From Ralstonia sp. TCR112 (lineage in GTDB: Bacteria > Pseudomonadota > Gammaproteobacteria > Burkholderiales > Burkholderiaceae): a DNA stretch of 62,947 nucleotides. The notes below the pieces were generated by a model. The model did no database searches and was not told where the DNA came from. It was given only the letters and a program-made list of their open reading frames with translations. Position 1 is the stretch's first letter. Every line of letters begins with the position of its first letter. Below, one piece after another: positions 1 through 62,947 of this stretch. The position numbers and the translations under genes were made by a program. Location: positions 1-62,947 of the forward strand of contig NZ_VOSS01000008.1 of NCBI RefSeq assembly GCF_007997035.1. Direction: 5' to 3'.

Positions 1-1
1 C

Positions 2-514
2 GTCGTGATGGAATGGAGCGCAGAAGACGACGACGCACGACAACGTTTATCGGAGTTGAAAGCGGCGCTGCCCGAAGTGCCCGTGTTGCTGACGGTGCAA
101 GCGGTGGGGCGGCACGTGGTAGGCGACGCGCTGCGCTTCGGGGCCGCCGGCGTGGTCGACCGGCAGGCCACGGCCGACGTTCTGCTCGAAGCCCTGCAGC
201 GCATTACCTCAGGTGCGGTGTACCTTCCGCCCATCAGCAATCTCTACCCTGACGATCCGCGCCAAACTCCAGGAGAAAGCCCGGCCGAACTTTGGCGCCG
301 CCTCACGCCACGGCAGCATGAGGTGCTGCAACTGCTTGCAGAGGGCAAATCCAATAAGCAGATCTGCCGCGTGCTCAACGTGGCCGAAGGCACCATCAAG
401 AACCATCTGTACGCGCTGTTCCGGCAGATCGGCGTCAACAATCGGACAGAAGCGGCGCTGTGGCTGTCGCGTTGCAAGGCGAGCCTTGCCCGTCTGCAGA
501 TGTGTGCGATGTAG
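2..514 (+). CDS. LuxR/NarL-family response regulator, 5' end cut by window edge
   Basis: Cytoplasmic two-component response regulator. Only the last two thirds are in the window, and the reading frame stays open to the left edge. What is visible is the second half of a receiver domain (alpha/beta pattern with LLTVQAVGRHVVGDALRFGA, then GAAGVVDRQA with the late beta-strand region), a linker, and a C-terminal LuxR-type helix-turn-helix starting at LTPRQHEVLQLLAEGKSN and including the recognition-helix segment GTIKNHLYALFRQIGVNNRTEA. The hydrophobic strand that normally ends in the phospho-acceptor Asp reads VVMEW, so Glu seems to sit at the Asp position. The partner kinase is not in the window. 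The family assignment is firm; the signal and targets are unknown. Confidence 0.85.
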   Translation, partial: VVMEWSAEDDDARQRLSELKAALPEVPVLLTVQAVGRHVVGDALRFGAAGVVDRQATADVLLEALQRITSGAVYLPPISNLYPDDPRQTPGESPAELWRRLTPRQHEVLQLLAEGKSNKQICRVLNVAEGTIKNHLYALFRQIGVNNRTEAALWLSRCKASLARLQMCAM

Positions 515-680
515 CGCCGCTCGCTTCCCCGTGGCTACCGCCGCCCCTGGTCGGACGTTGCGGGTTAGGATTACGCCGCCGGTGAAAACACTGAGCGGCG
601 ACATTGCATTCATGCGACCACGCCATACACTGGTTGGAAGGCGGCGCACGGTGCATCGCCGTTTTTCATGGAGGCCGCCC

Positions 681-959
681 ATGGAAATCATCGAATTCCA
701 CGCCAGCCCGCCACGCTACTGCGCCGCGGATCTCACCCTCACCTGCACCGCCAGCGTCGACGGCCGCCCGGCCTGCTATGCGGTGACGGCCGAAGCGCTC
801 GAAGAACATTTCGGCGCGCGCTCGTGGCGGCAGGAAGACCTTCTGCAAGCCATGGAATCGCATCGCGGCACCATTGAAGACATGGCGCGCTCGCTGTTCA
901 AGCTGACGGACTCACACAACATCGTGCTGCGTAGCGGCCATTTCCGCTTCGGCATGTAG
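681..959 (+). CDS. DUF1488 family protein
   Basis: Small soluble protein of 92 residues. The pattern (hydrophobic strand, VDGRPACYAVTAEALEEHFG, then a helical C-terminal half ending IVLRSGHFRF) fits the DUF1488 family, whose members are about 85-95 residues and have no known function. The start at 681 is preceded by GGAGG at 670-674, a good ribosome binding site. The gene stands alone, downstream of the regulator and facing the spoVR operon. No signal peptide or membrane segment. Confidence 0.75.
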   Translation: MEIIEFHASPPRYCAADLTLTCTASVDGRPACYAVTAEALEEHFGARSWRQEDLLQAMESHRGTIEDMARSLFKLTDSHNIVLRSGHFRFGM

Positions 960-1003
960 CTGGGTCGTGAGCAGCATGGTCGACATCCGCGTCTGCGATG
1001 GAC

Positions 1004-1031
1004 AAAAAGAAGGCCAGCGCAAGGCTGGCCT
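1004..1031 (-). terminator. Rho-independent terminator of the prkA-yeaH-spoVR operon
   Basis: On the minus strand an 8-bp stem (AGGCCAGC/GCTGGCCT, loop of 5) is followed by TTCTTTTTG. It lies about 20 bp past the spoVR stop codon. Confidence 0.75.
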
Positions 1032-1049
1032 CGTGGAAACGGGCGTGGG

Positions 1050-2558
1050 CTAGTCAGGCTTGCACTCGTGCTTCATCTCGCGTCGGCCGTCTTCATAGAC
1101 CACCTCCAGCCGGCATGTGAAGCCCCACAGGCGCACGACGTGCCGCAGCATCTCTTCGTAGTTCGGTCCAAGCGGCCGGCGGTTGCTTTGCAGGTGGCGC
1201 AGCGTCAATGAGCGATCCCCGCCTACGTCGACGTTGGTCACCTGGATATTGGGCTCGATGTTCGACAGGTCGTACTGCCCTGCCAGCAACTCGCGGATCT
1301 TGCGGTAGCCATCGTCGTCGTGGATTGCGGTGACGCGCAGCCTCGCGTCGCGGTCGTCATCGAGCACCGAGAACAGCTTCAACTCGCGGATCACGCGAGG
1401 GGACAGGAACTGCAGCAGGAAGCTCTCGTCCTTGAAGTTGCGCATGGCGAAGTCGAGCGTCTTCTGCCAGTCGCTGCCGGCAATCTCGGGGGCCCAGCGG
1501 TAGTCCTCTTCCTCAGGAGATTCGCAAATGCGGCGGATGTCCTGGAACATCAGGAAACCGAGCGTGTACGGATTCAGGCCGCTGTAGTACGGGCTGTTGA
1601 ACGGCGGCTGGTAGATCACGTTGGTATGCGCCTGCAGCAGCTCGAGCATGAAGGCGTCATTGACGAGCTTCTCGTCGTACAGCTTGTGCAGGATGGTGTA
1701 GTGCCAGAAGGTGGCCCAACCTTCGTTCATCACCTTGGTCTGCCGCTGCGGGTAGAAGTACTGCGCGATCTTGCGCACGATGCGCACGATCTCTCGTTGC
1801 CACGGCTGCAACTTGGGCGCGTTCTTCTCGATGAAGTACAGGAGGTTCTCTTCCGGCTCGGGCGGGAATTGCGGCTCCGGCTCCGGCACGTCGTCGGCCG
1901 TCGCCAGCGCGCGTGTCCGGTGCGTGGGCAGCGTGCGCCACAGGTCGTTCACCTGCGCTTCGAGGTATTTCTCGCGCTCCGCCTGACGGGCCTGCTCTTC
2001 ATTGATCGACAGCTTCTTCGGCCGCCGATAACGATCGACCCCGTAGTTCTGCAATGCGTGGCAGGAGTCGAGCAGCAGTTCCACCTCCTGCTCGCCATAG
2101 CGCTGCTCGCATTCGGCCACGTAGTTCTTAGCGAAGAGCAGGTAGTCGACTATGGCGTCGGCGTTCGTCCACGTGCGGAAGAGGTAGTTGCCTTTGAAAA
2201 AGGAGTTGTGGCCATAGCAGGCATGCGCGATCGTCAGCGCCTGCATCGGCATCGTGTTCTCCTCCATCAGGTAGGCGATGCAGGGGTTCGAATTGATGAC
2301 GATCTCGTAGGCCAGCCCCATCAGGCCGCGCTGGTAGCCGCGTTCGGATGCCAGGAAGTGCTTGCCGTACGACCAATGGTTGTAGCCCAGCGGCAAGCCG
2401 GACGACGCGTAGGCGTCGAGCATCTGCTCGGCGGTGATGATCTCGATCTGGTTCGGATACGTGTCCAGACCGAAGTCTGCGGCAATCTGGGCGATGCTTT
2501 GGTCGTAGCGCCTGATCAGCTCGAAGGTCCATTCCGAGCCCGTAGATAGGTAGGCCAT
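1050..2558 (-). CDS. spoVR: SpoVR family protein
   Basis: 502-residue soluble protein of the SpoVR/YcgB family, named after a Bacillus spore-cortex gene but widespread in non-sporulating proteobacteria, where its biochemical role is unknown. Family hallmarks seen: the conserved N-terminal block with NQIEIITAEQMLDAYASSG and YNHWSYGKHF, the His/Glu-rich stretch around IAHACYGHNSFFKGNY, and NEGWATFWHYTI with its metalloprotease-like E..A..WH pattern. The 2558 start follows GGGA at a reasonable distance. A second in-frame ATG at 2609 has no good ribosome binding site. It is the last gene of a minus-strand operon with prkA and yeaH, an arrangement conserved across proteobacteria and tied to stress and stationary phase. 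Confidence 0.93.
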   Translation of the reverse strand: MAYLSTGSEWTFELIRRYDQSIAQIAADFGLDTYPNQIEIITAEQMLDAYASSGLPLGYNHWSYGKHFLASERGYQRGLMGLAYEIVINSNPCIAYLMEENTMPMQALTIAHACYGHNSFFKGNYLFRTWTNADAIVDYLLFAKNYVAECEQRYGEQEVELLLDSCHALQNYGVDRYRRPKKLSINEEQARQAEREKYLEAQVNDLWRTLPTHRTRALATADDVPEPEPQFPPEPEENLLYFIEKNAPKLQPWQREIVRIVRKIAQYFYPQRQTKVMNEGWATFWHYTILHKLYDEKLVNDAFMLELLQAHTNVIYQPPFNSPYYSGLNPYTLGFLMFQDIRRICESPEEEDYRWAPEIAGSDWQKTLDFAMRNFKDESFLLQFLSPRVIRELKLFSVLDDDRDARLRVTAIHDDDGYRKIRELLAGQYDLSNIEPNIQVTNVDVGGDRSLTLRHLQSNRRPLGPNYEEMLRHVVRLWGFTCRLEVVYEDGRREMKHECKPD

Positions 2559-2672
2559 GCTCGTTCCCGTTGGTCCATCACACAGGGTCACAGGTGGCGT
2601 GCTCGCCATGGCTCACGCTGCCACTGCACAGCGGTGCCGAGCCGGAGCAACCTGCTGCTGCCCAATCAGCGA

Positions 2673-3935
2673 TCAGGCGGCGCGCTTCTGAAACAGCTCG
2701 TGCAGCACCGGATAGATTTCATCCGCCTTGAGAATGCGCTGCATTGCGAAGTTCTCGTGCCCGGCCTTCAACGTAAGATACTCCTCCCACAGGTTCTGCG
2801 GCTCCGTGGAGACCACCTCGACATAGGCGTAATACTGCGTCAGCGGCAAGATCGACTCGCGCAGGATCTTGGCGCACAACTCTGAGTCCCCAGCCCAGTT
2901 ATCTCCATCCGAAGCCTGCGCGCAGTAGATGTTCCATTGGCTGGGCGGATAGCGCTCCTGCATCACTTCCGCCATCAGCTTGAGTGCGCTGGACACCACA
3001 GTGCCGCCCGACTCGCGCGAGTGGAAGAAATCCTCCTCATCCACCTCCTTGGCCACGGTGTGGTGGCGGATGAAGACGACGTCGATGCGTTCGTAGTTCC
3101 GCTTCAGGAACAGATAGAGCAGCATGAAGAAACGCTTGGCCAAGTCCTTGCGCGATTCGTCCATCGAGCCGGACACGTCCATCACGCAGAACATCACCGC
3201 CTGCGCCTGCGGTCGCTTGCGCAGGACGCGGTTGTTATAGCGCAGGTCAAGCTTTTCGATGAACGGCACGCGATCAAGGCACGAGCGCAGATGGCGCATC
3301 TCCTTCATCAGCTCTTGCGCGCGTACGCTGTAAGGGCCGTCGTTTTCCAGCTCTTCGTTGTACTCGCACTCCAACTCGTGCAGGCGGCGCTGATACGGGC
3401 TGGACAACGCGATACGGCGACCGAGCGAGCTGCGCATCGTGCGCAGAATCGACAGGTTGGACGGTGTGCCATCGAGCGAGAAACCCGCGCGCACTTTGCG
3501 CACCTCGGCGATCTTGGCCAGGCTGCGCTTGGCAAGATCGGGCAACGCCATGTCTTCGAAGAAGAAGTTGAGAAAGTCCTCGCGCGAGAGCGTGAAGATG
3601 AAATCGTCTTCGCCCTCGCCCGAGTCGCTGGCCTGCGAGCCTGAGCCGCCGCTGCCCTGCTGCGGGCGGTCGAAGCTGTCGCCGCGAATGAACTCCTTGT
3701 TGCCCGGGTGGACGCCCTCGCGGCGCCCGCCCGAGCCGTGGTGGAACATGGGCTCGGAGATGTCCTTGACGGGAATGGACACCTGCCCGCTCTGCTCGAT
3801 GTCCATGATCTTGCGGCCCGTCACGGCCTTGGCCACCGCGCGGCGGATCTGGTCTCGGTAACGCTTGATGAAGCGTTGCTTGTTGACGGTGCTCTTGCCG
3901 CCACCGTTCTCCCGCCGATCAATGATCGTGCCCAT
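2673..3935 (-). CDS. yeaH: YeaH/YhbH family protein (DUF444)
   Basis: 420-residue protein of the DUF444 (YeaH/YhbH) family. Visible parts are the basic N-terminus (RFIKRYRDQIRRAV), a low-complexity Gly/Ser-rich segment near residues 90-105, and a C-terminal von Willebrand A-like domain with the MIDAS motif DVSGSMDES. In Bacillus the homologue YhbH is needed in sporulation; in enterobacteria it is co-induced with YeaG under nitrogen and stationary stress. It lies between prkA (54 bp upstream) and spoVR (114 bp downstream). A GAGGG ribosome binding site precedes the ATG. Confidence 0.93.
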   Translation of the reverse strand: MGTIIDRRENGGGKSTVNKQRFIKRYRDQIRRAVAKAVTGRKIMDIEQSGQVSIPVKDISEPMFHHGSGGRREGVHPGNKEFIRGDSFDRPQQGSGGSGSQASDSGEGEDDFIFTLSREDFLNFFFEDMALPDLAKRSLAKIAEVRKVRAGFSLDGTPSNLSILRTMRSSLGRRIALSSPYQRRLHELECEYNEELENDGPYSVRAQELMKEMRHLRSCLDRVPFIEKLDLRYNNRVLRKRPQAQAVMFCVMDVSGSMDESRKDLAKRFFMLLYLFLKRNYERIDVVFIRHHTVAKEVDEEDFFHSRESGGTVVSSALKLMAEVMQERYPPSQWNIYCAQASDGDNWAGDSELCAKILRESILPLTQYYAYVEVVSTEPQNLWEEYLTLKAGHENFAMQRILKADEIYPVLHELFQKRAA

Positions 3936-3989
3936 GTAACTGCCCTCGATTGGAAGTCCGCTGGGTGTGTTCGCCCTCTCCTGATCTCC

Positions 3990-5912
3990 TTAAGATGACT
4001 TCCGCACGCGCAGATACCACTCCACCAGCAAGCGCACCTGCTTCTGGGTGTAGCCCTTTTCCACCATGCGATTGACGAAGTTCTCGTGCTTTTCCTTGTC
4101 GTCATGCGACGACTTGGCATTGAACGAGATGACGGGCAGCAGATCTTCCGTGGTCGAGAACATCCGCTTCTCGATCACCGCGCGCAGCTTCTCGTAGCTC
4201 GTCCAGACGGGGTTCTTGCCCCCGTTCTTGGCACGCGCCCGCAGCACAAAATTGACGATTTCGTTGCGGAAATCCTTCGGGTTGGAAATGCCCGCCGGTT
4301 TTTCCACCTTCTCCAGCTCGTCGTTCAATGCGCTGCGATCGAGAATCTCGCCGGTGTTCGGATCGCGATATTCCTGATCCTGAATCCACAGGTCGGCAAA
4401 CACCACGTAGCGGTCGAAGATGTTCTGCCCGTATTCCGAATACGACTCCAGATACGACGTCTGAATCTCCTTGCCGATGAACTCCACGTACGGCGACGTG
4501 AGGTACTCCTTGATGTAGGACATCAGCTTGGATTCCGTCTCCGGCGGGAACTGTTCGCGCTCGATCTGCTGCTCGAGCACGTACAGCAGGTGCACCGGAT
4601 TCGCCGCCACCTCCGTTCCATCGAAGTTGAAGACCTTCGAGAGCACCTTGAACGCAAAGCGTGTCGACAAGCCCGTCATGCCCTCGTCGATGCCGGCAAA
4701 GTCGCGGTACTCCTGATACGACTTCGCTTTCGGGTCGACATCTTTCAGGCTCTCACCGTCGTACACGCGCATCTTCGAGAAGATGTTGGAATTCTCGGGC
4801 TCCTTGATGCGTGTGAGCACCGCGAACTGCGCCATCATCTTCAGCGTGTTGGGGGCGCACGGCGCGGCCGCCAGCGAACTGTTACGCAGCAGCTTGTCGT
4901 AGATCTTCACCTCATCCGACACACGCAGGCAGTACGGCACCTTGACGATGTAGATGCGATCCAGGAAGGCCTCGTTGTTGCGATCGGACTTGAAGCTCTG
5001 CCATTCCGCCTCGTTCGAGTGCGCCAGGATGACGCCATCGAACGGGATCGCGCCAAAGCCCTCCGTGCCCTTGTAGTTGCCTTCTTGCGTGGCCGTCAGC
5101 AGCGGGTGCAAGACCTTGATTGGCGCCTTGAACATTTCGACGAACTCGAGCAGCCCCCGGTTGGCCAGGCACAGCCCGCCCGAGTACGAATACGCATCCG
5201 GATCGTCTTGCGGATAGTCCTCCAGCTTGCGAATGTCGACCTTGCCGACCAGCGACGAAATGTCCTGATTGTTTTCGTCGCCGGGTTCCGTCTTGGAGAT
5301 CGCAATCTGCGACAACACCGACGGATGCAGCTTCACCACGCGGAAACGCGTGATATCGCCATTGAACTCGTGCAGCCGCTTGACCGCCCACGGCGAAGCG
5401 ATCGAGTTCAGATAGCGTCTCGGGATACCGTAGTCTTCCTCCAAAATCTTGCCGTCTTCCTCGGGCGAGAACAGCCCAAGCGGGGACTCGTGTATCGGCG
5501 AGCCCTTCAGTGCGTAGATGGGGATCTGCTCCATCAACGACTTCAACTTCTCGGCAAGCGAGGATTTGCCGCCGCCCGGAGGCCCGAGCAGGTAAAGGAT
5601 CTGTTTGCGTTCCTCAAGGCCCTGCGCGGCATGTTTGAAGAAGGAGACGATCTGCTCGATCGTGTCTTCCATGCCGTAGAACTCCCGGAAGGCCGGGTAG
5701 ATCTTGATGACCTTGTTGAAGAACAATCGTGACAGCCGAGGATCGTGGTGGGTGTCCACCAGTTCGGGCTGACCAATCGCGGTGAGCATGCGCTCGGCGG
5801 CAGTCGCATAGGCGGTCGAGTCTTTTTTGCAGATATCCAGATACTCCTGGATGCTGTACTCGTCCTCTTTGCGAGCTTCAAAACGCGTTGCGTAGTGGCG
5901 GAAAATATCCAT
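3990..5912 (-). CDS. prkA: PrkA family serine protein kinase (YeaG-type)
   Basis: 640-residue cytoplasmic protein of the PrkA/YeaG family (E. coli YeaG is about 644). It has an N-terminal AAA+ ATPase module with Walker A GPPGGGKS at residues 110-117 and a C-terminal PrkA kinase-like domain. The chosen start MDIFRHYATRF aligns with the usual YeaG start and is preceded by GGGGGAG. An upstream in-frame codon at 5951 would add 13 residues with no ribosome binding site. It is first in the prkA-yeaH-spoVR operon. In enterobacteria the homologue takes part in nitrogen-starvation and stationary-phase responses; that function here is inferred. Confidence 0.95.
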   Translation of the reverse strand: MDIFRHYATRFEARKEDEYSIQEYLDICKKDSTAYATAAERMLTAIGQPELVDTHHDPRLSRLFFNKVIKIYPAFREFYGMEDTIEQIVSFFKHAAQGLEERKQILYLLGPPGGGKSSLAEKLKSLMEQIPIYALKGSPIHESPLGLFSPEEDGKILEEDYGIPRRYLNSIASPWAVKRLHEFNGDITRFRVVKLHPSVLSQIAISKTEPGDENNQDISSLVGKVDIRKLEDYPQDDPDAYSYSGGLCLANRGLLEFVEMFKAPIKVLHPLLTATQEGNYKGTEGFGAIPFDGVILAHSNEAEWQSFKSDRNNEAFLDRIYIVKVPYCLRVSDEVKIYDKLLRNSSLAAAPCAPNTLKMMAQFAVLTRIKEPENSNIFSKMRVYDGESLKDVDPKAKSYQEYRDFAGIDEGMTGLSTRFAFKVLSKVFNFDGTEVAANPVHLLYVLEQQIEREQFPPETESKLMSYIKEYLTSPYVEFIGKEIQTSYLESYSEYGQNIFDRYVVFADLWIQDQEYRDPNTGEILDRSALNDELEKVEKPAGISNPKDFRNEIVNFVLRARAKNGGKNPVWTSYEKLRAVIEKRMFSTTEDLLPVISFNAKSSHDDKEKHENFVNRMVEKGYTQKQVRLLVEWYLRVRKSS

Positions 5913-6525
5913 ATCTCCCCCGTAGATTTCTTCCCTACTCCACACCAACAAGCGAGAGCCAGGCTAGTTCTTGCGTGCGTTGCTGATTCCACTGTAGACG
6001 AATCACCGATGATCACAAGAACGGTTGACGACCTGGAACGGTGCACAACACGTCGCGATTGCGTTAGCGCTCGACTGCATCAAGTGCTAAACGAACCTTG
6101 CACGATGCATCAGCCCATGCACCACGACGGTCGGCTACACCGAGCACAGCAGAAAGCGTACCCATGACATCCGCCGCGCGCTCGCAGGTTGGTACGTAAC
6201 CGATCGGCGCGAGTTCCCGCGCGCACGCCCATTACAGGAGGGGGATATCCCTGCATTTCAGCGCGGCGCCAACCGTGATAACGCAGAGATGCGCATGGCA
6301 CCGGCCTGGGGCGGTACGTTTGTAGCGGCAGCTTTTCTCGTCGTGACGCAACAACGCATTGTGCAAAGTATTGGACGAAATGCGTTTCCGACCCAGTCGC
6401 GCACCCGCCGTCCGGCGGAAGGAGGGAGACGGATCGACGGGAGGTGTCTCTTTTTTGCGCCAGCGGGAAAGTTTTGCCGGCCGCTCCGGACGAGCGTTCG
6501 GGAAAGGCCGCACAGAGAGCGGACA
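5913..6525. other. Intergenic region upstream of prkA
   Basis: About 610 bp without a supportable gene, between the prkA start and the tRNA-Val terminator. It must hold the prkA operon promoter on the minus strand. I looked for a -24/-12 (sigma-54) element on the minus strand and found no convincing match. Open frames here lack ribosome binding sites and run through the terminator or tRNA. Confidence 0.5.
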
Positions 6526-6562
6526 AAGAAAAAGGCCCTCGGCGTTTGCCTGAGGGCCTTTT
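6526..6562 (-). terminator. Rho-independent terminator of tRNA-Val
   Basis: Inverted repeat AAAAGGCCCTC/GAGGGCCTTTT around a 10-base loop. On the minus strand it ends in a T-rich tract (CTTTTTCTTTG) and lies about 20 bp downstream of the tRNA. Confidence 0.75.
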
Positions 6563-6581
6563 AAGCGATTTCTCGCCAGTT

Positions 6582-6656
6582 TGGTGGGTGGTACAGGGAT
6601 TGAACCTGTGACCCCTGCCGTGTGAAGGCAGTGCTCTACCGCTGAGCTAACCACCC
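6582..6656 (-). tRNA. tRNA-Val (anticodon CAC)
   Basis: 75-base cloverleaf on the minus strand. The acceptor stem GGGTGGT pairs with ACCACCC, followed by discriminator A and an encoded CCA. The D arm is TAGCTCAGCGGTAGAGCA, the anticodon stem-loop is CTGCC-TTCACAC-GGCAG with anticodon CAC, and the T arm contains GGTTCAATC. It reads GUG (Val). Confidence 0.97.
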
Positions 6657-6727
6657 GAATGCGGTGAAAACGAGATTATGGCGAAAAGGCGCGGCCGTGT
6701 AAATACCCTGACCGCACATTTTTTTGA

Positions 6728-7453
6728 TCAGGCAGCCGGCGCAACTTCCACAGTCTCGCGCGTCCAGACGGTTTTGCCGCCGCTGGCCTTGTCGATCTCC
6801 TTCAGCACACTTGCGTGCGCCTCGGCCTCGGCTTCGGTCGCCAGCAGCACCGGCAGTTGCAGCGCGCTCAGGTCGACGGCGACGGCTTCGGCCGATGCGC
6901 CCTCGCCCGACTCCAGCATGTCGATCACCAGCGTGTTCTGGCCGCGCGTCATGGCGAGGTAGACCTCGGCCAGCAGTTCCGCATCCAGCAATGCGCCGTG
7001 CAGCGTACGGTGCGCGTTGCTGACGCCCAGACGGTCGCACAGCGCATCGAGCGAGTTGCGCTTGCCGGGGAACATCTGGCGCGCCTCGCGCAGCGTATCG
7101 ATGTGGCCCGACAGGTGCTCGCGGAAGGGCGGCAGGCCGAGGCGCTGGAATTCCATGTCCAGGAAGCCCAAGTCGAACGCGGCGTTGTGGATGATCGCCT
7201 CGGCGCCCTGTACGTAGTCGCGGATCTCGTCGACGATCTCGGCAAACTTCGGCTTGTCGGCCACGAACTCGTTGGTGATGCCGTGCACGGCCATCGCGCC
7301 CGCGTCGATCTCGCGCTCGGGGTTGATGTAGAAGTGCAGGTTGCGGCCGGTCAGGCGGCGGTTGACCATCTCCACGCAGCCGATTTCGATCACGCGGTCG
7401 CCGGTGGCGGCATTCAGGCCGGTGGTTTCGGTATCGAGAATGATCTGTCGCAT
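6728..7453 (-). CDS. dnaQ: DNA polymerase III epsilon subunit (3'-5' proofreading exonuclease)
   Basis: 241-residue DEDDh exonuclease that proofreads for the replicative polymerase core. The three exonuclease motifs are present: Exo I LDTETTGL, Exo II HNAAFDLGFLDMEF and Exo III with HRTLHGALLDAELLAEVYL, giving the D-E-D-H-D catalytic set. The C-terminal 60 residues are the less conserved segment that binds the alpha subunit. The start MRQIILDTETTG was chosen because the family begins here; the frame is open further upstream but without homology. It lies 25 bp downstream of purU on the same strand. In many relatives rnhA precedes dnaQ, and here it does not. Confidence 0.95.
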   Translation of the reverse strand: MRQIILDTETTGLNAATGDRVIEIGCVEMVNRRLTGRNLHFYINPEREIDAGAMAVHGITNEFVADKPKFAEIVDEIRDYVQGAEAIIHNAAFDLGFLDMEFQRLGLPPFREHLSGHIDTLREARQMFPGKRNSLDALCDRLGVSNAHRTLHGALLDAELLAEVYLAMTRGQNTLVIDMLESGEGASAEAVAVDLSALQLPVLLATEAEAEAHASVLKEIDKASGGKTVWTRETVEVAPAA

Positions 7454-7478
7454 CGCGCGCTCCCCTACTCTGACTGGA

Positions 7479-8345
7479 TTACTTGAAGACGACGGTCTTG
7501 TGGCCGTTGAGCAGGATGCGGTGTTCCGCATGCCACTTCACGGCACGGGCCAGCGCCACGCATTCCACGTCGCGGCCCACGGCGGTGAGCTGTTCCGGGT
7601 CCATGCTGTGGTCCACGCGTTCGATTTCCTGCTCGATGATCGGGCCTTCGTCCAGATCGGCCGTCACGTAATGGGCTGTTGCACCAATCAGCTTCACACC
7701 GCGCTCGTGCGCCTGGTAATACGGCTTGGCGCCCTTGAAGCTCGGCAGGAACGAATGGTGGATGTTGATGGCGCGGCCTTCCAGCTTGCGGCACAGATCG
7801 TCGGAAAGAATCTGCATATAGCGCGCGAGCACCACCAGGTCGATCTGCTGCTCCTGCGCGATTTCCCAGATGCGGGCTTCCTGCTGGGCCTTCTGCGCGT
7901 CCGTCGCCTGCAGCAACGGCAAATGCATGAACGGCACGTCGTACGACGCCGCCAGCTGATAGAAATCGCGGTGATTCGAAACGATGGCCGCAATCTCGAT
8001 CGGCAGCTGGCCTGCGCGGGCGCGGAACAGCAGGTCGTTCAGGCAATGGCCAATCTTCGAGACCAGAATCATCACGCGCGGCTTGACCGCCGCGTCGAAC
8101 ATGCCCCACTGCATGGAGAAACGTTCGCCGATGGGCGCAAAGCGGTCACGCAGGGCGGCAAGGTCCAGCGGCTGGCCCTGCGGCACAAAATGCACGCGCA
8201 TGAAGAAACGGCCCGTGAATTCGTCGCCGAACTGGTCCGAATCGAGAATATTGCAGCCTTGCTCGAACAGCAGACCCGACACGGCGTGGACGATGCCGGG
8301 CTGGTCCGGGCACGACAAGGTGAGAATGAAACCGGAGTGACTCAT
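7479..8345 (-). CDS. purU: Formyltetrahydrofolate deformylase
   Basis: 288-residue cytoplasmic enzyme that hydrolyses 10-formyl-tetrahydrofolate to formate and tetrahydrofolate, balancing one-carbon pools. The N-terminal ACT domain (FILTLSCPDQPGIVHAVSG) is followed by a formyltransferase-fold domain with the active-site stretches INIHHSFLPSF and TAHYVTADLDEGPII, which carry the catalytic His and Asp. Length matches the family (280-290). It begins 9 bp after the Nudix gene stop with no clear ribosome binding site, so translation is probably coupled to that gene. Confidence 0.95.
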   Translation of the reverse strand: MSHSGFILTLSCPDQPGIVHAVSGLLFEQGCNILDSDQFGDEFTGRFFMRVHFVPQGQPLDLAALRDRFAPIGERFSMQWGMFDAAVKPRVMILVSKIGHCLNDLLFRARAGQLPIEIAAIVSNHRDFYQLAASYDVPFMHLPLLQATDAQKAQQEARIWEIAQEQQIDLVVLARYMQILSDDLCRKLEGRAINIHHSFLPSFKGAKPYYQAHERGVKLIGATAHYVTADLDEGPIIEQEIERVDHSMDPEQLTAVGRDVECVALARAVKWHAEHRILLNGHKTVVFK

Positions 8346-8353
8346 GAAGCGTT

Positions 8354-9208
8354 TTATGTATTGTTGTCGGGCGCAAACCGCTGTGGCGTAGGGGACGAGC
8401 CCAGCCGCGCCAGGGCGTCGAGGGTGACGAGCGTCGCGTCGACCGTCATCGCGAAGTCCGCCATGATATCAAGCGCCGCGTCGCGGCTGGCACGCAAGTG
8501 GCCGGCGACCTCTCCGTCCTGATTGGCGGGGACGAAGCTGTCCGGCAGCGTCAGGTCAAAGGCGAACAACGTTTCGCACTGGATGCCTTCGGGCACTTCG
8601 CGCAGCACATCCAGCGTGCCGCACGGCACCAGCTGCGCAGCCAGGTCGGCGCCGATGCCCGCCTCTTCCCAGCATTCCTTCTCCAGCGCGCCGCGTGCAC
8701 CGAAGCCATGACCGATGCCGCCGGCGACAAGGTTGTCCCACATGCCGGGGTCGATCGGCTTGGTTTCGGCGCGGCGGGCCAGCCAGAGCGCCGGCCCGGC
8801 GTCATCCGCGCCGGCAATCAGGCCGTTCATGTGTGCGGCATAGGTCCGAATACCGAAGAAACGCGCGGCGGCGCGCTCGATCAGCGCCAGCGTGGGCGTA
8901 CCCCAGCCGGTGTTGACGGCGAAACGCTCGTCGCGCCAGCCCCGCACGTGGCCATCTTCGGCAAGGCGCGCGATGACTTCGGCCAGCGCTGCGGTGCGGG
9001 CCGCCTCGTTGCCGAGCGCCTCCCGCAAATCGACCCGCTGCGCCGATACGTCGAACCACTGCGGCCAGCGCGCAAGCAGCGACGCGCGCTCCCGGCTCAG
9101 CCAGCCGACGCGTTGTCCGGCAACAATCCACGGGATCAGCGCGTCGGCATGGAACGCGTTCCGGGCCGCGAGCCCGTCCCGAATGCGCTGGATGCGCAGG
9201 TCCCTCAT
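8354..9208 (-). CDS. Nudix hydrolase with N-terminal DUF4743-type domain
   Basis: 284-residue protein. The N-terminal half (residues 1-120) resembles the DUF4743 domain found in front of some thiamine-pyrophosphokinase-related Nudix enzymes. The C-terminal half holds a Nudix box with GFGARGALEKECWEEAGI, which contains the metal-binding E..EE residues. Such enzymes hydrolyse nucleoside diphosphate derivatives; the real substrate cannot be read from sequence. The start at 9208 (MRDLRIQRIRDGL) was preferred over 9256 because the extra segment runs into the region upstream of the divergent gene. It is transcribed with purU. Confidence 0.85.
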   Translation of the reverse strand: MRDLRIQRIRDGLAARNAFHADALIPWIVAGQRVGWLSRERASLLARWPQWFDVSAQRVDLREALGNEAARTAALAEVIARLAEDGHVRGWRDERFAVNTGWGTPTLALIERAAARFFGIRTYAAHMNGLIAGADDAGPALWLARRAETKPIDPGMWDNLVAGGIGHGFGARGALEKECWEEAGIGADLAAQLVPCGTLDVLREVPEGIQCETLFAFDLTLPDSFVPANQDGEVAGHLRASRDAALDIMADFAMTVDATLVTLDALARLGSSPTPQRFAPDNNT

Positions 9209-9312
9209 GTCGGCGCCCCACAATGTCGGGCCTGCATTGTGCTTTCCGTGCAGCACGGGTCGCGCGATAATGCGCCGTTAATACAAGCCGTCATCAGACT
9301 GGAGAAACAAGG

Positions 9313-9708
9313 ATGGATGAAATCGACGAGCTGTCGGATCTGCCGACCCCGCGCTTTATCTGGGGCTTCGCCATTGCCGTCACACCGTCCGGCGAAGTGT
9401 CGCACGATGAATTCGAATACCTGACACACACCCGCGCGCCGCGCTTCACCTGCCGCGTGGTCGAACTCGAAGACGCGCCCGCCGAGCCCGAAGACGAAGG
9501 CGACATCGACGGCCGCATCGTCCACTTCGACAACCCGAAGCGGATGTTCTACATCACCGACCTGGGCCTGGCCCTGATGAACTTCACCCTGTTCGACAAG
9601 GTGGATAACAAGTCCAAGCTGAAGAACGCCTGCGACCAGGCCATCGCCGACTGGCTCACCCGCCGCGATTTTCTCGACTCCGAACCCGACGAAGACGATG
9701 ACGATTGA
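9313..9708 (+). CDS. Conserved hypothetical acidic protein
   Basis: 131-residue, strongly acidic protein ending in a run of Asp/Glu (EPDEDDDD). I do not recognise a named domain. The core has regular strands (PRFIWGFAIAVTPSGEVSHDEFEY and KRMFYITDLGLALMNFTLFDKVDNKSK) typical of a small folded protein. No signal peptide or membrane helix. A weak GAGAAACAAGG ribosome binding site precedes the ATG. It is divergent from the Nudix gene and convergent with the next hypothetical gene. Confidence 0.7.
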   Translation: MDEIDELSDLPTPRFIWGFAIAVTPSGEVSHDEFEYLTHTRAPRFTCRVVELEDAPAEPEDEGDIDGRIVHFDNPKRMFYITDLGLALMNFTLFDKVDNKSKLKNACDQAIADWLTRRDFLDSEPDEDDDD

Positions 9709-9734
9709 GCCTGATCGCTTGATCGCATGATCAT

Positions 9735-10295
9735 TCAGTCCTGACCGGCTGCACCGCCATCCTCGGCAAAGCACAGGTCGGTCAGGCGCACATCTGCATA
9801 GGCGCGCCCAGCGTCCAGCAACGCCGAAACCTGCGCCTTCACCCGCTCCTTCTGAGCGCGCAACGCACGTGGCGGCACGGTCGAATCCTGACCGGTGTGG
9901 TGCAGATACAGCATCTTGTAGGTGAGTTGGCTCACCATCCACTGCCGCAGCACGCGACGCCGGCCGGCATGGTCGGCTTCCAATCCATCGATTTGTCCGA
10001 GCAACGCAGAAAACGCCCGCGCGAGGCTTGCCGGCTCCACGACATCGCCGGCGATGCAACGCTCGGCCAGGGCGCGCGCTTGCGCGGGTGACATGGCGTC
10101 GTCCGTTTCTACGAAGCGATCCTTGGCCGGTTCCGGGCGCGGCGCAGCAGGCCGGCTTGCCAGTCGGGTGGACACCGCGGACAACGCTTCCTGGGCGCGG
10201 CGGATGGACGCCTCCAGCGATTCCGCACTGCCCGGCGCGATGCCGATGGTGGTCGGCATGTCGCTGGATTCTTCGTCGCGTTTTTTGACGTCCAT
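9735..10295 (-). CDS. Hypothetical protein, mostly helical
   Basis: 186-residue protein of unknown function. Low-complexity N-terminus with an Ala/Pro-rich stretch near residues 45-60, then a predicted helical body (MSPAQARALAERCI, FSALLGQIDGLEADHAGRRRVL, RQWMVSQLTYKMLYLHH) with basic patches. The start at 10295 follows GGAGGGAGCG, a strong ribosome binding site, and is much better than the longer in-frame start at 10385. No membrane helix. No neighbour suggests a role. Confidence 0.65.
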   Translation of the reverse strand: MDVKKRDEESSDMPTTIGIAPGSAESLEASIRRAQEALSAVSTRLASRPAAPRPEPAKDRFVETDDAMSPAQARALAERCIAGDVVEPASLARAFSALLGQIDGLEADHAGRRRVLRQWMVSQLTYKMLYLHHTGQDSTVPPRALRAQKERVKAQVSALLDAGRAYADVRLTDLCFAEDGGAAGQD

Positions 10296-10556
10296 CGCTC
10301 CCTCCGGTGATCGCCCGTAACCAGGGGCCTGGTGGACGAAAACGGAATTGTAGAACGCGACGCACATTTCGCGACAAATCGACACAAACGTTCCATATTA
10401 CGAAGACACCGCAAACGATAACGTGGCGTCACAAAACCACGGTGCTCTGTTGGCAGGCATATACGCGGCGCGGTCTCGCCACGGGTAAAATGCCGGATTG
10501 CGCTGACAGCGCATGCACTCAATTGCTGACCGCCTTCGCGCGGCAAGGAAATCGCC

Positions 10557-11459
10557 TTGATCAAGTGGATTATCGTGGCCCTCTATCTGGGCTCCATTCT
10601 GTACGTGCACTTTCGCGGCAAGGTGCGCCTGAAATTCTGGCGCCAGATGTTCGACCACTCGGCCGTGGTCGCGCCGGTCAATTGCTTCATGTACGCGTTT
10701 TCCGGCGTACCGCAGACGCCGTATGTGCCGGTCGAACGCTTTCCGGATCTGGAAAAGCTGCAGGCCGCGTGGCCGCAGATCCGCGACGAGGGCCTGGCGC
10801 TCATCAACCTGCGTAAGATCAAGGCCGCCGAGAAAAACGACGATGCCGGCTTCAACTCGTTCTTCAAGAATGGCTGGAAGCGCTTCTACCTGAAGTGGTA
10901 CGAAGCGCATCACCCTTCAGCCGAACAGCTCTGCCCCCAGACCGTCGCGCTGCTGCGCGATCTCCCCAGTGTGAAGGCGGCGATGTTTGCCGAACTGCCG
11001 CCGGGCGGCAAGCTGAACCCGCACCGTGATCCGTTTGCCGGCTCGCTGCGCTATCACCTGGGCCTGTCTACCCCCAACGACGACCGTTGCTTCATCGAAG
11101 TCGACGGCGAGCGCCACAGCTGGCGCGACGGCCAGGGCGTCGTCTTTGACGAGACCTATCTTCACTGGGCCGAAAACGCCTCCGACAAGGACCGCCTGAT
11201 CCTCTTCTGCGATATCGAACGTCCGATGAAATTCGGCTGGGCGCAGCGCGTCAATAAATGGCTGGGCCGCAAGGTCATGACCGCCGCCAGCTCGCCCAAC
11301 GACGACGGCGACCAGACCGGCGGTATCAACAAGCTGTTCCGCTATGTGTGGGTGATGGGCCAGTACCGCCGACGCTTCAAGGCGTGGAACCGCAAGGTCT
11401 ATTACGTGGTGAAGTTCGGCCTGATCATTGGCGTGGCAGCGTTGATCATCTGGATCTGA
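10557..11459 (+). CDS. lpxO: LpxO-type lipid A dioxygenase (aspartyl/asparaginyl beta-hydroxylase family)
   Basis: 300-residue inner-membrane Fe(II)/2-oxoglutarate dioxygenase. In Salmonella and Pseudomonas LpxO hydroxylates the secondary acyl chain of lipid A. An N-terminal membrane helix (residues 3-17) precedes the catalytic domain with HxD at H156/D158 (NPHRDPFAGS), the distal His at H203 (TYLHWAENASD) and the 2-oxoglutarate-binding Arg in DRLILFCD. A hydrophobic C-terminal helix (residues 280-300) closes it. The start codon is TTG, supported by AAGGAA 8 bases upstream and by the N-terminus matching the family. Confidence 0.88.
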   Translation: MIKWIIVALYLGSILYVHFRGKVRLKFWRQMFDHSAVVAPVNCFMYAFSGVPQTPYVPVERFPDLEKLQAAWPQIRDEGLALINLRKIKAAEKNDDAGFNSFFKNGWKRFYLKWYEAHHPSAEQLCPQTVALLRDLPSVKAAMFAELPPGGKLNPHRDPFAGSLRYHLGLSTPNDDRCFIEVDGERHSWRDGQGVVFDETYLHWAENASDKDRLILFCDIERPMKFGWAQRVNKWLGRKVMTAASSPNDDGDQTGGINKLFRYVWVMGQYRRRFKAWNRKVYYVVKFGLIIGVAALIIWI

Positions 11460-11494
11460 CCGCTGATCCTGCGCGTCTCCTGCATGCACGAAGA

Positions 11495-11519
11495 ACCGGC
11501 CTGAAGCGCCGGTTTTTTG
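11495..11519 (+). terminator. Rho-independent terminator after lpxO
   Basis: ACCGGC/GCCGGT stem with a 7-base loop followed by TTTTTT, 35 bp past the lpxO stop. The remaining 250 bp up to the next gene show no gene and presumably hold its promoter. Confidence 0.85.
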
Positions 11520-11773
11520 TTGCGCGTGAAAAAGGCGACTCACATTGCAGTCGGCTTGCGTTTTTACAAAGCCGTGAAGCAAAAGCGCCACATGCGGCAC
11601 AAATCTCGCCTAATGTCAGGAATTGAGCGCTCCGGCGCTTATGCGATATGGCGGGCACGCCGCTTGCTCCACCTTGGTCGACACCCTTGCCCAGCGCATG
11701 GGACCGAGTCAGAGCCGGGATGCGTGTGTGCCTGTGTCCCTCGTCAACAACAAAGACAGTGAGATCGATCGCC

Positions 11774-12391
11774 ATGAAAAAGAACCTCATCAGCCGCCAG
11801 ACCCTCGTCACCCGCGCCGCCGCCCTTGCTGCTGTCGCACTGCTCGGTACCCAGATCGCGGCCTGTACCACGACCAGCCCGAATGCGCAGGGCTCCGACG
11901 TAATGTCGTCGACCAACAAGCACGCCACCACCAATTCGCAAGCGGATTCCGTGCTGTCACGCCTGTACACCACGGCCAATGGCTCGCGTGACCTGGTTGC
12001 GCGCGCCAAGGGCGTGCTGGTCTTCCCATCGGTGCTGAACGCCGGCTTCGTGGTGGGCGGCCAGTACGGCGAAGGCGTGCTGCGCACCGGCGGCGGCCGT
12101 CCGCTGGGCTACTACAACATCGCGTCGGCGTCAGTGGGCTTCCAGGCCGGCGCGCAATCGCGTGCGCTCATCATTCTGTTCATGACGGACGAAGCGCTGC
12201 AGAAATTCCAGAACAGCCAAGGCTGGACGGCCGGCGTCGATGCCACCGTGGCGCTGGCAAAGATCGGCGCGAACGGCGCGGTCGATACCAACACCGCCCA
12301 GCAGCCGATCATCGGCTTCAACCTGACCAACGCGGGCCTGATGGCCGGCGCATCGATCGAAGGCACGAAGATCACGAAGCAGAACAACTGA
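11774..12391 (+). CDS. YSC84/SYLF-domain lipoprotein
   Basis: 205-residue exported lipoprotein. The basic start MKKNLISRQ, hydrophobic segment and lipobox TQIAAC (Cys about residue 31) indicate processing by signal peptidase II. The mature part carries the SYLF (Ysc84) lipid-binding domain: RAKGVLVFPSVLNAGFVVGG, GYYNIASASVGFQAGAQS and the Gly-rich end NLTNAGLMAGASIEGTK. Function in bacteria is unknown; eukaryotic SYLF domains bind phosphoinositides. The start at 11774 was chosen because it begins a proper signal peptide; a longer in-frame version from 11648 lacks one. Confidence 0.88.
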   Translation: MKKNLISRQTLVTRAAALAAVALLGTQIAACTTTSPNAQGSDVMSSTNKHATTNSQADSVLSRLYTTANGSRDLVARAKGVLVFPSVLNAGFVVGGQYGEGVLRTGGGRPLGYYNIASASVGFQAGAQSRALIILFMTDEALQKFQNSQGWTAGVDATVALAKIGANGAVDTNTAQQPIIGFNLTNAGLMAGASIEGTKITKQNN

Positions 12392-12414
12392 CCGGCGCTT
12401 CGCTGAACGCCAAT

Positions 12415-12442
12415 GCCGCCGTCTCGCACGGCGGTTTTTTTT
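12415..12442 (+). terminator. Rho-independent terminator after SYLF lipoprotein gene
   Basis: CCGCCGT/ACGGCGG stem with a 5-base loop and a run of eight T, about 25 bp after the stop codon. Confidence 0.87.
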
Positions 12443-12600
12443 GCCCGAATCCCGCATCCAGCGTTGTGGCAATGTTGCAGCCCTAGGGAAATCCGGAGGG
12501 GCGGTGCGGAGCTTCTCGGCTAGCATCGTGCGGCCGATGTTGCGGTGCGCTGCCGTATCGGCACAAGACAAAACAATCACCCAAAAAAAAAGGGGGAGAC

Positions 12601-13752
12601 ATGACAGGTCGCAACACCGCCTTGCGCGGCGCCATTGTATGCGCATGGCTGTCGGGGCTGTTGCTGGCATCTGGCCACACGATGGCCGAGCCGGGCGTCA
12701 CCGACACCAAGATCATCATCGGCCAGACGGCGGGCTTCACGGGTCCCGCCGGCGAACAGGTCCAGGAGATGACGCAGGGCGCCAAGCTTTATCTCGATGC
12801 CGTGAACCGCGGGGGCGGCGTGAATGGGCGCAAGATCGAGTTGATCTCGGAAGACGACGCCTTCGATGCGGCAGCCTCAAAGAAACACGCGCACGCACTG
12901 CTGGTCGACAAGCAGGTCTTTGCCCTCTTCCTGCCGCGCGGCACCCCGAATACCGAGGCGATCATGACGGAGGCGCGTCCGCTCGGCGTGCCGGTGGTGG
13001 CGCCGTCCACCGGTGCCTCAACGTTCTTCGATCAGCCCGACCCGCTGCTCTTCGTGGTACGCGCAAAATACCAGGCTGAGATTGCCGAGCTGGTGCATTA
13101 CTTCGACACGCTCGGCCTGCGCCGCCTGGCGCTCGTGAACGTGAACGACACCTTCGGCAAGGACACCGAGATCGGCTTCAACAACGCCACGAAAAAGCTC
13201 CCCGCCGACGCGCACAGCATCTTCACCGTCGACCGCCTGAAACCGGATATCGCCAAGGCCGCGGCAGACGTCGGCAAGTTCGCACCCCAAGCGGTGATCT
13301 TGGCCTGCCCGGGCACGACGGCGCGCGCAATGATCGAGGCGCTCAACAAGCAAGGCACGGTGACGCAGATTGCCGCGCTGTCCAACAACGCCGGTCTGGC
13401 CTTTGCGAAATCGCTGGGGGCGCTGGGGCGCGGCGTGGTGGTTTCGCAGGTCATGCCCTCCCCTGTGCGCTCGACTTCGTTGCTGGGCCGGGAGTTGGCA
13501 TCCAGCGCGAAGGCGGCCGGGGTGACGCCGTCCTACGCCATGATGGAGGGCTACGCCGCCGCGCGCGTGCTGGTCGAAGGGCTCAAGCGCGCGGGCAGGT
13601 CACCGACGCGCGCCAGCTTTGTCTCGGGGCTGGAATCAGCCGGCACGATCGACCTGGGCGGGTTGGAAGTCCGCTACGGCCCGAACCTGCGCAAGGGGGC
13701 GAACTATGTCGAGCTGACGGTGATTGGGCCGAACGGCACCTTCGTCAAATAG
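12601..13752 (+). CDS. Periplasmic binding protein of the branched-chain amino acid (type 1) family, orphan
   Basis: 383-residue periplasmic solute-binding protein. Signal peptide at residues 1-29 with cleavage near TMA-EPG. The mature protein has the Leu/Ile/Val-binding fold: IIIGQTAGFTGPAGEQVQ at the ligand pocket, then GAKLYLDAVNRGGGVNGRKI and a second lobe with LRRLALVNVNDTFGKD. It starts after an excellent GGGGGAG ribosome binding site. No permease or ATPase of the branched-chain class is nearby, so it either serves a transporter encoded elsewhere or acts as a sensor. It ends 163 bp before the LysR gene and is probably a separate transcript. Confidence 0.88.
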   Translation: MTGRNTALRGAIVCAWLSGLLLASGHTMAEPGVTDTKIIIGQTAGFTGPAGEQVQEMTQGAKLYLDAVNRGGGVNGRKIELISEDDAFDAAASKKHAHALLVDKQVFALFLPRGTPNTEAIMTEARPLGVPVVAPSTGASTFFDQPDPLLFVVRAKYQAEIAELVHYFDTLGLRRLALVNVNDTFGKDTEIGFNNATKKLPADAHSIFTVDRLKPDIAKAAADVGKFAPQAVILACPGTTARAMIEALNKQGTVTQIAALSNNAGLAFAKSLGALGRGVVVSQVMPSPVRSTSLLGRELASSAKAAGVTPSYAMMEGYAAARVLVEGLKRAGRSPTRASFVSGLESAGTIDLGGLEVRYGPNLRKGANYVELTVIGPNGTFVK

Positions 13753-13914
13753 ACGCCTGCTGCGCCGCAGCCTGCCTCGGCAGTGGTTACACCGCAGGAC
13801 ATAGCGGTTGCCAGCGCAAAACGCATGAGTACATAAGAAAATACTATTTGGAAATCGCATGCTGCCTCTACCAGAATGCACGAACAACATGCATGACTGG
13901 GATCAAACAGGCGG

Positions 13915-14889
13915 ATGGAACTCCGACAACTCGAAGCATTTGCCGCGGTCATGTCGACCGGCAGCGTCACTGCGGCAGGCAAGCTGCTGGGGCGCTCGCA
14001 GCCCGCCATCAGCCGGCTCATCCAGGACCTCGAAGCCGAAATCGGCTACGCCCTGTTCACACGCGCGGGGCCGCGCGTCTCGCCGACGGAGCAGGGTTTC
14101 CTGCTGTACGAGGACGTTGAGCATACGCTGATCAGCTTACGTCAGATACGCACGCGCGCCGAAGAAATCGCGCGCGGCGAGGCACGCCCGCTGCGCCTGG
14201 CGGCCACGTCGGCATTGGCGGCCGGTTTGCTGCCCGCTGCCTTGGCCGATGAGCCGGAACTCGCGCAGCACATCCAGATTCGCAGCGCGTCGCCCGAACA
14301 GGTCGTGCACGCCGTGCTGACCGGCGCCGCCGACCTTGGCATCAGCAGCCTCCCGCTGGAGCATCGCGGCGTAACCGTGCACTGGATCGGCGAAGCTGCC
14401 TGCGTGGCGGCCGTACGGGCAAACGACCCGCTGGCCGCCGGCAGGCGCGTCGCATTGGCCGACTGCGCCGGACAGCGCATCATCACGATGCACAACCCGT
14501 ATCGATTGCGCCGCCGTCTGGACCAGGCACTGGCGAAGGCCGGCGTAGAGCCCACCTCCCTCATCGAGACCAACGCGTCGCTCAATGCACTGACCGCCGT
14601 GCGTGCGGGCCTGGGCGTCGCGTTGCTGGAGCCCGTGACGGCATACGGTGTGCCGATCGACGGCGTGACCGTGCGCCCGATCGACGCCGACATCCCGTTC
14701 TTCTTTGGCGTGATCACCCCCGAGGCCAAGCGGCCCTCGGCGGCGGTGACCTCGCTGACCGACGCGCTCGCGCACGCAGCGCAGCGTCTGCTGCCGGACT
14801 GCAAGCTGCACGATCCGGCACGTCATGCCAGCATGCTGCAGGTGCTGTATGGCGAATCCATCAACGAAACCGAAGGCGCGTCCGCATGA
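13915..14889 (+). CDS. LysR-family transcriptional regulator heading an ABC importer operon
   Basis: 324-residue LysR-type regulator. The N-terminal winged helix (MELRQLEAFAAVMSTGSV, SQPAISRLIQDLEAEIG) is followed by a two-lobe effector-binding domain (RLAATSALAAGLLP to about residue 300). Unusually for the family it is co-oriented with its likely targets: its stop overlaps the next start as ATGA at 14886-14889, so it is probably translated with them and controls its own operon. The AT-rich stretch upstream (13830-13860) contains AGTA-N10-TACT, a weak candidate operator. The effector is unknown and may be the imported substrate. Confidence 0.92.
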   Translation: MELRQLEAFAAVMSTGSVTAAGKLLGRSQPAISRLIQDLEAEIGYALFTRAGPRVSPTEQGFLLYEDVEHTLISLRQIRTRAEEIARGEARPLRLAATSALAAGLLPAALADEPELAQHIQIRSASPEQVVHAVLTGAADLGISSLPLEHRGVTVHWIGEAACVAAVRANDPLAAGRRVALADCAGQRIITMHNPYRLRRRLDQALAKAGVEPTSLIETNASLNALTAVRAGLGVALLEPVTAYGVPIDGVTVRPIDADIPFFFGVITPEAKRPSAAVTSLTDALAHAAQRLLPDCKLHDPARHASMLQVLYGESINETEGASA

Positions 14890-16385
14890 CCGCTGCACAA
14901 CAAGACAACGCGCCGCAAGCAGCCGGGCTCGCAGCGCTGGAAGCCCGTTTGCACCAGGACCTGTCGTGGCTCGAACTCCCCGCGAAAAACTGGACGCTGC
15001 CACACACGTTAGAAGGGCAACCCGTGCTGGACGTGGCCGTCATCGGGGGCGGCATGGCGGGCCTGGCGGCGGCGGCATCGCTCAAGCATCTCGGCATCGG
15101 CGTGGTGATATTCGACCGCTCGCCCGCCGGCTTCGAAGGCCCGTGGGCAACGACGGCGCGCATGGAAACGCTGCGCTCGCCAAAGCAACTGACCGGCCCT
15201 GCGCTGGGCCTGCCGGCGTTGACGTTCCGCGCATGGTTTGAAGCGCAGTTCGGCACCGATGCGTGGGAGGTGCTCGACAAGATCCCGCGCCTGCAATGGA
15301 TGGACTACCTGCGCTGGTACCGCCGCGTCCTGCAGCTCGACGTGCGCAACGAACATTACGTGAAGGCGATCCACCCGCGCGTGGATGGCGCCGTTGAATT
15401 GCTGATCGACGCGCCGGGCCAACCGACGCAGCGCGTGTTTGCGCGCCGCGTGGTGCTGGCCACCGGCCGTGATGGGCTGGGCGGCCCATCCGTGCCCGAC
15501 TTCGCGCATCGGCTGCCGCGCCGCTGGTGGGCGCATTCGTCTGACGCGATGGACTACGGCACGCTGGCCGGCAAGCGCGTGGGCGTGATCGGCGCAGGCG
15601 CATCCGCGATGGATTCGGCCGCGACGGCGCTGGAAGCCGGTGCCGCCAGCGTCGACATGCTGATCCGCCGCCCCGACCTGCCGCGTGTGAACAAGGGCAA
15701 GGGCGCCGGCAGCCCAGGCCTCGTGCATGGCCACCTGCATCTGCCCGACGCATGGAAATGGCGCATCCGCCATTACATCAATGTCGAGCAGGTGCCCCCG
15801 CCGCGCGGCAGCACGCTGCGTGTGTCGCGGCATCCGAACGCGCGCTTCAACCTGGGTTGCGGCATCCTGGGCGTCGACGAGCACGACGGCGTGCTGCACG
15901 TGGCCACGACCAAGGGCGTATTCCAGTTGGACTTCCTGATCTTCTCGACGGGCTTTCGGACCGACTGGGCCGCGCGCCCCGAATTCAGCGCACTGGCGCC
16001 GCACATCCGTCAATGGCGCGACCGCTACACACCGCGCCCCGGCGAGGAAGACGCAGAACTGGCCGATTCGCCCGACCTCGGCCACGCGTTCGAATTTCGC
16101 GAGAAAACGCCCGGCACGCTGCCCGGCCTGTCGCGCGTGCATTGCTTCTGCTATCCGGCGTCGGTCACGCACGGCAGCGTCTCGGGCGACATCCCGGCCA
16201 TCAGCGAAGGTGCGAAGCGGCTGGCGCAGGGCATTGCCGGCATGCTGTACCAGGAAGACATCGACGCGCACTACGCCGCCATCCAGGCCTATGCCGAGCC
16301 CGAAATCTTCGGCGATGAATGGACGCCCGCCCCGCCGCCCGGTGTTGAAGCGAATACCACTTCCAGCCAGGAGGCTGCGCGATGA
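14886..16385 (+). CDS. FAD/NAD(P)-binding monooxygenase-like protein
   Basis: 499-residue soluble flavoprotein resembling flavin-containing monooxygenases. There are two Rossmann motifs: GGGMAGLAAAASL near residue 55 for FAD and GAGASAMDSAAT near residue 237 for NAD(P)H. Between them WWAHSSDAMDY resembles a degenerate FMO fingerprint. A C-terminal FSTGFRTDW matches the conserved TGF motif of the class. The substrate is unknown. Both neighbours overlap it by ATGA, so it is translationally coupled to the LysR regulator and to the importer permease, implying oxidation of whatever is imported. It sits where related loci often carry a luciferase-like FMN monooxygenase. Confidence 0.85.
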   Translation: MTAAQQDNAPQAAGLAALEARLHQDLSWLELPAKNWTLPHTLEGQPVLDVAVIGGGMAGLAAAASLKHLGIGVVIFDRSPAGFEGPWATTARMETLRSPKQLTGPALGLPALTFRAWFEAQFGTDAWEVLDKIPRLQWMDYLRWYRRVLQLDVRNEHYVKAIHPRVDGAVELLIDAPGQPTQRVFARRVVLATGRDGLGGPSVPDFAHRLPRRWWAHSSDAMDYGTLAGKRVGVIGAGASAMDSAATALEAGAASVDMLIRRPDLPRVNKGKGAGSPGLVHGHLHLPDAWKWRIRHYINVEQVPPPRGSTLRVSRHPNARFNLGCGILGVDEHDGVLHVATTKGVFQLDFLIFSTGFRTDWAARPEFSALAPHIRQWRDRYTPRPGEEDAELADSPDLGHAFEFREKTPGTLPGLSRVHCFCYPASVTHGSVSGDIPAISEGAKRLAQGIAGMLYQEDIDAHYAAIQAYAEPEIFGDEWTPAPPPGVEANTTSSQEAAR

Positions 16386-17365
16386 CAGGTTGGTTAATCC
16401 GCCGCATCGGCCAGGCGCTGCTGGTCGTGCTGGTGATGACGGTGATCGTCTTCATCGGCCTGCACGCCATCGGCAACCCGGTCGACATCCTGATCGGCCA
16501 GGACGTGGATCAGATCGACCGCGCGCGCATCATTGCCGAGCTGGGTCTGGACAAGCCGCTGTGGGAGCAGTACCTCGCCTTCCTGAACGGCGCGCTGCAC
16601 GGCAATCTCGGCAAGAGCTTCGTCTACAACGAACCGGCCATCCAGCTGATCCTGCAACGGCTGCCGGCCACGCTGGAGCTGGCGTTTTCTGCGCTGATCA
16701 TCGCGGTGGTGATCGGCGTGCCGCTGGGGCTGTTCGCGGGACTGTATCCGCGCCATCCGGTGTCGCGCCTGCTCATGACGGGCAGCGTGGTGGGATTCTC
16801 ATTGCCGACGTTCTGGGTGGGCCTGATGCTGATCATGGCGTTCAGCGTGAGCCTCGGCTGGCTGCCCGCAAGCGGACGCGGCGAAACGGCGCGCCTGTTC
16901 GGCATCGAATGGTCGTGGCTGACGGTCGATGGCCTGCGGCACCTCGTGCTGCCGGCGGTCAACCTGTCGCTGTTCAAGCTCTCGCTGGTGCTGCGGCTGA
17001 CGTCTGCGGGCGTGCGCGAGGTGCTGCCGCAGGACTTCGTGAAGTTCGCGCGTGCCAAGGGGCTGTCGCCGCTGCGCGTGGTGCTGGCGCACGTGCTGCG
17101 CAACACGCTGATCCCGCTGGTGACGGTGCTGGGCCTGGAGCTGGGCTCGACCATCGCCTTTGCGGTGGTGACGGAAAGCATCTTTGCGTGGCCCGGCGCG
17201 GGCAAGCTGATCCTCGATAGCATCAACTCGCTGGACCGGCCGGTCATCGTTTCCTACCTCATCGTCGTGGTGTGCCTGTTCGTGTCGCTCAACCTGATCG
17301 TCGACATCCTGTATCGGCTGCTGGACCCACGCGTGCGTGCGGCGGACAGCGCGGAGGCTGCATGA
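16382..17365 (+). CDS. Peptide/nickel-type ABC transporter permease (DppB-like)
   Basis: 327-residue inner-membrane permease of the OppB/DppB class. An N-terminal helix (LLVVLVMTVIVFIGL) is followed by a periplasmic stretch and five further membrane segments. The EAA-type cytoplasmic loop that contacts the ATPase is seen around KFARAKGLSPLRVVLAHVLRNTLIP. Length and topology match the family. It overlaps its upstream and downstream genes by ATGA. The substrate class suggested by the family is oligopeptides or similar polar compounds, but family-5 importers also carry opines, heme, nickel and others. Confidence 0.93.
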   Translation: MTGWLIRRIGQALLVVLVMTVIVFIGLHAIGNPVDILIGQDVDQIDRARIIAELGLDKPLWEQYLAFLNGALHGNLGKSFVYNEPAIQLILQRLPATLELAFSALIIAVVIGVPLGLFAGLYPRHPVSRLLMTGSVVGFSLPTFWVGLMLIMAFSVSLGWLPASGRGETARLFGIEWSWLTVDGLRHLVLPAVNLSLFKLSLVLRLTSAGVREVLPQDFVKFARAKGLSPLRVVLAHVLRNTLIPLVTVLGLELGSTIAFAVVTESIFAWPGAGKLILDSINSLDRPVIVSYLIVVVCLFVSLNLIVDILYRLLDPRVRAADSAEAA

Positions 17366-18291
17366 TCAATACAACTCCGCGACCCACCACCGCAGCGGCG
17401 GTTGCCGCCCCGCGCAAGCAGTCGCCGTGGCGCCGCGTGGTGTCCGATTTTCTGGCATCCAAGACCGCCGTCTTTGGGCTCGTGGTGGTCGTGATCCTGA
17501 TGCTCGCCGCGCTGGCCGCGCCGTGGATCACGCCGCAGAATCCATACGACCTGATGCAGCTCGACGTGCTGGACTCGCGCCTGCCGCCGGGCTCGCCGAA
17601 TGGCTTGGGGACGTTCACGTACTGGCTCGGCACCGATGGCCAAGGGCGTGATCTGTATTCCGGCATCCTCTATGGCCTGCGCATCAGCCTGGGCGTGGGG
17701 ATCGGTTCGGCAGCCGTGGCGGCGGTGATCGGCACGCTGCTCGGCCTGATTGCCGCGTATGCCGGCGGCCGCGTCGACAGCATCATCATGCGCACGGTCG
17801 ACCTGCTGCTGTCGTTCCCGTCGGTGCTGGTGGCGATGATGATCCTCGCCTATCTCGGCAAGAGCATCACGAATGTGGTGCTGACCCTCGTGCTGCTGGA
17901 GTGGGCGTATTACGCGCGCACGGTGCGCGGCCAAGCGCTCGTTGAGCGTCGGCGCGAATACGTGGAAGCCGCCCGCTCGCTCGCCCTGCCCGGCTGGCGC
18001 ATTGCGCTCAGGCACATCCTGCCGAACTGCCTGCCGCCGCTGATCGTCGTGGGCACGCTCCAGGTGGCGCGCGCGATCACGCTGGAGGCAACGCTGTCGT
18101 TCCTGGGCCTGGGCGTGCCGATTACCGAGCCGTCTCTTGGCCTGCTGATTTCCAACGGATACCAATACATGCTCTCTGGCCAGTACTGGATCAGTTTCTA
18201 TCCGGGCATCGCGCTGTTGCTGGCGCTGGTGGCCATCAACCTGGTGGGCGACCGCCTGCGTGAAGTGCTGAACCCGAGGACGCAACGATGA
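17362..18291 (+). CDS. Peptide/nickel-type ABC transporter permease (DppC-like)
   Basis: 309-residue second permease of the same importer. An N-terminal cytoplasmic tail and first helix (FGLVVVVILMLAALAAPW) are followed by the periplasmic loop typical of DppC/OppC with LGTDGQGRDLYSGILYG, then five helices with the EAA loop around YVEAARSLALPGWRIALRHILPN. The start at 17362 overlaps the previous stop as ATGA; an in-frame start further upstream lies inside the preceding gene and is rejected. It pairs with the DppB-like subunit to form the channel. Confidence 0.93.
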   Translation: MINTTPRPTTAAAVAAPRKQSPWRRVVSDFLASKTAVFGLVVVVILMLAALAAPWITPQNPYDLMQLDVLDSRLPPGSPNGLGTFTYWLGTDGQGRDLYSGILYGLRISLGVGIGSAAVAAVIGTLLGLIAAYAGGRVDSIIMRTVDLLLSFPSVLVAMMILAYLGKSITNVVLTLVLLEWAYYARTVRGQALVERRREYVEAARSLALPGWRIALRHILPNCLPPLIVVGTLQVARAITLEATLSFLGLGVPITEPSLGLLISNGYQYMLSGQYWISFYPGIALLLALVAINLVGDRLREVLNPRTQR

Positions 18292-19288
18292 CGGCGTCCA
18301 CCCACGCGACCCCCCTCGAAGTCCGCAACCTCCGCACGCACTTCTTCACGCGCGAAGGCGTGCTGCCGGCCGTGGACGACGTGTCGTTCTCGCTCGCGCG
18401 CGGGCGCATCCTCGGGCTGGTGGGCGAGTCCGGCTCAGGCAAGTCCGTCACCGGCTTCTCGATCATGGGTCTGGTGGACTCGCCCGGCCGCATCGTCGGC
18501 GGCGAGATCCTCTATCAGGGCCGCGACCTCACCAAGCTGCCCCCGCGTGAATTGCGCAAGCTGCAGGGCAACCGCATCGCCATGGTCTTCCAGGACCCGA
18601 TGATGACGCTCAACCCCGTGCTGCGCATCGATGCCCAGATGATCGAAGCCGTGCGCGCGCACAGCAGCATGAGCCACAAACAGGCGTGGGACCACGCGCG
18701 CGACACGCTCGGCCTGATGGGCATTCCGAGCCCCGAAGAACGGCTGCGCGCCTATCCGCATCAGCTTTCGGGCGGCATGCGCCAGCGCGTGGCGATTGCC
18801 ATTGCGATGCTGCATCGGCCGGACCTGATCATTGCCGACGAACCGACCACGGCGCTGGACGTGACCATCCAGGCGCAGATTCTGTCCGAAGTGCAGAAGC
18901 TCGCTCGCATGCACGGCACGGCGCTGATCTGGATCACGCATGACCTGTCTGTCGTAGCCGGGCTGGCCGACGAGGTGGCCGTGATGTACGCCGGCCGCAT
19001 CGTCGAACACGGCCCGGTTGATGCGGTGCTCGATGCCCCGTTGCACCCCTACACCATGGGCTTGATCGACAGCCTGCCCAGCGAGAACCGGCGCGGCCAG
19101 CGCCTGCGCCAGATTCCCGGCATGACACCGAACCTGCTGTCGCTGCCCGCGGGCTGCGCGTTTGCGGCACGCTGCCCGCGTGCCACCGAGGTCTGCGGCG
19201 TACGCCCGGACATCACGCAGCCCATACCTGACCGCCTTGTACGCTGCTTCCATCCGGGCGCACAGCACGCTTCCTCGCAGGAGGTCGC

Positions 19289-19292
<4 letters not shown>
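18288..19292 (+). CDS. Oligopeptide/dipeptide ABC transporter ATP-binding protein (DppD-like)
   Basis: 334-residue cytoplasmic ATPase. Walker A GESGSGKS near residue 46, signature [15 protein letters not shown], Walker [13 protein letters not shown] and the switch His in [11 protein letters not shown] are all present. The C-terminal extension has the Cys cluster of the OppD/DppD family ([14 protein letters not shown]). It overlaps neighbours by ATGA on both sides. Confidence 0.94.
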
Positions 19293-20290
<998 letters not shown>

Positions 20291-20328
20291 GCCAACGATT
20301 CCAACAAAAAGGGAAAAGGGAAATCACC

Positions 20329-21897
20329 GTGAAACGCCTCCTTGCTTCATCGCTTGCCGTTGCCCTGCTGACTGCCGCTGGCGCCGTGAGCGCGCAAACG
20401 CTGAACATCGCCTTTGCCGATCCGCTGTCGTCGCTCGACCCGCAGTTGAACAACCACGCGGGTGACCGCTCCGTCGACGTGCATTTCTGGGATCTGCTCG
20501 TCGAAAACAAGTGGAACAAGCTGCAGCCCGGCCTGGCGCTGTCGTGGAAGACGCTGGATCCGAAGACGTGGGAATTCAAGCTGCGCCCGAACGTGAAATG
20601 GCACGACGGCCAGCCGTTCACGGCGGATGACGTCATCTTCTCGTACCAGCGCGCGCGCAGCGTGCCGGGCAGCGTGGCAACGTTCGCGGGCTATCTGCGC
20701 ACGGTGGAATCGGTCACGGCCAAGGACCCGCTCACGCTCATCATCAAGACGAACATCCCGAACCCCGACCTGCCGCTGAACCTCGCATCCGTGCACATCG
20801 TCAGCAAGCATGTGGGCGAGAAATCGTCCACCGAGGACTACAACGCCGGCCGCGCCGTGGTGGGCACGGGCCCCTACAAGTTCGTCTCGTATGTGCCGGG
20901 CGACCGCGTGGTGATGGCGCGCAACGACAACTACTGGGGCGGCAAGCAGCTCTGGGAGAAGGTCAATTACCGCTACATCAACAATGCTGCCGCGCGTACG
21001 GCCAACCTGCTCTCGGGCGAGGTGGACGTCATCGACAAGGTGTCGGTGTCTGACCTGGCGCGCCTGCGCCAGTCGCCCAATGTGAAGGTGTTTGCCTACC
21101 CCGGCCTGCGCGTGATGCTGCTGCAGCCGAGCTTCCGCAAAGGGCCGAACGAGTACATCACGGGCAACGACGGCAAGCCGCTGCCGAACAATCCGCTGCT
21201 GGATGTGCGCGTGCGCCGCGCGCTGTCACTGGCCATCGACCGCAAGGCGATCGTCGACCGCATCTTGCAAGGTGCCGCCACCGTCGCCAACCAGTGGATG
21301 CCGTCGGACACGTACGGCTACAACCCCGACGTGAAGGACATCGCTTACGACCCGGCGCAGGCCAAGAAGCTGCTGGCCGACGCAGGCTTTCCGCAGGGCT
21401 TCAACCTCGTGATGCACGTGCCGAACGATCGCTATCCGCAAGGCCCCGAAACGGCGCAGGCGGTGGCGCAGTTCTGGACGCGCATCGGCGTGAAGGCGCG
21501 CGTGGAAGTGGTGCCCTGGTCGGTCTACTCGGGCCGCGCCAACAAGAATGAATATGCGATGAGCATGCTGGCGTGGGGCAACGGCACGGGCGAAGCAAGC
21601 TACGCGCTGGTCAACGTGCTGGCCACGGTCGACACCAAGAAGGGCCTGGGCGCATCCAACTGGGGCCACTACAGCAACGCGGCTGTCGACAACGCGCTGA
21701 ACGCCTCCACCGAGGAATTCAACGTGGAAAAGCGCGCGGCGATTCTTCGCCATTCGGTCAAGCTGGTCTCGGATGATGTTGGCGTGATGCCGCTGTACCA
21801 CTACCAGAACGTGTGGGCCGCCAAGAAAGGCCTGAAGGTGACGCCGATGACGAGCGATCGCACCGCGGCGCAAATGGTCACCAAGGACGGAAAGTAA
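20329..21897 (+). CDS. Family-5 ABC transporter substrate-binding protein
   Basis: 522-residue periplasmic binding protein. A signal peptide of about 22 residues (GTG start, KRLLASSLAVALL, cleavage after VSA) is followed by the family-5 solute-binding domain: FADPLSSLDPQLNNHAGD, WEFKLRPNVKWHDGQPFTADDV and GTGPYKFVSY. The GTG start is preceded by AAAAGGGAAA. An upstream ATG overlapping the ATPase gene would bury the signal peptide and is rejected. From memory, the closest named group is the KPN_01854-type binding protein, which co-occurs with CMD- and AhpD-domain proteins as it does here. Confidence 0.92.
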   Translation: MKRLLASSLAVALLTAAGAVSAQTLNIAFADPLSSLDPQLNNHAGDRSVDVHFWDLLVENKWNKLQPGLALSWKTLDPKTWEFKLRPNVKWHDGQPFTADDVIFSYQRARSVPGSVATFAGYLRTVESVTAKDPLTLIIKTNIPNPDLPLNLASVHIVSKHVGEKSSTEDYNAGRAVVGTGPYKFVSYVPGDRVVMARNDNYWGGKQLWEKVNYRYINNAAARTANLLSGEVDVIDKVSVSDLARLRQSPNVKVFAYPGLRVMLLQPSFRKGPNEYITGNDGKPLPNNPLLDVRVRRALSLAIDRKAIVDRILQGAATVANQWMPSDTYGYNPDVKDIAYDPAQAKKLLADAGFPQGFNLVMHVPNDRYPQGPETAQAVAQFWTRIGVKARVEVVPWSVYSGRANKNEYAMSMLAWGNGTGEASYALVNVLATVDTKKGLGASNWGHYSNAAVDNALNASTEEFNVEKRAAILRHSVKLVSDDVGVMPLYHYQNVWAAKKGLKVTPMTSDRTAAQMVTKDGK

Positions 21898-21902
21898 GCG
21901 CC

Positions 21903-23783
21903 ATGGGAACGTTCGCGCTCAGCGTGGCGCCGGCGGATGACCTGATCGACGTACCGCGCGGCATCGTCGTGACGGGGCTCGCGCCCGGCGCCCAGGTCGG
22001 CATCGTCGCGCAAACGCGTCGCGGCAATGGCGTGCTGTGGCACAGCCGCGCCGCATTCGTCGCCGATGCGCACGGCACCGTGGACCTGACGCGCGACGCG
22101 CCCGTCTCCGGTGACTACGCCGGCGTCAGCGCGATGGGCATCGTCTGGAGCCAGCGCCCGGAAGACGGCAAGGCACGCGAGGTGTTTCCACAGCCAGTCA
22201 CAGAGCCGTTGACCACCACGCTGACGGCCACGGCCAACGGCGAGTCGGTCCACGCGCGCTTCGTGCAACGGCTGGCCGCGCCGGGCGTGACGCGCCACGA
22301 TGTGCGCGACGATGGTCTGGTCGGCACGCTGTACCTGCCCGATCCGTATGCGCACCCGGGGCCGCGCCCTGCGGTGCTTATCCTCAACGGCTCGGGCGGT
22401 GGCATCAACGAGCCGCGCGCGGCGCTGTTTGCTTCGCACGGCTATGCGGCGTTTGCGCTGGCCTACTTCAAGGCGCCGGGGCTGTCGGACTACATCTCGA
22501 ATACGCCGCTGGAATATTTCGAGCGCGCGCTTGCATGGCTGCGCAAACGCGTGGAGCCGCTGCACGACTTCGTTGCCGTGAGCGGCCAGTCGCGCGGGGG
22601 TGAACTGGCATTGCTGCTCGGCGCGACATTCCCTGAGGCGGTATCTGCCGTCATTGGCTACGTGCCGGGCGCCGTGGTGCACAGCGGACAGAACGCCGCG
22701 GACCCTGCCGTCGGCCGCGAAGGCCCGACGTGGCTGTATCGCGGTCAGCCGTTGCCGCATCTGTGGGAAGGCAACCGTACTGCGACCTGGGCACCGTTCG
22801 ACGAAGGCCCCGCGCCGCATCGCCACGAGCGCGCCATCCGCACCGCGCTGCAGGATGCCGATGCCGTGGCACGCGCGCGCATCCGCATCGAACGCGCGCG
22901 CGGTCCGGTGCTGCTGCTCTCCGCCACCGACGACGGCTCGTGGCCCTCGAGCGACTATGCGCGCATGGTGACGACCAAACTGGCCGAGGTACGCCACCCC
23001 TACCCCGTCCAACATTTCGATTACGAAGGCGCGGGTCACGCCATCGTCTTCCCATACGTGCCGACCACGCAGCTCGTCTATGCGCACCCGGTGTCGGGCC
23101 GCATCAGCACCGGCGGCGGCGAGCCGCGTGCCAATGCCCGCGCCGACGCCCAGTCATGGGCAGCAGTGCTTCGCTTCCTCGCCAGCGCGGTGGCCGCGCG
23201 CGGCGCGTCCGTACCCGATTCCCGGAGCCTTTCATCGATGGATTTCACGCCCGCACAAGATGTGGTCGACCAGGTTGCCGGCCTGGACGACGGCAGCGCC
23301 ACGCATGCGCTGCGCCATGCCCGCGAAAAGGTCGCTACGGCCACGCAGGGCAGCTATGAAGCGCTGTTCGACGCAGGCCTGCCCGACCTGACGTTGGGCG
23401 AACGCCTGCTCGTCGCGCTGTACGCCTGCCGCCTGACACCGGCGGCTGAACTGGCCGAACACTACCGCGCACGCCTCGCGAATACGCCGGTCGACGCAGA
23501 TGCGTTGCAAGCCGTCGACCACGGCGATATCGACACGCTGACCGACGCCCGCCTGCGCGCCATCCTGACCTTCACGCGCACGCTCGTCGAGCGCCCCATC
23601 GAGGGCGACCGCGATGCGCTGTTGCGCTTGCCCGCAGCGGGCCTCGCTACGGCCGACGTCGTGACGCTCGCGCAGCTCATCGCTTTCCTGTCGTATCAGA
23701 CGCGGCTCGTCGCCGGCTTGCGCGCGCTTCGCGAAGCTGCCGGCAACGGCAGCGCCACCGCCTCCACGGAGACCGCAGCATGA
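21903..23783 (+). CDS. Fusion of BAAT/dienelactone-hydrolase-like alpha/beta hydrolase with CMD-domain protein
   Basis: 626-residue two-part protein. Residues 1-120 look like the beta-sandwich domain of acyl-CoA thioesterase/bile-acid acyltransferase (BAAT) proteins. Residues about 130-440 are an alpha/beta hydrolase with nucleophile elbow GQSRGGE (Ser230) and a catalytic-His candidate in YEGAGHAIVFPY. From about residue 446 a separate domain begins (MDFTPAQDVVDQVAGLDDG) that resembles the Avi_7170-type carboxymuconolactone-decarboxylase-like family, usually an independent protein. Start 21903 lies 5 bp after the binding-protein stop. An internal ATG at 23238 marks the domain joint and might act as a second start. 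The hydrolase may release an acyl or ester group from the imported substrate; that is inference. Confidence 0.85.
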   Translation: MGTFALSVAPADDLIDVPRGIVVTGLAPGAQVGIVAQTRRGNGVLWHSRAAFVADAHGTVDLTRDAPVSGDYAGVSAMGIVWSQRPEDGKAREVFPQPVTEPLTTTLTATANGESVHARFVQRLAAPGVTRHDVRDDGLVGTLYLPDPYAHPGPRPAVLILNGSGGGINEPRAALFASHGYAAFALAYFKAPGLSDYISNTPLEYFERALAWLRKRVEPLHDFVAVSGQSRGGELALLLGATFPEAVSAVIGYVPGAVVHSGQNAADPAVGREGPTWLYRGQPLPHLWEGNRTATWAPFDEGPAPHRHERAIRTALQDADAVARARIRIERARGPVLLLSATDDGSWPSSDYARMVTTKLAEVRHPYPVQHFDYEGAGHAIVFPYVPTTQLVYAHPVSGRISTGGGEPRANARADAQSWAAVLRFLASAVAARGASVPDSRSLSSMDFTPAQDVVDQVAGLDDGSATHALRHAREKVATATQGSYEALFDAGLPDLTLGERLLVALYACRLTPAAELAEHYRARLANTPVDADALQAVDHGDIDTLTDARLRAILTFTRTLVERPIEGDRDALLRLPAAGLATADVVTLAQLIAFLSYQTRLVAGLRALREAAGNGSATASTETAA

Positions 23784-24370
23784 CCGAGATCATTCGCGCC
23801 CACGGCTTCACCAACGAATCGCTTGAGTGGCGAGCATGGCTGGATGTGGTCGACCTCGACCGCGCCACGCCCGAGCAGATCGCCGTGCTGGAAGAAAGCC
23901 ATCCGAGGGCGAAAACGTCTGACTATTACCGGTTTCTCGTTCACCAGCCCGAGATCCTGCGTCAGCGGTCGGCGGCGTTCAACGCGATCATGTATGCGCC
24001 GGGCGGCCTGTCGCGTGCGGAACGCGAACTCGCCAGCGCGGTGGTGTCGCGCGTCAACGGCTGCGTGTATTGCGCGTCTGTCCACGCGCAGCGCTTCGAA
24101 CAGCTTGCCAAGCGCACCGACGTGATCAAGCAGGTCTTTGAAGACCCGCACATCGCCGGCACGAACGCGCGCGAACGAGCCATCGTGCTGTTCTCGATCG
24201 ACCTGACGATGCGCCCGGGCGACGTACGCGACGAAGACTTGCAGCCCCTCAAGGCCGCTGGTCTGACCGACGCGGAGATTCTCGACCTGATCCACGCCGT
24301 GGCCATCTTTGCGTGGGCGAACCGGCTGATGCTGAATCTGGGCGAGCCGGTGTTTCCGGACGCGGCCTGA
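23780..24370 (+). CDS. AhpD-like alkylhydroperoxidase-domain protein
   Basis: 196-residue protein of the AhpD/CMD superfamily with the redox motif C95-VY-C98-ASV-H102, which in AhpD-type proteins handles peroxides. It fits the Avi_7169-type family, whose genes usually sit beside the Avi_7170-type CMD protein and a family-5 importer, as here. Its start overlaps the preceding stop (ATGA). Last gene of the operon. It may detoxify peroxide produced by the flavin monooxygenase or act on an oxidised intermediate. Confidence 0.88.
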   Translation: MTEIIRAHGFTNESLEWRAWLDVVDLDRATPEQIAVLEESHPRAKTSDYYRFLVHQPEILRQRSAAFNAIMYAPGGLSRAERELASAVVSRVNGCVYCASVHAQRFEQLAKRTDVIKQVFEDPHIAGTNARERAIVLFSIDLTMRPGDVRDEDLQPLKAAGLTDAEILDLIHAVAIFAWANRLMLNLGEPVFPDAA

Positions 24371-24395
24371 GCTGGGCGGCATCGCTCCAAAGAAG

Positions 24396-24430
24396 AAAGC
24401 CGCAGGCACACACCTGCGGCTTTTGTTTTG
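24396..24430 (+). terminator. Rho-independent terminator of the ABC importer operon
   Basis: Perfect 11-bp stem (AAAGCCGCAGG/CCTGCGGCTTT) with loop CACACA followed by TGTTTTG, 25 bp past the last gene. Confidence 0.87.
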
Positions 24431-24438
24431 TAGATAGC

Positions 24439-24681
24439 CTAGCGTGCACCGTCCGTCGTGGGTACACGCGTGCCTTCGGTATAGGAATCGAATTTCCCAG
24501 CCCTCGCGCCGTCTGCATAGACGTCGAACCTCGTGGCCAATCCGCCATCGGTGTAAGGATTGCGCGCCTCCATGCCGGCGCTGCCATCCGTGTACACATC
24601 TCGTGTGGCGCTCGCATGCGTCAGGGTTGCTCCTGACGCGGCAACGATTGCCGTGACGACGATCCACAGTCTCCTGTCCAT
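24439..24681 (-). CDS. Small secreted repeat protein (YTDG-type repeats)
   Basis: 80-residue protein with a signal peptide (residues 1-24, MDRRLWIVVTAIVAASGA, cleavage after HAS or SAT). The mature part is four imperfect repeats of about 13-16 residues built on [D/N]xY[T/A][D/E]G: DVYTDGSAG, NPYTDGGLA, DVYADGARA, DSYTEGTRV. The ribosome binding site is near-perfect (AAGGAGGTG, 5 bases before ATG), which argues strongly that it is a real gene. I do not recognise the family. It is convergent with the importer operon and followed immediately by that operon's terminator. Confidence 0.72.
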   Translation of the reverse strand: MDRRLWIVVTAIVAASGATLTHASATRDVYTDGSAGMEARNPYTDGGLATRFDVYADGARAGKFDSYTEGTRVPTTDGAR

Positions 24682-24741
24682 TTCACACCTCCTTTTCTGC
24701 AGGATGAGGTTCCTGCAACCAACTGATCAACATGCGCATGC

Positions 24742-26118
24742 TCACGACGCGGGTCTCACGTTCTGGTTGACGCGGAACAGGTTGCCCGGATCGTATCTGG
24801 CCTTGATCGCTGCCAACCTGGCGTAGTTATCGCGGTAGGTGGCCTGCACCCGCTCCTGCCCCTCGTCCATCATGAAATTCACATAGGCCCCGCCCGCCGA
24901 ATAGGGATGCAGTGCGTCCCAGTACCCTTTGCACCAATTCGTGATGCGCTCGCGCTGGTCGGGGTCGGGGTCAACGCCCACGATGACGGCCGCCCATTTC
25001 GAATCGCGGTAGGCGAACGGCGTTTCCTTGCGCCCCATGCGATGCACGGCAGCGTCGATGGGATACAGGTGCATCGTGGAATGCATGGTCGGCAGTTGCG
25101 AACCATGTTGCACATGCAGTGCGATGGCCTCTTCCGGGAGGTCGTTGACGAAGTCGGCGCGCCAATACCACTGCAGGCCAGGCGGATATAGCGCGTCAAA
25201 GGCGGTCTGCAACATCGGATAAGGCATGGTCCCGATACCGTACAGCGCAGGCTGTTGCGCTCGAACTGGCGCGAATGCCGCTTCCGCCGTTGCGGGGTCG
25301 CCCGTGTAGCACCACACAACGCCGCACATCTTCTGCAGATGCAACGCGGGCGGGAACGGTGGTGCTGGCGGCACTGTGAGAAAAGCGAAGAAGCCGTTGA
25401 GTTCGGGCGGCGCCTTCGGCAGGAAGTCGCGGTACCAGCGCAGAACGTCGGCGGCTTGATCGAGCGGCCAAAGCGTGGGGCCCGCGACCACGTTGCTCAC
25501 CGCATGCAGGCGGAACTCGAATGAGGTGACGACACCGAAGTTGCCACCGCCACCGCGCACGGCCCAAAACAGATCCTCGTTGGCATGCGCATTGGCGGTA
25601 ACGAAGCTGCCGTCGGCAAGCACGATATCGACCGACAGCAGATTGTCGATCGTCAGGCCAAAGCGCCGTGCCAGATGACCAATCCCTCCGCCCAGGGTCA
25701 GCCCGCCAACCCCGGTGGTGCTGATAATGCCGGCCGGCGTTGCGAGGCCGAATGCGTGCGTCGCATGATCGACGTCTCCCCACGTGCAACCGCCTTCGGC
25801 ACGCACCGTGTGGGCAACAGGATCGACACGAATGCCGCGCAAACGGGCCAGATCGATCACCAAACCGTCGTCACACACCCCCAGACCGCCGCCATTGTGA
25901 GCGCCACCACGCACGGCCAGCAGCAAGCCGTTATTGCGCGCGAAGTTGACTGACGCAATCACGTCGGCCACGTCCGAGCACTGCGCGATGAGGCGCGGCC
26001 GCTTGTCGATCATCGCGTTGTAGACGCGGCGTGCCGCGTCGTAGTGCGGAGCGCCCGGTTCGACGAGCGCACCCCGCAACTGCGCACGGAACGTCTGGAC
26101 CGTGGTGTCTTCGAGCAT
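24742..26118 (-). CDS. FAD-linked oxidase with berberine-bridge (BBE) C-terminus
   Basis: 458-residue flavoprotein of the PCMH/berberine-bridge-enzyme class. The FAD-binding N-terminal domain has RGGAHNGGGLGV, where the His is the usual site of covalent flavin attachment, then GGCTWGDVDHATHAFGLA and GVGGLTLGGGIGHLARRFG. The second Cys used for bicovalent flavin in plant BBEs is not in its usual place, so single attachment is likely. The C-terminal BBE motif is seen at YVNFMMDEGQERVQATY with YDPGNLFRVNQNV. No signal peptide. Start 26118 follows AGGAG by 7 bases; the in-frame codon at 26139 does not. It is divergent from the DUF4242/LuxR gene pair. Confidence 0.9.
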   Translation of the reverse strand: MLEDTTVQTFRAQLRGALVEPGAPHYDAARRVYNAMIDKRPRLIAQCSDVADVIASVNFARNNGLLLAVRGGAHNGGGLGVCDDGLVIDLARLRGIRVDPVAHTVRAEGGCTWGDVDHATHAFGLATPAGIISTTGVGGLTLGGGIGHLARRFGLTIDNLLSVDIVLADGSFVTANAHANEDLFWAVRGGGGNFGVVTSFEFRLHAVSNVVAGPTLWPLDQAADVLRWYRDFLPKAPPELNGFFAFLTVPPAPPFPPALHLQKMCGVVWCYTGDPATAEAAFAPVRAQQPALYGIGTMPYPMLQTAFDALYPPGLQWYWRADFVNDLPEEAIALHVQHGSQLPTMHSTMHLYPIDAAVHRMGRKETPFAYRDSKWAAVIVGVDPDPDQRERITNWCKGYWDALHPYSAGGAYVNFMMDEGQERVQATYRDNYARLAAIKARYDPGNLFRVNQNVRPAS

Positions 26119-26276
26119 GGTGATCTCCTGGGCAAGCATGGCCGAACCGATCTGGCTGTATCTGCAGAGCGGAAAAAATCGGGCGCCGGAAAGCGTGATG
26201 GAAGTCTAGAAGCGGGACATCGTCCGTTCCATCCGCTGCCTTGATCATTTTTGTATGCCGCTCGGCCCGCCCCGGG

Positions 26277-26294
26277 ATAGTCAATACTGACTAT
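26277..26294. promoter_or_regulatory. 18-bp perfect inverted repeat in the FAD-oxidase / DUF4242 divergent promoter
   Basis: ATAGTCA-ATAC-TGACTAT: two 7-base arms, exactly complementary, spaced by 4. It sits in the 252-bp divergent intergenic region, 77 bp from the DUF4242 start. LuxR-type HTH proteins commonly bind imperfect 18-20-bp palindromes, so the LuxR-type regulator encoded next door is the obvious candidate ligand. Function is inferred. Confidence 0.5.
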
Positions 26295-26370
26295 TTGTTT
26301 TGCTCCCTCTTCGGCCTTCAATAAAACGCAAGGGCGGCGTGGCCCGTCGACGCATCAGGAGGGAAGACAA

Positions 26371-26628
26371 ATGCCGCTGTTTCTCATCGAACGCCAGTTT
26401 GCGGAAGCATTGGAGATCGGCGCCGCTAGCGTTGCGAACATCCAGCACATCAATGCAGATGTCGGTGTGAACTGGGTCTTCTCTTTTCTCTCGGCGGACC
26501 GCAAGAAAACCTATTGCCTATACGAAGCCCCAAGCGCGGATGCCATCCGAGAGGCAGCTCACCTCGCAAGCCTGCCGGCTGACGTCGTGATCGAGGTGAG
26601 TCAAGTGCGTCCGGAGAGCTTCGTGTGA
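26371..26628 (+). CDS. DUF4242 family protein
   Basis: 85-residue ferredoxin-like-fold protein matching DUF4242: MPLFLIERQFAEAL at the start, VNWVFSFLSADRKKTYCLYEAPS in the middle and VVIEVSQVRPESF at the end. Some DUF4242 proteins (SCO4226-type in Streptomyces) bind nickel; here the role is unknown. Strong ribosome binding site GGAGGGAAG. It is 12 bp upstream of the giant LuxR gene and surely co-transcribed with it. Confidence 0.85.
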   Translation: MPLFLIERQFAEALEIGAASVANIQHINADVGVNWVFSFLSADRKKTYCLYEAPSADAIREAAHLASLPADVVIEVSQVRPESFV

Positions 26629-26640
26629 CGCCCGGCAACC

Positions 26641-29600
26641 ATGCATTGCGCTTGCTGCCACCGATTGTGCCGGCCCGACGCACGGTTTTGCGACGGTTGC
26701 GGCATGCCGCTGCAGGCGGAATCCGCCGCGTCAGGTGGCAGCACCTGCAACAGTGACAGCGCGCTCGCGACGGCACGCTTCGTTGGCCGCGAGCGTGAAC
26801 TCGAGGTACTGCGCCGCCTGCTGACGCGAGCGCAAGACGGCAGGGGCGGCATTGCGGCGTTGGCTGGGGAACCTGGCATCGGCAAGACGCGTACCGCCGA
26901 AATCGTTGCCCAACAGGCAGAGCAACACGGCATGCAAACGCTGTGGGGCCGCTGCAATGAGGAGCCCGGCGCACCGCCCTACTGGCCCTGGCAACAACTG
27001 GTGCGTAGCTGGATTGCCTCACACGACGAAGACAGCATCCACCACGCATTGGCCTGCGGGGTCGCGCCGCTCGCCGAAATCGTTCCCGACCTTGCAGACC
27101 GGTTGCCCGATCCGGTGCGTGATCGCGCAGTTGCCACGCCAAGTACCGAAGTCGCGCAGGCGCGCTTCCGGCTGTTCGACGCCGTCAACACCTTCTGGCA
27201 GCGCGCGGCGCAACAACATCCGTTGCTGCTCATCCTCGACAACCTGCACTGGGCCGACGCGTCGTCCCTGCGCCTGCTGGAATTTCTTGCGCCTGACCTG
27301 TGCAGCAATCGCATTCTGCTCCTGGTGACGTACCGTGATGTCGAGCTATCGAGACAGCACCCGCTGTCGGCCACACTGGGCGAACTGGCGCGCCAACCAT
27401 GCTTCGAGCGGTTGCGCCTGAGCGGGCTGACGCACGCGGAAACCGCGCACATGATGGAACTGGCTGCCGATACGACCGTCGCCCCCGCGCTGGTCGATGC
27501 GGTCCATGCGCAAACGGAAGGGAACCCCTTGTTCGTGGGCGAAATGACCCGCCTGCTGGTACAGGAAAAATCGTCCGCCAGCCCGGGGGACGTACTACGC
27601 ATTCCGGAGGGCATCAAGGAAGTGATCGGACGGCGCTTGAATCGCTTGTCCGCCAATGCGAACAAGGTGCTGACCGCCGCGGCGGTTATCGGCCGCGCAT
27701 TTGAATTCCGTCTGCTGACTGCGCTGGCCGACGAAGTCGACGAAGAGATCTGCGGCGCAGCCCTCGACGAAGCGCTGCAGGCTCGTGTGGTCGAGGCCTT
27801 GCGCGACCCGGGCCACTATCACTTTGCCCATGCCTTGTTCCGCGAGACGCTCTACGACGAGATCCCCATCCCTCGGCGCAGCCGCCTCCATCTGAAGCTC
27901 GCGCGTGCGATCGAGATGATTCACGGCGACGACCTCGAGCCGCATCTGCCTGCGCTGGCCTATCACCACTGGGCCGCCCTGCCCGGAGGCGACGCCGCAC
28001 TCGCGGTGGATTACGCGCAACGTGCGGCGCGGCGGGCCGACCGCCTGCTCGCGCACGAAGAATCGGCGCGCTACTGCCACATGGCACTGCAGGCCATGGA
28101 CGCGGGCAGCGGCCTGGCGCGCGAGACACGCTGCAGCCTGCTCAATGCGCTAGGCACCGCACACAGCCATGCCGGTGATTGGCTCCAGGCCATGCAGACG
28201 TTCAAGGAAGCGGCTCGCCTGAGCGCGGAGTACGGCAATGCAAGGGAACTCGCTTACGCCGCACTTGGTTTCGAAACAGCGAGTTGGGCGCCAGGACTGC
28301 CCGGGGGCCCCGCGGCCGAACTCCTGCGCGAGGCTCTCGCAGCCCAGGGCAGCGACGAGCCGGTGATGAGCGCCCGCCTGCTGAGCGCCCTGGCGCGCGC
28401 CCTCATTTTCAGCGGCGAGGAGGCACAAGCAAGCCGGGTACACGAGCAGGCCATCGCAGTGGCACGCCGCGCGGGAGACCCCGCAACTCTGGCCGACACC
28501 CTTGTTGCGACCGTGTCGCTGCGCTGGCAGCAGGAGCACATTGCCCAGCGCATCGCGGCCTCGGATGAAGCCTACAAGCTGGCCCGGCAAGCCGGCGACC
28601 GCACGCTCATGTGTGCAACACGTGCGTGGCGCTTCTTCGATGACTTTGAACTCGGCGACATGGCAGCCTGGCGAGCCAACCTAGAGGAATACGAGCGCAG
28701 TGGGGAGACGCTGCGCCAACCTTTCATCCATTACACGGCCAGCATGTCGCGCGCCATGCATGCACTGTTCGAAGGGCGCTTTGCCGATGCAGAGCGCCTC
28801 ATACCCAACGCTTACGAGATCGCGCGGCGCATGCCCGGCATGGATGCCGCCGGGGTCTACGGCGTCCAGATGTTCATGCTGCGCCGCGAACAGGGCCGGT
28901 TGCTCGAGGTGGCACCTCTGGTCGAGCAGTTCGTTGAGCACACCAGCGCGATGGCCATCTGGCAGCCGGGCATCGCCTTGATGCGCGCAGAGCTCGGGCA
29001 ACTGGAGGCGGCGCGCAAGACGTTTGACACGCTCGCCAACGCCGACTTCCTCACGATCGCGCGCGATGGTGTCTGGGTAGCCAATCTCACGTATCTGGCC
29101 ATCGTGTGTCATGCGCTTGGCGATGCCGCCAGGGCGGCGGCGCTGTATCGACTGCTTGTCCCGTTCAGCGGGCGCAACCTGGTGTTCGGCACCGCAATCG
29201 CCTCGTTCGGCGCAGCCGACGCGATCCTGGGCGCATTGGCCACAACGATGGGCAACTGGTCACAAGCGCAGCAACACTTTCAGGCCGCCCTGGCGATGAA
29301 CGAACGCCAAGGCGCAAGGCCTGCCCTCGCTCGCACGCGGCTAGACTTTGCGCAGATGCTCCTGCGTCGTGGCGAGGCGGGCGATCTCGATCGTGCAGAT
29401 GCCTTGTTGAGCGCCGCAAAAGACGAGGCGGCAATGCTGGGGATGGTCAGCTTGCTGGCGCGCATCGAGACCGCCAGGGCGTTGGTCAAGGCGGCTACGG
29501 TGGAGCACTACCCCGCCGGGTTGAGCCGACGCGAGGCCCAGGTGCTCCGCCTGATCGCGCAAGGCAAGGGTAACCGCCAGATTGCCCGTGAATTGTTCGT

Positions 29601-29706
29601 CAGCCCCAACACAGTGGCAAACCATGTCAGCAGCATCCTGAGCAAGACGCACAGCGCCAATCGGGCGGAGGCGGCTGCGTTTGCCATCCGCCATGCGCTC
29701 CTGTGA
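26641..29706 (+). CDS. Giant LuxR-family regulator: zinc ribbon, AAA ATPase, TPR-like repeats, HTH
   Basis: 1021-residue signal-transduction ATPase (LAL/STAND type). Domain order: an N-terminal zinc ribbon with C3xxC6 and C17xxC20 (FCDGCG); an AAA_16-type NTPase with Walker A GEPGIGKT at about 76-83 and Walker B LLLILDNLHWAD near 200; an extended helical region of degenerate TPR-like repeats (about 440-940); and a C-terminal LuxR HTH (LSRREAQVLRLIAQGKGN, PNTVANHVSSIL). The zinc ribbon is usual in front of class III adenylate cyclases with this AAA/TPR body. Here the cyclase is absent and an HTH is present instead. The inducer is unknown; likely targets are the divergent FAD oxidase and its own operon. 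Confidence 0.9.
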   Translation: MHCACCHRLCRPDARFCDGCGMPLQAESAASGGSTCNSDSALATARFVGRERELEVLRRLLTRAQDGRGGIAALAGEPGIGKTRTAEIVAQQAEQHGMQTLWGRCNEEPGAPPYWPWQQLVRSWIASHDEDSIHHALACGVAPLAEIVPDLADRLPDPVRDRAVATPSTEVAQARFRLFDAVNTFWQRAAQQHPLLLILDNLHWADASSLRLLEFLAPDLCSNRILLLVTYRDVELSRQHPLSATLGELARQPCFERLRLSGLTHAETAHMMELAADTTVAPALVDAVHAQTEGNPLFVGEMTRLLVQEKSSASPGDVLRIPEGIKEVIGRRLNRLSANANKVLTAAAVIGRAFEFRLLTALADEVDEEICGAALDEALQARVVEALRDPGHYHFAHALFRETLYDEIPIPRRSRLHLKLARAIEMIHGDDLEPHLPALAYHHWAALPGGDAALAVDYAQRAARRADRLLAHEESARYCHMALQAMDAGSGLARETRCSLLNALGTAHSHAGDWLQAMQTFKEAARLSAEYGNARELAYAALGFETASWAPGLPGGPAAELLREALAAQGSDEPVMSARLLSALARALIFSGEEAQASRVHEQAIAVARRAGDPATLADTLVATVSLRWQQEHIAQRIAASDEAYKLARQAGDRTLMCATRAWRFFDDFELGDMAAWRANLEEYERSGETLRQPFIHYTASMSRAMHALFEGRFADAERLIPNAYEIARRMPGMDAAGVYGVQMFMLRREQGRLLEVAPLVEQFVEHTSAMAIWQPGIALMRAELGQLEAARKTFDTLANADFLTIARDGVWVANLTYLAIVCHALGDAARAAALYRLLVPFSGRNLVFGTAIASFGAADAILGALATTMGNWSQAQQHFQAALAMNERQGARPALARTRLDFAQMLLRRGEAGDLDRADALLSAAKDEAAMLGMVSLLARIETARALVKAATVEHYPAGLSRREAQVLRLIAQGKGNRQIARELFVSPNTVANHVSSILSKTHSANRAEAAAFAIRHALL

Positions 29707-29730
29707 GTTCGACGCCGCTGCCGCGGACCT

Positions 29731-32028
29731 TCAGACGATGGGCAACTGCCGCACCGGCTTTCCCGTCAACTGCGCCACGGCATGGGCCACCGCCGGCGCG
29801 ATAGGCGGCACGCCCACCTCGCCCATACCGCTGGGCTCCGCGGTGCTCGGCACGATATGCGTTTCGATGACGGGTGTCTCTGCCATCTTGAGCGCCGGGT
29901 AGTCGGGAAAGTTCGACTGCACGACCTGGCCGTCCTTGATGTCGATCCGGCCGTACAGTGCCGCCGTCAGGCCAAAGATGACCGCGCTTTCCATCTGCTG
30001 CGCAACGATGCCCGGGTTGACCACCGTGCCGCAATCGACCGCGCAGACAACGCGATGCACGCGCGGCCTGCCGTCCTTCATCGAGACCTCCACCACCTGC
30101 GCAACCACGGAGCCGAAGCTCGGGTGCAGCGCAATGCCGCGTGCACGCGGTGCGCCGTCAGCGGCTGGCGCCAGCGCCTGCCCCCAACCGGCTGCCTGCG
30201 CTGCCGTGTCCAACACCTTCAATTCACGCGGATGGTCTTTCAGCAAGTCACGCCGCATCGCCAGCGGGTCAAGCTTGGCCGCGGCCGCCACCTCGTTGAG
30301 AAAGCCCTCCATGAAGAACCCGTTGTACGAATGCCCCACACTGCGCCAGAAGCCCACGGGAACCGGCAGATCGACCGCCAGATGCGCGATGTGCTCGTGC
30401 TCGATTTCGTACGGCAGGTCGAACAGGCCTTCGGCGGTGTAGCGATCGATGCCCGCTGATGGCGCACCAAACAGTCGATCCAGCTCGCCCGCGAGAATCG
30501 ATTGGCCGGCGCTGCGCGACGCAATCGCCGTGACCTTGCCGTTGTCGACACGCGCCTTGAGCCGGGCGATGGCGTGCGGGCGATAGAAGTCGTGGCGGAC
30601 GTCTTCCTCCCGCGACCAGATCACCTGCACGGGCTTGCCTTCGGTCTTGGTGGCGATGGTCACGGCTTGGCCGATGAAGTCCGATTCCAGCCGCCTTCCG
30701 AACCCGCCGCCGATGAGGGGGATGTCAATCTGCACCTTGTCGCCACTCACACCCGCCGCGCGCGCCGCCACCAGCTGCGCCAGCGTAGCGACCTGCGTGG
30801 GGGCCCAGAGATGCACGCCGTCTGCCGTGACCTGCGCGGTGCAGTTGATCGGCTCCATCGTCGCGTGCGCGAGATAGGGCGCGCTGTATTCGGCCTCGAC
30901 GATGGTGGCGCCATCGGCCTTGTCGAAGGCTTTCAGGCCATCGCCCATCGATCGGTACGTGAAGCCGCCCTTGTCGCTGTCGAGTGCGCTGACAAGCTGC
31001 TGCCGGATGCCTGCGGAATCGAGCTTGGCATGCGGGCCGTTGTCCCACACGGGTTCCAGCGTTGCCAGCGCTTGACGCGCCTGCCAGTAATGATCTGCCA
31101 CCACCGCAACGCCCGGCGCGCCACCGGCTGTGCCCTCGAACGGCAGCACGTAACGCACGCCCGGCATGCCAAGCGCGGCCTTCGATTCGAACGTCTTGAG
31201 CTTGCCGCCAAACACCGGGCACATCACCACGGCGGCGTACAGCATGCCCCGCAGGCGCGTGTCGATGGAGAAGCGCGCGCTGCCATCCGTCTTCGCAGCC
31301 AGGTCGTTGCGCGGCGCCGGCTTGCCGATCAACTGGAATTGCGAGGCCGGCTTGAGCGTCACGCTGGACGGCGCAGAAATACCACGCGCCGACTTGGCCA
31401 TCTCGCCAAACGTGGACTGCTTGCCGCCGGGGCCGATGAGTTGCCCCTCGCGGATGCTGACTTCGGCAGCCGACACGTTCCATGCGCGCGCTGCCGCTTC
31501 CACCAGCGCTGCACGCGCCGTGGCGGCGGCCTCGCGCACGGGCTGCCAGCCGTCGGCGGTGCTGCTGCTGCCACCGGTAATGATGAGACCGATCTCGCGC
31601 GCGCTCTTGGCCATGATCCAGTGCAGTGCGCGGGCCCAGGACTTTTCAGCGCTGTCGGGATGCAGCGGCAGCGAGCTGTCGCCCATGGCCACGACGTTGC
31701 CGTAGATGCGCTCCACCGGCGCGCTTTCGATGCTCACGCGCGAGAGCGGAATGTCCAGCTCTTCGGCCGCCAGCATCGACAGCGCGGTGTGGATGCCTTG
31801 GCCCATCTCCACACGCGGCATGGCCAGCACGACGTTGCCTTCGGGCGTGATCTTGATCCAGCCGTTCAGCGCAATCTCGCCGTTGTGCTCGGGGAAGATG
31901 TTCGCGTCGCCCACGCGGCTGCGCGGTGGCATCACGCCCCAACCGACGACCAGTGCGCCGCCAATGCCAAGCGCACCCAGCAGGAAACGGCGGCGTCCGC
32001 TGCGCGGTTTCGTTGCCTTCGCGTTCAT
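29731..32028 (-). CDS. Molybdopterin-binding subunit of an IorB-type aldehyde/isoquinoline oxidoreductase
   Basis: 765-residue large subunit of a xanthine-dehydrogenase-family hydroxylase, closest in layout to isoquinoline 1-oxidoreductase beta subunit. A twin-arginine signal [14 protein letters not shown] at the N-terminus indicates export to the periplasm in folded form. The molybdopterin segments are visible: [20 protein letters not shown] near residue 75, [13 protein letters not shown], and the C-terminal [18 protein letters not shown] with the active-site Glu. The substrate is unknown (N-heterocycle or aldehyde). It is downstream of the [2Fe-2S] subunit with an ATGA overlap; no FAD subunit or cytochrome c gene follows. 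Confidence 0.9.
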
Positions 32029-32492
32029 GCGCGCGCCTCCCGCAACGCCTTGGCAGCGCGCTTGATGGCGGCGCGCATGCGCGGATACGTGCCGCAGCGG
32101 CAGATGTTGGTCATGGCCGCGTCGATGTCGGCATCAGTCGGATCGGGGTGTTGGGCGAGCAAGTCGGCTGCGGCCATCAGCATGCCGGATTGGCAGTAGC
32201 CGCACTGGGGCACCTGCTCGTCCACCCAGGCCTGCTGCAGCGCGTGGCGTTTGCCCTCGCCGCCGGCCAGGCCCTCGATGGTGGTGATGTGCTTGCCGGC
32301 CACAGCCGCCACCGGCAGCACGCACGACCGCACGGCCGCGCCGTCCACGTGTACGGTGCATGCGCCGCACGCCGCAACGCCACAGCCGAACTTCGTGCCG
32401 GTCAGGTTCAGGTGATCACGCAGCACCCACAGCAGGGGCGTGGCCGGGTCGCAATCAACGCTGACCGGCTTGTGGTTGACGTCCAGATCCAT
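32025..32492 (-). CDS. [2Fe-2S] subunit of an IorA-type oxidoreductase
   Basis: 155-residue iron-sulfur subunit. The N-terminal plant-ferredoxin-type cluster uses C37, C42, C45 and C57 ([17 protein letters not shown]). The C-terminal helical-bundle cluster uses the Cys pairs in PQCGYCQSG and NICRCGTY. The start [10 protein letters not shown] follows AAGGAG by about 12 bases; a longer in-frame start at 32534 lacks support. It has no signal of its own and would be exported with the Tat-bearing large subunit. Confidence 0.92.
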
Positions 32493-32672
32493 GGGGCGGT
32501 GGTCTCCTTGTCCTTGTGATTTTTTTGCTGGCAAAGCGTACGGTCAAACGGCTGAGGTCAGCAATAGTGGTCGGCCTCGGTTGCTTGCTGCGCCTGCGAA
32601 CCGACAACCTCGTCCAGACCAAGGCTGCAGGGGTTGGCTAGCTCGCCCGGTGTGCTACAATCGCCGGCTTCC

Positions 32673-32763
32673 GGAGAGATGGATGAGTGGTTTAAGTCGC
32701 ACGCCTGGAAAGCGTGTATAGGTTAATAGCCTATCGGGGGTTCGAATCCCCCTCTCTCCGCCA
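32673..32763 (+). tRNA. tRNA-Ser (anticodon GGA)
   Basis: 91-base class II tRNA. The acceptor stem GGAGAGA pairs with TCTCTCC, with discriminator G and encoded CCA. The anticodon stem-loop CACGC-CTGGAAA-GCGTG gives anticodon GGA. It has a long variable arm (TATAGGTTAATAGCCTATC) and a T arm with GGTTCGAATC. Confidence 0.97.
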
Positions 32764-32770
32764 GAACACA

Positions 32771-32794
32771 AATGCCCGCGCAAGCGGGCATTTT
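32771..32794 (+). terminator. Rho-independent terminator after tRNA-Ser
   Basis: AATGCCCGC/GCGGGCATT with a 4-base loop followed by TTC, directly after the tRNA 3' end. Confidence 0.8.
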
Positions 32795-32819
32795 CATTTC
32801 TGCGGCACCTTCCATCGCC

Positions 32820-32858
32820 CAAAAGCAAAAGGCCCAGTCTCCCGACAAGGCCTTTTGC
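32820..32858 (-). terminator. Probable terminator of the small gene at 32908
   Basis: Perfect 10-bp inverted repeat GCAAAAGGCC/GGCCTTTTGC with a 14-base loop; on the minus strand it is followed by TTTTGGGC. It is about 50 bp past the stop of the 93-residue protein gene. Confidence 0.6.
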
Positions 32859-32907
32859 ATCCCACCGCCGCCGACACGTCTGCGCGGTCGGCATCCCCTC
32901 GCGTAAC

Positions 32908-33189
32908 TCAATGCAGCGTGGCGCGCGTCTCGCTGGTCAGCAGCGTCTGCGTAATCTGATCGCGAATCGACTGCGCTTTCAGCAGCAGCCGCAGGGCGAT
33001 ATCGGCGCCGCGGCTATTGGCCACGTGCTCGATGAAGGCGTTACGTGCGCGTTCATTCAGTGTGGCAACGTGCGCGGCCTCGGACCACACCCGCCAAGCG
33101 GCGGGCTGACCGGCAAACTGCTCGCGGCGGCGGAGCAGGTCCGAGTCGATGGCAGCGGCAATTTCGACGTCTTGAATGGTGCGATTCAT
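32908..33189 (-). CDS. Small hypothetical helical protein
   Basis: 93-residue predicted all-helical protein of unknown family (TIQDVEIAAAIDSDLLRRRE, RVWSEAAHVATLNERARNAF, ALRLLLKAQSIRDQI). No signal peptide or membrane segment. Support as a gene: AAGGGGG ribosome binding site six bases before ATG and a terminator-like hairpin just downstream. It stands alone on the minus strand. Confidence 0.62.
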   Translation of the reverse strand: MNRTIQDVEIAAAIDSDLLRRREQFAGQPAAWRVWSEAAHVATLNERARNAFIEHVANSRGADIALRLLLKAQSIRDQITQTLLTSETRATLH

Positions 33190-33720
33190 GATGGCCCCCT
33201 TGCTGTCTGTGCTGTTGTTGCGCTCTTCGTGTGGCGCCCTGTGCCGGGCGTGCAGCCTGAATATGCAACGTCCATGCCAACGTCCATGAGCGGCTCAACG
33301 GGCGCTTTTTGCATGCATGCGTTGTCGTTTTGATCTGTTTGAAACGCCCTGTTGACGCGGGTTGGCGGACAGCATCCCTACGTTGGTGGGGTGCAAAATC
33401 CTCATCCGAGAACGGCTGCATCGTGCCACTCGTTACGCGGAACGTTACGTAACGCGGGTGGGGTTCCAGGCCCCAGCACAGGCGCCACGCCGCCGTACAA
33501 CGCCACCCGCGTGCGACATGTCGACAGGCATGCTTGGTGCTTTACCCGTGCGCCCAAGCCCGCTGGCGCGCGGTCGGTCGTGTCACCCACCCCTCTTCTG
33601 CGCCGGCCTCTTCGCTTGCTTCGCTTCCCCACCCGGAGCGATCGGCCGCGTGCCGCCACCCTCGGCGCGCCGGCCATCCCCCCACACAAACACAACAAGA
33701 GCATTCAAGAGGAGACCCCC
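33190..33720. other. 531-bp intergenic region upstream of the CocE-type hydrolase
   Basis: No convincing gene. It holds the divergent promoters of the 93-residue protein and the hydrolase. The one clear structure is a 12-bp perfect palindrome CGTTACGTAACG at 33443-33454, with an extra half site CGTTACG at 33431-33437. Longer open frames into the hydrolase gene have no ribosome binding site. Confidence 0.5.
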
Positions 33721-35736
33721 ATGCAGATGGGCAACCCACGTGTGCGGCGCGGCCGCATGCTGATCTCTGCGCTGCTGTGCGCGGCGCTTTCGCTGTCGGG
33801 CTGCGGCGGCGGTGACGGTTCCACCGTCGCCAACAGCACACCCGCCGATTCAAACACCACCACGCAACCAATACAGCCCACGCAGCCGGTACAGCCTGCC
33901 GCTGCCAACTGGACCACGCTTGGCACGCGCGCCACGCCGGCGCAACCTGGAACGTCCATCACCAGCAACGCCGGCGCGAAGTGGGCCGACTACAACCCGC
34001 CCGCGCTCTACGCAGGCGTTGCGAAGCAAGCCATGCAGTACATCACGATGCCCGACGGCACAAAGCTGGCGGCATACGTGACGCTGCCCGCCGACGCATC
34101 CGGCAAAGCCGCGACCGGCACTTTCCCGACGGTGCTCGTGCAGACCTCGTACAACGGCGGCAACGCGCAATACGAAGCATCGATTGGCGCAGCGCTGGGC
34201 GCGGCGGATCCGTACATCGTCCAGCACGGCTACGCGACGGTGGTGGTGGATGTGCGCGGCACCGGCCAGTCGCAAGGCACATGGGACGCCTTTGGCGCCG
34301 ATGAGCAAAGCGACTACGGCCACGTGGTCGACTGGGTGACGCAGCAATCGTGGAGCAACGGCGCCATCGGCCTGTACGGCGTGTCGTACCTCGGCATCAC
34401 GACGGTCATCACCGCGGCGCAGAACCATCCGGCGGTCAAGGCGGCCTTCCCCATCGTGCCGATCGGCGACGGCTACCGCGACATCGTCTTTACGGGCGGG
34501 CAGACCAATCTGACCTTCATCCCGGCGTGGTTCGGGCTGGTGTCGGTGCTGAGCCTGACCGATCCCACGCTGGTGACAGACCCGACGATCGGTCTGCCGG
34601 CCGTGCTGCAGCATCTCGTGTCTGCGGTTACGACGTTCCAGTTGCCGACCATGTTGCAAGCGCTGCTCGGCACCACAGCCACCGCGTACGACGGCGCATT
34701 TTGGGCGACGCGTTCGCCGCTGGAGAACGACGGCAAGATCAAGGTGCCGACCTTCGTGGTGGGCGGCCTGCATGATCTTTTCCAGCGCAGCGAGCCGCTC
34801 ACATACGAGAGCATCAAGACGCAGGCGCCGGCCAAGTTGCTGATCGGCCCGTGGACGCATCTGCAGGCGGCGTTGGGCAGCGGCTTGCCCGTCGATGGCG
34901 TGCCGCCGCTGAACCACATTCAGTTGCAATGGTTCGACCAGTACGTCAAAGGCATGAAGGTGGGTGCCGATGCACTGCCCAACGTCACGCAGTACGTGAC
35001 CGGCCTCGGCCACTACGCCACCGCCACGGACTGGCCGCATCCGCAGGTGCAGGCGCAGCAGCTCTTCCTGCGCGGCGACAAGAGCCTGTCGGCCACCGCA
35101 CCGGCCGCCAACGAAGCGTCGAACAAGGTCGCGCAGCAGCCGCTGAACGGGGCGTGCTCGATCAGCCTGTCGCAATGGACGGCCGGTCTGACAGGCTTCA
35201 TCCAGCTGCCGTGCCAGACGGACGACACCCTTGCCGAAGCCGCCGACGTGAAGTTCGAAACGCCGCCCATGCCGGCCGATGTCTACCTGAACGGGCCGAT
35301 CGAAGCCGATGTGTGGATCTCGACCACCGCGCTGGACGCCGGCGTCTCGGTACGTATCGACGATGTGGACGCCGCAGGCAACGTCACGCCACTCACGGAT
35401 GGCCTGCAGACGGCTTCGTTGCGCGCGGTGGACGCCAGCCGCTCGCGCACGATGAACGGCCTGATGATCCAGCCATGGCATCCGTTCACCCCCGCCTCCG
35501 CCCAGCAGCTCATGCCCGGCCAAGCCGTGATGGTGCCTGTCGAGGTGTTCCCGACGAGTGCGCTTATCGCCAAGGGCCATAAGCTGCGGGTGGCCGTGGG
35601 CGCAAGCAACCTGCCGCAAGGCGTACCGCCGCTGCCCACGCTGCTCAACTCGCTCGTCGGTGTGCTGACGATCTATAGCGATGCGGCCCATCCGTCCAAG
35701 GTGGTCCTGCCGGTGGTGCCTGCGGCGGCGCTGTAG
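33721..35736 (+). CDS. CocE/NonD-type serine hydrolase, lipoprotein
   Basis: 671-residue secreted hydrolase of the X-Pro dipeptidyl-peptidase/CocE class. The signal peptide ends in lipobox LSLSGC (Cys about residue 27), followed by a Thr/Pro/Gln-rich linker (residues 35-65) that would hold the enzyme off the membrane. The alpha/beta hydrolase domain has the nucleophile elbow GVSYLG (Ser222) and the DVRGTGQSQGTW loop typical of the class. A C-terminal jelly-roll-like domain starts near residue 500 (PADVYLNGPIEADVWIS). It should cleave esters or amides outside the cytoplasm; the substrate is unknown. AGGAG precedes the ATG. Confidence 0.9.
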   Translation: MQMGNPRVRRGRMLISALLCAALSLSGCGGGDGSTVANSTPADSNTTTQPIQPTQPVQPAAANWTTLGTRATPAQPGTSITSNAGAKWADYNPPALYAGVAKQAMQYITMPDGTKLAAYVTLPADASGKAATGTFPTVLVQTSYNGGNAQYEASIGAALGAADPYIVQHGYATVVVDVRGTGQSQGTWDAFGADEQSDYGHVVDWVTQQSWSNGAIGLYGVSYLGITTVITAAQNHPAVKAAFPIVPIGDGYRDIVFTGGQTNLTFIPAWFGLVSVLSLTDPTLVTDPTIGLPAVLQHLVSAVTTFQLPTMLQALLGTTATAYDGAFWATRSPLENDGKIKVPTFVVGGLHDLFQRSEPLTYESIKTQAPAKLLIGPWTHLQAALGSGLPVDGVPPLNHIQLQWFDQYVKGMKVGADALPNVTQYVTGLGHYATATDWPHPQVQAQQLFLRGDKSLSATAPAANEASNKVAQQPLNGACSISLSQWTAGLTGFIQLPCQTDDTLAEAADVKFETPPMPADVYLNGPIEADVWISTTALDAGVSVRIDDVDAAGNVTPLTDGLQTASLRAVDASRSRTMNGLMIQPWHPFTPASAQQLMPGQAVMVPVEVFPTSALIAKGHKLRVAVGASNLPQGVPPLPTLLNSLVGVLTIYSDAAHPSKVVLPVVPAAAL

Positions 35737-35762
35737 CAACACCCCGCTGCTCGCAATCACAC

Positions 35763-35787
35763 GCCCGCTTCAGCGGGCCGTTTTCTT
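35763..35787 (+). terminator. Rho-independent terminator after the hydrolase gene
   Basis: GCCCGC/GCGGGC stem with loop TTCA followed by CGTTTTCTTT, about 27 bp after the stop codon. Confidence 0.75.
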
Positions 35788-35889
35788 TAGACACCGGGCA
35801 CCACCTAAATGTGTAGCCGGCGAATGCATACGTAAAACTACGCACTGCAAATACTGTAGTGAAAATATCGATACCTGACTTCAGGGATC

Positions 35890-36123
35890 CTAAATACGGC
35901 ACGAAAACGTTGGCGGCGCCTCGTCTGCATAACCCATCACACAATTCGAAATGATGGTCGCCCAAGCGTTGCCAGATAAGGTTCCACGGGTAAGACAGCG
36001 CCCCCCAATTTGCATTAAGTGAAAACGCTCAGGGGAAATGTTATTCAGGATTTTCTTTTCAATGCCGATAACCCCGTGAAGGCCCGAAAATCCAACGAAG
36101 ACAGATCGATCACGCCGTGACAT
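35890..36123 (-). CDS. Small hypothetical protein in an AT-richer patch
   Basis: 77-residue candidate protein of unknown family ([18 protein letters not shown] at the start, [15 protein letters not shown] in the middle, [14 protein letters not shown] at the end). Case for a gene: AAGGAG seven bases upstream of ATG at 36123. Case against: short, no recognised domain, and base composition here (roughly 35800-36080) is clearly lower in GC than its neighbours. The patch may be recently acquired DNA or a regulatory leader for the chemoreceptor on the opposite strand. Rated as a possible gene only. Confidence 0.4.
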
Positions 36124-36246
36124 AACCCTGCTCCTTTCTCGGGTGCGCAGCACCTTGCACATCACCAACATGGTCGTCGACCGTCTTCTCAAAGCCGCTC
36201 CGGTGCACGACCACAACTCAGTTCATTCAGCAAGCCGGAGGACGCA

Positions 36247-37824
36247 GTGAACCTCTCCCAGATGACGATCAAAGCCAAGCTCACGACGGGCTTCGGCGTG
36301 CTGGCAGCCATTGTTGTCGTGGTTTCAAGCATGTCGTTGCGGGCGTTGTCCGAATCGACCGAAGGATTCTCGAACTACGTGCGCGGCATCAGCGCCCGCG
36401 CAGACGTCGCCAACGACGTGCGCACGGCGGTGGATCGGCGCGCCATTGCCGCACGCAACCTCGTGCTCGTGGTCACGCAAAAAGACCTGGATCTCGAGAA
36501 GGCCGATGTCTTTCGTGCGCACGACGATGTGAAGAACAAGCTCAAGCAGCTCAACGACATGATTGCGGGCGCCAAGGACGCCAGCGACCGCGCGCGTGCG
36601 CTGGTGGGAGACATCAACCGCGTGGAAGCGCAGTACGGCCCCGTGGCGACCGACATCGTTGGCCTCGCACTGGCCGGCAAACGCGACGAGGCCATCCAGA
36701 AGATGGACAACGAGTGCCGCCCGCTGCTCGCCGCGCTCATCAAGTCCACCGACGCGTATGCCGCGTATACGCATGAGCGCCAGGAGCAGCTCGTGCAGGC
36801 GTACGACACGCAGTACGTCACGCAGCGCAATCTGCTCGCCGGCCTGTCGATCGGCGCGGCGCTGCTGGCGGTGATCGCCGGCATCATCATCACGCGTTCG
36901 ATCACACAGCCGATCCGCACCGCGGTGGACGTTGCCCGCACGGTTGCACGCGGAGACCTGAGCAGCCGCATCGAGGTGCAAGGCAGAGATGAGGCGAGCC
37001 ACCTGCTCTCCGCACTGCGGGACATGAACGGCCGCCTGACCGAGATCGTCGACAAGGTCCGCGACAGCAGCACCAGCGTTGCGGGCGCGGCCAAACAGAT
37101 TGCCGCCGGCAATGCCGACCTGAGCCAGCGCACGGAAGCCCAGGCATCGTCGCTGCAGGAAACGGCCGCCAGCATGGAAGAGCTGACGTCCACCGTGAAG
37201 CAGAACGCCGAGAATGCGCAGCACGCCACTGCGCTCGCCTCCACTGCGTCGGACGTGGCGCTCAAGGGCAGCACCGTCGTCAGCCAGGTCGTGTCGACCA
37301 TGCAGGACATCAGCGACCGTTCGAGCAAGATTGCCGACATCACGGGCATCATCGAAGGCATTGCGTTCCAGACCAACATCCTCGCATTGAACGCCGCCGT
37401 GGAAGCCGCACGCGCAGGCGAGCAAGGCCGCGGCTTTGCGGTCGTCGCCAGCGAAGTGCGCAGCCTGGCGCAGCGTTCGTCAACGGCAGCCAAGGAAATC
37501 AAGGAACTGATCGCCTCGTCGGTGGAACGCATTCACGACGGCTCCACGCTGGCGGGCGAGGCCGGCGAGACCATGACAGAGGTCACGCAAGCCGTGGCCC
37601 GCGTCACGCACATCATGGAGGAGATTGCCGCTGCATCGGTCGAGCAGAAGCGCGGCATCGAACAGGTCAACCAGGCGATCTCGCAAATGGATGAAGTCAC
37701 GCAGCGCAATGCGGCGCTGGTGGAAGAAGCCGCAGCGGCATCGCAATCGCTGCAGGACCAGGGGCAGGAACTGAACGCTGCGATGTCGTTCTTCCGCGTG
37801 GATCCGCACGCCCAACACGCCTGA
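36247..37824 (+). CDS. Methyl-accepting chemotaxis protein
   Basis: 525-residue inner-membrane chemoreceptor. TM1 is at about residues 12-32 ([17 protein letters not shown]). A periplasmic four-helix-bundle sensor domain follows at about 35-195, then TM2 at about 197-217 ([20 protein letters not shown]), a HAMP domain ([20 protein letters not shown]), and the signalling tip [20 protein letters not shown] with flanking methylation helices. There is no C-terminal NWETF-type pentapeptide. GTG start at 36247 with GGAGGACG upstream. The ligand cannot be deduced. Confidence 0.94.
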
Positions 37825-37867
37825 TCGCACTGTCACCGCAGTAGCCGTCATCTCCGAGCTGTCATTG

Positions 37868-37898
37868 CGCCCGCCGCCGAAAGGCCGCGGGCGTTTTC
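37868..37898 (+). terminator. Rho-independent terminator after the chemoreceptor gene
   Basis: CGCCCGC/GCGGGCG stem followed by TTTTC, 44 bp past the stop. The rest of the 312-bp gap to 38136 shows no supportable gene. Confidence 0.75.
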
Positions 37899-38136
37899 TC
37901 TTGGTGTCCTGTGTCTTTCGTTAGGCCGTCGTTCGTGACTTCCGCTGCATTGGCGGACCTGCACGCGCGACGCAAAGTGAGCTTGCGCCGTTCAGCATCG
38001 ACAACGGAGCAAGCCGGGGCCGCGCACGGCCCACCCAGCCGACGAAGGCCACCATGCAAGCGAAGATCTCAGACTTGCGGTGCAGCATGTTCCGCGCCGT
38101 CCTGCCCCCCATGCAACGCAACGACCGGAGGCGGGC

Positions 38137-39156
38137 GTGATTCCGCTCGCCCTCATGCATTGGTTGCGGCCGGGCGCGGTGCCTCCTCGGCATGCAACCG
38201 CGCCCCTCGTTGATCAGCTGCGTGACGAGTGCGCGGCCATGGCCCGCTATGCCCTGCACCACGGACTGCCGGTCGCGCCCGAACTCATCGCGCAGCTTGG
38301 CGCACTGCTCGACGGTCAGATGCCCCCGCATGCCACGCCCCACCACGCACTGGCGACCATTCACCGCAAGCTTGCAACGACGATCGCACCGGCCACGCCG
38401 CAAGCGGTGACGCTGCTCGACGCACAGCATCGCTCCGATCACTCATTCGCGTGGCTCGGTCCGGTGCCATTGATCCGGCTGCTGACCGGCGCCGCGATCG
38501 TCTTTCTGGTCGCCGTGATTGGCACCGGCATGTCGCCTGACGTGTCGAGCGCGAACATCGACCGCGGCTTCCTCGATTCGGACGGCGCGCCCCTTCTTTG
38601 GAACACGTTGTTCCTGCTGTTCTGCGCGGGCCTTGGGGCCTCGTTTGCCGCGCTGTTTCAGGCACATCGCTATGTGGCCGCGTCCACGTACGACCCGAAG
38701 TACGACGCCTCTTACGGCGCGCGGTTGATCCTCGGCGTGATCGCCGGGTTGATCCTCGTCGAGATGCTGCCGGCACAGTTGTTCGACCACGGCAGCATGC
38801 ACAACTTCGGCAAGCCGGCGCTCGCGATGCTCGGCGGCTTCTCTGCCACGGCGGTGCACCGGTTGCTGCAACGGCTGGTGGATGCGCTCGAAACACTCGT
38901 ACGCGGCGACCGCTCCGCCGATGTGGACGCGGCCATGCAGGCCTACCGCGCCCGCGCCGCCAGGGAGCGCACGCAGTGGCAAAGCGAACTCGCCGCCAAC
39001 CTGATCGATCTGCAGCAGTCGCTCAACAGCACCGCCTCGCCGGAGGCGATGCGCCAACGTTTGACCGATTTCACGCGCGCCATGCTCTGCGCCAGCGACC
39101 CGGCGGCGGGCGCCCCCTCGCCTCTCTCGACCCAGTCATCCAAGTCCAAGGAGTGA
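38137..39156 (+). CDS. Polytopic membrane protein of unknown function
   Basis: 339-residue protein of no family I recognise. A soluble N-terminal region (residues 1-105) is followed by four likely membrane helices: LIRLLTGAAIVFLVAVIGTG, LWNTLFLLFCAGLGASFAAL, LILGVIAGLILVEMLPAQL, and a weaker PALAMLGGFSATAVHRLL. A C-terminal cytoplasmic helical region (about 240-339, ALETLVRGDRSADVDAAMQA) closes it. The GTG start at 38137 has CGGAGG six bases upstream; an ATG at 38080 is in frame but unsupported. It lies 4 bp before the bestrophin-like gene, so the two probably work together. Confidence 0.68.
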   Translation: MIPLALMHWLRPGAVPPRHATAPLVDQLRDECAAMARYALHHGLPVAPELIAQLGALLDGQMPPHATPHHALATIHRKLATTIAPATPQAVTLLDAQHRSDHSFAWLGPVPLIRLLTGAAIVFLVAVIGTGMSPDVSSANIDRGFLDSDGAPLLWNTLFLLFCAGLGASFAALFQAHRYVAASTYDPKYDASYGARLILGVIAGLILVEMLPAQLFDHGSMHNFGKPALAMLGGFSATAVHRLLQRLVDALETLVRGDRSADVDAAMQAYRARAARERTQWQSELAANLIDLQQSLNSTASPEAMRQRLTDFTRAMLCASDPAAGAPSPLSTQSSKSKE

Positions 39157-39160
39157 CCGC

Positions 39161-39964
39161 ATGCTGTTCCTCTACAACATCCCCGCATGGGCGATGGGCG
39201 CGATCATCGTCTTCGCCACGCTATTCGTGGCATTGGGCGGCTACGGGCTGTTCCGCCGCTGTTTCCCGGTCACGCTCGACGCCGAACAGCGCAACATGAC
39301 CATCGCCATGATGACGGCCGTCACCACCATCAACTCGTTGCTGGTCGCGTTTTCGGCCATCTCGGTATGGGGCGCGTATCAGGCGGCCGCCGACATCGTG
39401 GCCGCGGAAGCGGCGTGCGCCACGGAACTCGCGCGCGATCTCTCGGCGTTTTCCCACCCGAGCGCCACAAGTGCGCGCCGAGAGCTGATCGCGTATCTGA
39501 GCCACGTCGTCCACGACGAATGGCCAAGCATGCAGCAGCAAGCGCGCCCGGATGCCGACACGGAGGTCGCATTCAACAGCATGTTCGCCACGGCCAACCG
39601 CATCACACCGCGCGACGACCGCGAACGCGTGCTGCTGATCGAGGTGCTCGCTCGCGTCAACGAGATGGTGAAGTACCGGGAAAAACGCCTGCAGAACCTG
39701 GAAGCCGCGATGCCCGCCACGCTGTGGGGCGTGATGTTGATCGCCAGCGGCCTGTCGCTATTGCTGCTCTATGCGCTGCCGGCCACGCGGTTTCACATGG
39801 CGCTGGTGGCGGTGTGGGCCACCACGCTGGGCCTGGCGTTCTTTTTCGTGCTGGCCGTGGACCGGCCCTTTGCGGGCGAAGTCAGCGTCAGTGCCGCGCC
39901 GCTCGAGCGGGCCATCCAGACGCTCTCGAACGATAAGCCGCAGATCAATCCGTTACCGGACTGA
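39161..39964 (+). CDS. DUF4239 (bestrophin-like domain) membrane protein
   Basis: 267-residue inner-membrane protein. Two N-terminal helices (IPAWAMGAIIVFATLFVALGG and AVTTINSLLVAFSAISVWGAY), a soluble central domain (about 75-185, with the acidic YREKRLQNLEAAMPATLWG end), then two C-terminal helices (VMLIASGLSLLLLYALP, MALVAVWATTLGLAFFFVLA). This pattern matches DUF4239, described as bestrophin-like. Bestrophins are anion channels; activity here is unproven. It is coupled to the upstream membrane protein (4-bp gap). Confidence 0.8.
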   Translation: MLFLYNIPAWAMGAIIVFATLFVALGGYGLFRRCFPVTLDAEQRNMTIAMMTAVTTINSLLVAFSAISVWGAYQAAADIVAAEAACATELARDLSAFSHPSATSARRELIAYLSHVVHDEWPSMQQQARPDADTEVAFNSMFATANRITPRDDRERVLLIEVLARVNEMVKYREKRLQNLEAAMPATLWGVMLIASGLSLLLLYALPATRFHMALVAVWATTLGLAFFFVLAVDRPFAGEVSVSAAPLERAIQTLSNDKPQINPLPD

Positions 39965-40060
39965 GCGCGCGCCACTTCGCCGCGCTACCCCCAATCGCGA
40001 TGTGGGCTGGCGGGAGAGGCCAGCCCGGGGCCGGAGGCCCACACTTCGGCCCTGCCCTTT

Positions 40061-40087
40061 GCCGGCTCGTCGGGAGCCGGCTTTTTT
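40061..40087 (+). terminator. Rho-independent terminator after the DUF4239 gene
   Basis: Perfect 8-bp stem GCCGGCTC/GAGCCGGC with a 5-base loop followed by TTTTTT. It lies just past the convergent end of the symporter gene. Confidence 0.85.
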
Positions 40088-42149
40088 ACAGCGGATCGCG
40101 AATGTAGCCGACGAGTTTGTCGACCACTGGCCGGTTCGGCTTGGTCAGCAGGCTCACGACAATCGCCGCCACAAACCCGGCCGGTACGCCGAACGCACCG
40201 GAGGCGATCGGATCCACGCCAAACCACGGCTGGCCCAGCACGCCGGTCATGCGCGTGAAGAACGGGTAGTTGGCGATGATGTAGTACACGCTCACGGCAA
40301 GGCCCGTCAGCATGCCGGCAATGGCGCCGGCACGGTTGGTGCGTTTCCAGAACACGCCCAGCACCAGTACCGGGAAGAAGCACGACGCCGCCAATGAGAA
40401 GGCCGCGCCGACCAGGAAGAGGATGTTGCCCGGCTTCAATGACGTCACATAGGCGGCCAGCAACGCCACGCCGAGCAGCACGACCTTGGCGCTCGTGACA
40501 CGCCGCTGGTGGCTGGCCGTGTTGTCGATCATGTGAAAGTACACGTCGTGCGACAGCGCGTTGGCAATGGTCAGCAGCAGGCCATCGGCCGTCGACAGCG
40601 CCGCCGCCAGCGCACCCGCCGCAATCAGCCCGGACAGCACGTAGGGCAGCCCCGCAATCTCGGGAGCAGCCAGCACGATCATGTCGGGCTGCATCATCAC
40701 CTCGGCCCACTGCACGATGCCGTCACCGTTGATGTCATGCAGCGCAAACACGGGCGGATCGACCTTGCGCCAAGGCACGATCCACTGCGGCAGGTCGGCA
40801 AACGGGGCGCCCACCAGGTGCTGCAGCAGATCGAGCTTGACGAGCGCCGCCAGCGCTGGCGCCGACACATACAGCAGCGCCACGAAGACGAGCGTCCAAC
40901 TCACCGAGTTGCGTGTCTCTCGCACCGACGGCGTGGTGTGAAAGCGCGTGAGGATGTGCGGCAGGCTGGCCGTACCGACCATCAGGCAGAACACCAGCAG
41001 CACGAAGTTCAGCCGCTCGGTGCCGCGCTCGTTTTCTGATGCAGAGGGAAACGGCTCGGTGGATGGCGGCGCCATGCGGCTGCGCGCCAGTGCGTCTTCT
41101 CGTTGCTGGTTCCACAGGATCGACGCGGTGGCTGCATCGGGCGGAAACTCTTCGCGCTCACGCTCCAGCGCCTTGATCTCACGCAGCGGCGCATTGCGTT
41201 CGCGTGCAAGTTTGAGCTGCGCATTCAGCGCTTCGCGCGCATGGTCGAACGACTGCGGCAACTGCGAGATACGTTCCTGCAGCGCCTGCGCTTCGTTCAG
41301 AAAATGGTCACGCACGTGCTGCTCGGCAGGGTCGTGCGCGATGCGCCGCTCCTCTTTCTCGATCTGCACCAGCAGGCGGCCCGTCGACAACTGCGGCACC
41401 GGATCGTGATACCGATGCCAGCCGATGATCCCCACGACGCACAGGAACGACACAATCATGATGATGTACTGCGCCACCTGGGTCCACGTCACAGCGCGCA
41501 TGCCGCCCAGGAACGAGCACACCAGAATGCCCGCCAGCCCGAAAAACACGCCCACCGAAAACTCGACACCGATAAAGCGCGTGACGACCAGCCCCACACC
41601 CTGGATCTGCGCGACGAGGTAGACAAACGAACACAGCGTCGCGCCCAGCACCGCGATGCCGCGCACGACCGAGCTGCCGCCGCGCTCTCCGTTGCCGTAG
41701 CGATTGGCCAGGAAATCCGGCACCGTGTAACCACCGAACTTGCGCAGGTAAGGCGCCAGCAGGAAAGCGACAAGGCAGTAGCCGCCCGTCCAGCCCATCA
41801 CATACGCCAGGCCCTCATAGCCTGAGGCAAACACGATGCCCGCCAGGCCGATGAACGAGGCGGCGCTCATCCAGTCGGCTGCGGTGGCCATGCCGTTGAA
41901 GAACGCCGGCACGCGACGGCCCGCCACGTAATACTCGGTCAGGTCAGCCGTGCGGCAGATCAGCCCAATGCACGCATAGATCGCAATCGTGACGAACAGG
42001 AACACGTAGCCGAGCCACACGCCCGGCCCGCGCACGCGTTCGATCGCGCCCATCATCACGATGAAGAGCACCAGCCCTGCGGTATAGAGCCCGTAATAGA
42101 GAAACAGCCGCTTGCGGAAGCGGCTGTCTTGGTTCGAGTCGGTGGCCAA
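40086..42149 (-). CDS. Sodium:solute symporter of the VC_2705 (acetate symporter-like) family
   Basis: 687-residue inner-membrane SSS-family transporter with about 13 helices. Typical stretches: GMATAADWMSAASFIGLAG, VMGWTGGYCLVAFLLAPYLR, GGYTVPDFLANRYG, and in the C-terminal half LAAALSTADGLLLTIANAL. A charged, Glu/Arg-rich segment of about 110 residues (near 255-370, with KEERRIAHDPAEQHVRDHF) is inserted between helices and is predicted helical or coiled-coil. The start is TTG with a weak ribosome binding site, 22 bp after the acs stop, so translation probably depends on acs. With acs it should form an acetate uptake-and-activation pair. Confidence 0.9.
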   Translation of the reverse strand: MATDSNQDSRFRKRLFLYYGLYTAGLVLFIVMMGAIERVRGPGVWLGYVFLFVTIAIYACIGLICRTADLTEYYVAGRRVPAFFNGMATAADWMSAASFIGLAGIVFASGYEGLAYVMGWTGGYCLVAFLLAPYLRKFGGYTVPDFLANRYGNGERGGSSVVRGIAVLGATLCSFVYLVAQIQGVGLVVTRFIGVEFSVGVFFGLAGILVCSFLGGMRAVTWTQVAQYIIMIVSFLCVVGIIGWHRYHDPVPQLSTGRLLVQIEKEERRIAHDPAEQHVRDHFLNEAQALQERISQLPQSFDHAREALNAQLKLARERNAPLREIKALEREREEFPPDAATASILWNQQREDALARSRMAPPSTEPFPSASENERGTERLNFVLLVFCLMVGTASLPHILTRFHTTPSVRETRNSVSWTLVFVALLYVSAPALAALVKLDLLQHLVGAPFADLPQWIVPWRKVDPPVFALHDINGDGIVQWAEVMMQPDMIVLAAPEIAGLPYVLSGLIAAGALAAALSTADGLLLTIANALSHDVYFHMIDNTASHQRRVTSAKVVLLGVALLAAYVTSLKPGNILFLVGAAFSLAASCFFPVLVLGVFWKRTNRAGAIAGMLTGLAVSVYYIIANYPFFTRMTGVLGQPWFGVDPIASGAFGVPAGFVAAIVVSLLTKPNRPVVDKLVGYIRDPL

Positions 42150-42171
42150 GATTGGCGACCAGCGCTGGCGG

Positions 42172-44154
<1,983 letters not shown>

Positions 44155-44247
44155 GGTGTCTCCTGATAGCGATGTCTGTAGTCGTTTTGCGGCGAATCTA
44201 AGGGGCTGACCTGACTCCAGCCTTACGCATTTCTGCGGCGCAAGCCG

Positions 44248-44283
44248 ACGTGAAGGGCATTACTATAATGCGTCACTTCACGT
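44248..44283. promoter_or_regulatory. Nested inverted repeat over a perfect -10 in the acs / DMT-transporter divergent region
   Basis: Outer arms ACGTGAAG (44248-44255) and CTTCACGT (44276-44283) enclose an inner palindrome GCATTA-CTA-TAATGC (44257-44271). The inner part contains TATAAT at 44264-44269 on the plus strand, a perfect -10 for the DMT transporter gene. No good -35 is visible at the right spacing, so an activator, or a repressor sitting on the -10, is likely. The regulator is unknown. Confidence 0.45.
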
Positions 44284-44356
44284 TACGGCACGCATCGCAG
44301 CGCAACATAGCCGGCCAGAGAGCCGCATCCCGTGCCGGTTCCACTGATTCCTCATC

Positions 44357-45328
44357 GTGCCCATCCACGCCCTTTTCCTGATTGCTGCCATGGCATTGGT
44401 CGGCAGCAACGTCGGCTTCGGTAAATCGATTGTTGCCGTCATGCCGGTGATGCTGTTCGCGTTGCTGCGCTTTCTGATTGCCATCGTCTTCATGGCACCG
44501 TGGTACAAGCCATCGCGGATGCGCCGCGTCACCCGCGGCGAGTGGACGAACCTGTTCCTCCAGGCCTTCTTCGGTACGTTCGGTTTCACGCTGCTGATGC
44601 TGAACGGTGTGCGGCTGACCTCGGCGCTGGCCGCAGGCATCATCACCAGCACGATTCCGGCCGCGGTGGCGCTGCTGTCGTGGCTGGTGCTGCGCGAAAA
44701 GCCTTCGGGGCGGACGCTGGCGTCGGTGGTGCTGGCGGTGGCCGGCGTCGCGATTCTCAACGCCTACCGCGGCGGCGAATCTTCGGGCGCTTCCCCTGCC
44801 GATGCGGCGCAGGCTCTGCTGGGCAATGCGCTGGTAATGGGCGCGGTGCTCTGCGAATCGATCTACGTGATCCTGTCGCGGCGGTTGACGCAAACGTTGC
44901 CCGCCATCGAGATCTGCGCCTACACGCACCTGATCGGCGGCCTGCTGATGCTGCCGCTGGGGCTGATGCCGCTGCTCACCTTCGATCTGTCCGGCGTGCC
45001 GTTGCCCATCTGGGGGCTGGTGCTTTGGTATGCACTATCGGCCAGCATCTTCTCGTTCTGGCTGTGGATGAAGGGCATTCGGCATGTGCCCGCTCACCTT
45101 GCCGGCGTGTTCACGTCGGTGCTGCCGATTGCGGCGGCCACCTACGGCATCGTCGCGCTGGGCGAAACGCCGGGCTGGCCGCACGGCATCGCGCTGGCAT
45201 GCGTGGTGGCGGGGATTCTCGTGGCGAGCTGGCCGGCGCGGCCACGCCAGCGGGTACAGCAAGGGCGACAGCGCGGCCGCGTGGCCGATCCGCTCGACCC
45301 GCTGGACCCGTCGCTGGACCGGGAATGA
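44357..45328 (+). CDS. DMT-superfamily transporter (EamA domains)
   Basis: 323-residue inner-membrane protein with ten predicted helices in two EamA repeats: HALFLIAAMALVGSNVGFGK through GVAILNAYRGG for the first, ALLGNALVMGAVLCESIYVI through GIVALGETPGWPHGI for the second. Members export amino acids or other small metabolites; the substrate is unknown. GTG start at 44357 places the first helix correctly; the ribosome binding site is weak. The C-terminus is a basic tail. It is divergent from acs. Confidence 0.87.
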   Translation: MPIHALFLIAAMALVGSNVGFGKSIVAVMPVMLFALLRFLIAIVFMAPWYKPSRMRRVTRGEWTNLFLQAFFGTFGFTLLMLNGVRLTSALAAGIITSTIPAAVALLSWLVLREKPSGRTLASVVLAVAGVAILNAYRGGESSGASPADAAQALLGNALVMGAVLCESIYVILSRRLTQTLPAIEICAYTHLIGGLLMLPLGLMPLLTFDLSGVPLPIWGLVLWYALSASIFSFWLWMKGIRHVPAHLAGVFTSVLPIAAATYGIVALGETPGWPHGIALACVVAGILVASWPARPRQRVQQGRQRGRVADPLDPLDPSLDRE

Positions 45329-45416
45329 AGCACTCGCAAGCGTTTTCCTGTAAGCGATTTTGCAGTCACCGAACGTTACAATCTCGCGGTTTTTAGACCA
45401 CTCGCCCGTCCTGCCC

Positions 45417-45956
45417 ATGAAGTCGCCCATCGCTCCGCTGCGCCCGATTCCGCGCCTGATCTTCTTTTCCCGCTGGCTCCAATTGCCGCTTTACCTGGGC
45501 CTGATCATCGCCCAGGCAGCGTATGTGTACCTCTTCGTCGTCGAGGTGTGGCACCTGGTTTCACACCTGGGCGACCTGGACGAAACCAAGATCATGCTGG
45601 CCGTACTGGGCCTGATCGACGTGGTGATGATCTCCAACCTGCTGATCATGGTGATCATCGGCGGGTACGATATCTTCGTGTCCAAGCTCGGCATCGAGGG
45701 CCATGAAGATGAGCCCGAATGGCTGGACCACGTCAACGCGGGCGTGCTGAAGGTGAAGCTGTCGATGGCGCTGATCAGCATCTCGTCCATCCACCTGCTC
45801 AAGACGTTCATCGACGCGGCCCAGAAAGACACGCACACGATCCTGTGGCAGGTGGTCATCCACGTGGCGTTCCTGGTGTCTGCGCTGGTGATGGCCTGGG
45901 TGGACCGCATTGTTTCGCACGCGCATCCGCACGGCGAGGCTGCCGACGCACATTGA
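45417..45956 (+). CDS. YqhA/UPF0114 family membrane protein
   Basis: 179-residue inner-membrane protein of the UPF0114 (TIGR00645) family with four predicted helices ([75 protein letters not shown]). Function unknown. The start at 45417 agrees with the family; an in-frame ATG at 45360 overlaps likely promoter sequence. The last codons (GEAADAH plus stop) are part of a 25-bp sequence repeated 1.25 kb downstream at 47189. Confidence 0.88.
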
Positions 45957-45959
45957 CGC
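45935..45959 (+). repeat. 25-bp direct repeat, left copy
   Basis: Identical over all 25 bases to 47189-47213. The sequence starts CGAGGCTGCCGACG and ends CATTGACGC. It contains the last six sense codons and the stop of the YqhA gene. The bases on either side differ between the two copies. Confidence 0.9.
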
Positions 45960-46041
45960 ACCTGCGCAAGCGCATTTCGGCTTGATCGGCGTCAACCGCC
46001 CCCGGCGCTGCGAGGGATAGCGTGCAGGCAAAGGAGGCGGC

Positions 46042-47136
46042 ATGGACAGACGCGGCTTCATGGCGGGAACGATCGGCTTGCTGGCACTTGGCGGCGCAAG
46101 CAGTTGGGGCTGGCGCGCCTCGACCGGCTCGATGGATGAATACGCCCGCTATGCCGCAGCCTTGCGGGCCGATCTTCCGCCAGCCCCGCCGCTGCGCGAG
46201 CTCGTCCGGTTTGCGACGCTTGCTCCGAACAGTCACAACACCCAGCCCTGGCACTTCGCCATCGGCGACAGTGCGATCGCCATCCATCCTGATCTGGCAC
46301 GGGCAACACCGGCCGTCGATCCAGATAACCATCACCTCTTCGTCAGCCTTGGCTGCGCTGCCGAGACGTTGCGGATCGCCGCGCAGGCAACAGGACGCCC
46401 GGGAGAGCTCCGGATCGACGACCGCGGCATCGTCACCTATGCCTTCTCGAACGGCGCGCCCCGCCCGGACCCTTTGTTTGGGGCCATTCCCCGGCGGCAA
46501 TCCACGCGTGCCGAATTTGACGGGCGCCCTGTTCCGGCCGCCGATCTGCAAACGCTGGCACGGGTTGCCGCCATCCCAGGGGTGGATGTCGTCCTCGTAA
46601 CGGATCGGCCCCGCATCAGCAAGATTCGCGATCTCGTCATCGCTGGCAACGACGCGCAGATGGCTGACCCGGCCTTCATCAGGGAGTTGAAACATTGGCT
46701 GCGCTTCAATCCGAAAGCCGCAATGGCATCAGGAGACGGCCTCTTCGCGGCGACGAGCAACAACCCCGTTCTGCCGGATGCGGTGGGCCGCCGCGCTATG
46801 AACCTCGCCTTCACAGCCAACTCCGAAAACCGGAAATATCGACGCCAAATCGACAGCTCAAGCGGTATCGCCGTCTTTATCGGCAGTCACGAAGACAAGG
46901 CGCATTGGATCGCAGCCGGCCGCGCCTGCCAACGCTTCGCCCTGGCCGCGACCCGCCTCGGACTGCGCTGTGCCTTCATCAACCAGCCAATCGAAATTGC
47001 CCAGGTGCGACCAGACTTGGCGGGGGTTGTTGGGGCCTCCGGCAAGCGCCCCGATCTTGTGATGCGGTTCGGCTACGGCCCTGAGTTGGCCTTCTCACCA
47101 CGCCGCCGTGTGGAGGCGGTCATCACCTCCGCGTAG
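46042..47136 (+). CDS. Acg-type nitroreductase-fold protein with Tat signal
   Basis: 364-residue FMN-binding nitroreductase-fold protein of the Acg family. It starts with a twin-arginine signal (DRRGFMAGTIGLLALGG), so it is probably periplasmic. The domain has LAPNSHNTQPWHFAIGD, which is typical FMN-contact sequence, and RRQSTRAEFDGRPV. AAGGAGG precedes the ATG. The whole gene lies between two copies of a 25-bp direct repeat and separates yqhA from the fumarase gene, so it looks inserted. Reaction and substrate are unknown. Confidence 0.85.
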   Translation: MDRRGFMAGTIGLLALGGASSWGWRASTGSMDEYARYAAALRADLPPAPPLRELVRFATLAPNSHNTQPWHFAIGDSAIAIHPDLARATPAVDPDNHHLFVSLGCAAETLRIAAQATGRPGELRIDDRGIVTYAFSNGAPRPDPLFGAIPRRQSTRAEFDGRPVPAADLQTLARVAAIPGVDVVLVTDRPRISKIRDLVIAGNDAQMADPAFIRELKHWLRFNPKAAMASGDGLFAATSNNPVLPDAVGRRAMNLAFTANSENRKYRRQIDSSSGIAVFIGSHEDKAHWIAAGRACQRFALAATRLGLRCAFINQPIEIAQVRPDLAGVVGASGKRPDLVMRFGYGPELAFSPRRRVEAVITSA

Positions 47137-47188
47137 CGGGAAGCAAACTGCCGGGAACCCCTCCGCCAATGCATGCTTAGTCGGCGAA

Positions 47189-47213
47189 CGAGGCTGCCGA
47201 CGCACATTGACGC
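47189..47213 (+). repeat. 25-bp direct repeat, right copy
   Basis: Second copy of the sequence at 45935-45959. The repeat period is 1254 bp and the interval carries only the nitroreductase gene. After this copy the sequence leads into the fumarase upstream region. Confidence 0.9.
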
Positions 47214-47398
47214 TGCGCCCTTGTTGGCGCGGCGATTCCGACGAATGCGCTCGGACAATCCGCGCCCGACATTGGGTGTATGATCTCAGGCTGTTCTGAG
47301 CCTGCGGCGCCCGCCGTCAGGTCACAGGCAGGGAGTGAAAGTCACCGACCACTGCCCTGCCGCACCGGCTTTTCATTCCTATACGTTGGTCCCCCACC

Positions 47399-48922
47399 AT
47401 GACCGTCATTCGTCAAGAAGACCTCATCCAGAGCGTCGCCGACGCGCTGCAGTACATCAGCTATTACCACCCGATGGACTACATCACTGCTCTGGGCCGC
47501 GCCTATGAGCAGGAGCAGAGCCCGGCGGCCAAGGATGCCATCGCGCAAATCCTGACCAACAGCCGCATGTGCGCCGAAGGCAAGCGCCCGATCTGCCAGG
47601 ACACCGGCATCGTGACCGTGTTCCTGAAGGTCGGCATGAACGTGCGCTGGGACGGCGCCACGATGAGCCTCGAAGACATGGTCAACGAAGGCGTGCGCCG
47701 CGCGTACAACGACGTCGACAACAAGCTGCGCGCCAGCGTGCTGGCGGATCCGGCCGGCAAGCGGACCAACACGAAGGACAACACGCCGGCCGTGATCAAC
47801 ATGTCGATCGTGCCGGGCGACACGGTGGACGTGATCGTCGCGGCCAAGGGCGGCGGCTCCGAGGCCAAGTCGAAGTTCGTGATGCTGAATCCGTCCGATT
47901 CGATCGTCGACTGGGTGCTCAAGACCGTGCCGACCATGGGCGCTGGCTGGTGCCCGCCGGGCATGCTGGGCATCGGCATTGGCGGCACGGCTGAAAAGGC
48001 CATGCTGCTGGCCAAGGAAGCCCTGATGGAGCCGATCGACATTCAAGACCTGATCGCCCGCGGCCCGAGCAACCGCGCAGAAGAACTGCGCATCGAGCTG
48101 TACGAAAAGGTCAACGCGCTGGGCATTGGCGCGCAAGGCCTGGGCGGCCTGGCCACCGTGCTGGACGTGAAGATCCTGGACTACCCGACCCACGCAGCCA
48201 ACCTGCCGGTTGCGATGATCCCGAACTGCGCCGCCACGCGTCACGCGCACTTCACGCTGGACGGCAGCGGCGTGGCCAAGCTGGAAGCGCCGGACCTGTC
48301 GCAATGGCCGAAGGTCGAGTGGGCACCGAACACGGAAACGTCCAAGCGCGTCGACCTGAACGCGCTGACGCCGGAAGAAGTCGCCTCGTGGAAGCCGGGC
48401 CAGACGCTGCTGCTCAACGGCAAGATGCTGACCGGCCGCGACGCCGCCCACAAGCGCATCGCCGACATGCTGGCCAAGGGCGAGAAGCTGCCGATCGACT
48501 TCACCAACCGCGTGATCTACTACGTCGGCCCGGTCGACCCGGTGCGCGATGAAGTCGTTGGCCCGGCCGGCCCGACCACGGCCACGCGCATGGACAAGTT
48601 CACCGAGACGATGCTCGCGCAGACGGGCCTGATCGCCATGGTGGGCAAGGCCGAGCGCGGTCCGGTCGCCATCGAATCCATCAAGAAGCACAAGTCGGCT
48701 TACCTGATGGCCGTTGGCGGCGCGGCATACCTGGTGTCGAAGGCCATCCGCGGTTCGAAGGTGCTGGCGTTCGAAGACCTGGGCATGGAAGCCATCTACG
48801 AATTCGACGTGAAGGACATGCCGGTCACCGTCGCGGTTGACAGCTCGGGCACGTCGGTCCACAAGACCGGCCCAGCGGAATGGCAGGCGAAGATCGGCAA
48901 GATTCCGGTCGCAGCAGGCTGA
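47399..48922 (+). CDS. fumA: Fumarate hydratase, class I (single-chain FumA type)
   Basis: 507-residue [4Fe-4S] enzyme that interconverts fumarate and malate in the TCA cycle. The N-terminal alpha domain contains the cluster ligands in CQDTGIVTVF, GAGWCPPGMLGIGIGG and MIPNCAATRHA. The C-terminal beta domain includes the NGKMLTGRDAAHKRIADML swivel motif. Length is as expected for the fused class I enzyme (about 505-550). 21 bp upstream of murI. Confidence 0.95.
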   Translation: MTVIRQEDLIQSVADALQYISYYHPMDYITALGRAYEQEQSPAAKDAIAQILTNSRMCAEGKRPICQDTGIVTVFLKVGMNVRWDGATMSLEDMVNEGVRRAYNDVDNKLRASVLADPAGKRTNTKDNTPAVINMSIVPGDTVDVIVAAKGGGSEAKSKFVMLNPSDSIVDWVLKTVPTMGAGWCPPGMLGIGIGGTAEKAMLLAKEALMEPIDIQDLIARGPSNRAEELRIELYEKVNALGIGAQGLGGLATVLDVKILDYPTHAANLPVAMIPNCAATRHAHFTLDGSGVAKLEAPDLSQWPKVEWAPNTETSKRVDLNALTPEEVASWKPGQTLLLNGKMLTGRDAAHKRIADMLAKGEKLPIDFTNRVIYYVGPVDPVRDEVVGPAGPTTATRMDKFTETMLAQTGLIAMVGKAERGPVAIESIKKHKSAYLMAVGGAAYLVSKAIRGSKVLAFEDLGMEAIYEFDVKDMPVTVAVDSSGTSVHKTGPAEWQAKIGKIPVAAG

Positions 48923-48942
48923 TCCGTCCGCTCACATTCAAT

Positions 48943-49791
48943 ATGACGACACGCGCGCAGGCACCGGTCGGGGTCTTTGATTCCGGCCTCGGAGGGCTCT
49001 CCGTCCTGCGCGCGATTCGCGCCGAACTGCCGGCCGAATCGCTTCTCTACCTGGCGGATTCCCGCCATGCCCCGTACGGGGAAAAATCCCCCCAATACAT
49101 CGCCGACCGCACGCTGCGTGTGTGCGAATGGCTTGTCGACCAAGGCTGCAAGGCATTGGTGATCGCATGCAATACCGCCACGGCGCAGGCCGTGCACGTG
49201 CTGCGCGAAAGACTCGCGGTGCCGGTGATTGGCGTCGAGCCGGGCTTGAAGCCGGCGGTTGCGACGTCGAAGAGCCGTGTGGTCGGCGTGCTCGCAACCG
49301 AAAGCACGCTGCGCAGCGAGAAATTCGCACGCCTGCTGGCGGCTGCCTCCGGCGATTGCAAGGTGCTGAGCCAGCCGGGCTACGGCCTCGTCCCCCTGAT
49401 CGAACGCGGCGATACCCACTCGCCCGCGGTGCTGGAATTGCTGCAAGCGTATCTGCAACCAATGCTCGACGCGGGCGCGGACACACTCGTGCTCGGCTGC
49501 ACGCACTACCCGTTCCTGGAAGACGCGATCCGCGAGATCGCGGGCGATCGCCTGACGTTGATCGACACCGGTCACGCCGTCGCGCGCCATCTGGGCCGCA
49601 CCTTGACGGCGGCGGGATTGCACGCGTCGGGCCAAGCTGCATCGCCGCGCTTCATGAGCACCGGCGACGTGCTTCCACTGCAAGCCATGGTGGCTGCGTT
49701 GCTCGGAGAGGCGCCAATGGCGCAGCGTGTCGACATTGGTGATGCGCCCCTGAACCCGGCCGTGGCCTCGATCGCTTCCCAGCCCGAATAA
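48943..49791 (+). CDS. murI: Glutamate racemase
   Basis: 282-residue cytoplasmic enzyme making D-glutamate for peptidoglycan. The two catalytic Cys motifs are ACNTATAQAVH and LGCTHYPFLE; the N-terminal substrate loop GVFDSGLGGLSVLRAI is typical. Start at 48943 was chosen because homology begins at VGVFDSG; a longer frame from 48880 lies in the fumarase gene. Probably co-transcribed with fumA. Confidence 0.95.
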   Translation: MTTRAQAPVGVFDSGLGGLSVLRAIRAELPAESLLYLADSRHAPYGEKSPQYIADRTLRVCEWLVDQGCKALVIACNTATAQAVHVLRERLAVPVIGVEPGLKPAVATSKSRVVGVLATESTLRSEKFARLLAAASGDCKVLSQPGYGLVPLIERGDTHSPAVLELLQAYLQPMLDAGADTLVLGCTHYPFLEDAIREIAGDRLTLIDTGHAVARHLGRTLTAAGLHASGQAASPRFMSTGDVLPLQAMVAALLGEAPMAQRVDIGDAPLNPAVASIASQPE

Positions 49792-49802
49792 CGCTGCGCA
49801 AA

Positions 49803-49838
49803 TATGACAACGCCGCCCTGCAAGGCGGCGCGTTGTCA
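49803..49838. terminator. Bidirectional terminator between murI and the symporter
   Basis: Long inverted repeat ATGACAACG...CGTTGTCAT with CCGCC/GGCGG inside and a 2-base bulge, lying between convergent genes. U-tracts are weak on both sides. Confidence 0.6.
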
Positions 49839-49853
49839 TCTGCTGGCTTAACG

Positions 49854-51131
49854 TCAGCCGACCGTCGGCTGCACCGCGGGTTCGACGACTTCCTCCGCCG
49901 CTTCCTCTTCTGCCGGCTCGTACTTCGCCACCACGGCCGTGGCCAGGCTGTTGCCGATCACGTTGGTGGCCGTGCGGCCCATGTCGAAGAACTGGTCGAT
50001 GCCGATGATCAGCAGCAGCCCAGCTTCGGGCAGGTGGAACATCGGCAGCGTGGCTGCCACCACCACCAGCGAGGCGCGCGCCACGCCAGCCATGCCCTTG
50101 CTCGTGAGCATCAGCACGAGCAGCAGCGTGACTTGCTGCGTAAAGCTCATCTGGATGTTGTACGCCTGCGCGATGAACAGCACCGCAAACGCCTGATACA
50201 TCATCGAGCCATCAAGGTTGAACGAGTAGCCCAGCGGCAGCACGAAGCTGGCAACGCGCTTGGGCACGCCAAACTTTTCCAGTGCTTCCATCGTCTTCGG
50301 ATACGCCGATTCGCTGCTCGCCGTGGCAAACGCAAGCATGGTCGGCTCACGAATCAAGCCCAGCAGACGGCCCAGCGACCGGCCCAGCAGCACATAGCCG
50401 ACGAAGAACAGGATCGCCCACAGCAGCGCCAGGCCCAGGTAGAACTCGCCGATCAGCTTGCCGTACGTCCACAGCACGCCCACGCCTTCCACCGTGATGG
50501 CGGCGGCCATGGCGGCAAACACGCCCAGCGGTGCAAAGCGCATCACGTAGTCGGTAATGCGGAACATCAGCTTGGTGAGCTCTTCCAGGCCGCGGCCGAT
50601 CACGGTGTCCATCGGGTTCTTCATCGTCGACAGCGCGGCGCCAAAGAACAGCGAGAACACCAGGATCTGCAGGATTTCGTTGGTGGCCATGGCCTCCACG
50701 ATACTGCGCGGGAACACGTGCGTGATGAACGCCTTGAGGGTGAAGTCACCGGTCTTCAGGCCCGACGTGGCCGACACATCGGGCAGCGCCAGGTTCATGT
50801 GCACGCCCGGCTGGAAGAAGTTGACCAGCAGCATGCCCAGCGCCAGCGACGTGGCCGAGGCGCACACAAACCAGATCATCGCGCGCAGGCCGACGCGGCC
50901 AACGGAGCGGCCGCCGCTCATGCTTGCCAGGCCCGTCACCAGGGTCGAAAACACCAGCGGCGCAATGATCATCTTGATCATGCGCAGGAAGATGTCGGTG
51001 ATGATGCTGAAGTACGAAGCGATGTCCTTGGCCGCCGCAGCGTCCTTGGCGTATTCGTGGCAGCCCCAGCCGACGGCAATGCCCAGCAGCATTGCCAGCC
51101 CGATGTGGGAGGTCAGACGTTTGGTGTTCAA
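49854..51131 (-). CDS. Dicarboxylate/amino acid:cation symporter (DAACS family)
   Basis: 425-residue inner-membrane transporter of the glutamate/C4-dicarboxylate (SLC1-like) family. Re-entrant loop and binding-site motifs are visible: AFATASSESAYPKTM (serine-rich HP1), LPLGYSFNLDGSMMY, LLVLMLTSKGMAGVARAS (HP2) and DMGRTATNVIGNS with the substrate-contact residues. The last 25 residues are Glu-rich. Start: TTG at 51131 has GGAG six bases upstream; another in-frame TTG at 51143 does not. A more exact substrate (glutamate, aspartate or succinate) cannot be fixed. Confidence 0.9.
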   Translation of the reverse strand: MNTKRLTSHIGLAMLLGIAVGWGCHEYAKDAAAAKDIASYFSIITDIFLRMIKMIIAPLVFSTLVTGLASMSGGRSVGRVGLRAMIWFVCASATSLALGMLLVNFFQPGVHMNLALPDVSATSGLKTGDFTLKAFITHVFPRSIVEAMATNEILQILVFSLFFGAALSTMKNPMDTVIGRGLEELTKLMFRITDYVMRFAPLGVFAAMAAAITVEGVGVLWTYGKLIGEFYLGLALLWAILFFVGYVLLGRSLGRLLGLIREPTMLAFATASSESAYPKTMEALEKFGVPKRVASFVLPLGYSFNLDGSMMYQAFAVLFIAQAYNIQMSFTQQVTLLLVLMLTSKGMAGVARASLVVVAATLPMFHLPEAGLLLIIGIDQFFDMGRTATNVIGNSLATAVVAKYEPAEEEAAEEVVEPAVQPTVG

Positions 51132-51502
51132 GACTTTCTCCAAGGGATATCGTGGCCGGAGGGACGGCGCGCGACAGACGCGGATCTCATGGGGCCAAGG
51201 GCCGGCCCAAGTTCGTCACGCTTTGTAAAAAGCGACGATATTAGAGAAGCGCATGATCATCGTTATGTCGATGTTGCATAGCACCATGCAATTTCTGCAT
51301 ACATCGATGTGACGCGATTGACCCCGTGCTGCAATGCCGCATGGGCTGTGGATTTCGGCCGGTCCGGCGCGGATTATTGAGCGACACGCAATGCGGTCGG
51401 GGCGCACCAATAAGCGCAGTTTTCAGCACACGAGATGCGGCGCAGGCACCACGTATGCCGCTGATACCATCATGGGCTTACGTCAGCTACCGGAGTCTCA
51501 CG
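51132..51502. other. Divergent intergenic region between the symporter and the cupin gene
   Basis: 371 bp with no gene. On the minus strand GGGCCGGCCCTTGGCC (51193-51208) has the GG-N10-GC spacing of a -24/-12 promoter but only a moderate match elsewhere. About 70-100 bp farther upstream TTGCAT-N6-ATGCAA (51274-51291) is a perfect inverted repeat, the sort of place an enhancer-binding protein would sit. Both are weak evidence on their own. Confidence 0.4.
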
Positions 51503-51844
51503 ATGAAAATGGCGCCCTTCGCTTTCGGCACGACCGACTGGTCCACTGTTGAACCGACCGAACACACCGGCGAGACCGGCATGGCGATCTGGCGCACCCG
51601 CTACTTTGGCGACGAGTCGAACCGTATCCGCGTGCGCATGGTGGAGTACACCCCGGGCTACCTTGCCGACCATTGGTGCAAGAAGGGCCACATCCTGTTC
51701 TGCCTGGATGGCGAACTGGAAACCACGCTGGAAGACGGCCGAAAGTTCACGCTCACGCCCGGCATGAGCTATCAGGTCGGCGACGATGCCGAAGCCCATC
51801 AGTCGTACACCAGGAACGGCGCCCGGCTGTTCATCGTCGACTGA
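51503..51844 (+). CDS. DHCW-motif cupin-fold protein
   Basis: 113-residue single-domain cupin. The conserved ADHWCKKGHILFCLDGEL segment carries the DHxC.W-type metal-site motif, and TLEDGRKFTLTPGMSYQVGDD is the second cupin strand pair. Function unknown. Start MKMAPF follows GGAG by 8 bases. Stands alone between the symporter and the anaerobic nrd operon. Confidence 0.85.
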   Translation: MKMAPFAFGTTDWSTVEPTEHTGETGMAIWRTRYFGDESNRIRVRMVEYTPGYLADHWCKKGHILFCLDGELETTLEDGRKFTLTPGMSYQVGDDAEAHQSYTRNGARLFIVD

Positions 51845-51881
51845 CAGCGACACGACCTTTCTGCGTCGCAAATGGCCCCGG

Positions 51882-51895
51882 TTGACCGGGGTCAA
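51882..51895 (+). promoter_or_regulatory. FNR/DNR-type operator upstream of nrdD
   Basis: TTGAC-CGGG-GTCAA is a perfect 14-bp palindrome of the Crp/Fnr-family type, centred about 92 bp before the nrdD start. With the centre at -41.5 the transcript would begin near 51930. The operon encodes its own Crp/Fnr regulator, a likely ligand. The same bases also form a CCCCGG-TTGA-CCGGGG hairpin (51876-51891), but with no T-run after it, so a terminator is less likely. Confidence 0.6.
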
Positions 51896-51980
51896 GCGAT
51901 TTAAAAATCAAGGTCTTTACGACTCACCGACCACAATATGTAGTGCTAGTCTGACTCCATACCACTAGATGGAGTACCTC

Positions 51981-54044
51981 ATGACGGGCACACAGGTCAC
52001 CAGGCAAGTCACCAAGCGCGACGGTTCGTTGGCGTCGTTCGATGCGCAAAAGATCCACCAGGCCATCGCGGCAGCCGGCCAGGCCACCGGCGAATTCGAC
52101 GCCGTCGAGGCGCAGCGCCTGACCACCGGCGTGGTTGCACATCTCGCCCCGCTGCCCTGCCCCGGCATCGAAATCATCCAGAACTGTGTGGAAGAGGTGT
52201 TGGTCGACGCCGGCTATTGGCGCACCGCGCGCGCCTACATCGTCTACCGCGAGCAGCATGCCCGGCTGCGCTCGCTCAAGCACACGCTGGTCGATGTCGA
52301 GAGCACGATGGACGAGTACCTCGAGCAGCGCGACTGGCGCGTCAATGCCAACGCCAATCAGGGCTACAGCTTGGGCGGCCTGATCCTCAACGTGGCAGGC
52401 AAGGTCACGGCCAACTACTGGCTCTCTCACGTCTACAGTCCCGAAGCGGGCGCGGCGCACCGCGAGGGCGACCTCCACATCCACGATCTCGACATGCTTT
52501 CGGGCTACTGCGCAGGCTGGTCGTTGCGTCAGTTGCTGACGGAGGGATTCAACGGCGTGCCGGGCAAGGTGGAGGCGACGCCGCCGCGGCATATGTCCGC
52601 AGCGATCGGGCAGATCGTCAACTTCCTCGGCACCCTGCAAAACGAGTGGGCCGGCGCACAGGCGTTCAGCTCCTTCGATACGTACATGGCGCCGTTCATC
52701 CGCCGCGACGCGATGTCGTATGCGGCGGTCAAGCAGTCCATGCAGGAGCTGATCTACAACCTGAACGTGCCCAGCCGCTGGGGGACGCAAACGCCGTTCA
52801 CCAACCTCACGTTCGACTGGACGTGCCCAGCGGACCTGCGCGAACAGGTTCCGTACATCGGCGGCGAAGAGATGCCGTTCACCTACGGCAACCTCCAGCC
52901 CGAGATGGACATGATCAACCGCGCGTACATCGAGGTCATGATGGCGGGCGACGCGAAGGACCGCGCATTCACGTTTCCGATTCCCACCTACAACATCACG
53001 CCCGATTTCGATTGGGAACACCCGAACACCACGCTGCTGTTCGAGATGACGGCACGCTACGGGCTGCCCTACTTCCAGAACTTCCTGAATTCCGATCTGG
53101 AGCCGCACATGGTGCGCTCGATGTGCTGCCGCCTGCAGCTGGACCTGCGCGAGCTCCTCAAGCGCGGCAACGGGTTGTTTGGGTCGGCCGAGCAGACCGG
53201 TTCGATCGGGGTGGTGACGGTGAACTGCGCGCGATTGGGTTATCTCTACGCGGGCGATGAGGCGGCGCTGCTGGCGCGGCTGGATACGCTGCTTGCGCTC
53301 GGCCGCGACGTGCTGGAGGTGAAGCGCAAGTTTGTGCAGCGGCTGATCGACCAGGGGCTGTACCCGTACACGCGCCGCTACCTGGGCACGCTGCGCAACC
53401 ACTTCAGCACGCTCGGCGTGAACGGCATCAACGAGATGGTGCGCAACTTCACGCAAGATGCCGACGACATCACCACGCCATTCGGCCACGCCATGGCCGT
53501 GCGCCTGCTCGACCACGTGCGCCAGCGCATGACGGAATTCCAGGAGGCGACGGGGCACCTTTACAACCTCGAAGCCACGCCCGCGGAGGGCACGACTTAT
53601 CGCTTCGCCCGCGAAGACCGCAAGCGCTGGCCGGGCATCCTGCAGGCCGGCACGACAGCCCAGCCGTATTACACCAACTCCAGCCAGCTGCCCGTCGGCT
53701 ACACCGACGACCCGTTTGAAGCACTGGCGCGCCAGGAAGCGCTGCAGAGCAAATACACGGGCGGCACGGTGCTGCATCTGTACATGAACGAAGCCATCTC
53801 CTCGCCGCAGGCGTGCAAGGAGCTCGTGCGCCGCGCGTTGGCCAACTTCCGCCTGCCGTACATCACCATCACTCCGACGTTTTCGATCTGCCCGAAGCAC
53901 GGCTATCTGTCCGGCCATCACGCGTTCTGTCCGAAATGCGATGCAGAACTGCTGGCTCAGCAGCCTCACGGCAAGTGCGGGTGCGCAACGGCGGACACCC
54001 CAGGTTCTTCCACCCACCTCCATCACGAAGGAGCCTCCGTATGA
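51981..54044 (+). CDS. nrdD: Anaerobic ribonucleoside-triphosphate reductase catalytic chain, lacking the glycyl-radical motif
   Basis: 687-residue large part of class III ribonucleotide reductase, which reduces NTPs to dNTPs without oxygen. An N-terminal ATP-cone (VTKRDGSLASFDAQKIHQAI), the ten-stranded barrel body (YSLGGLILNVAGKVTANYW, LTFDWTCPADL, DLEPHMVRSMCCRLQLDLRE), and a C-terminal zinc site with C637xxH640 and C650xxC653 (CPKHGYLSGHHAFCPKC) are visible. After the zinc site family members continue into the RVxGYxxP glycyl-radical loop. Here the chain runs about 35 unrelated residues and stops. The radical motif is in the next, separate gene. Start 51981 has GGAG six bases upstream; 51969 does not. 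Confidence 0.93.
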   Translation: MTGTQVTRQVTKRDGSLASFDAQKIHQAIAAAGQATGEFDAVEAQRLTTGVVAHLAPLPCPGIEIIQNCVEEVLVDAGYWRTARAYIVYREQHARLRSLKHTLVDVESTMDEYLEQRDWRVNANANQGYSLGGLILNVAGKVTANYWLSHVYSPEAGAAHREGDLHIHDLDMLSGYCAGWSLRQLLTEGFNGVPGKVEATPPRHMSAAIGQIVNFLGTLQNEWAGAQAFSSFDTYMAPFIRRDAMSYAAVKQSMQELIYNLNVPSRWGTQTPFTNLTFDWTCPADLREQVPYIGGEEMPFTYGNLQPEMDMINRAYIEVMMAGDAKDRAFTFPIPTYNITPDFDWEHPNTTLLFEMTARYGLPYFQNFLNSDLEPHMVRSMCCRLQLDLRELLKRGNGLFGSAEQTGSIGVVTVNCARLGYLYAGDEAALLARLDTLLALGRDVLEVKRKFVQRLIDQGLYPYTRRYLGTLRNHFSTLGVNGINEMVRNFTQDADDITTPFGHAMAVRLLDHVRQRMTEFQEATGHLYNLEATPAEGTTYRFAREDRKRWPGILQAGTTAQPYYTNSSQLPVGYTDDPFEALARQEALQSKYTGGTVLHLYMNEAISSPQACKELVRRALANFRLPYITITPTFSICPKHGYLSGHHAFCPKCDAELLAQQPHGKCGCATADTPGSSTHLHHEGASV

Positions 54045-54217
54045 CTACCGTTGCACAAACCGCCAACCACACCGCTGCACTCGACGACAGCCAGCGCACG
54101 CGCTGCGAAGTCTGGACCCGCGTGATGGGTTATCACCGGCCCGTCAGCTCGTTCAACATCGGCAAGCAAGGGGAATTCTGTGAACGCCGCTTCTTTGTTG
54201 AAGACCGCGCCCGCTAA
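54041..54217 (+). CDS. Separate glycyl-radical peptide of class III ribonucleotide reductase
   Basis: 58-residue peptide carrying the C-terminal radical loop of NrdD as an independent gene: CEVWTRVMGYHRPVSSF followed by NIGKQGEFCERR. By alignment to class III enzymes, Gly30 in the VMGY motif would be the glycyl radical. It overlaps the nrdD stop by ATGA, but has its own ribosome binding site (AAGGAG seven bases upstream), so it is translated in its own right. A simple frameshift would join the two halves through a linker of some 55 extra residues, which argues for a real split. Overlaps the nrdG start region. Confidence 0.8.
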   Translation: MTTVAQTANHTAALDDSQRTRCEVWTRVMGYHRPVSSFNIGKQGEFCERRFFVEDRAR

Positions 54218-54893
54218 GCCAACGCACTGCCTGCCGCCGGCCATCGGCGGCCTGGCGCCGTTCTCCAGCGTCGACTGGCCCGGACAGCTTGCGGCAGTCG
54301 TGTTTGTCGCGGGCTGCCCGTGGCGCTGCCATTACTGCCATAACCCGCACTTGCAGACGCGGGCGCGCACGCTGGATTGGGACGATGTCTTCGCGTTTTT
54401 GCAGCGTCGCGTGGGGCTGCTCGATGCGGTGGTCTTCTCCGGCGGTGAACCGCTGAGCGAGCCTCATCTGCCGCAACTGATGCGCGACGTGCGCGCGCTC
54501 GGCTACAGGATTGGCCTGCACACCGGCGGCATTTATCCGGCGCGCCTGGCCGACGTACTGCCGCTTGTGGACTGGGTGGGACTCGACATCAAGACGAGCG
54601 CACCGCGCTACGACGCGCTCACATGCCGCCGCGGCAGCGCTGCGCCGGTCGATGCGTGCCTGGATCTTCTGCTGCAGAACGGCAGCGCATTTGAGTGCCG
54701 CACCACGTGGCACCCCGATTGGCTGCCAGAACCCGAGCTTCTTGCGCTGGCGCAAAACCTGAGCCTGCGCGGCGTGAAACACTACGCATTACAAGCCTAC
54801 CGAAGTGCCCCCGGAACCCCGGCCATCACGCTGCCCAGCGAGGGCACCCAGCGCGCATTGGCCGCCTGCTTTTCTTCTTTCTGTTGCCGGTGA
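54180..54893 (+). CDS. nrdG: Anaerobic ribonucleotide reductase activating enzyme (radical SAM)
   Basis: 237-residue radical-SAM activase that generates the glycyl radical. The [4Fe-4S] motif is C46PWRC50HYC53HNP; SAM-binding Gly motif VFSGGEPL follows. GTG start at 54180, overlapping the 58-residue gene by 38 bp, with AGGGGAA upstream. Ends 4 bp before the Crp/Fnr gene. In this operon its substrate would be the separate radical peptide docked on NrdD. Confidence 0.92.
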   Translation: MNAASLLKTAPAKPTHCLPPAIGGLAPFSSVDWPGQLAAVVFVAGCPWRCHYCHNPHLQTRARTLDWDDVFAFLQRRVGLLDAVVFSGGEPLSEPHLPQLMRDVRALGYRIGLHTGGIYPARLADVLPLVDWVGLDIKTSAPRYDALTCRRGSAAPVDACLDLLLQNGSAFECRTTWHPDWLPEPELLALAQNLSLRGVKHYALQAYRSAPGTPAITLPSEGTQRALAACFSSFCCR

Positions 54894-54897
54894 CACC

Positions 54898-55575
54898 ATG
54901 CAAGACCCCCTTGATGTGGGCGCTCTGCTCAAGCACAGCCCGCTGTTCCAGGACTTCGACGACGGTGACATGGCCGTGCTCACGCGTGAGAGCCACGCTG
55001 TGCGCGTGTCACGGCACGACTTCGCGTTTCACCGTGGCGATCGCGCCGATGGCTTCTATGTCGTGGTGGTCGGAGCCATCAAGCTCGTATTGCCGGGCAC
55101 ACACGGCCAATGCAAGGTCATCGAGTTCTTCGGACCTGGCGAGTGCTTTGGCGAGCCCTTCATGTTCCTGAACCGCCCCTATGCGGCGGACGCGCAGGCC
55201 ATGGAAGACAGCCTGCTGGTCTGGATCGGCAAGCGCGCCATCGACGATGCGCTGCACGTGCATCCGCGCCTGGCGCGGCAGATGCTCGCAGGGCTGTCAG
55301 CTCGCCTGCACACATTGATGTGCGACATCGAAACCGTGAACCTGCAAAGCGCGAATGAACGGCTGATCGGGTATCTGCTCTCGCTGCCGCGCAAGTTTGA
55401 CCGCACGCGGTTTCCATGCAGCAAGAGCCTGGTCGCGTCCAAGCTTGGGCTCGCGCCGGCCACGCTTTCCCGTACGCTGCGTCAGTTGGTTCGCGACGGG
55501 TTGATCCGGGTGGAGGGCCGCGAGGTGGTCATCCCAAACACCACGGCGTTGCAGCGTCAGCTCATCGCTGGATAA
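54898..55575 (+). CDS. Crp/Fnr-family transcriptional regulator
   Basis: 225-residue regulator. N-terminal cyclic-nucleotide-binding-fold sensor domain (residues 15-130, with GDRADGFYVVVVGAIKLVLP and FGPGECFGEPFMFLNRPYAA) and C-terminal helix-turn-helix (SLVASKLGLAPATLSRTLRQL). There is no N-terminal Cys cluster of the FNR type, so it is more like DNR/NnrR, which sense nitric oxide through heme; that is inference. It follows nrdG by 4 bp and likely binds the TTGAC-N4-GTCAA site upstream of nrdD. Confidence 0.88.
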   Translation: MQDPLDVGALLKHSPLFQDFDDGDMAVLTRESHAVRVSRHDFAFHRGDRADGFYVVVVGAIKLVLPGTHGQCKVIEFFGPGECFGEPFMFLNRPYAADAQAMEDSLLVWIGKRAIDDALHVHPRLARQMLAGLSARLHTLMCDIETVNLQSANERLIGYLLSLPRKFDRTRFPCSKSLVASKLGLAPATLSRTLRQLVRDGLIRVEGREVVIPNTTALQRQLIAG

Positions 55576-55595
55576 AGATAGAGAATCGACGCAGA

Positions 55596-55985
55596 TCAAT
55601 CGCCAGCGGCGTCGAGGCGATGCTGCAGCGTGTTGACGGCGTCGTCCACCAGCGCGGCGGCGACACGCAGTTCTTCGTCACTGCAATCGGCGTGATAGCG
55701 CTTTTTGGCGCCAGATTGATTGAGCACGAGATGAATGTCCGGCGCCACGCCCGCCGTTGCCAGGCAGGCCCTGACGCACGCCAGCGCGCAACCGTCGAGC
55801 GCGAGGATGGGCCGCCCGCTGCGTGCTGTCTTGACCAACGCGCGCACCCCGCCGCCGACGCCGCTGATGCAGGACATCTCCGCCCTGCCCGCGCGATCGA
55901 GATCGACGGCCAAGCGGTTTGCCGCCTGCGCGACGCTCGAACAACCCGAGCACGCATAGACGAGCGGCAACGCACGTGATGACAT
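55596..55985 (-). CDS. DGC-domain (putative zinc-binding) protein
   Basis: 129-residue protein with the DGC pattern: YACSGCSSVAQAANRLAVDL, then CISGVGG and ILALDGCALACVRACL, giving several conserved Cys, probably a metal or Fe-S site. The family is of unknown function and found mainly in anaerobic or nitrate-respiring bacteria. Start at 55985 follows GAGGGG. It is the last gene of the minus-strand ubi operon and is convergent with the Crp/Fnr gene. Confidence 0.8.
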   Translation of the reverse strand: MSSRALPLVYACSGCSSVAQAANRLAVDLDRAGRAEMSCISGVGGGVRALVKTARSGRPILALDGCALACVRACLATAGVAPDIHLVLNQSGAKKRYHADCSDEELRVAAALVDDAVNTLQHRLDAAGD

Positions 55986-55998
55986 GGCGCCCCTCGTC

Positions 55999-56424
55999 CT
56001 ACCGCGATTGCCAGCGGGCAAGCCACGCCGGGCGTGCGGCCGCATCAAGCCAGTTCTTGACGATCAGGCCAAGCTCCGTGTCGCCTGCAATCTTGAGGCG
56101 GCGCTGGAAAAACAGCGTGTCCGCATCGGCAGTCCCGCGAATGAGCGCCACAAAATCGCCCACGCCTGCACGCAACTCCAGCTCGGGCTCAGGGCTGGAC
56201 GCAGAAAGCATGTGAAACGCTCCGCCGCGGCAGCAAAAACAGGCGCGCAGGCCCAGGTCCTCCACGGTGATGGCGAACCGGCGTCCGTCCAACTCCGGCG
56301 GCGGCGTCAGCCAGGAAAGACGCCGGGCCAGATCGAGCCCCATCACAAAGGGAAACGACGTCACCGGTGCCGGCAGGCGACGCGCCATGCGAACAAACAC
56401 TTCGGGTGGGCGCAGGCGCGTCAT
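55999..56424 (-). CDS. ubiT: UbiT, SCP2-domain accessory factor of anaerobic ubiquinone synthesis
   Basis: 141-residue SCP2 (sterol-carrier-like) lipid-binding protein. In E. coli UbiT works with UbiU and UbiV to make ubiquinone without oxygen. Seen: [20 protein letters not shown] at the entrance and the SCP2 core [20 protein letters not shown] and [18 protein letters not shown](Q) with the second strand-helix pair. Start 56424 overlaps the ubiV stop (ATGA) with GGAG upstream. Confidence 0.9.
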
Positions 56425-57305
56425 TGCGGCATCTCCAGCCACTCAATGCCGGACTGCCCGTGCCAGTAGCCGTTGCAGCGTCCAATGCCTTCGGGAGGCT
56501 GCACGTCCCGCACGGGCAGACCCAGGCGCAGGGCATCCAGTGCCGCCACGGCGTCGAGCGTGCCCCGCGATTGCGGGCTGACGCGCAGCACCTTCACGCC
56601 CAGCGCAGACAGCGCCGGCGCCTGATCGAGAATGTCGAGGCATTGCCCCGATTGCGTCTGGATACCGTTGATGGCGAGGAACTCCTGCCCTTCGCGCGTG
56701 CGCACCGCAAGGCCGTCGGGATGCTCAATGCAGCGGAAGCCGCAGTCGTCCTTATTCAGGCGAAAGTGCCGCGCCGTAAAGCAACGTGCGGAGAATGCCA
56801 GCGGCAAGCGCCCCCACACCATCGCCTCGATCGCCAATTCGGCGGGCTTCTCGCGCATCAGGTCGGCCAGTGTGGCCTGGCTCATCTCCAGCGGCATGAC
56901 CGCGCGCACCGCGCCCAGCCCAGCCAGCCATGCCAGCGTCGCGCCGTGATACGCGTTGCAATGCGGCCCTGCAACGAACGGCCGGCCTTTCAGCAACCGT
57001 ACGGCGCCAAGCTCGCCGGCTTCCACCATCCAGGCGTCTTGCTGACATTGCTTGCGCAACGCCTGCGCCTCGGCACTCGTTTCGATGAGCGTGCGCGTCG
57101 ACAGCACCACCGACTTGCCGGCCTCGCGCAGCATGGCCGCGATATCGAGCCAGTCGTCCGCCCGCAATTCATGGCGACGGCTGCAAACCGTTTCGCCCAC
57201 GTAGACGATGTCGACCGGGCTGGCCGCGACTTCTGCATAGAAATCAAACGTCTGTAGCCGCGGCCAGTAGTACAGCAGCGGACCAAGCGAAATTTCGTAA
57301 GACAT
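56421..57305 (-). CDS. ubiV: UbiV, O2-independent ubiquinone hydroxylation subunit (U32 family)
   Basis: 294-residue U32-family [4Fe-4S] protein; with UbiU it hydroxylates the ubiquinone ring using prephenate rather than oxygen. Cluster cysteines C41, C175, C188 and C192 match the E. coli UbiV set (C39, C180, C193, C197) with constant offsets. Start [15 protein letters not shown] agrees with the family; the frame extends upstream but into the ubiU gene. Translationally coupled to ubiT. Confidence 0.95.
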
Positions 57306-57315
57306 GATGTGCCTT

Positions 57316-58332
57316 CTATTTCCAGGGCCGATCAAACGCGCCCTGCGTGACGTGTGCGCCTTCGGCGTGGCGCACGAGTGCAGCCTGCCAGTCAGGCTTG
57401 ACGGAGAAGCGCGCCGGGTCCGCCTGAGCGGCATCCAATGCAGCGCGCAACGTGGCCACCACCTGCGCGACATACGCCGGACTGCGCTGGCGCCCCTCGA
57501 TCTTGATCGCCGATACGCCCATGGCGAGCAGCCGCGGCAACAGGCTCAGTGCGTTGAGGCTCGTGGGTTCTTCGAGCACGTGGTCGACCTCGCCGTCGAC
57601 CAGGAAGCGCCCCTTGCACAACGTCGGATACCCAGCCGGCTCGCCCGGTGCGTATTGGTCGATCATGATGTTGTTCAGGCGCGCATCCAGACTGCCACCC
57701 CGCTCTACCCAGCGCACCGCATGCGCCGGCGAACACACGCCCTTGTTGTTGGGCGAATCGCCGGTGGCATACGACGACAACAGGCAGCGCCCTTCGGCCA
57801 TCACGCACAGGCTGCCAAAACCGAACACTTCGATCTGCACCGAGGTCTGCTTGATCACGCGTTCCACTTCAGTCAAGGTCAGCACACGCGGCAGTACGGC
57901 CCGGTGGATGCCGAACTGCTCGCGCATCAGCTCGATGGCGTCCGCATGCGTGGCAGAACCCTGCACGGACAGGTGCAGGCGAAGGTTTGGATAGCGGTCG
58001 CGCGCATAGGCCATCAGCCCAGGATCGGCCAGGATCACGGCATCGGCGCCCAGCATGTAGGCAGCATCGATTGCCATGCGCCACTCGATGGCACGGCCCG
58101 GCTGCGGAAACGTGTTGATGGCAAACAGCACCTGGCGCCCTTTCCGATGGGCAAATTCGACGCCGGCGCGGATGTCGCTCTCGGTAAAGTTCAGGCCGGC
58201 GAAGTTGCGCGCGTTGGTCGCATTCTTCAAGCCGAGATAGACCGTGTCGGCCCCGGCCTCCACCGCAGCCTTGAGTGCGGCCAGGCTGCCGGCGGGCGCC
58301 ACGAGTTCAATGGGGGAAGCGTTCTGTGTCAT
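57316..58332 (-). CDS. ubiU: UbiU, O2-independent ubiquinone hydroxylation subunit (U32 family)
   Basis: 338-residue U32-family protein, partner of UbiV. Cysteines C176, C183, C200 and C239 correspond to E. coli C169, C176, C193 and C232 at a constant offset of 7, so the [4Fe-4S] site is complete. Other family marks are [21 protein letters not shown] and [15 protein letters not shown]. 10 bp upstream of ubiV. TTGAC-GGAA-CGCAA on the minus strand at 58368-58381 is a partial FNR/DNR-like match about 42 bp before the start; listed as a note, not as a firm site. Confidence 0.95.
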
Positions 58333-58377
58333 GGCGGCCAGTCTGCGACTTGTCCGCCAATGTGGTTTTGCGTTCCG

Positions 58378-59709
58378 TCAATCGCGCGCAAACGCTCGCG
58401 AGACACGGCGAAACGTCAGCAGCGCGCGGCCCAGCATCGCGCCCAGCCACACGTGCGACAGCGCGAACAACATGCCCGCGGTCACCGCCATCCGTTCAGG
58501 CTGCAACGGGACCAGCAACAACGCCAGCAACACGAGCAGCAGCAAGCGCGCGTGCCAATGCTGTTGCCGCTCGCCGATCAACGTCTGCATGGCCGGCAGC
58601 CGCACATGCCGCGGCACCCGCTTGCGCAGGTGCATCCAGATCATGAACGGGATGATCTTGCCGAGCATCGCGTTGACAGGCAGCACGCCGCCGCCCACCA
58701 CGGCCAGCACGCCCATCTCCCACGCGATCGGCCAGCCTGATGGCAGCCACGATGCGCTCAATCCGAGCACGGCCACCGCCAGCCAGGCAGTCACCGCGGC
58801 CAGCCACAACCGCCAGCCCGGATCGTGCCGACGGCGCGCACCGGACACGGCACGCACGCCCACCATCGCCAGCGCAGCCAAGGCAAGCCATCCCCATGTC
58901 TGCCAGAACACCGTGCCACCCACGCTGGCGCACACGCTTCCGACAAGCAGGGGCGCCCACAGCCACCACGGCATCAGCCGATACCAGGACGCTGGTAGAC
59001 GCGGTGTTTGCCAGAACATCGGCAACACCGTCGACGCCACGCCCGCGAGCAACGTCGCCAGCCAGCCGCCGAGACCCCAGCCGACATGCAGGTTCAGCAG
59101 CACTGGCGATGGCGCAAACCATCCGGTAGCCAACGCCGTGGCAAGCGTTGCGCCGCTCGCCAGCGTTGCCAACAAGGCCCAGCCGATGCGGCGCAGTGTT
59201 CGCACCGTCGCGTGCGTGGCGCGCGTCTGCCTCACACGCATGCCGGCAAGAAGGATCAGCATTGCGGGCACCGCCAGCAACGGCGCCCCCATCCACGCAG
59301 CCAACACGAACGCGCGTTGGTCCGCGCTCAAAAAGCCCGTTGCCAGCGCAGACGCCGTTGCCACGCAAGACAGCGCCACCCACGGCGACACCCATCTCGC
59401 GCCGCGCACAGGCACACCGGCCACGACCGGAAGCAGTTGGAATAGCGCGCCGAGCATCGCCGGCAAAAGCATGCCGACGGCCAAGGCGTGAACCAGCGCG
59501 AGCGACAGCGGAGCAAACCGGTCAGGCAAACCCACAGACGGCCCCAGCGCCAGCAGAAGACCGGCCGCCGCGCCCACCCACGGCACCGGCAGCAGGCAGC
59601 CGAACACCACGCCGGCAGGCGGCATGCGTTCGTAGAAAAGCGTGGGGGCAGTTGGCATCTGGCCGCTGAATATCCATCCAGCCGACCACGTTAGCGCAGA
59701 CGCGTCCAC
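58378..59709 (-). CDS. Polytopic membrane protein next to ubiUVT (possibly NnrS/heme-copper-like)
   Basis: 443-residue inner-membrane protein with 11-12 predicted helices. His residues sit in or near helices: SLALVHALAVGMLLPAMLGA, LLNLHVGWGLGGWL, PFMIWMHLRK, FALSHVWLGAML, a layout seen in NnrS-like and heme-copper-related proteins. I cannot name the family with certainty. Transcribed in the same direction as ubiU, 45 bp upstream, so it probably belongs to the anaerobic operon. The start is uncertain: GTG at 59709 or ATG at 59658; neither has a strong ribosome binding site. Confidence 0.65.
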   Translation of the reverse strand: MDASALTWSAGWIFSGQMPTAPTLFYERMPPAGVVFGCLLPVPWVGAAAGLLLALGPSVGLPDRFAPLSLALVHALAVGMLLPAMLGALFQLLPVVAGVPVRGARWVSPWVALSCVATASALATGFLSADQRAFVLAAWMGAPLLAVPAMLILLAGMRVRQTRATHATVRTLRRIGWALLATLASGATLATALATGWFAPSPVLLNLHVGWGLGGWLATLLAGVASTVLPMFWQTPRLPASWYRLMPWWLWAPLLVGSVCASVGGTVFWQTWGWLALAALAMVGVRAVSGARRRHDPGWRLWLAAVTAWLAVAVLGLSASWLPSGWPIAWEMGVLAVVGGGVLPVNAMLGKIIPFMIWMHLRKRVPRHVRLPAMQTLIGERQQHWHARLLLLVLLALLLVPLQPERMAVTAGMLFALSHVWLGAMLGRALLTFRRVSRAFARD

Positions 59710-59732
59710 AAACCGTTGATGCGCGTTAAGCG

Positions 59733-61301
59733 TCAGCGCGGCGTGAATCCAATCGAGCGCCGCTCCCGCAACTCCGGCTTGATGGAATGCTCCTGCCGCA
59801 GTTGGGCAAGGAAGGCCTCGGGGTCAAGCGTCTCGCCCAGCAGCACAGACTGCTGCTTGACCACCGCAAAATCACCCGGCGTAAGCATGTCGAGCGACGC
59901 CAGCATTTCGCGCCACACCGGCTTGAGCGCCTCGGCTTTGCCGCCCAGTGCCTCGGCAATGAACATCTGCTCGCGCTGCGCCCGCACGAGCGGCTTGAAG
60001 CGGATCTTGAACGCAAACCGCCGCAGCGCCGCCTCGTCAATCCGATCAAACAAATTGGTGGTGCAGACAAAGATGCCGTCAAAGCGTTCCATGCCTTGCA
60101 GCATCTCGTTGACTTCCGACACCTCGTAATTGCGGACCGCGCCCTGGCGGCTCTGCATGAAGCTGTCCGCCTCGTCGAGCAGGAGCAGCGCGCGCTCCTC
60201 TTCGGCGCGCGCGAACATCGCCGCAATCTGCTGCTCGGTTTCGCCGACGTACTTGCTCATCAAGTCCGACGCGCGGCGGATCATCAACGGCATGTCGAGT
60301 TGCGCCGCGATGTGCTCGGCCAGCACCGTCTTGCCGGTGCCCGGCGGCCCGTAGAAGCACAACGTGCCGCGTCGCCGCGCACGCAGCGCTTCGATAATGC
60401 GCTCGACGGAGAACCGGGTCTCCAGGTTCAGATAGTCCAGCTTGTATTCCGTCACGACGCGGTGCGCCGGCACATCAGGACGCAAGCCCATCGCCTGATC
60501 GGCGTGGTCGAGCTGACGTTCGATCAGCGACTCGGCAGACTCCTCCATTGCCGGCTGCGTCAGACGTGCAAAGCGTGCGGCGGAATCGATCTGCGCAGGC
60601 GTGAGCGTCTTGCGCGCCGCCAGCTTGGCCATGAATGCGTCCGACACCTCCAGCCCTTCCAGATGCTTGCGGATGATGCTTTCGCGCACCGTCGGCGGCG
60701 GCACCTTCAGCTCAAGGTGGAACTGGAAGCGGCGCAGATACGCCGGATCGATCTGGCGAATGGAATTCGATACCCAGATCACCGGCACGGGGTTCTGCTC
60801 GAGCGTCTGGTTTACCCACGCCTTGCCGTTGACGGAGCCACGCGGCTCTTCGTGGCCGAACAGGCTCATCAGCTCGCGCGTCGGGCCGGGAAATACGTCT
60901 TCCACCTCGTCGAACAGCAGCACCGCGCCGGGCCGTCCGCGCAGAAACGCCTGTGACACCTGCAGAGAGCGATAGCGGTCTTTGCCTGTGAGGCTGTTGC
61001 CGTCCTTGTCGAGGCAATCCACTTCGTACAGCTCGCAGCCGGCATCGCGCGCCAGCACGCGGGCGAGTTCGGTCTTGCCGGTGCCGGGCGCGCCATACAG
61101 GAGGATGTTCACGCCGGACGCACGCTGCTGCGAGGCGTTTTCCAGCAGCGCCGTGAGGTAGCGCGCATCGGTTTCCACATGCGGGTAGTCGGACTGCGAC
61201 AGCGTGGTCGGCGGCGCGGGGCGCGTGAAGACGGCCATCATGTCCGCCTCGCTCGCGTAGTCGCCCAGCAGCACGTGCAACAGGCGGTCGGAGATACGCA
61301 T
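59733..61301 (-). CDS. AAA-family ATPase, intact two-domain C-terminal part
   Basis: 522-residue reading frame with two AAA modules: Walker A YGAPGTGKTELA near residue 70 with Walker B AVLLFDEVEDVF, and a second Walker A YGPPGTGKTVLAEH near 320 with Walker B ALLLLDEADSFMQ and the arginine-finger region. An internal Met codon opens this frame, but the real gene begins upstream at 62051 and is broken by frameshifts (see next entry). Whether this part is translated alone is unknown. Role unknown. 24 bp upstream of the membrane-protein gene. Confidence 0.8.
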   Translation of the reverse strand: MRISDRLLHVLLGDYASEADMMAVFTRPAPPTTLSQSDYPHVETDARYLTALLENASQQRASGVNILLYGAPGTGKTELARVLARDAGCELYEVDCLDKDGNSLTGKDRYRSLQVSQAFLRGRPGAVLLFDEVEDVFPGPTRELMSLFGHEEPRGSVNGKAWVNQTLEQNPVPVIWVSNSIRQIDPAYLRRFQFHLELKVPPPTVRESIIRKHLEGLEVSDAFMAKLAARKTLTPAQIDSAARFARLTQPAMEESAESLIERQLDHADQAMGLRPDVPAHRVVTEYKLDYLNLETRFSVERIIEALRARRRGTLCFYGPPGTGKTVLAEHIAAQLDMPLMIRRASDLMSKYVGETEQQIAAMFARAEEERALLLLDEADSFMQSRQGAVRNYEVSEVNEMLQGMERFDGIFVCTTNLFDRIDEAALRRFAFKIRFKPLVRAQREQMFIAEALGGKAEALKPVWREMLASLDMLTPGDFAVVKQQSVLLGETLDPEAFLAQLRQEHSIKPELRERRSIGFTPR

Positions 61302-62051
61302 CAGATCGCCCAGATCGGTGACGCTGTTCTCGGCAGCGGCGGCTCGATGAGACCCAGCGTCTCGAGGCGCGAACCGGGCCGCAATGACACAGCAACCTCG
61401 GCCGTGCTTGCACCCGCCAGGTTGGCGAGCAGCTGGAACGCCTCCTGGCTATGCGCGACCTTGCAGTCGACCATCACGGCGCGCAGGTCGCGCTTGTATT
61501 TCACGAGGGAGGCAAACAGCAGCAACGCACGTTGTGCGGCGGCAGGCCGAGCACGCGGGCCAACATGTCGATGTTGCCGACCAGCAGGACGCGCTCGCCG
61601 GAGAGCCGCTCGGCCAGCGCATCGCACGACGCGCCGAACACGGTGAACATGTCCTTGGCGTGATGCTTGACGTATTCATCCAGGTAATAGAACAGGGAGC
61701 CTTCATCGAAGGCGCTGCTCCACTGACCGTGGCGCTCCATGAAGGTCGCAGGTCCAGCTTGCCGACCGCGCGCCAGCCTGGCATGTCGGCGCAGCGCGCA
61801 GACAGAAAGCGCTGCAGCCGCTGGATGACCGTCACCGGCCAGATCAACTCCGGCGCGCACACGGTCAGGATGTCGTTGATATTGGTGCGCAGATTGAAGC
61901 GCAGCCCCATCGCGCAGACCGTGCGCAAGGCAAATTGCGCGCACATGGAATCGAGCGAGGACAACAGCAGCGCCTGCGGCTGCCTGCCGCCCGTGGGGAC
62001 GAATGTGCCATCGTCGTCAGCGTCGTCCATGTTGAGGTTGGCTTCATCCAT
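61302..62051 (-). pseudogene. Frameshifted N-terminal third of the AAA ATPase gene
   Basis: Protein-coding signal continues upstream of the intact ATPase frame but jumps frame three times: MDEANLNMDDADDDGTF to about 61750, then TFMERHGQWSSAFDEG to about 61535, then ALLLFASLVKYKRDLRAVM to about 61310, then the intact frame. Each junction is repaired by adding one base (after CTGCG, after GTGCG and within CCGAGAAC). The restored protein would be about 773 residues. So either the gene has decayed by three single-base deletions, or the assembly has three one-base errors. Confidence 0.8.
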
Positions 62052-62275
62052 GGTCGCCCCCTTCTTCCCCGTTTCACGGTTGGCCGGCCGGTCACCGTGT
62101 TTGAATGATTTTCATCCTAGCGCGTTTGCGCACACAGCGTACCCCGGGTGGACCCGTGTCTTTGCAAGTTGCGCGCCCGCAGCGCCTTAAATGGCCAACC
62201 GCCTGCACAGGCAGTTTCCCGCCATCAGCCGTCTGGACGTGAGCCTCACCCCACGAAAGAGAGGGAAATTCGCGC

Positions 62276-62294
62276 GCAAATAGGAATCATTATC
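62276..62294 (+). promoter_or_regulatory. Fur-box-like site upstream of tonB
   Basis: A 19-base segment ending GAATCATTATC matches the classical Fur 19-mer at 14 of 19 positions, with the whole right half exact. It lies about 290 bp before tonB and about 140 bp before the 21-codon ORF. TonB genes are commonly iron-regulated. The rest of the 62052-62424 gap shows no gene. Confidence 0.6.
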
Positions 62295-62424
62295 GTTTAT
62301 ACTTTGCCTATCGGCCTCATAGACTGAACGCAAACTCTGTTCGGTTGTCGCAACACTGTTGCACTTGCAGGCCTACAATACCTGTCACGCTGGCGGCGGC
62401 CCGCTGGCTTCAACGCTAGGCGCC

Positions 62425-62490
62425 ATGGAATTGCTCCTGAGTCTGCTCATCAGCATTGGGGTTTCACTGATCGTCTTCGGCAAGCGCTGA
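62425..62490 (+). CDS. Possible 21-residue single-helix membrane microprotein
   Basis: Short ORF coding for MELLLSLLISIGVSLIVF plus GKR, a perfect hydrophobic membrane-helix length with a basic end. AGG lies 5 bases before ATG, a weak ribosome binding site. It sits between the Fur-like site and tonB. At 21 codons it could be chance; the complete hydrophobicity and positive-inside tail make it worth listing. Confidence 0.35.
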   Translation: MELLLSLLISIGVSLIVFGKR

Positions 62491-62567
62491 CGCCGCGCCG
62501 CTTTCGTCGTTCATCCCACCACCATCGCATCGCACTCCTTTTTTCTGCTTTCGATTCACGGTCGTTG

Positions 62568-62947
62568 ATGATTCACCCTCGTACTCTCAAGATCCTGGTG
62601 GTCGTGCTGTTGCTGCACGCGGGCGTGCTGATGCTGATTCAGCTTGGCCTGATCGCGCCGCGCCCGATTGTCGAAGAACCGCTGGAAATCCAGGCGCACA
62701 TCATTCCGGCCGCGCCTGAGCCAATCAAGCAACCGGAGCCGCCCAAACAGCAACCGGTCAAGCAAGAGGCGCCCAAGCCCGTCAACATCGTGAAGCCGGT
62801 CGCGCAGCCCAAACCCACGCCGATGCCGACGCCCACACTGCCGCCGTCGGACAACGCCCCGGTGGTGCCCGCCGCGCCGCCCGCGCCGCCGGCACCGGCT
62901 CCAGAACCTGCGCCCGCGCCGGCGCCCGTGTCGTCCGGCCCGATCAG
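62568..62947 (+). CDS. tonB: TonB energy transducer, N-terminal part (cut by window edge)
   Basis: First 126 codons of a TonB protein, which couples the inner-membrane proton force to outer-membrane receptors. Cytoplasmic start MIHPRTLK, signal anchor LVVVLLLHAGVLMLIQLG (about residues 11-28, with the functional His in the helix), then a periplasmic Pro/Lys-rich spacer (PEPIKQPEPPKQQP) turning into Pro/Ala repeats. The C-terminal receptor-binding domain is beyond the window. exbB and exbD would be expected to follow. Confidence 0.9.
   Translation, partial: MIHPRTLKILVVVLLLHAGVLMLIQLGLIAPRPIVEEPLEIQAHIIPAAPEPIKQPEPPKQQPVKQEAPKPVNIVKPVAQPKPTPMPTPTLPPSDNAPVVPAAPPAPPAPAPEPAPAPAPVSSGPI

Follow-up and report, generated by a model that had tools for sequence, protein, structure and literature searches.

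In the available portion of PMC12662201, known glycyl-radical enzymes of the kind considered here carry the radical on the catalytic chain, from which it must flip out for charging. According to the accessible part of PMC2795772, oxygen cleaves class III enzymes at the radical glycine. As of 2021, only YfiD and Y06I had been validated as spare parts, according to the excerpted text of PMC8683613. The NrdDG system of Cupriavidus necator H16 was reported to be essential for complete denitrification, and the genetics, in the portion of that paper at hand, does not single out the small ORF treated below (PMC2864759). Plasmid pHG1 of the same strain, as Ralstonia eutropha H16, is listed with NrdD and NrdG only in the available section of a 2010 publication (PMC3019208). 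Papers on nrdDG of Pseudomonas aeruginosa call the class II reductase split and, in their available parts, do not call the class III enzyme split. The open-library literature, in the partial texts that it offers, yielded no split class III reductase of such a kind and no free phage NrdD radical peptide; an earlier mention is possible.

Here, we describe a locus in a stretch of 62,947 nucleotides from Ralstonia sp. TCR112, referred to as the window. We are highly confident that it encodes a three-gene class III reductase composed of nrdD, a glycyl-radical peptide gene and nrdG, in which the radical cofactor is a separable peptide. Beyond what had originally been predicted for this DNA, the split form is widespread and phages carry the peptide alone.

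Gene order and domain content of the locus

The window carries nrdD, an ORF for a peptide of 58 aa and nrdG in this order, all on the forward strand (Table 1). The first two genes overlap by 4 nt (ATGA), the peptide starting at that ATG, and nrdG overlaps the peptide gene by 38 nt. An alternative in-frame ATG at 51969 would give an NrdD of 691 aa. NrdD scored 1134 bits with NF006126 (cut-off, 548) and 575 bits with PF13597, as is characteristic of the barrel. NrdG, the dedicated radical-SAM activase, reached 181 bits with TIGR02495 (cut-off, 131), and its gene adjoins the peptide gene. The peptide shares 93% identity with its counterpart in Ralstonia pickettii H2Cu5.

Table 1. Features of the nrdD locus and their positions in the window
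Feature	Position	Strand	Remarks
FNR/Dnr-type palindrome TTGAC-CGGG-GTCAA	51882..51895	+	85 nt 5' of nrdD start
nrdD	51981..54044	+	687 aa, TGA stop; class III ribonucleotide reductase catalytic chain; NF006126 and Pfam matches
AAGGAG Shine-Dalgarno of the small ORF	54028..54033	+	within the 3' end of nrdD
Glycyl-radical peptide gene, second cistron	54041..54217	+	58 aa; NRDD 532-562/562
Gly30 codon, predicted radical glycine in RVMGY	54128..54130	+	from loop comparison
nrdG, radical-SAM activase	54180..54893	+	GTG start; TIGR02495
Crp/Fnr-family regulator gene	54898..55575	+	cNMP_binding, HTH_Crp_2; directly 3' of nrdG

As proposed in the original prediction, NrdD stops after its zinc ribbon and lacks an RVxGY loop: it comprises an ATP-cone and covers positions 2-528 of the 562 in Pfam NRDD. 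The loop is encoded by the next ORF, which has its own AAGGAG and the ATGA overlap that had been noticed; its product matches the remaining end of the profile (E 1.5e-7), PF13597 being its sole Pfam match, and the two ORFs together tile a single NRDD profile. The glycyl-radical loop that a class III NrdD bears on the same polypeptide is thus found on a separate ORF, so that the pair, and not nrdD alone, constitutes the class III enzyme.

Cys177 and Cys416 of NrdD, which we take from their family position to be the active-site cysteines, were invariant in 37 aligned cores. The same was true of Cys637, His640, Cys650 and Cys653, the predicted zinc ribbon next to the radical loop, in which one ligand is a histidine. 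The radical glycine was present in all of the distinct split bacterial (82/82), viral (59/59) and fused (12/12) loops compared, counts that are to be read knowing that the loops were picked with a pattern already containing GY. Seventeen of 33 positions were invariant in the 82 distinct split loops, including Cys22, Glu23, Trp25 to Tyr31, Arg33, Pro34, Phe38, Asn39, Gly41, Lys42, Glu45, Arg49 and Glu54. Cys22 (window positions 54104-54106), eight residues before the radical glycine, was seen in 82/82 split, 55/59 viral and 9/12 fused loops; the three fused loops without it, from the outlying loci L291, L292 and L226, have a threonine instead.

Profile searches of the window's genome (5.44 Mb) revealed no other PF13597 (NRDD) match and no PF01228 domain, the PFL-type radical domain, in agreement with the proposal that the peptide is the only radical carrier. 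Since this genome is 97.6% complete in 292 contigs, a full-length NrdD elsewhere in it is unlikely.

The palindrome upstream of nrdD, which we take to be an FNR/Dnr site, fits anaerobic control. The motif TTGAYNNNNRTCAA was counted twice in the window, with 0.08 occurrences expected, and a second FNR/Dnr-type palindrome, TTGATCGGCGTCAA, lies at 45982-45995. Beyond nrdG and the Crp/Fnr gene, positions 55596-58332 hold DGC-domain, SCP2-domain and U32-peptidase genes, which together resemble the anaerobic ubiquinone genes ubiT, ubiU and ubiV; a second U32-like ORF (57316-58332) was recognized by eye only.

Two intact and conserved cistrons with separate translation signals

We searched 399 genomes of the order with PF13597, of which 126 matched, and a split core was present in 100 of the 399. 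A search with A1, a profile built from 22 peptides, found the peptide in 99 of these 100 genomes, the exception being G195, whose core is cut by a contig end. The two-gene form is thus conserved with its ORF intact, a test that the original prediction had named beforehand. The position of the loop was inspected at 109 loci. Ninety-eight were split; besides the window, these were 93 loci from genomes of the order and four from named plasmids. Eight were fused, of which six belong to a single genus, one encodes an E. coli-type NrdD and one is from an Actinomyces plasmid, and three had no loop in the fetched stretch. These three are also split: the peptide adjoins nrdG about 9 kb from nrdD in G008 and on a different contig from nrdD in G057, and in G156 it lies at a contig start, with nrdD reaching a contig end. 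In G065, 2.3 kb separate nrdD from the peptide, which again abuts nrdG. Sixteen further genomes matched A1 without having a split core, namely, six with a fused form, nine with an NrdD of another type (weak matches) and G153 (580 contigs), in which peptide and nrdG were found and a core was not.

A similar picture emerged from the genome collection, where the best 80 of at least 577 stretches, those nearest to the window's peptide, comprised 78 split loci (counting L227, a partial match), one fused locus from Sanguibacter hominis and one without a core in the locus. The two nearest named loci among these 80, both from Ralstonia (L118 and L119), agree with the window in layout and in the 74-nt offset from the nrdD stop to the loop. 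Plasmid records with the split operon included C. necator H16 (pHG1), Bradyrhizobium, Azospira, Shinella, Paracoccus, C. metallidurans and Sulfuricurvum of the Campylobacterota, the last with a 4-nt overlap. In C. necator H16, which shares the layout of the window, the small ORF is H16_RS32675 and has 66 codons. A Thiothrix plasmid record has the peptide adjoining nrdG, and Pseudomonas yangonensis is split as well (L176). The small ORF already bears the NCBI name "nrdD, anaerobic ribonucleoside-triphosphate reductase" in several records, so that both ORFs can be seen in the annotation.

Relative to nrdD, the loop was in frame 0, 1 or 2 in 33, 34 and 31 of the 98 split loci, respectively, and began 43 to 2388 nt past the nrdD stop, at more than 200 nt in nine of them; this count skipped L002, which duplicates the window, and L116 and L117, whose matches were bad or truncated; five loci (L006, L017, L018, L019 and L021) had no core match at 1e-20, and N runs at the end of nrdD make the frame and offset of L088 unsure. 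The separate ORF is preceded by translation signals of its own. An SD-like tetramer was located upstream in 25/25 single-start split loci compared to 15% of start-like triplets, and a strong SD pentamer was located in 23/25 compared to a background of 2.3%; L379, where the pattern missed the loop and the peptide is present, was left unscored. Averaged over pairs with a pS of 0.05 to 0.6 only, the pN/pS of the radical domain was 0.04 in Ralstonia (2 pairs) and 0.15 in Achromobacter (21 pairs). Values for wider groups, 0.26 for the Duganella group (24 pairs) and 0.38 for all named loci (1264 pairs), are higher, silent sites being near saturation. For the whole CDS of three Ralstonia peptides (pS, 0.05 to 0.13; pN, 0.030 to 0.037), the ratio was not low in every pair and is less clear because the N-terminal third of the peptide varies. 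Fewer amino-acid-changing than silent differences, together with the conservation in 99/100 genomes and the ribosome-binding sites at 25/25 loci, support the two-polypeptide enzyme that had been proposed.

A frameshift, stop-codon read-through or sequencing error, with one continuous NrdD as the real product, would be in line with the ATGA overlap of the window ORFs and with the existence of fused homologues. Moreover, 33 of the 98 loci share a frame by chance, and in six genomes of the order the alignment runs through a single stop. However, frames and offsets vary freely, and unlinked and rearranged copies exist, which led us to reject sequencing error and frameshift. Because frames and distances vary among the split loci, we also excluded in-frame read-through as a general mechanism, the six genomes that align across one stop notwithstanding. 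The peptide has its own SD and start codon, and the joint would be of odd length, as had been pointed out: about 55 residues would separate the last zinc ligand, Cys653, from Cys22 of the peptide, compared to natural joints of 3 (L004), 10 (L007) and 11 (L197) residues in fused relatives. A single continuous product is, in our estimation, hardly credible. What we observed are two intact cistrons that are conserved and linked and that have separate translation signals.

A continuous NrdD in close relatives, named at the outset as possible counterevidence, was found in part: fused forms do occur in other genera, some of them nested among split ones, but the nearest Ralstonia loci are split. Other plasmid records with the fused form came from Actinomyces oris, Acidiphilium and Geoalkalibacter, in the last of which (L276) the loop reads GF. 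The fused relatives indicate that loop and barrel belong together. In a tree of 100 cores, which has several long branches and rough bootstrap values and omits L292 because its branch is long, the fused or split label requires five changes, and well-supported branches make at least four of these unavoidable. Two groups of fused cores, namely a genus of the order and Actinomyces with Sanguibacter, are nested in a well-supported and otherwise split clade. Three of the six fused sequences of that genus keep RQPCE-like text before the loop (L003 and L007; RHQDCE in L010), as split peptides do. From this we infer splitting followed by occasional re-fusion.

Peptide copies in phages and mobile elements

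Orphan peptides without an adjoining nrdD or nrdG were first met at five loci (L282 to L286). One is flanked by a lysozyme gene and a spanin-like ORF, and holin and integrase genes are close by (L283); another adjoins a phage virion-morphogenesis gene (L284), and a third (L285) adjoins AcaB, which we take to be an ICE or plasmid regulator. No phage gene was found in the part of L282 that was read. The orphan peptide at L286 (6611-11073) has a RecT gene and the gene for a large reductase chain of class I/II type in its vicinity; this may be a mobile element serving two reductase classes.

Extra copies of the peptide occur in at least 7 of the 100 genomes with a split core (G078, G106, G173, G247, G258 with two, G335 and G362). 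G258 possesses three peptides in all, one in its own operon (L046), one prophage-like (L284) and one ICE-like (L285). Phage-family neighbors, encoding endolysin, helicase and RecJ-like proteins, accompany the extra copies in G335, G078 and G106. In G173, the extra peptide (L380, 3000-6400) is an intact ORF beside a decayed second nrdD and an nrdG remnant. When seven extra copies were compared with 94 cellular peptides, the peptide of the own host ranked 1, 3, 4, 3, 1, 8 and 1; the extra copies are thus host-like.

Such copies, phage-borne or ICE-like and additional to a complete set of the host, would agree with a spare part similar to GrcA/YfiD, that is, a dispensable peptide that only rescues oxygen-cut enzyme. 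The peptide is of the same size class and follows the same logic, and spare parts for other glycyl-radical enzymes were deemed possible in the available text of PMC8683613. However, in split genomes the loop is always absent from the core chain, so that there is nothing intact to rescue; the peptide co-occurs with the split core in all but one of the 100 genomes, and the window's genome has no second NRDD-type carrier. We consider a spare-part role very unlikely for the peptide of the operon, and the idea may apply to the extra copies.

When IMG/VR was scanned with A1, 176 stretches matched, and 147 of them were confirmed to encode the peptide. Among the best 80 of these 147, neither an nrdD core nor nrdG was found beside the peptide in any stretch (80/80; up to 6 kb on each side). 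Whole records covered 50 of the best 80 stretches; all 50 had exactly one NRDD match, the terminal piece, and none of the 50 contained NrdG in our search, some of these records possibly being fragments. The NRDD core itself was confirmed in only four viral stretches, two of them with the peptide alongside, which gives a rough contrast of 147 to 4, as the search patterns differ. We rejected host contamination of the viral contigs, since a fragment of a host operon would carry the neighboring core and a core adjoined the peptide in 0/80 stretches.

In one viral contig (L303), the peptide gene is part of a replication cassette in the order clamp, DNA polymerase, orf164, peptide, orf129, clamp loader and then UvsX-like recombinase, an order that L339 and L365 keep at 34 to 84% protein identity. 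Other viral neighbors were replication initiator, primase, helicase, tape measure and tail fiber genes, and some had no PHROG match. Among viral peptides, pN/pS was 0.18 for the 67 pairs of one group, 0.46 for the 2 pairs of a second group and 0.43 for all 240 pairs, and a strong SD preceded 15 of 30 single-start viral peptides compared to a background of 3.9%. The window peptide matches phrog_4132, a phage family without annotated function (E 3.5e-8), as did all six viral peptides tried. By DNA similarity search, the window peptide had no match at 1e-3 in the phage collection; two viral peptides compared with that collection matched only the ANMV-1 virus, apart from weak or full-length NrdD matches. 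This archaeal virus (KP703175; L376, 4710-5144) encodes a standalone protein of 144 aa with a CxxC...CxxC part and CEMYSRIVGYLRPV and no barrel, predicted to be the whole NrdD radical domain alone, the zinc-ribbon-like part included.

Because no core or NrdG was found on the viral stretches examined, the targets of the phage peptide must, whatever its action, be host proteins, and the same absence would suit decoys or inhibitors of the host enzyme that do not serve as cofactors. On the other hand, the radical glycine and the residues of the docking half are equally conserved in viral and bacterial peptides, and a decoy would need them only in part; the three related contigs, moreover, keep the gene in place within their DNA-replication cassette. 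Decoys therefore seem rather unlikely to us. A further reading, whose chances we see as evenly balanced, is that the cofactor is a gene product that exists free, can be exchanged and is mobile. Bacteria would maintain it as a subunit of its own next to nrdG, whereas phages and an ICE-like element would have this part alone and would plug their 6-kDa product into the core and activase of the host, securing or renewing dNTP synthesis during anoxic replication, as a reductase counterpart of T4 Y06I.

Proposed mechanism and comparison with known systems

Homology with ordinary NrdD suggests how the peptide might dock, carry the radical and be exchanged. Its GK-rich C-terminal half would occupy the place in the barrel that ordinary NrdD fills with its C-terminal radical domain. 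With S-adenosylmethionine, NrdG would take a hydrogen from Gly30 of the bound or free peptide, and the glycyl radical would pass to the barrel cysteine, Cys416, starting ribonucleotide reduction. In the presence of oxygen, the peptide would be cleaved at Gly30, whereupon a fresh 6.6-kDa peptide could replace the cut one and the 76-kDa chain would not have to be remade.

With a natural two-chain version, one can ask directly which form of the domain, free or bound, is activated, whether oxygen damage is followed by separate turnover of the radical part and what the basis of recognition between loop and barrel is. It would also give a name to the unannotated family phrog_4132 and would point to a way in which phages tap anaerobic dNTP synthesis via a gene of about 150 to 270 bases. 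Many denitrifiers, C. necator H16 included, appear to depend on a small ORF that is easily missed in knockouts and expression constructs.

The fused NrdD proteins of NF006126/PRK08270 (Sanguibacter hominis L197, Actinomyces oris L036 and Acidiphilium L277) share with this system the barrel, the CxxH...CxxC ribbon, the CE[VI]WTRVMGY loop and NrdG, and many members have the ATP-cone in common with the window NrdD. In these proteins, loop and barrel form one chain with a short joint, whereas the window has two cistrons. Fragmented phage nrdD genes are likewise in pieces; according to the accessible part of PMC3653736, however, introns, inteins and homing endonucleases interrupt a full nrdD there, whereas the phages found here carry the loop alone and no core. 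The class II reductase NrdJa/NrdJb of P. aeruginosa is also made from two consecutive, cooperating ORFs, but it is split at the C-terminal turnover part and uses a B12 radical, as far as the available portions of PMC4009431 and PMC9669993 describe it; the split point here is different and the predicted radical is a glycyl radical. GrcA (E. coli YfiD and T4 Y06I) is likewise a small free glycyl-radical domain that completes a larger chain, and phage versions of it exist, as described in the excerpts of PMC8683613. The window peptide is not of this type, since it has no PF01228 domain and belongs to a core without a loop of its own and to a genome without a second NRDD match. GrcA, by that description, has a PFL-type domain and is a backup to an intact enzyme, whereas the window peptide is of the NRDD type and is predicted to be the sole radical carrier, encoded in its own operon.
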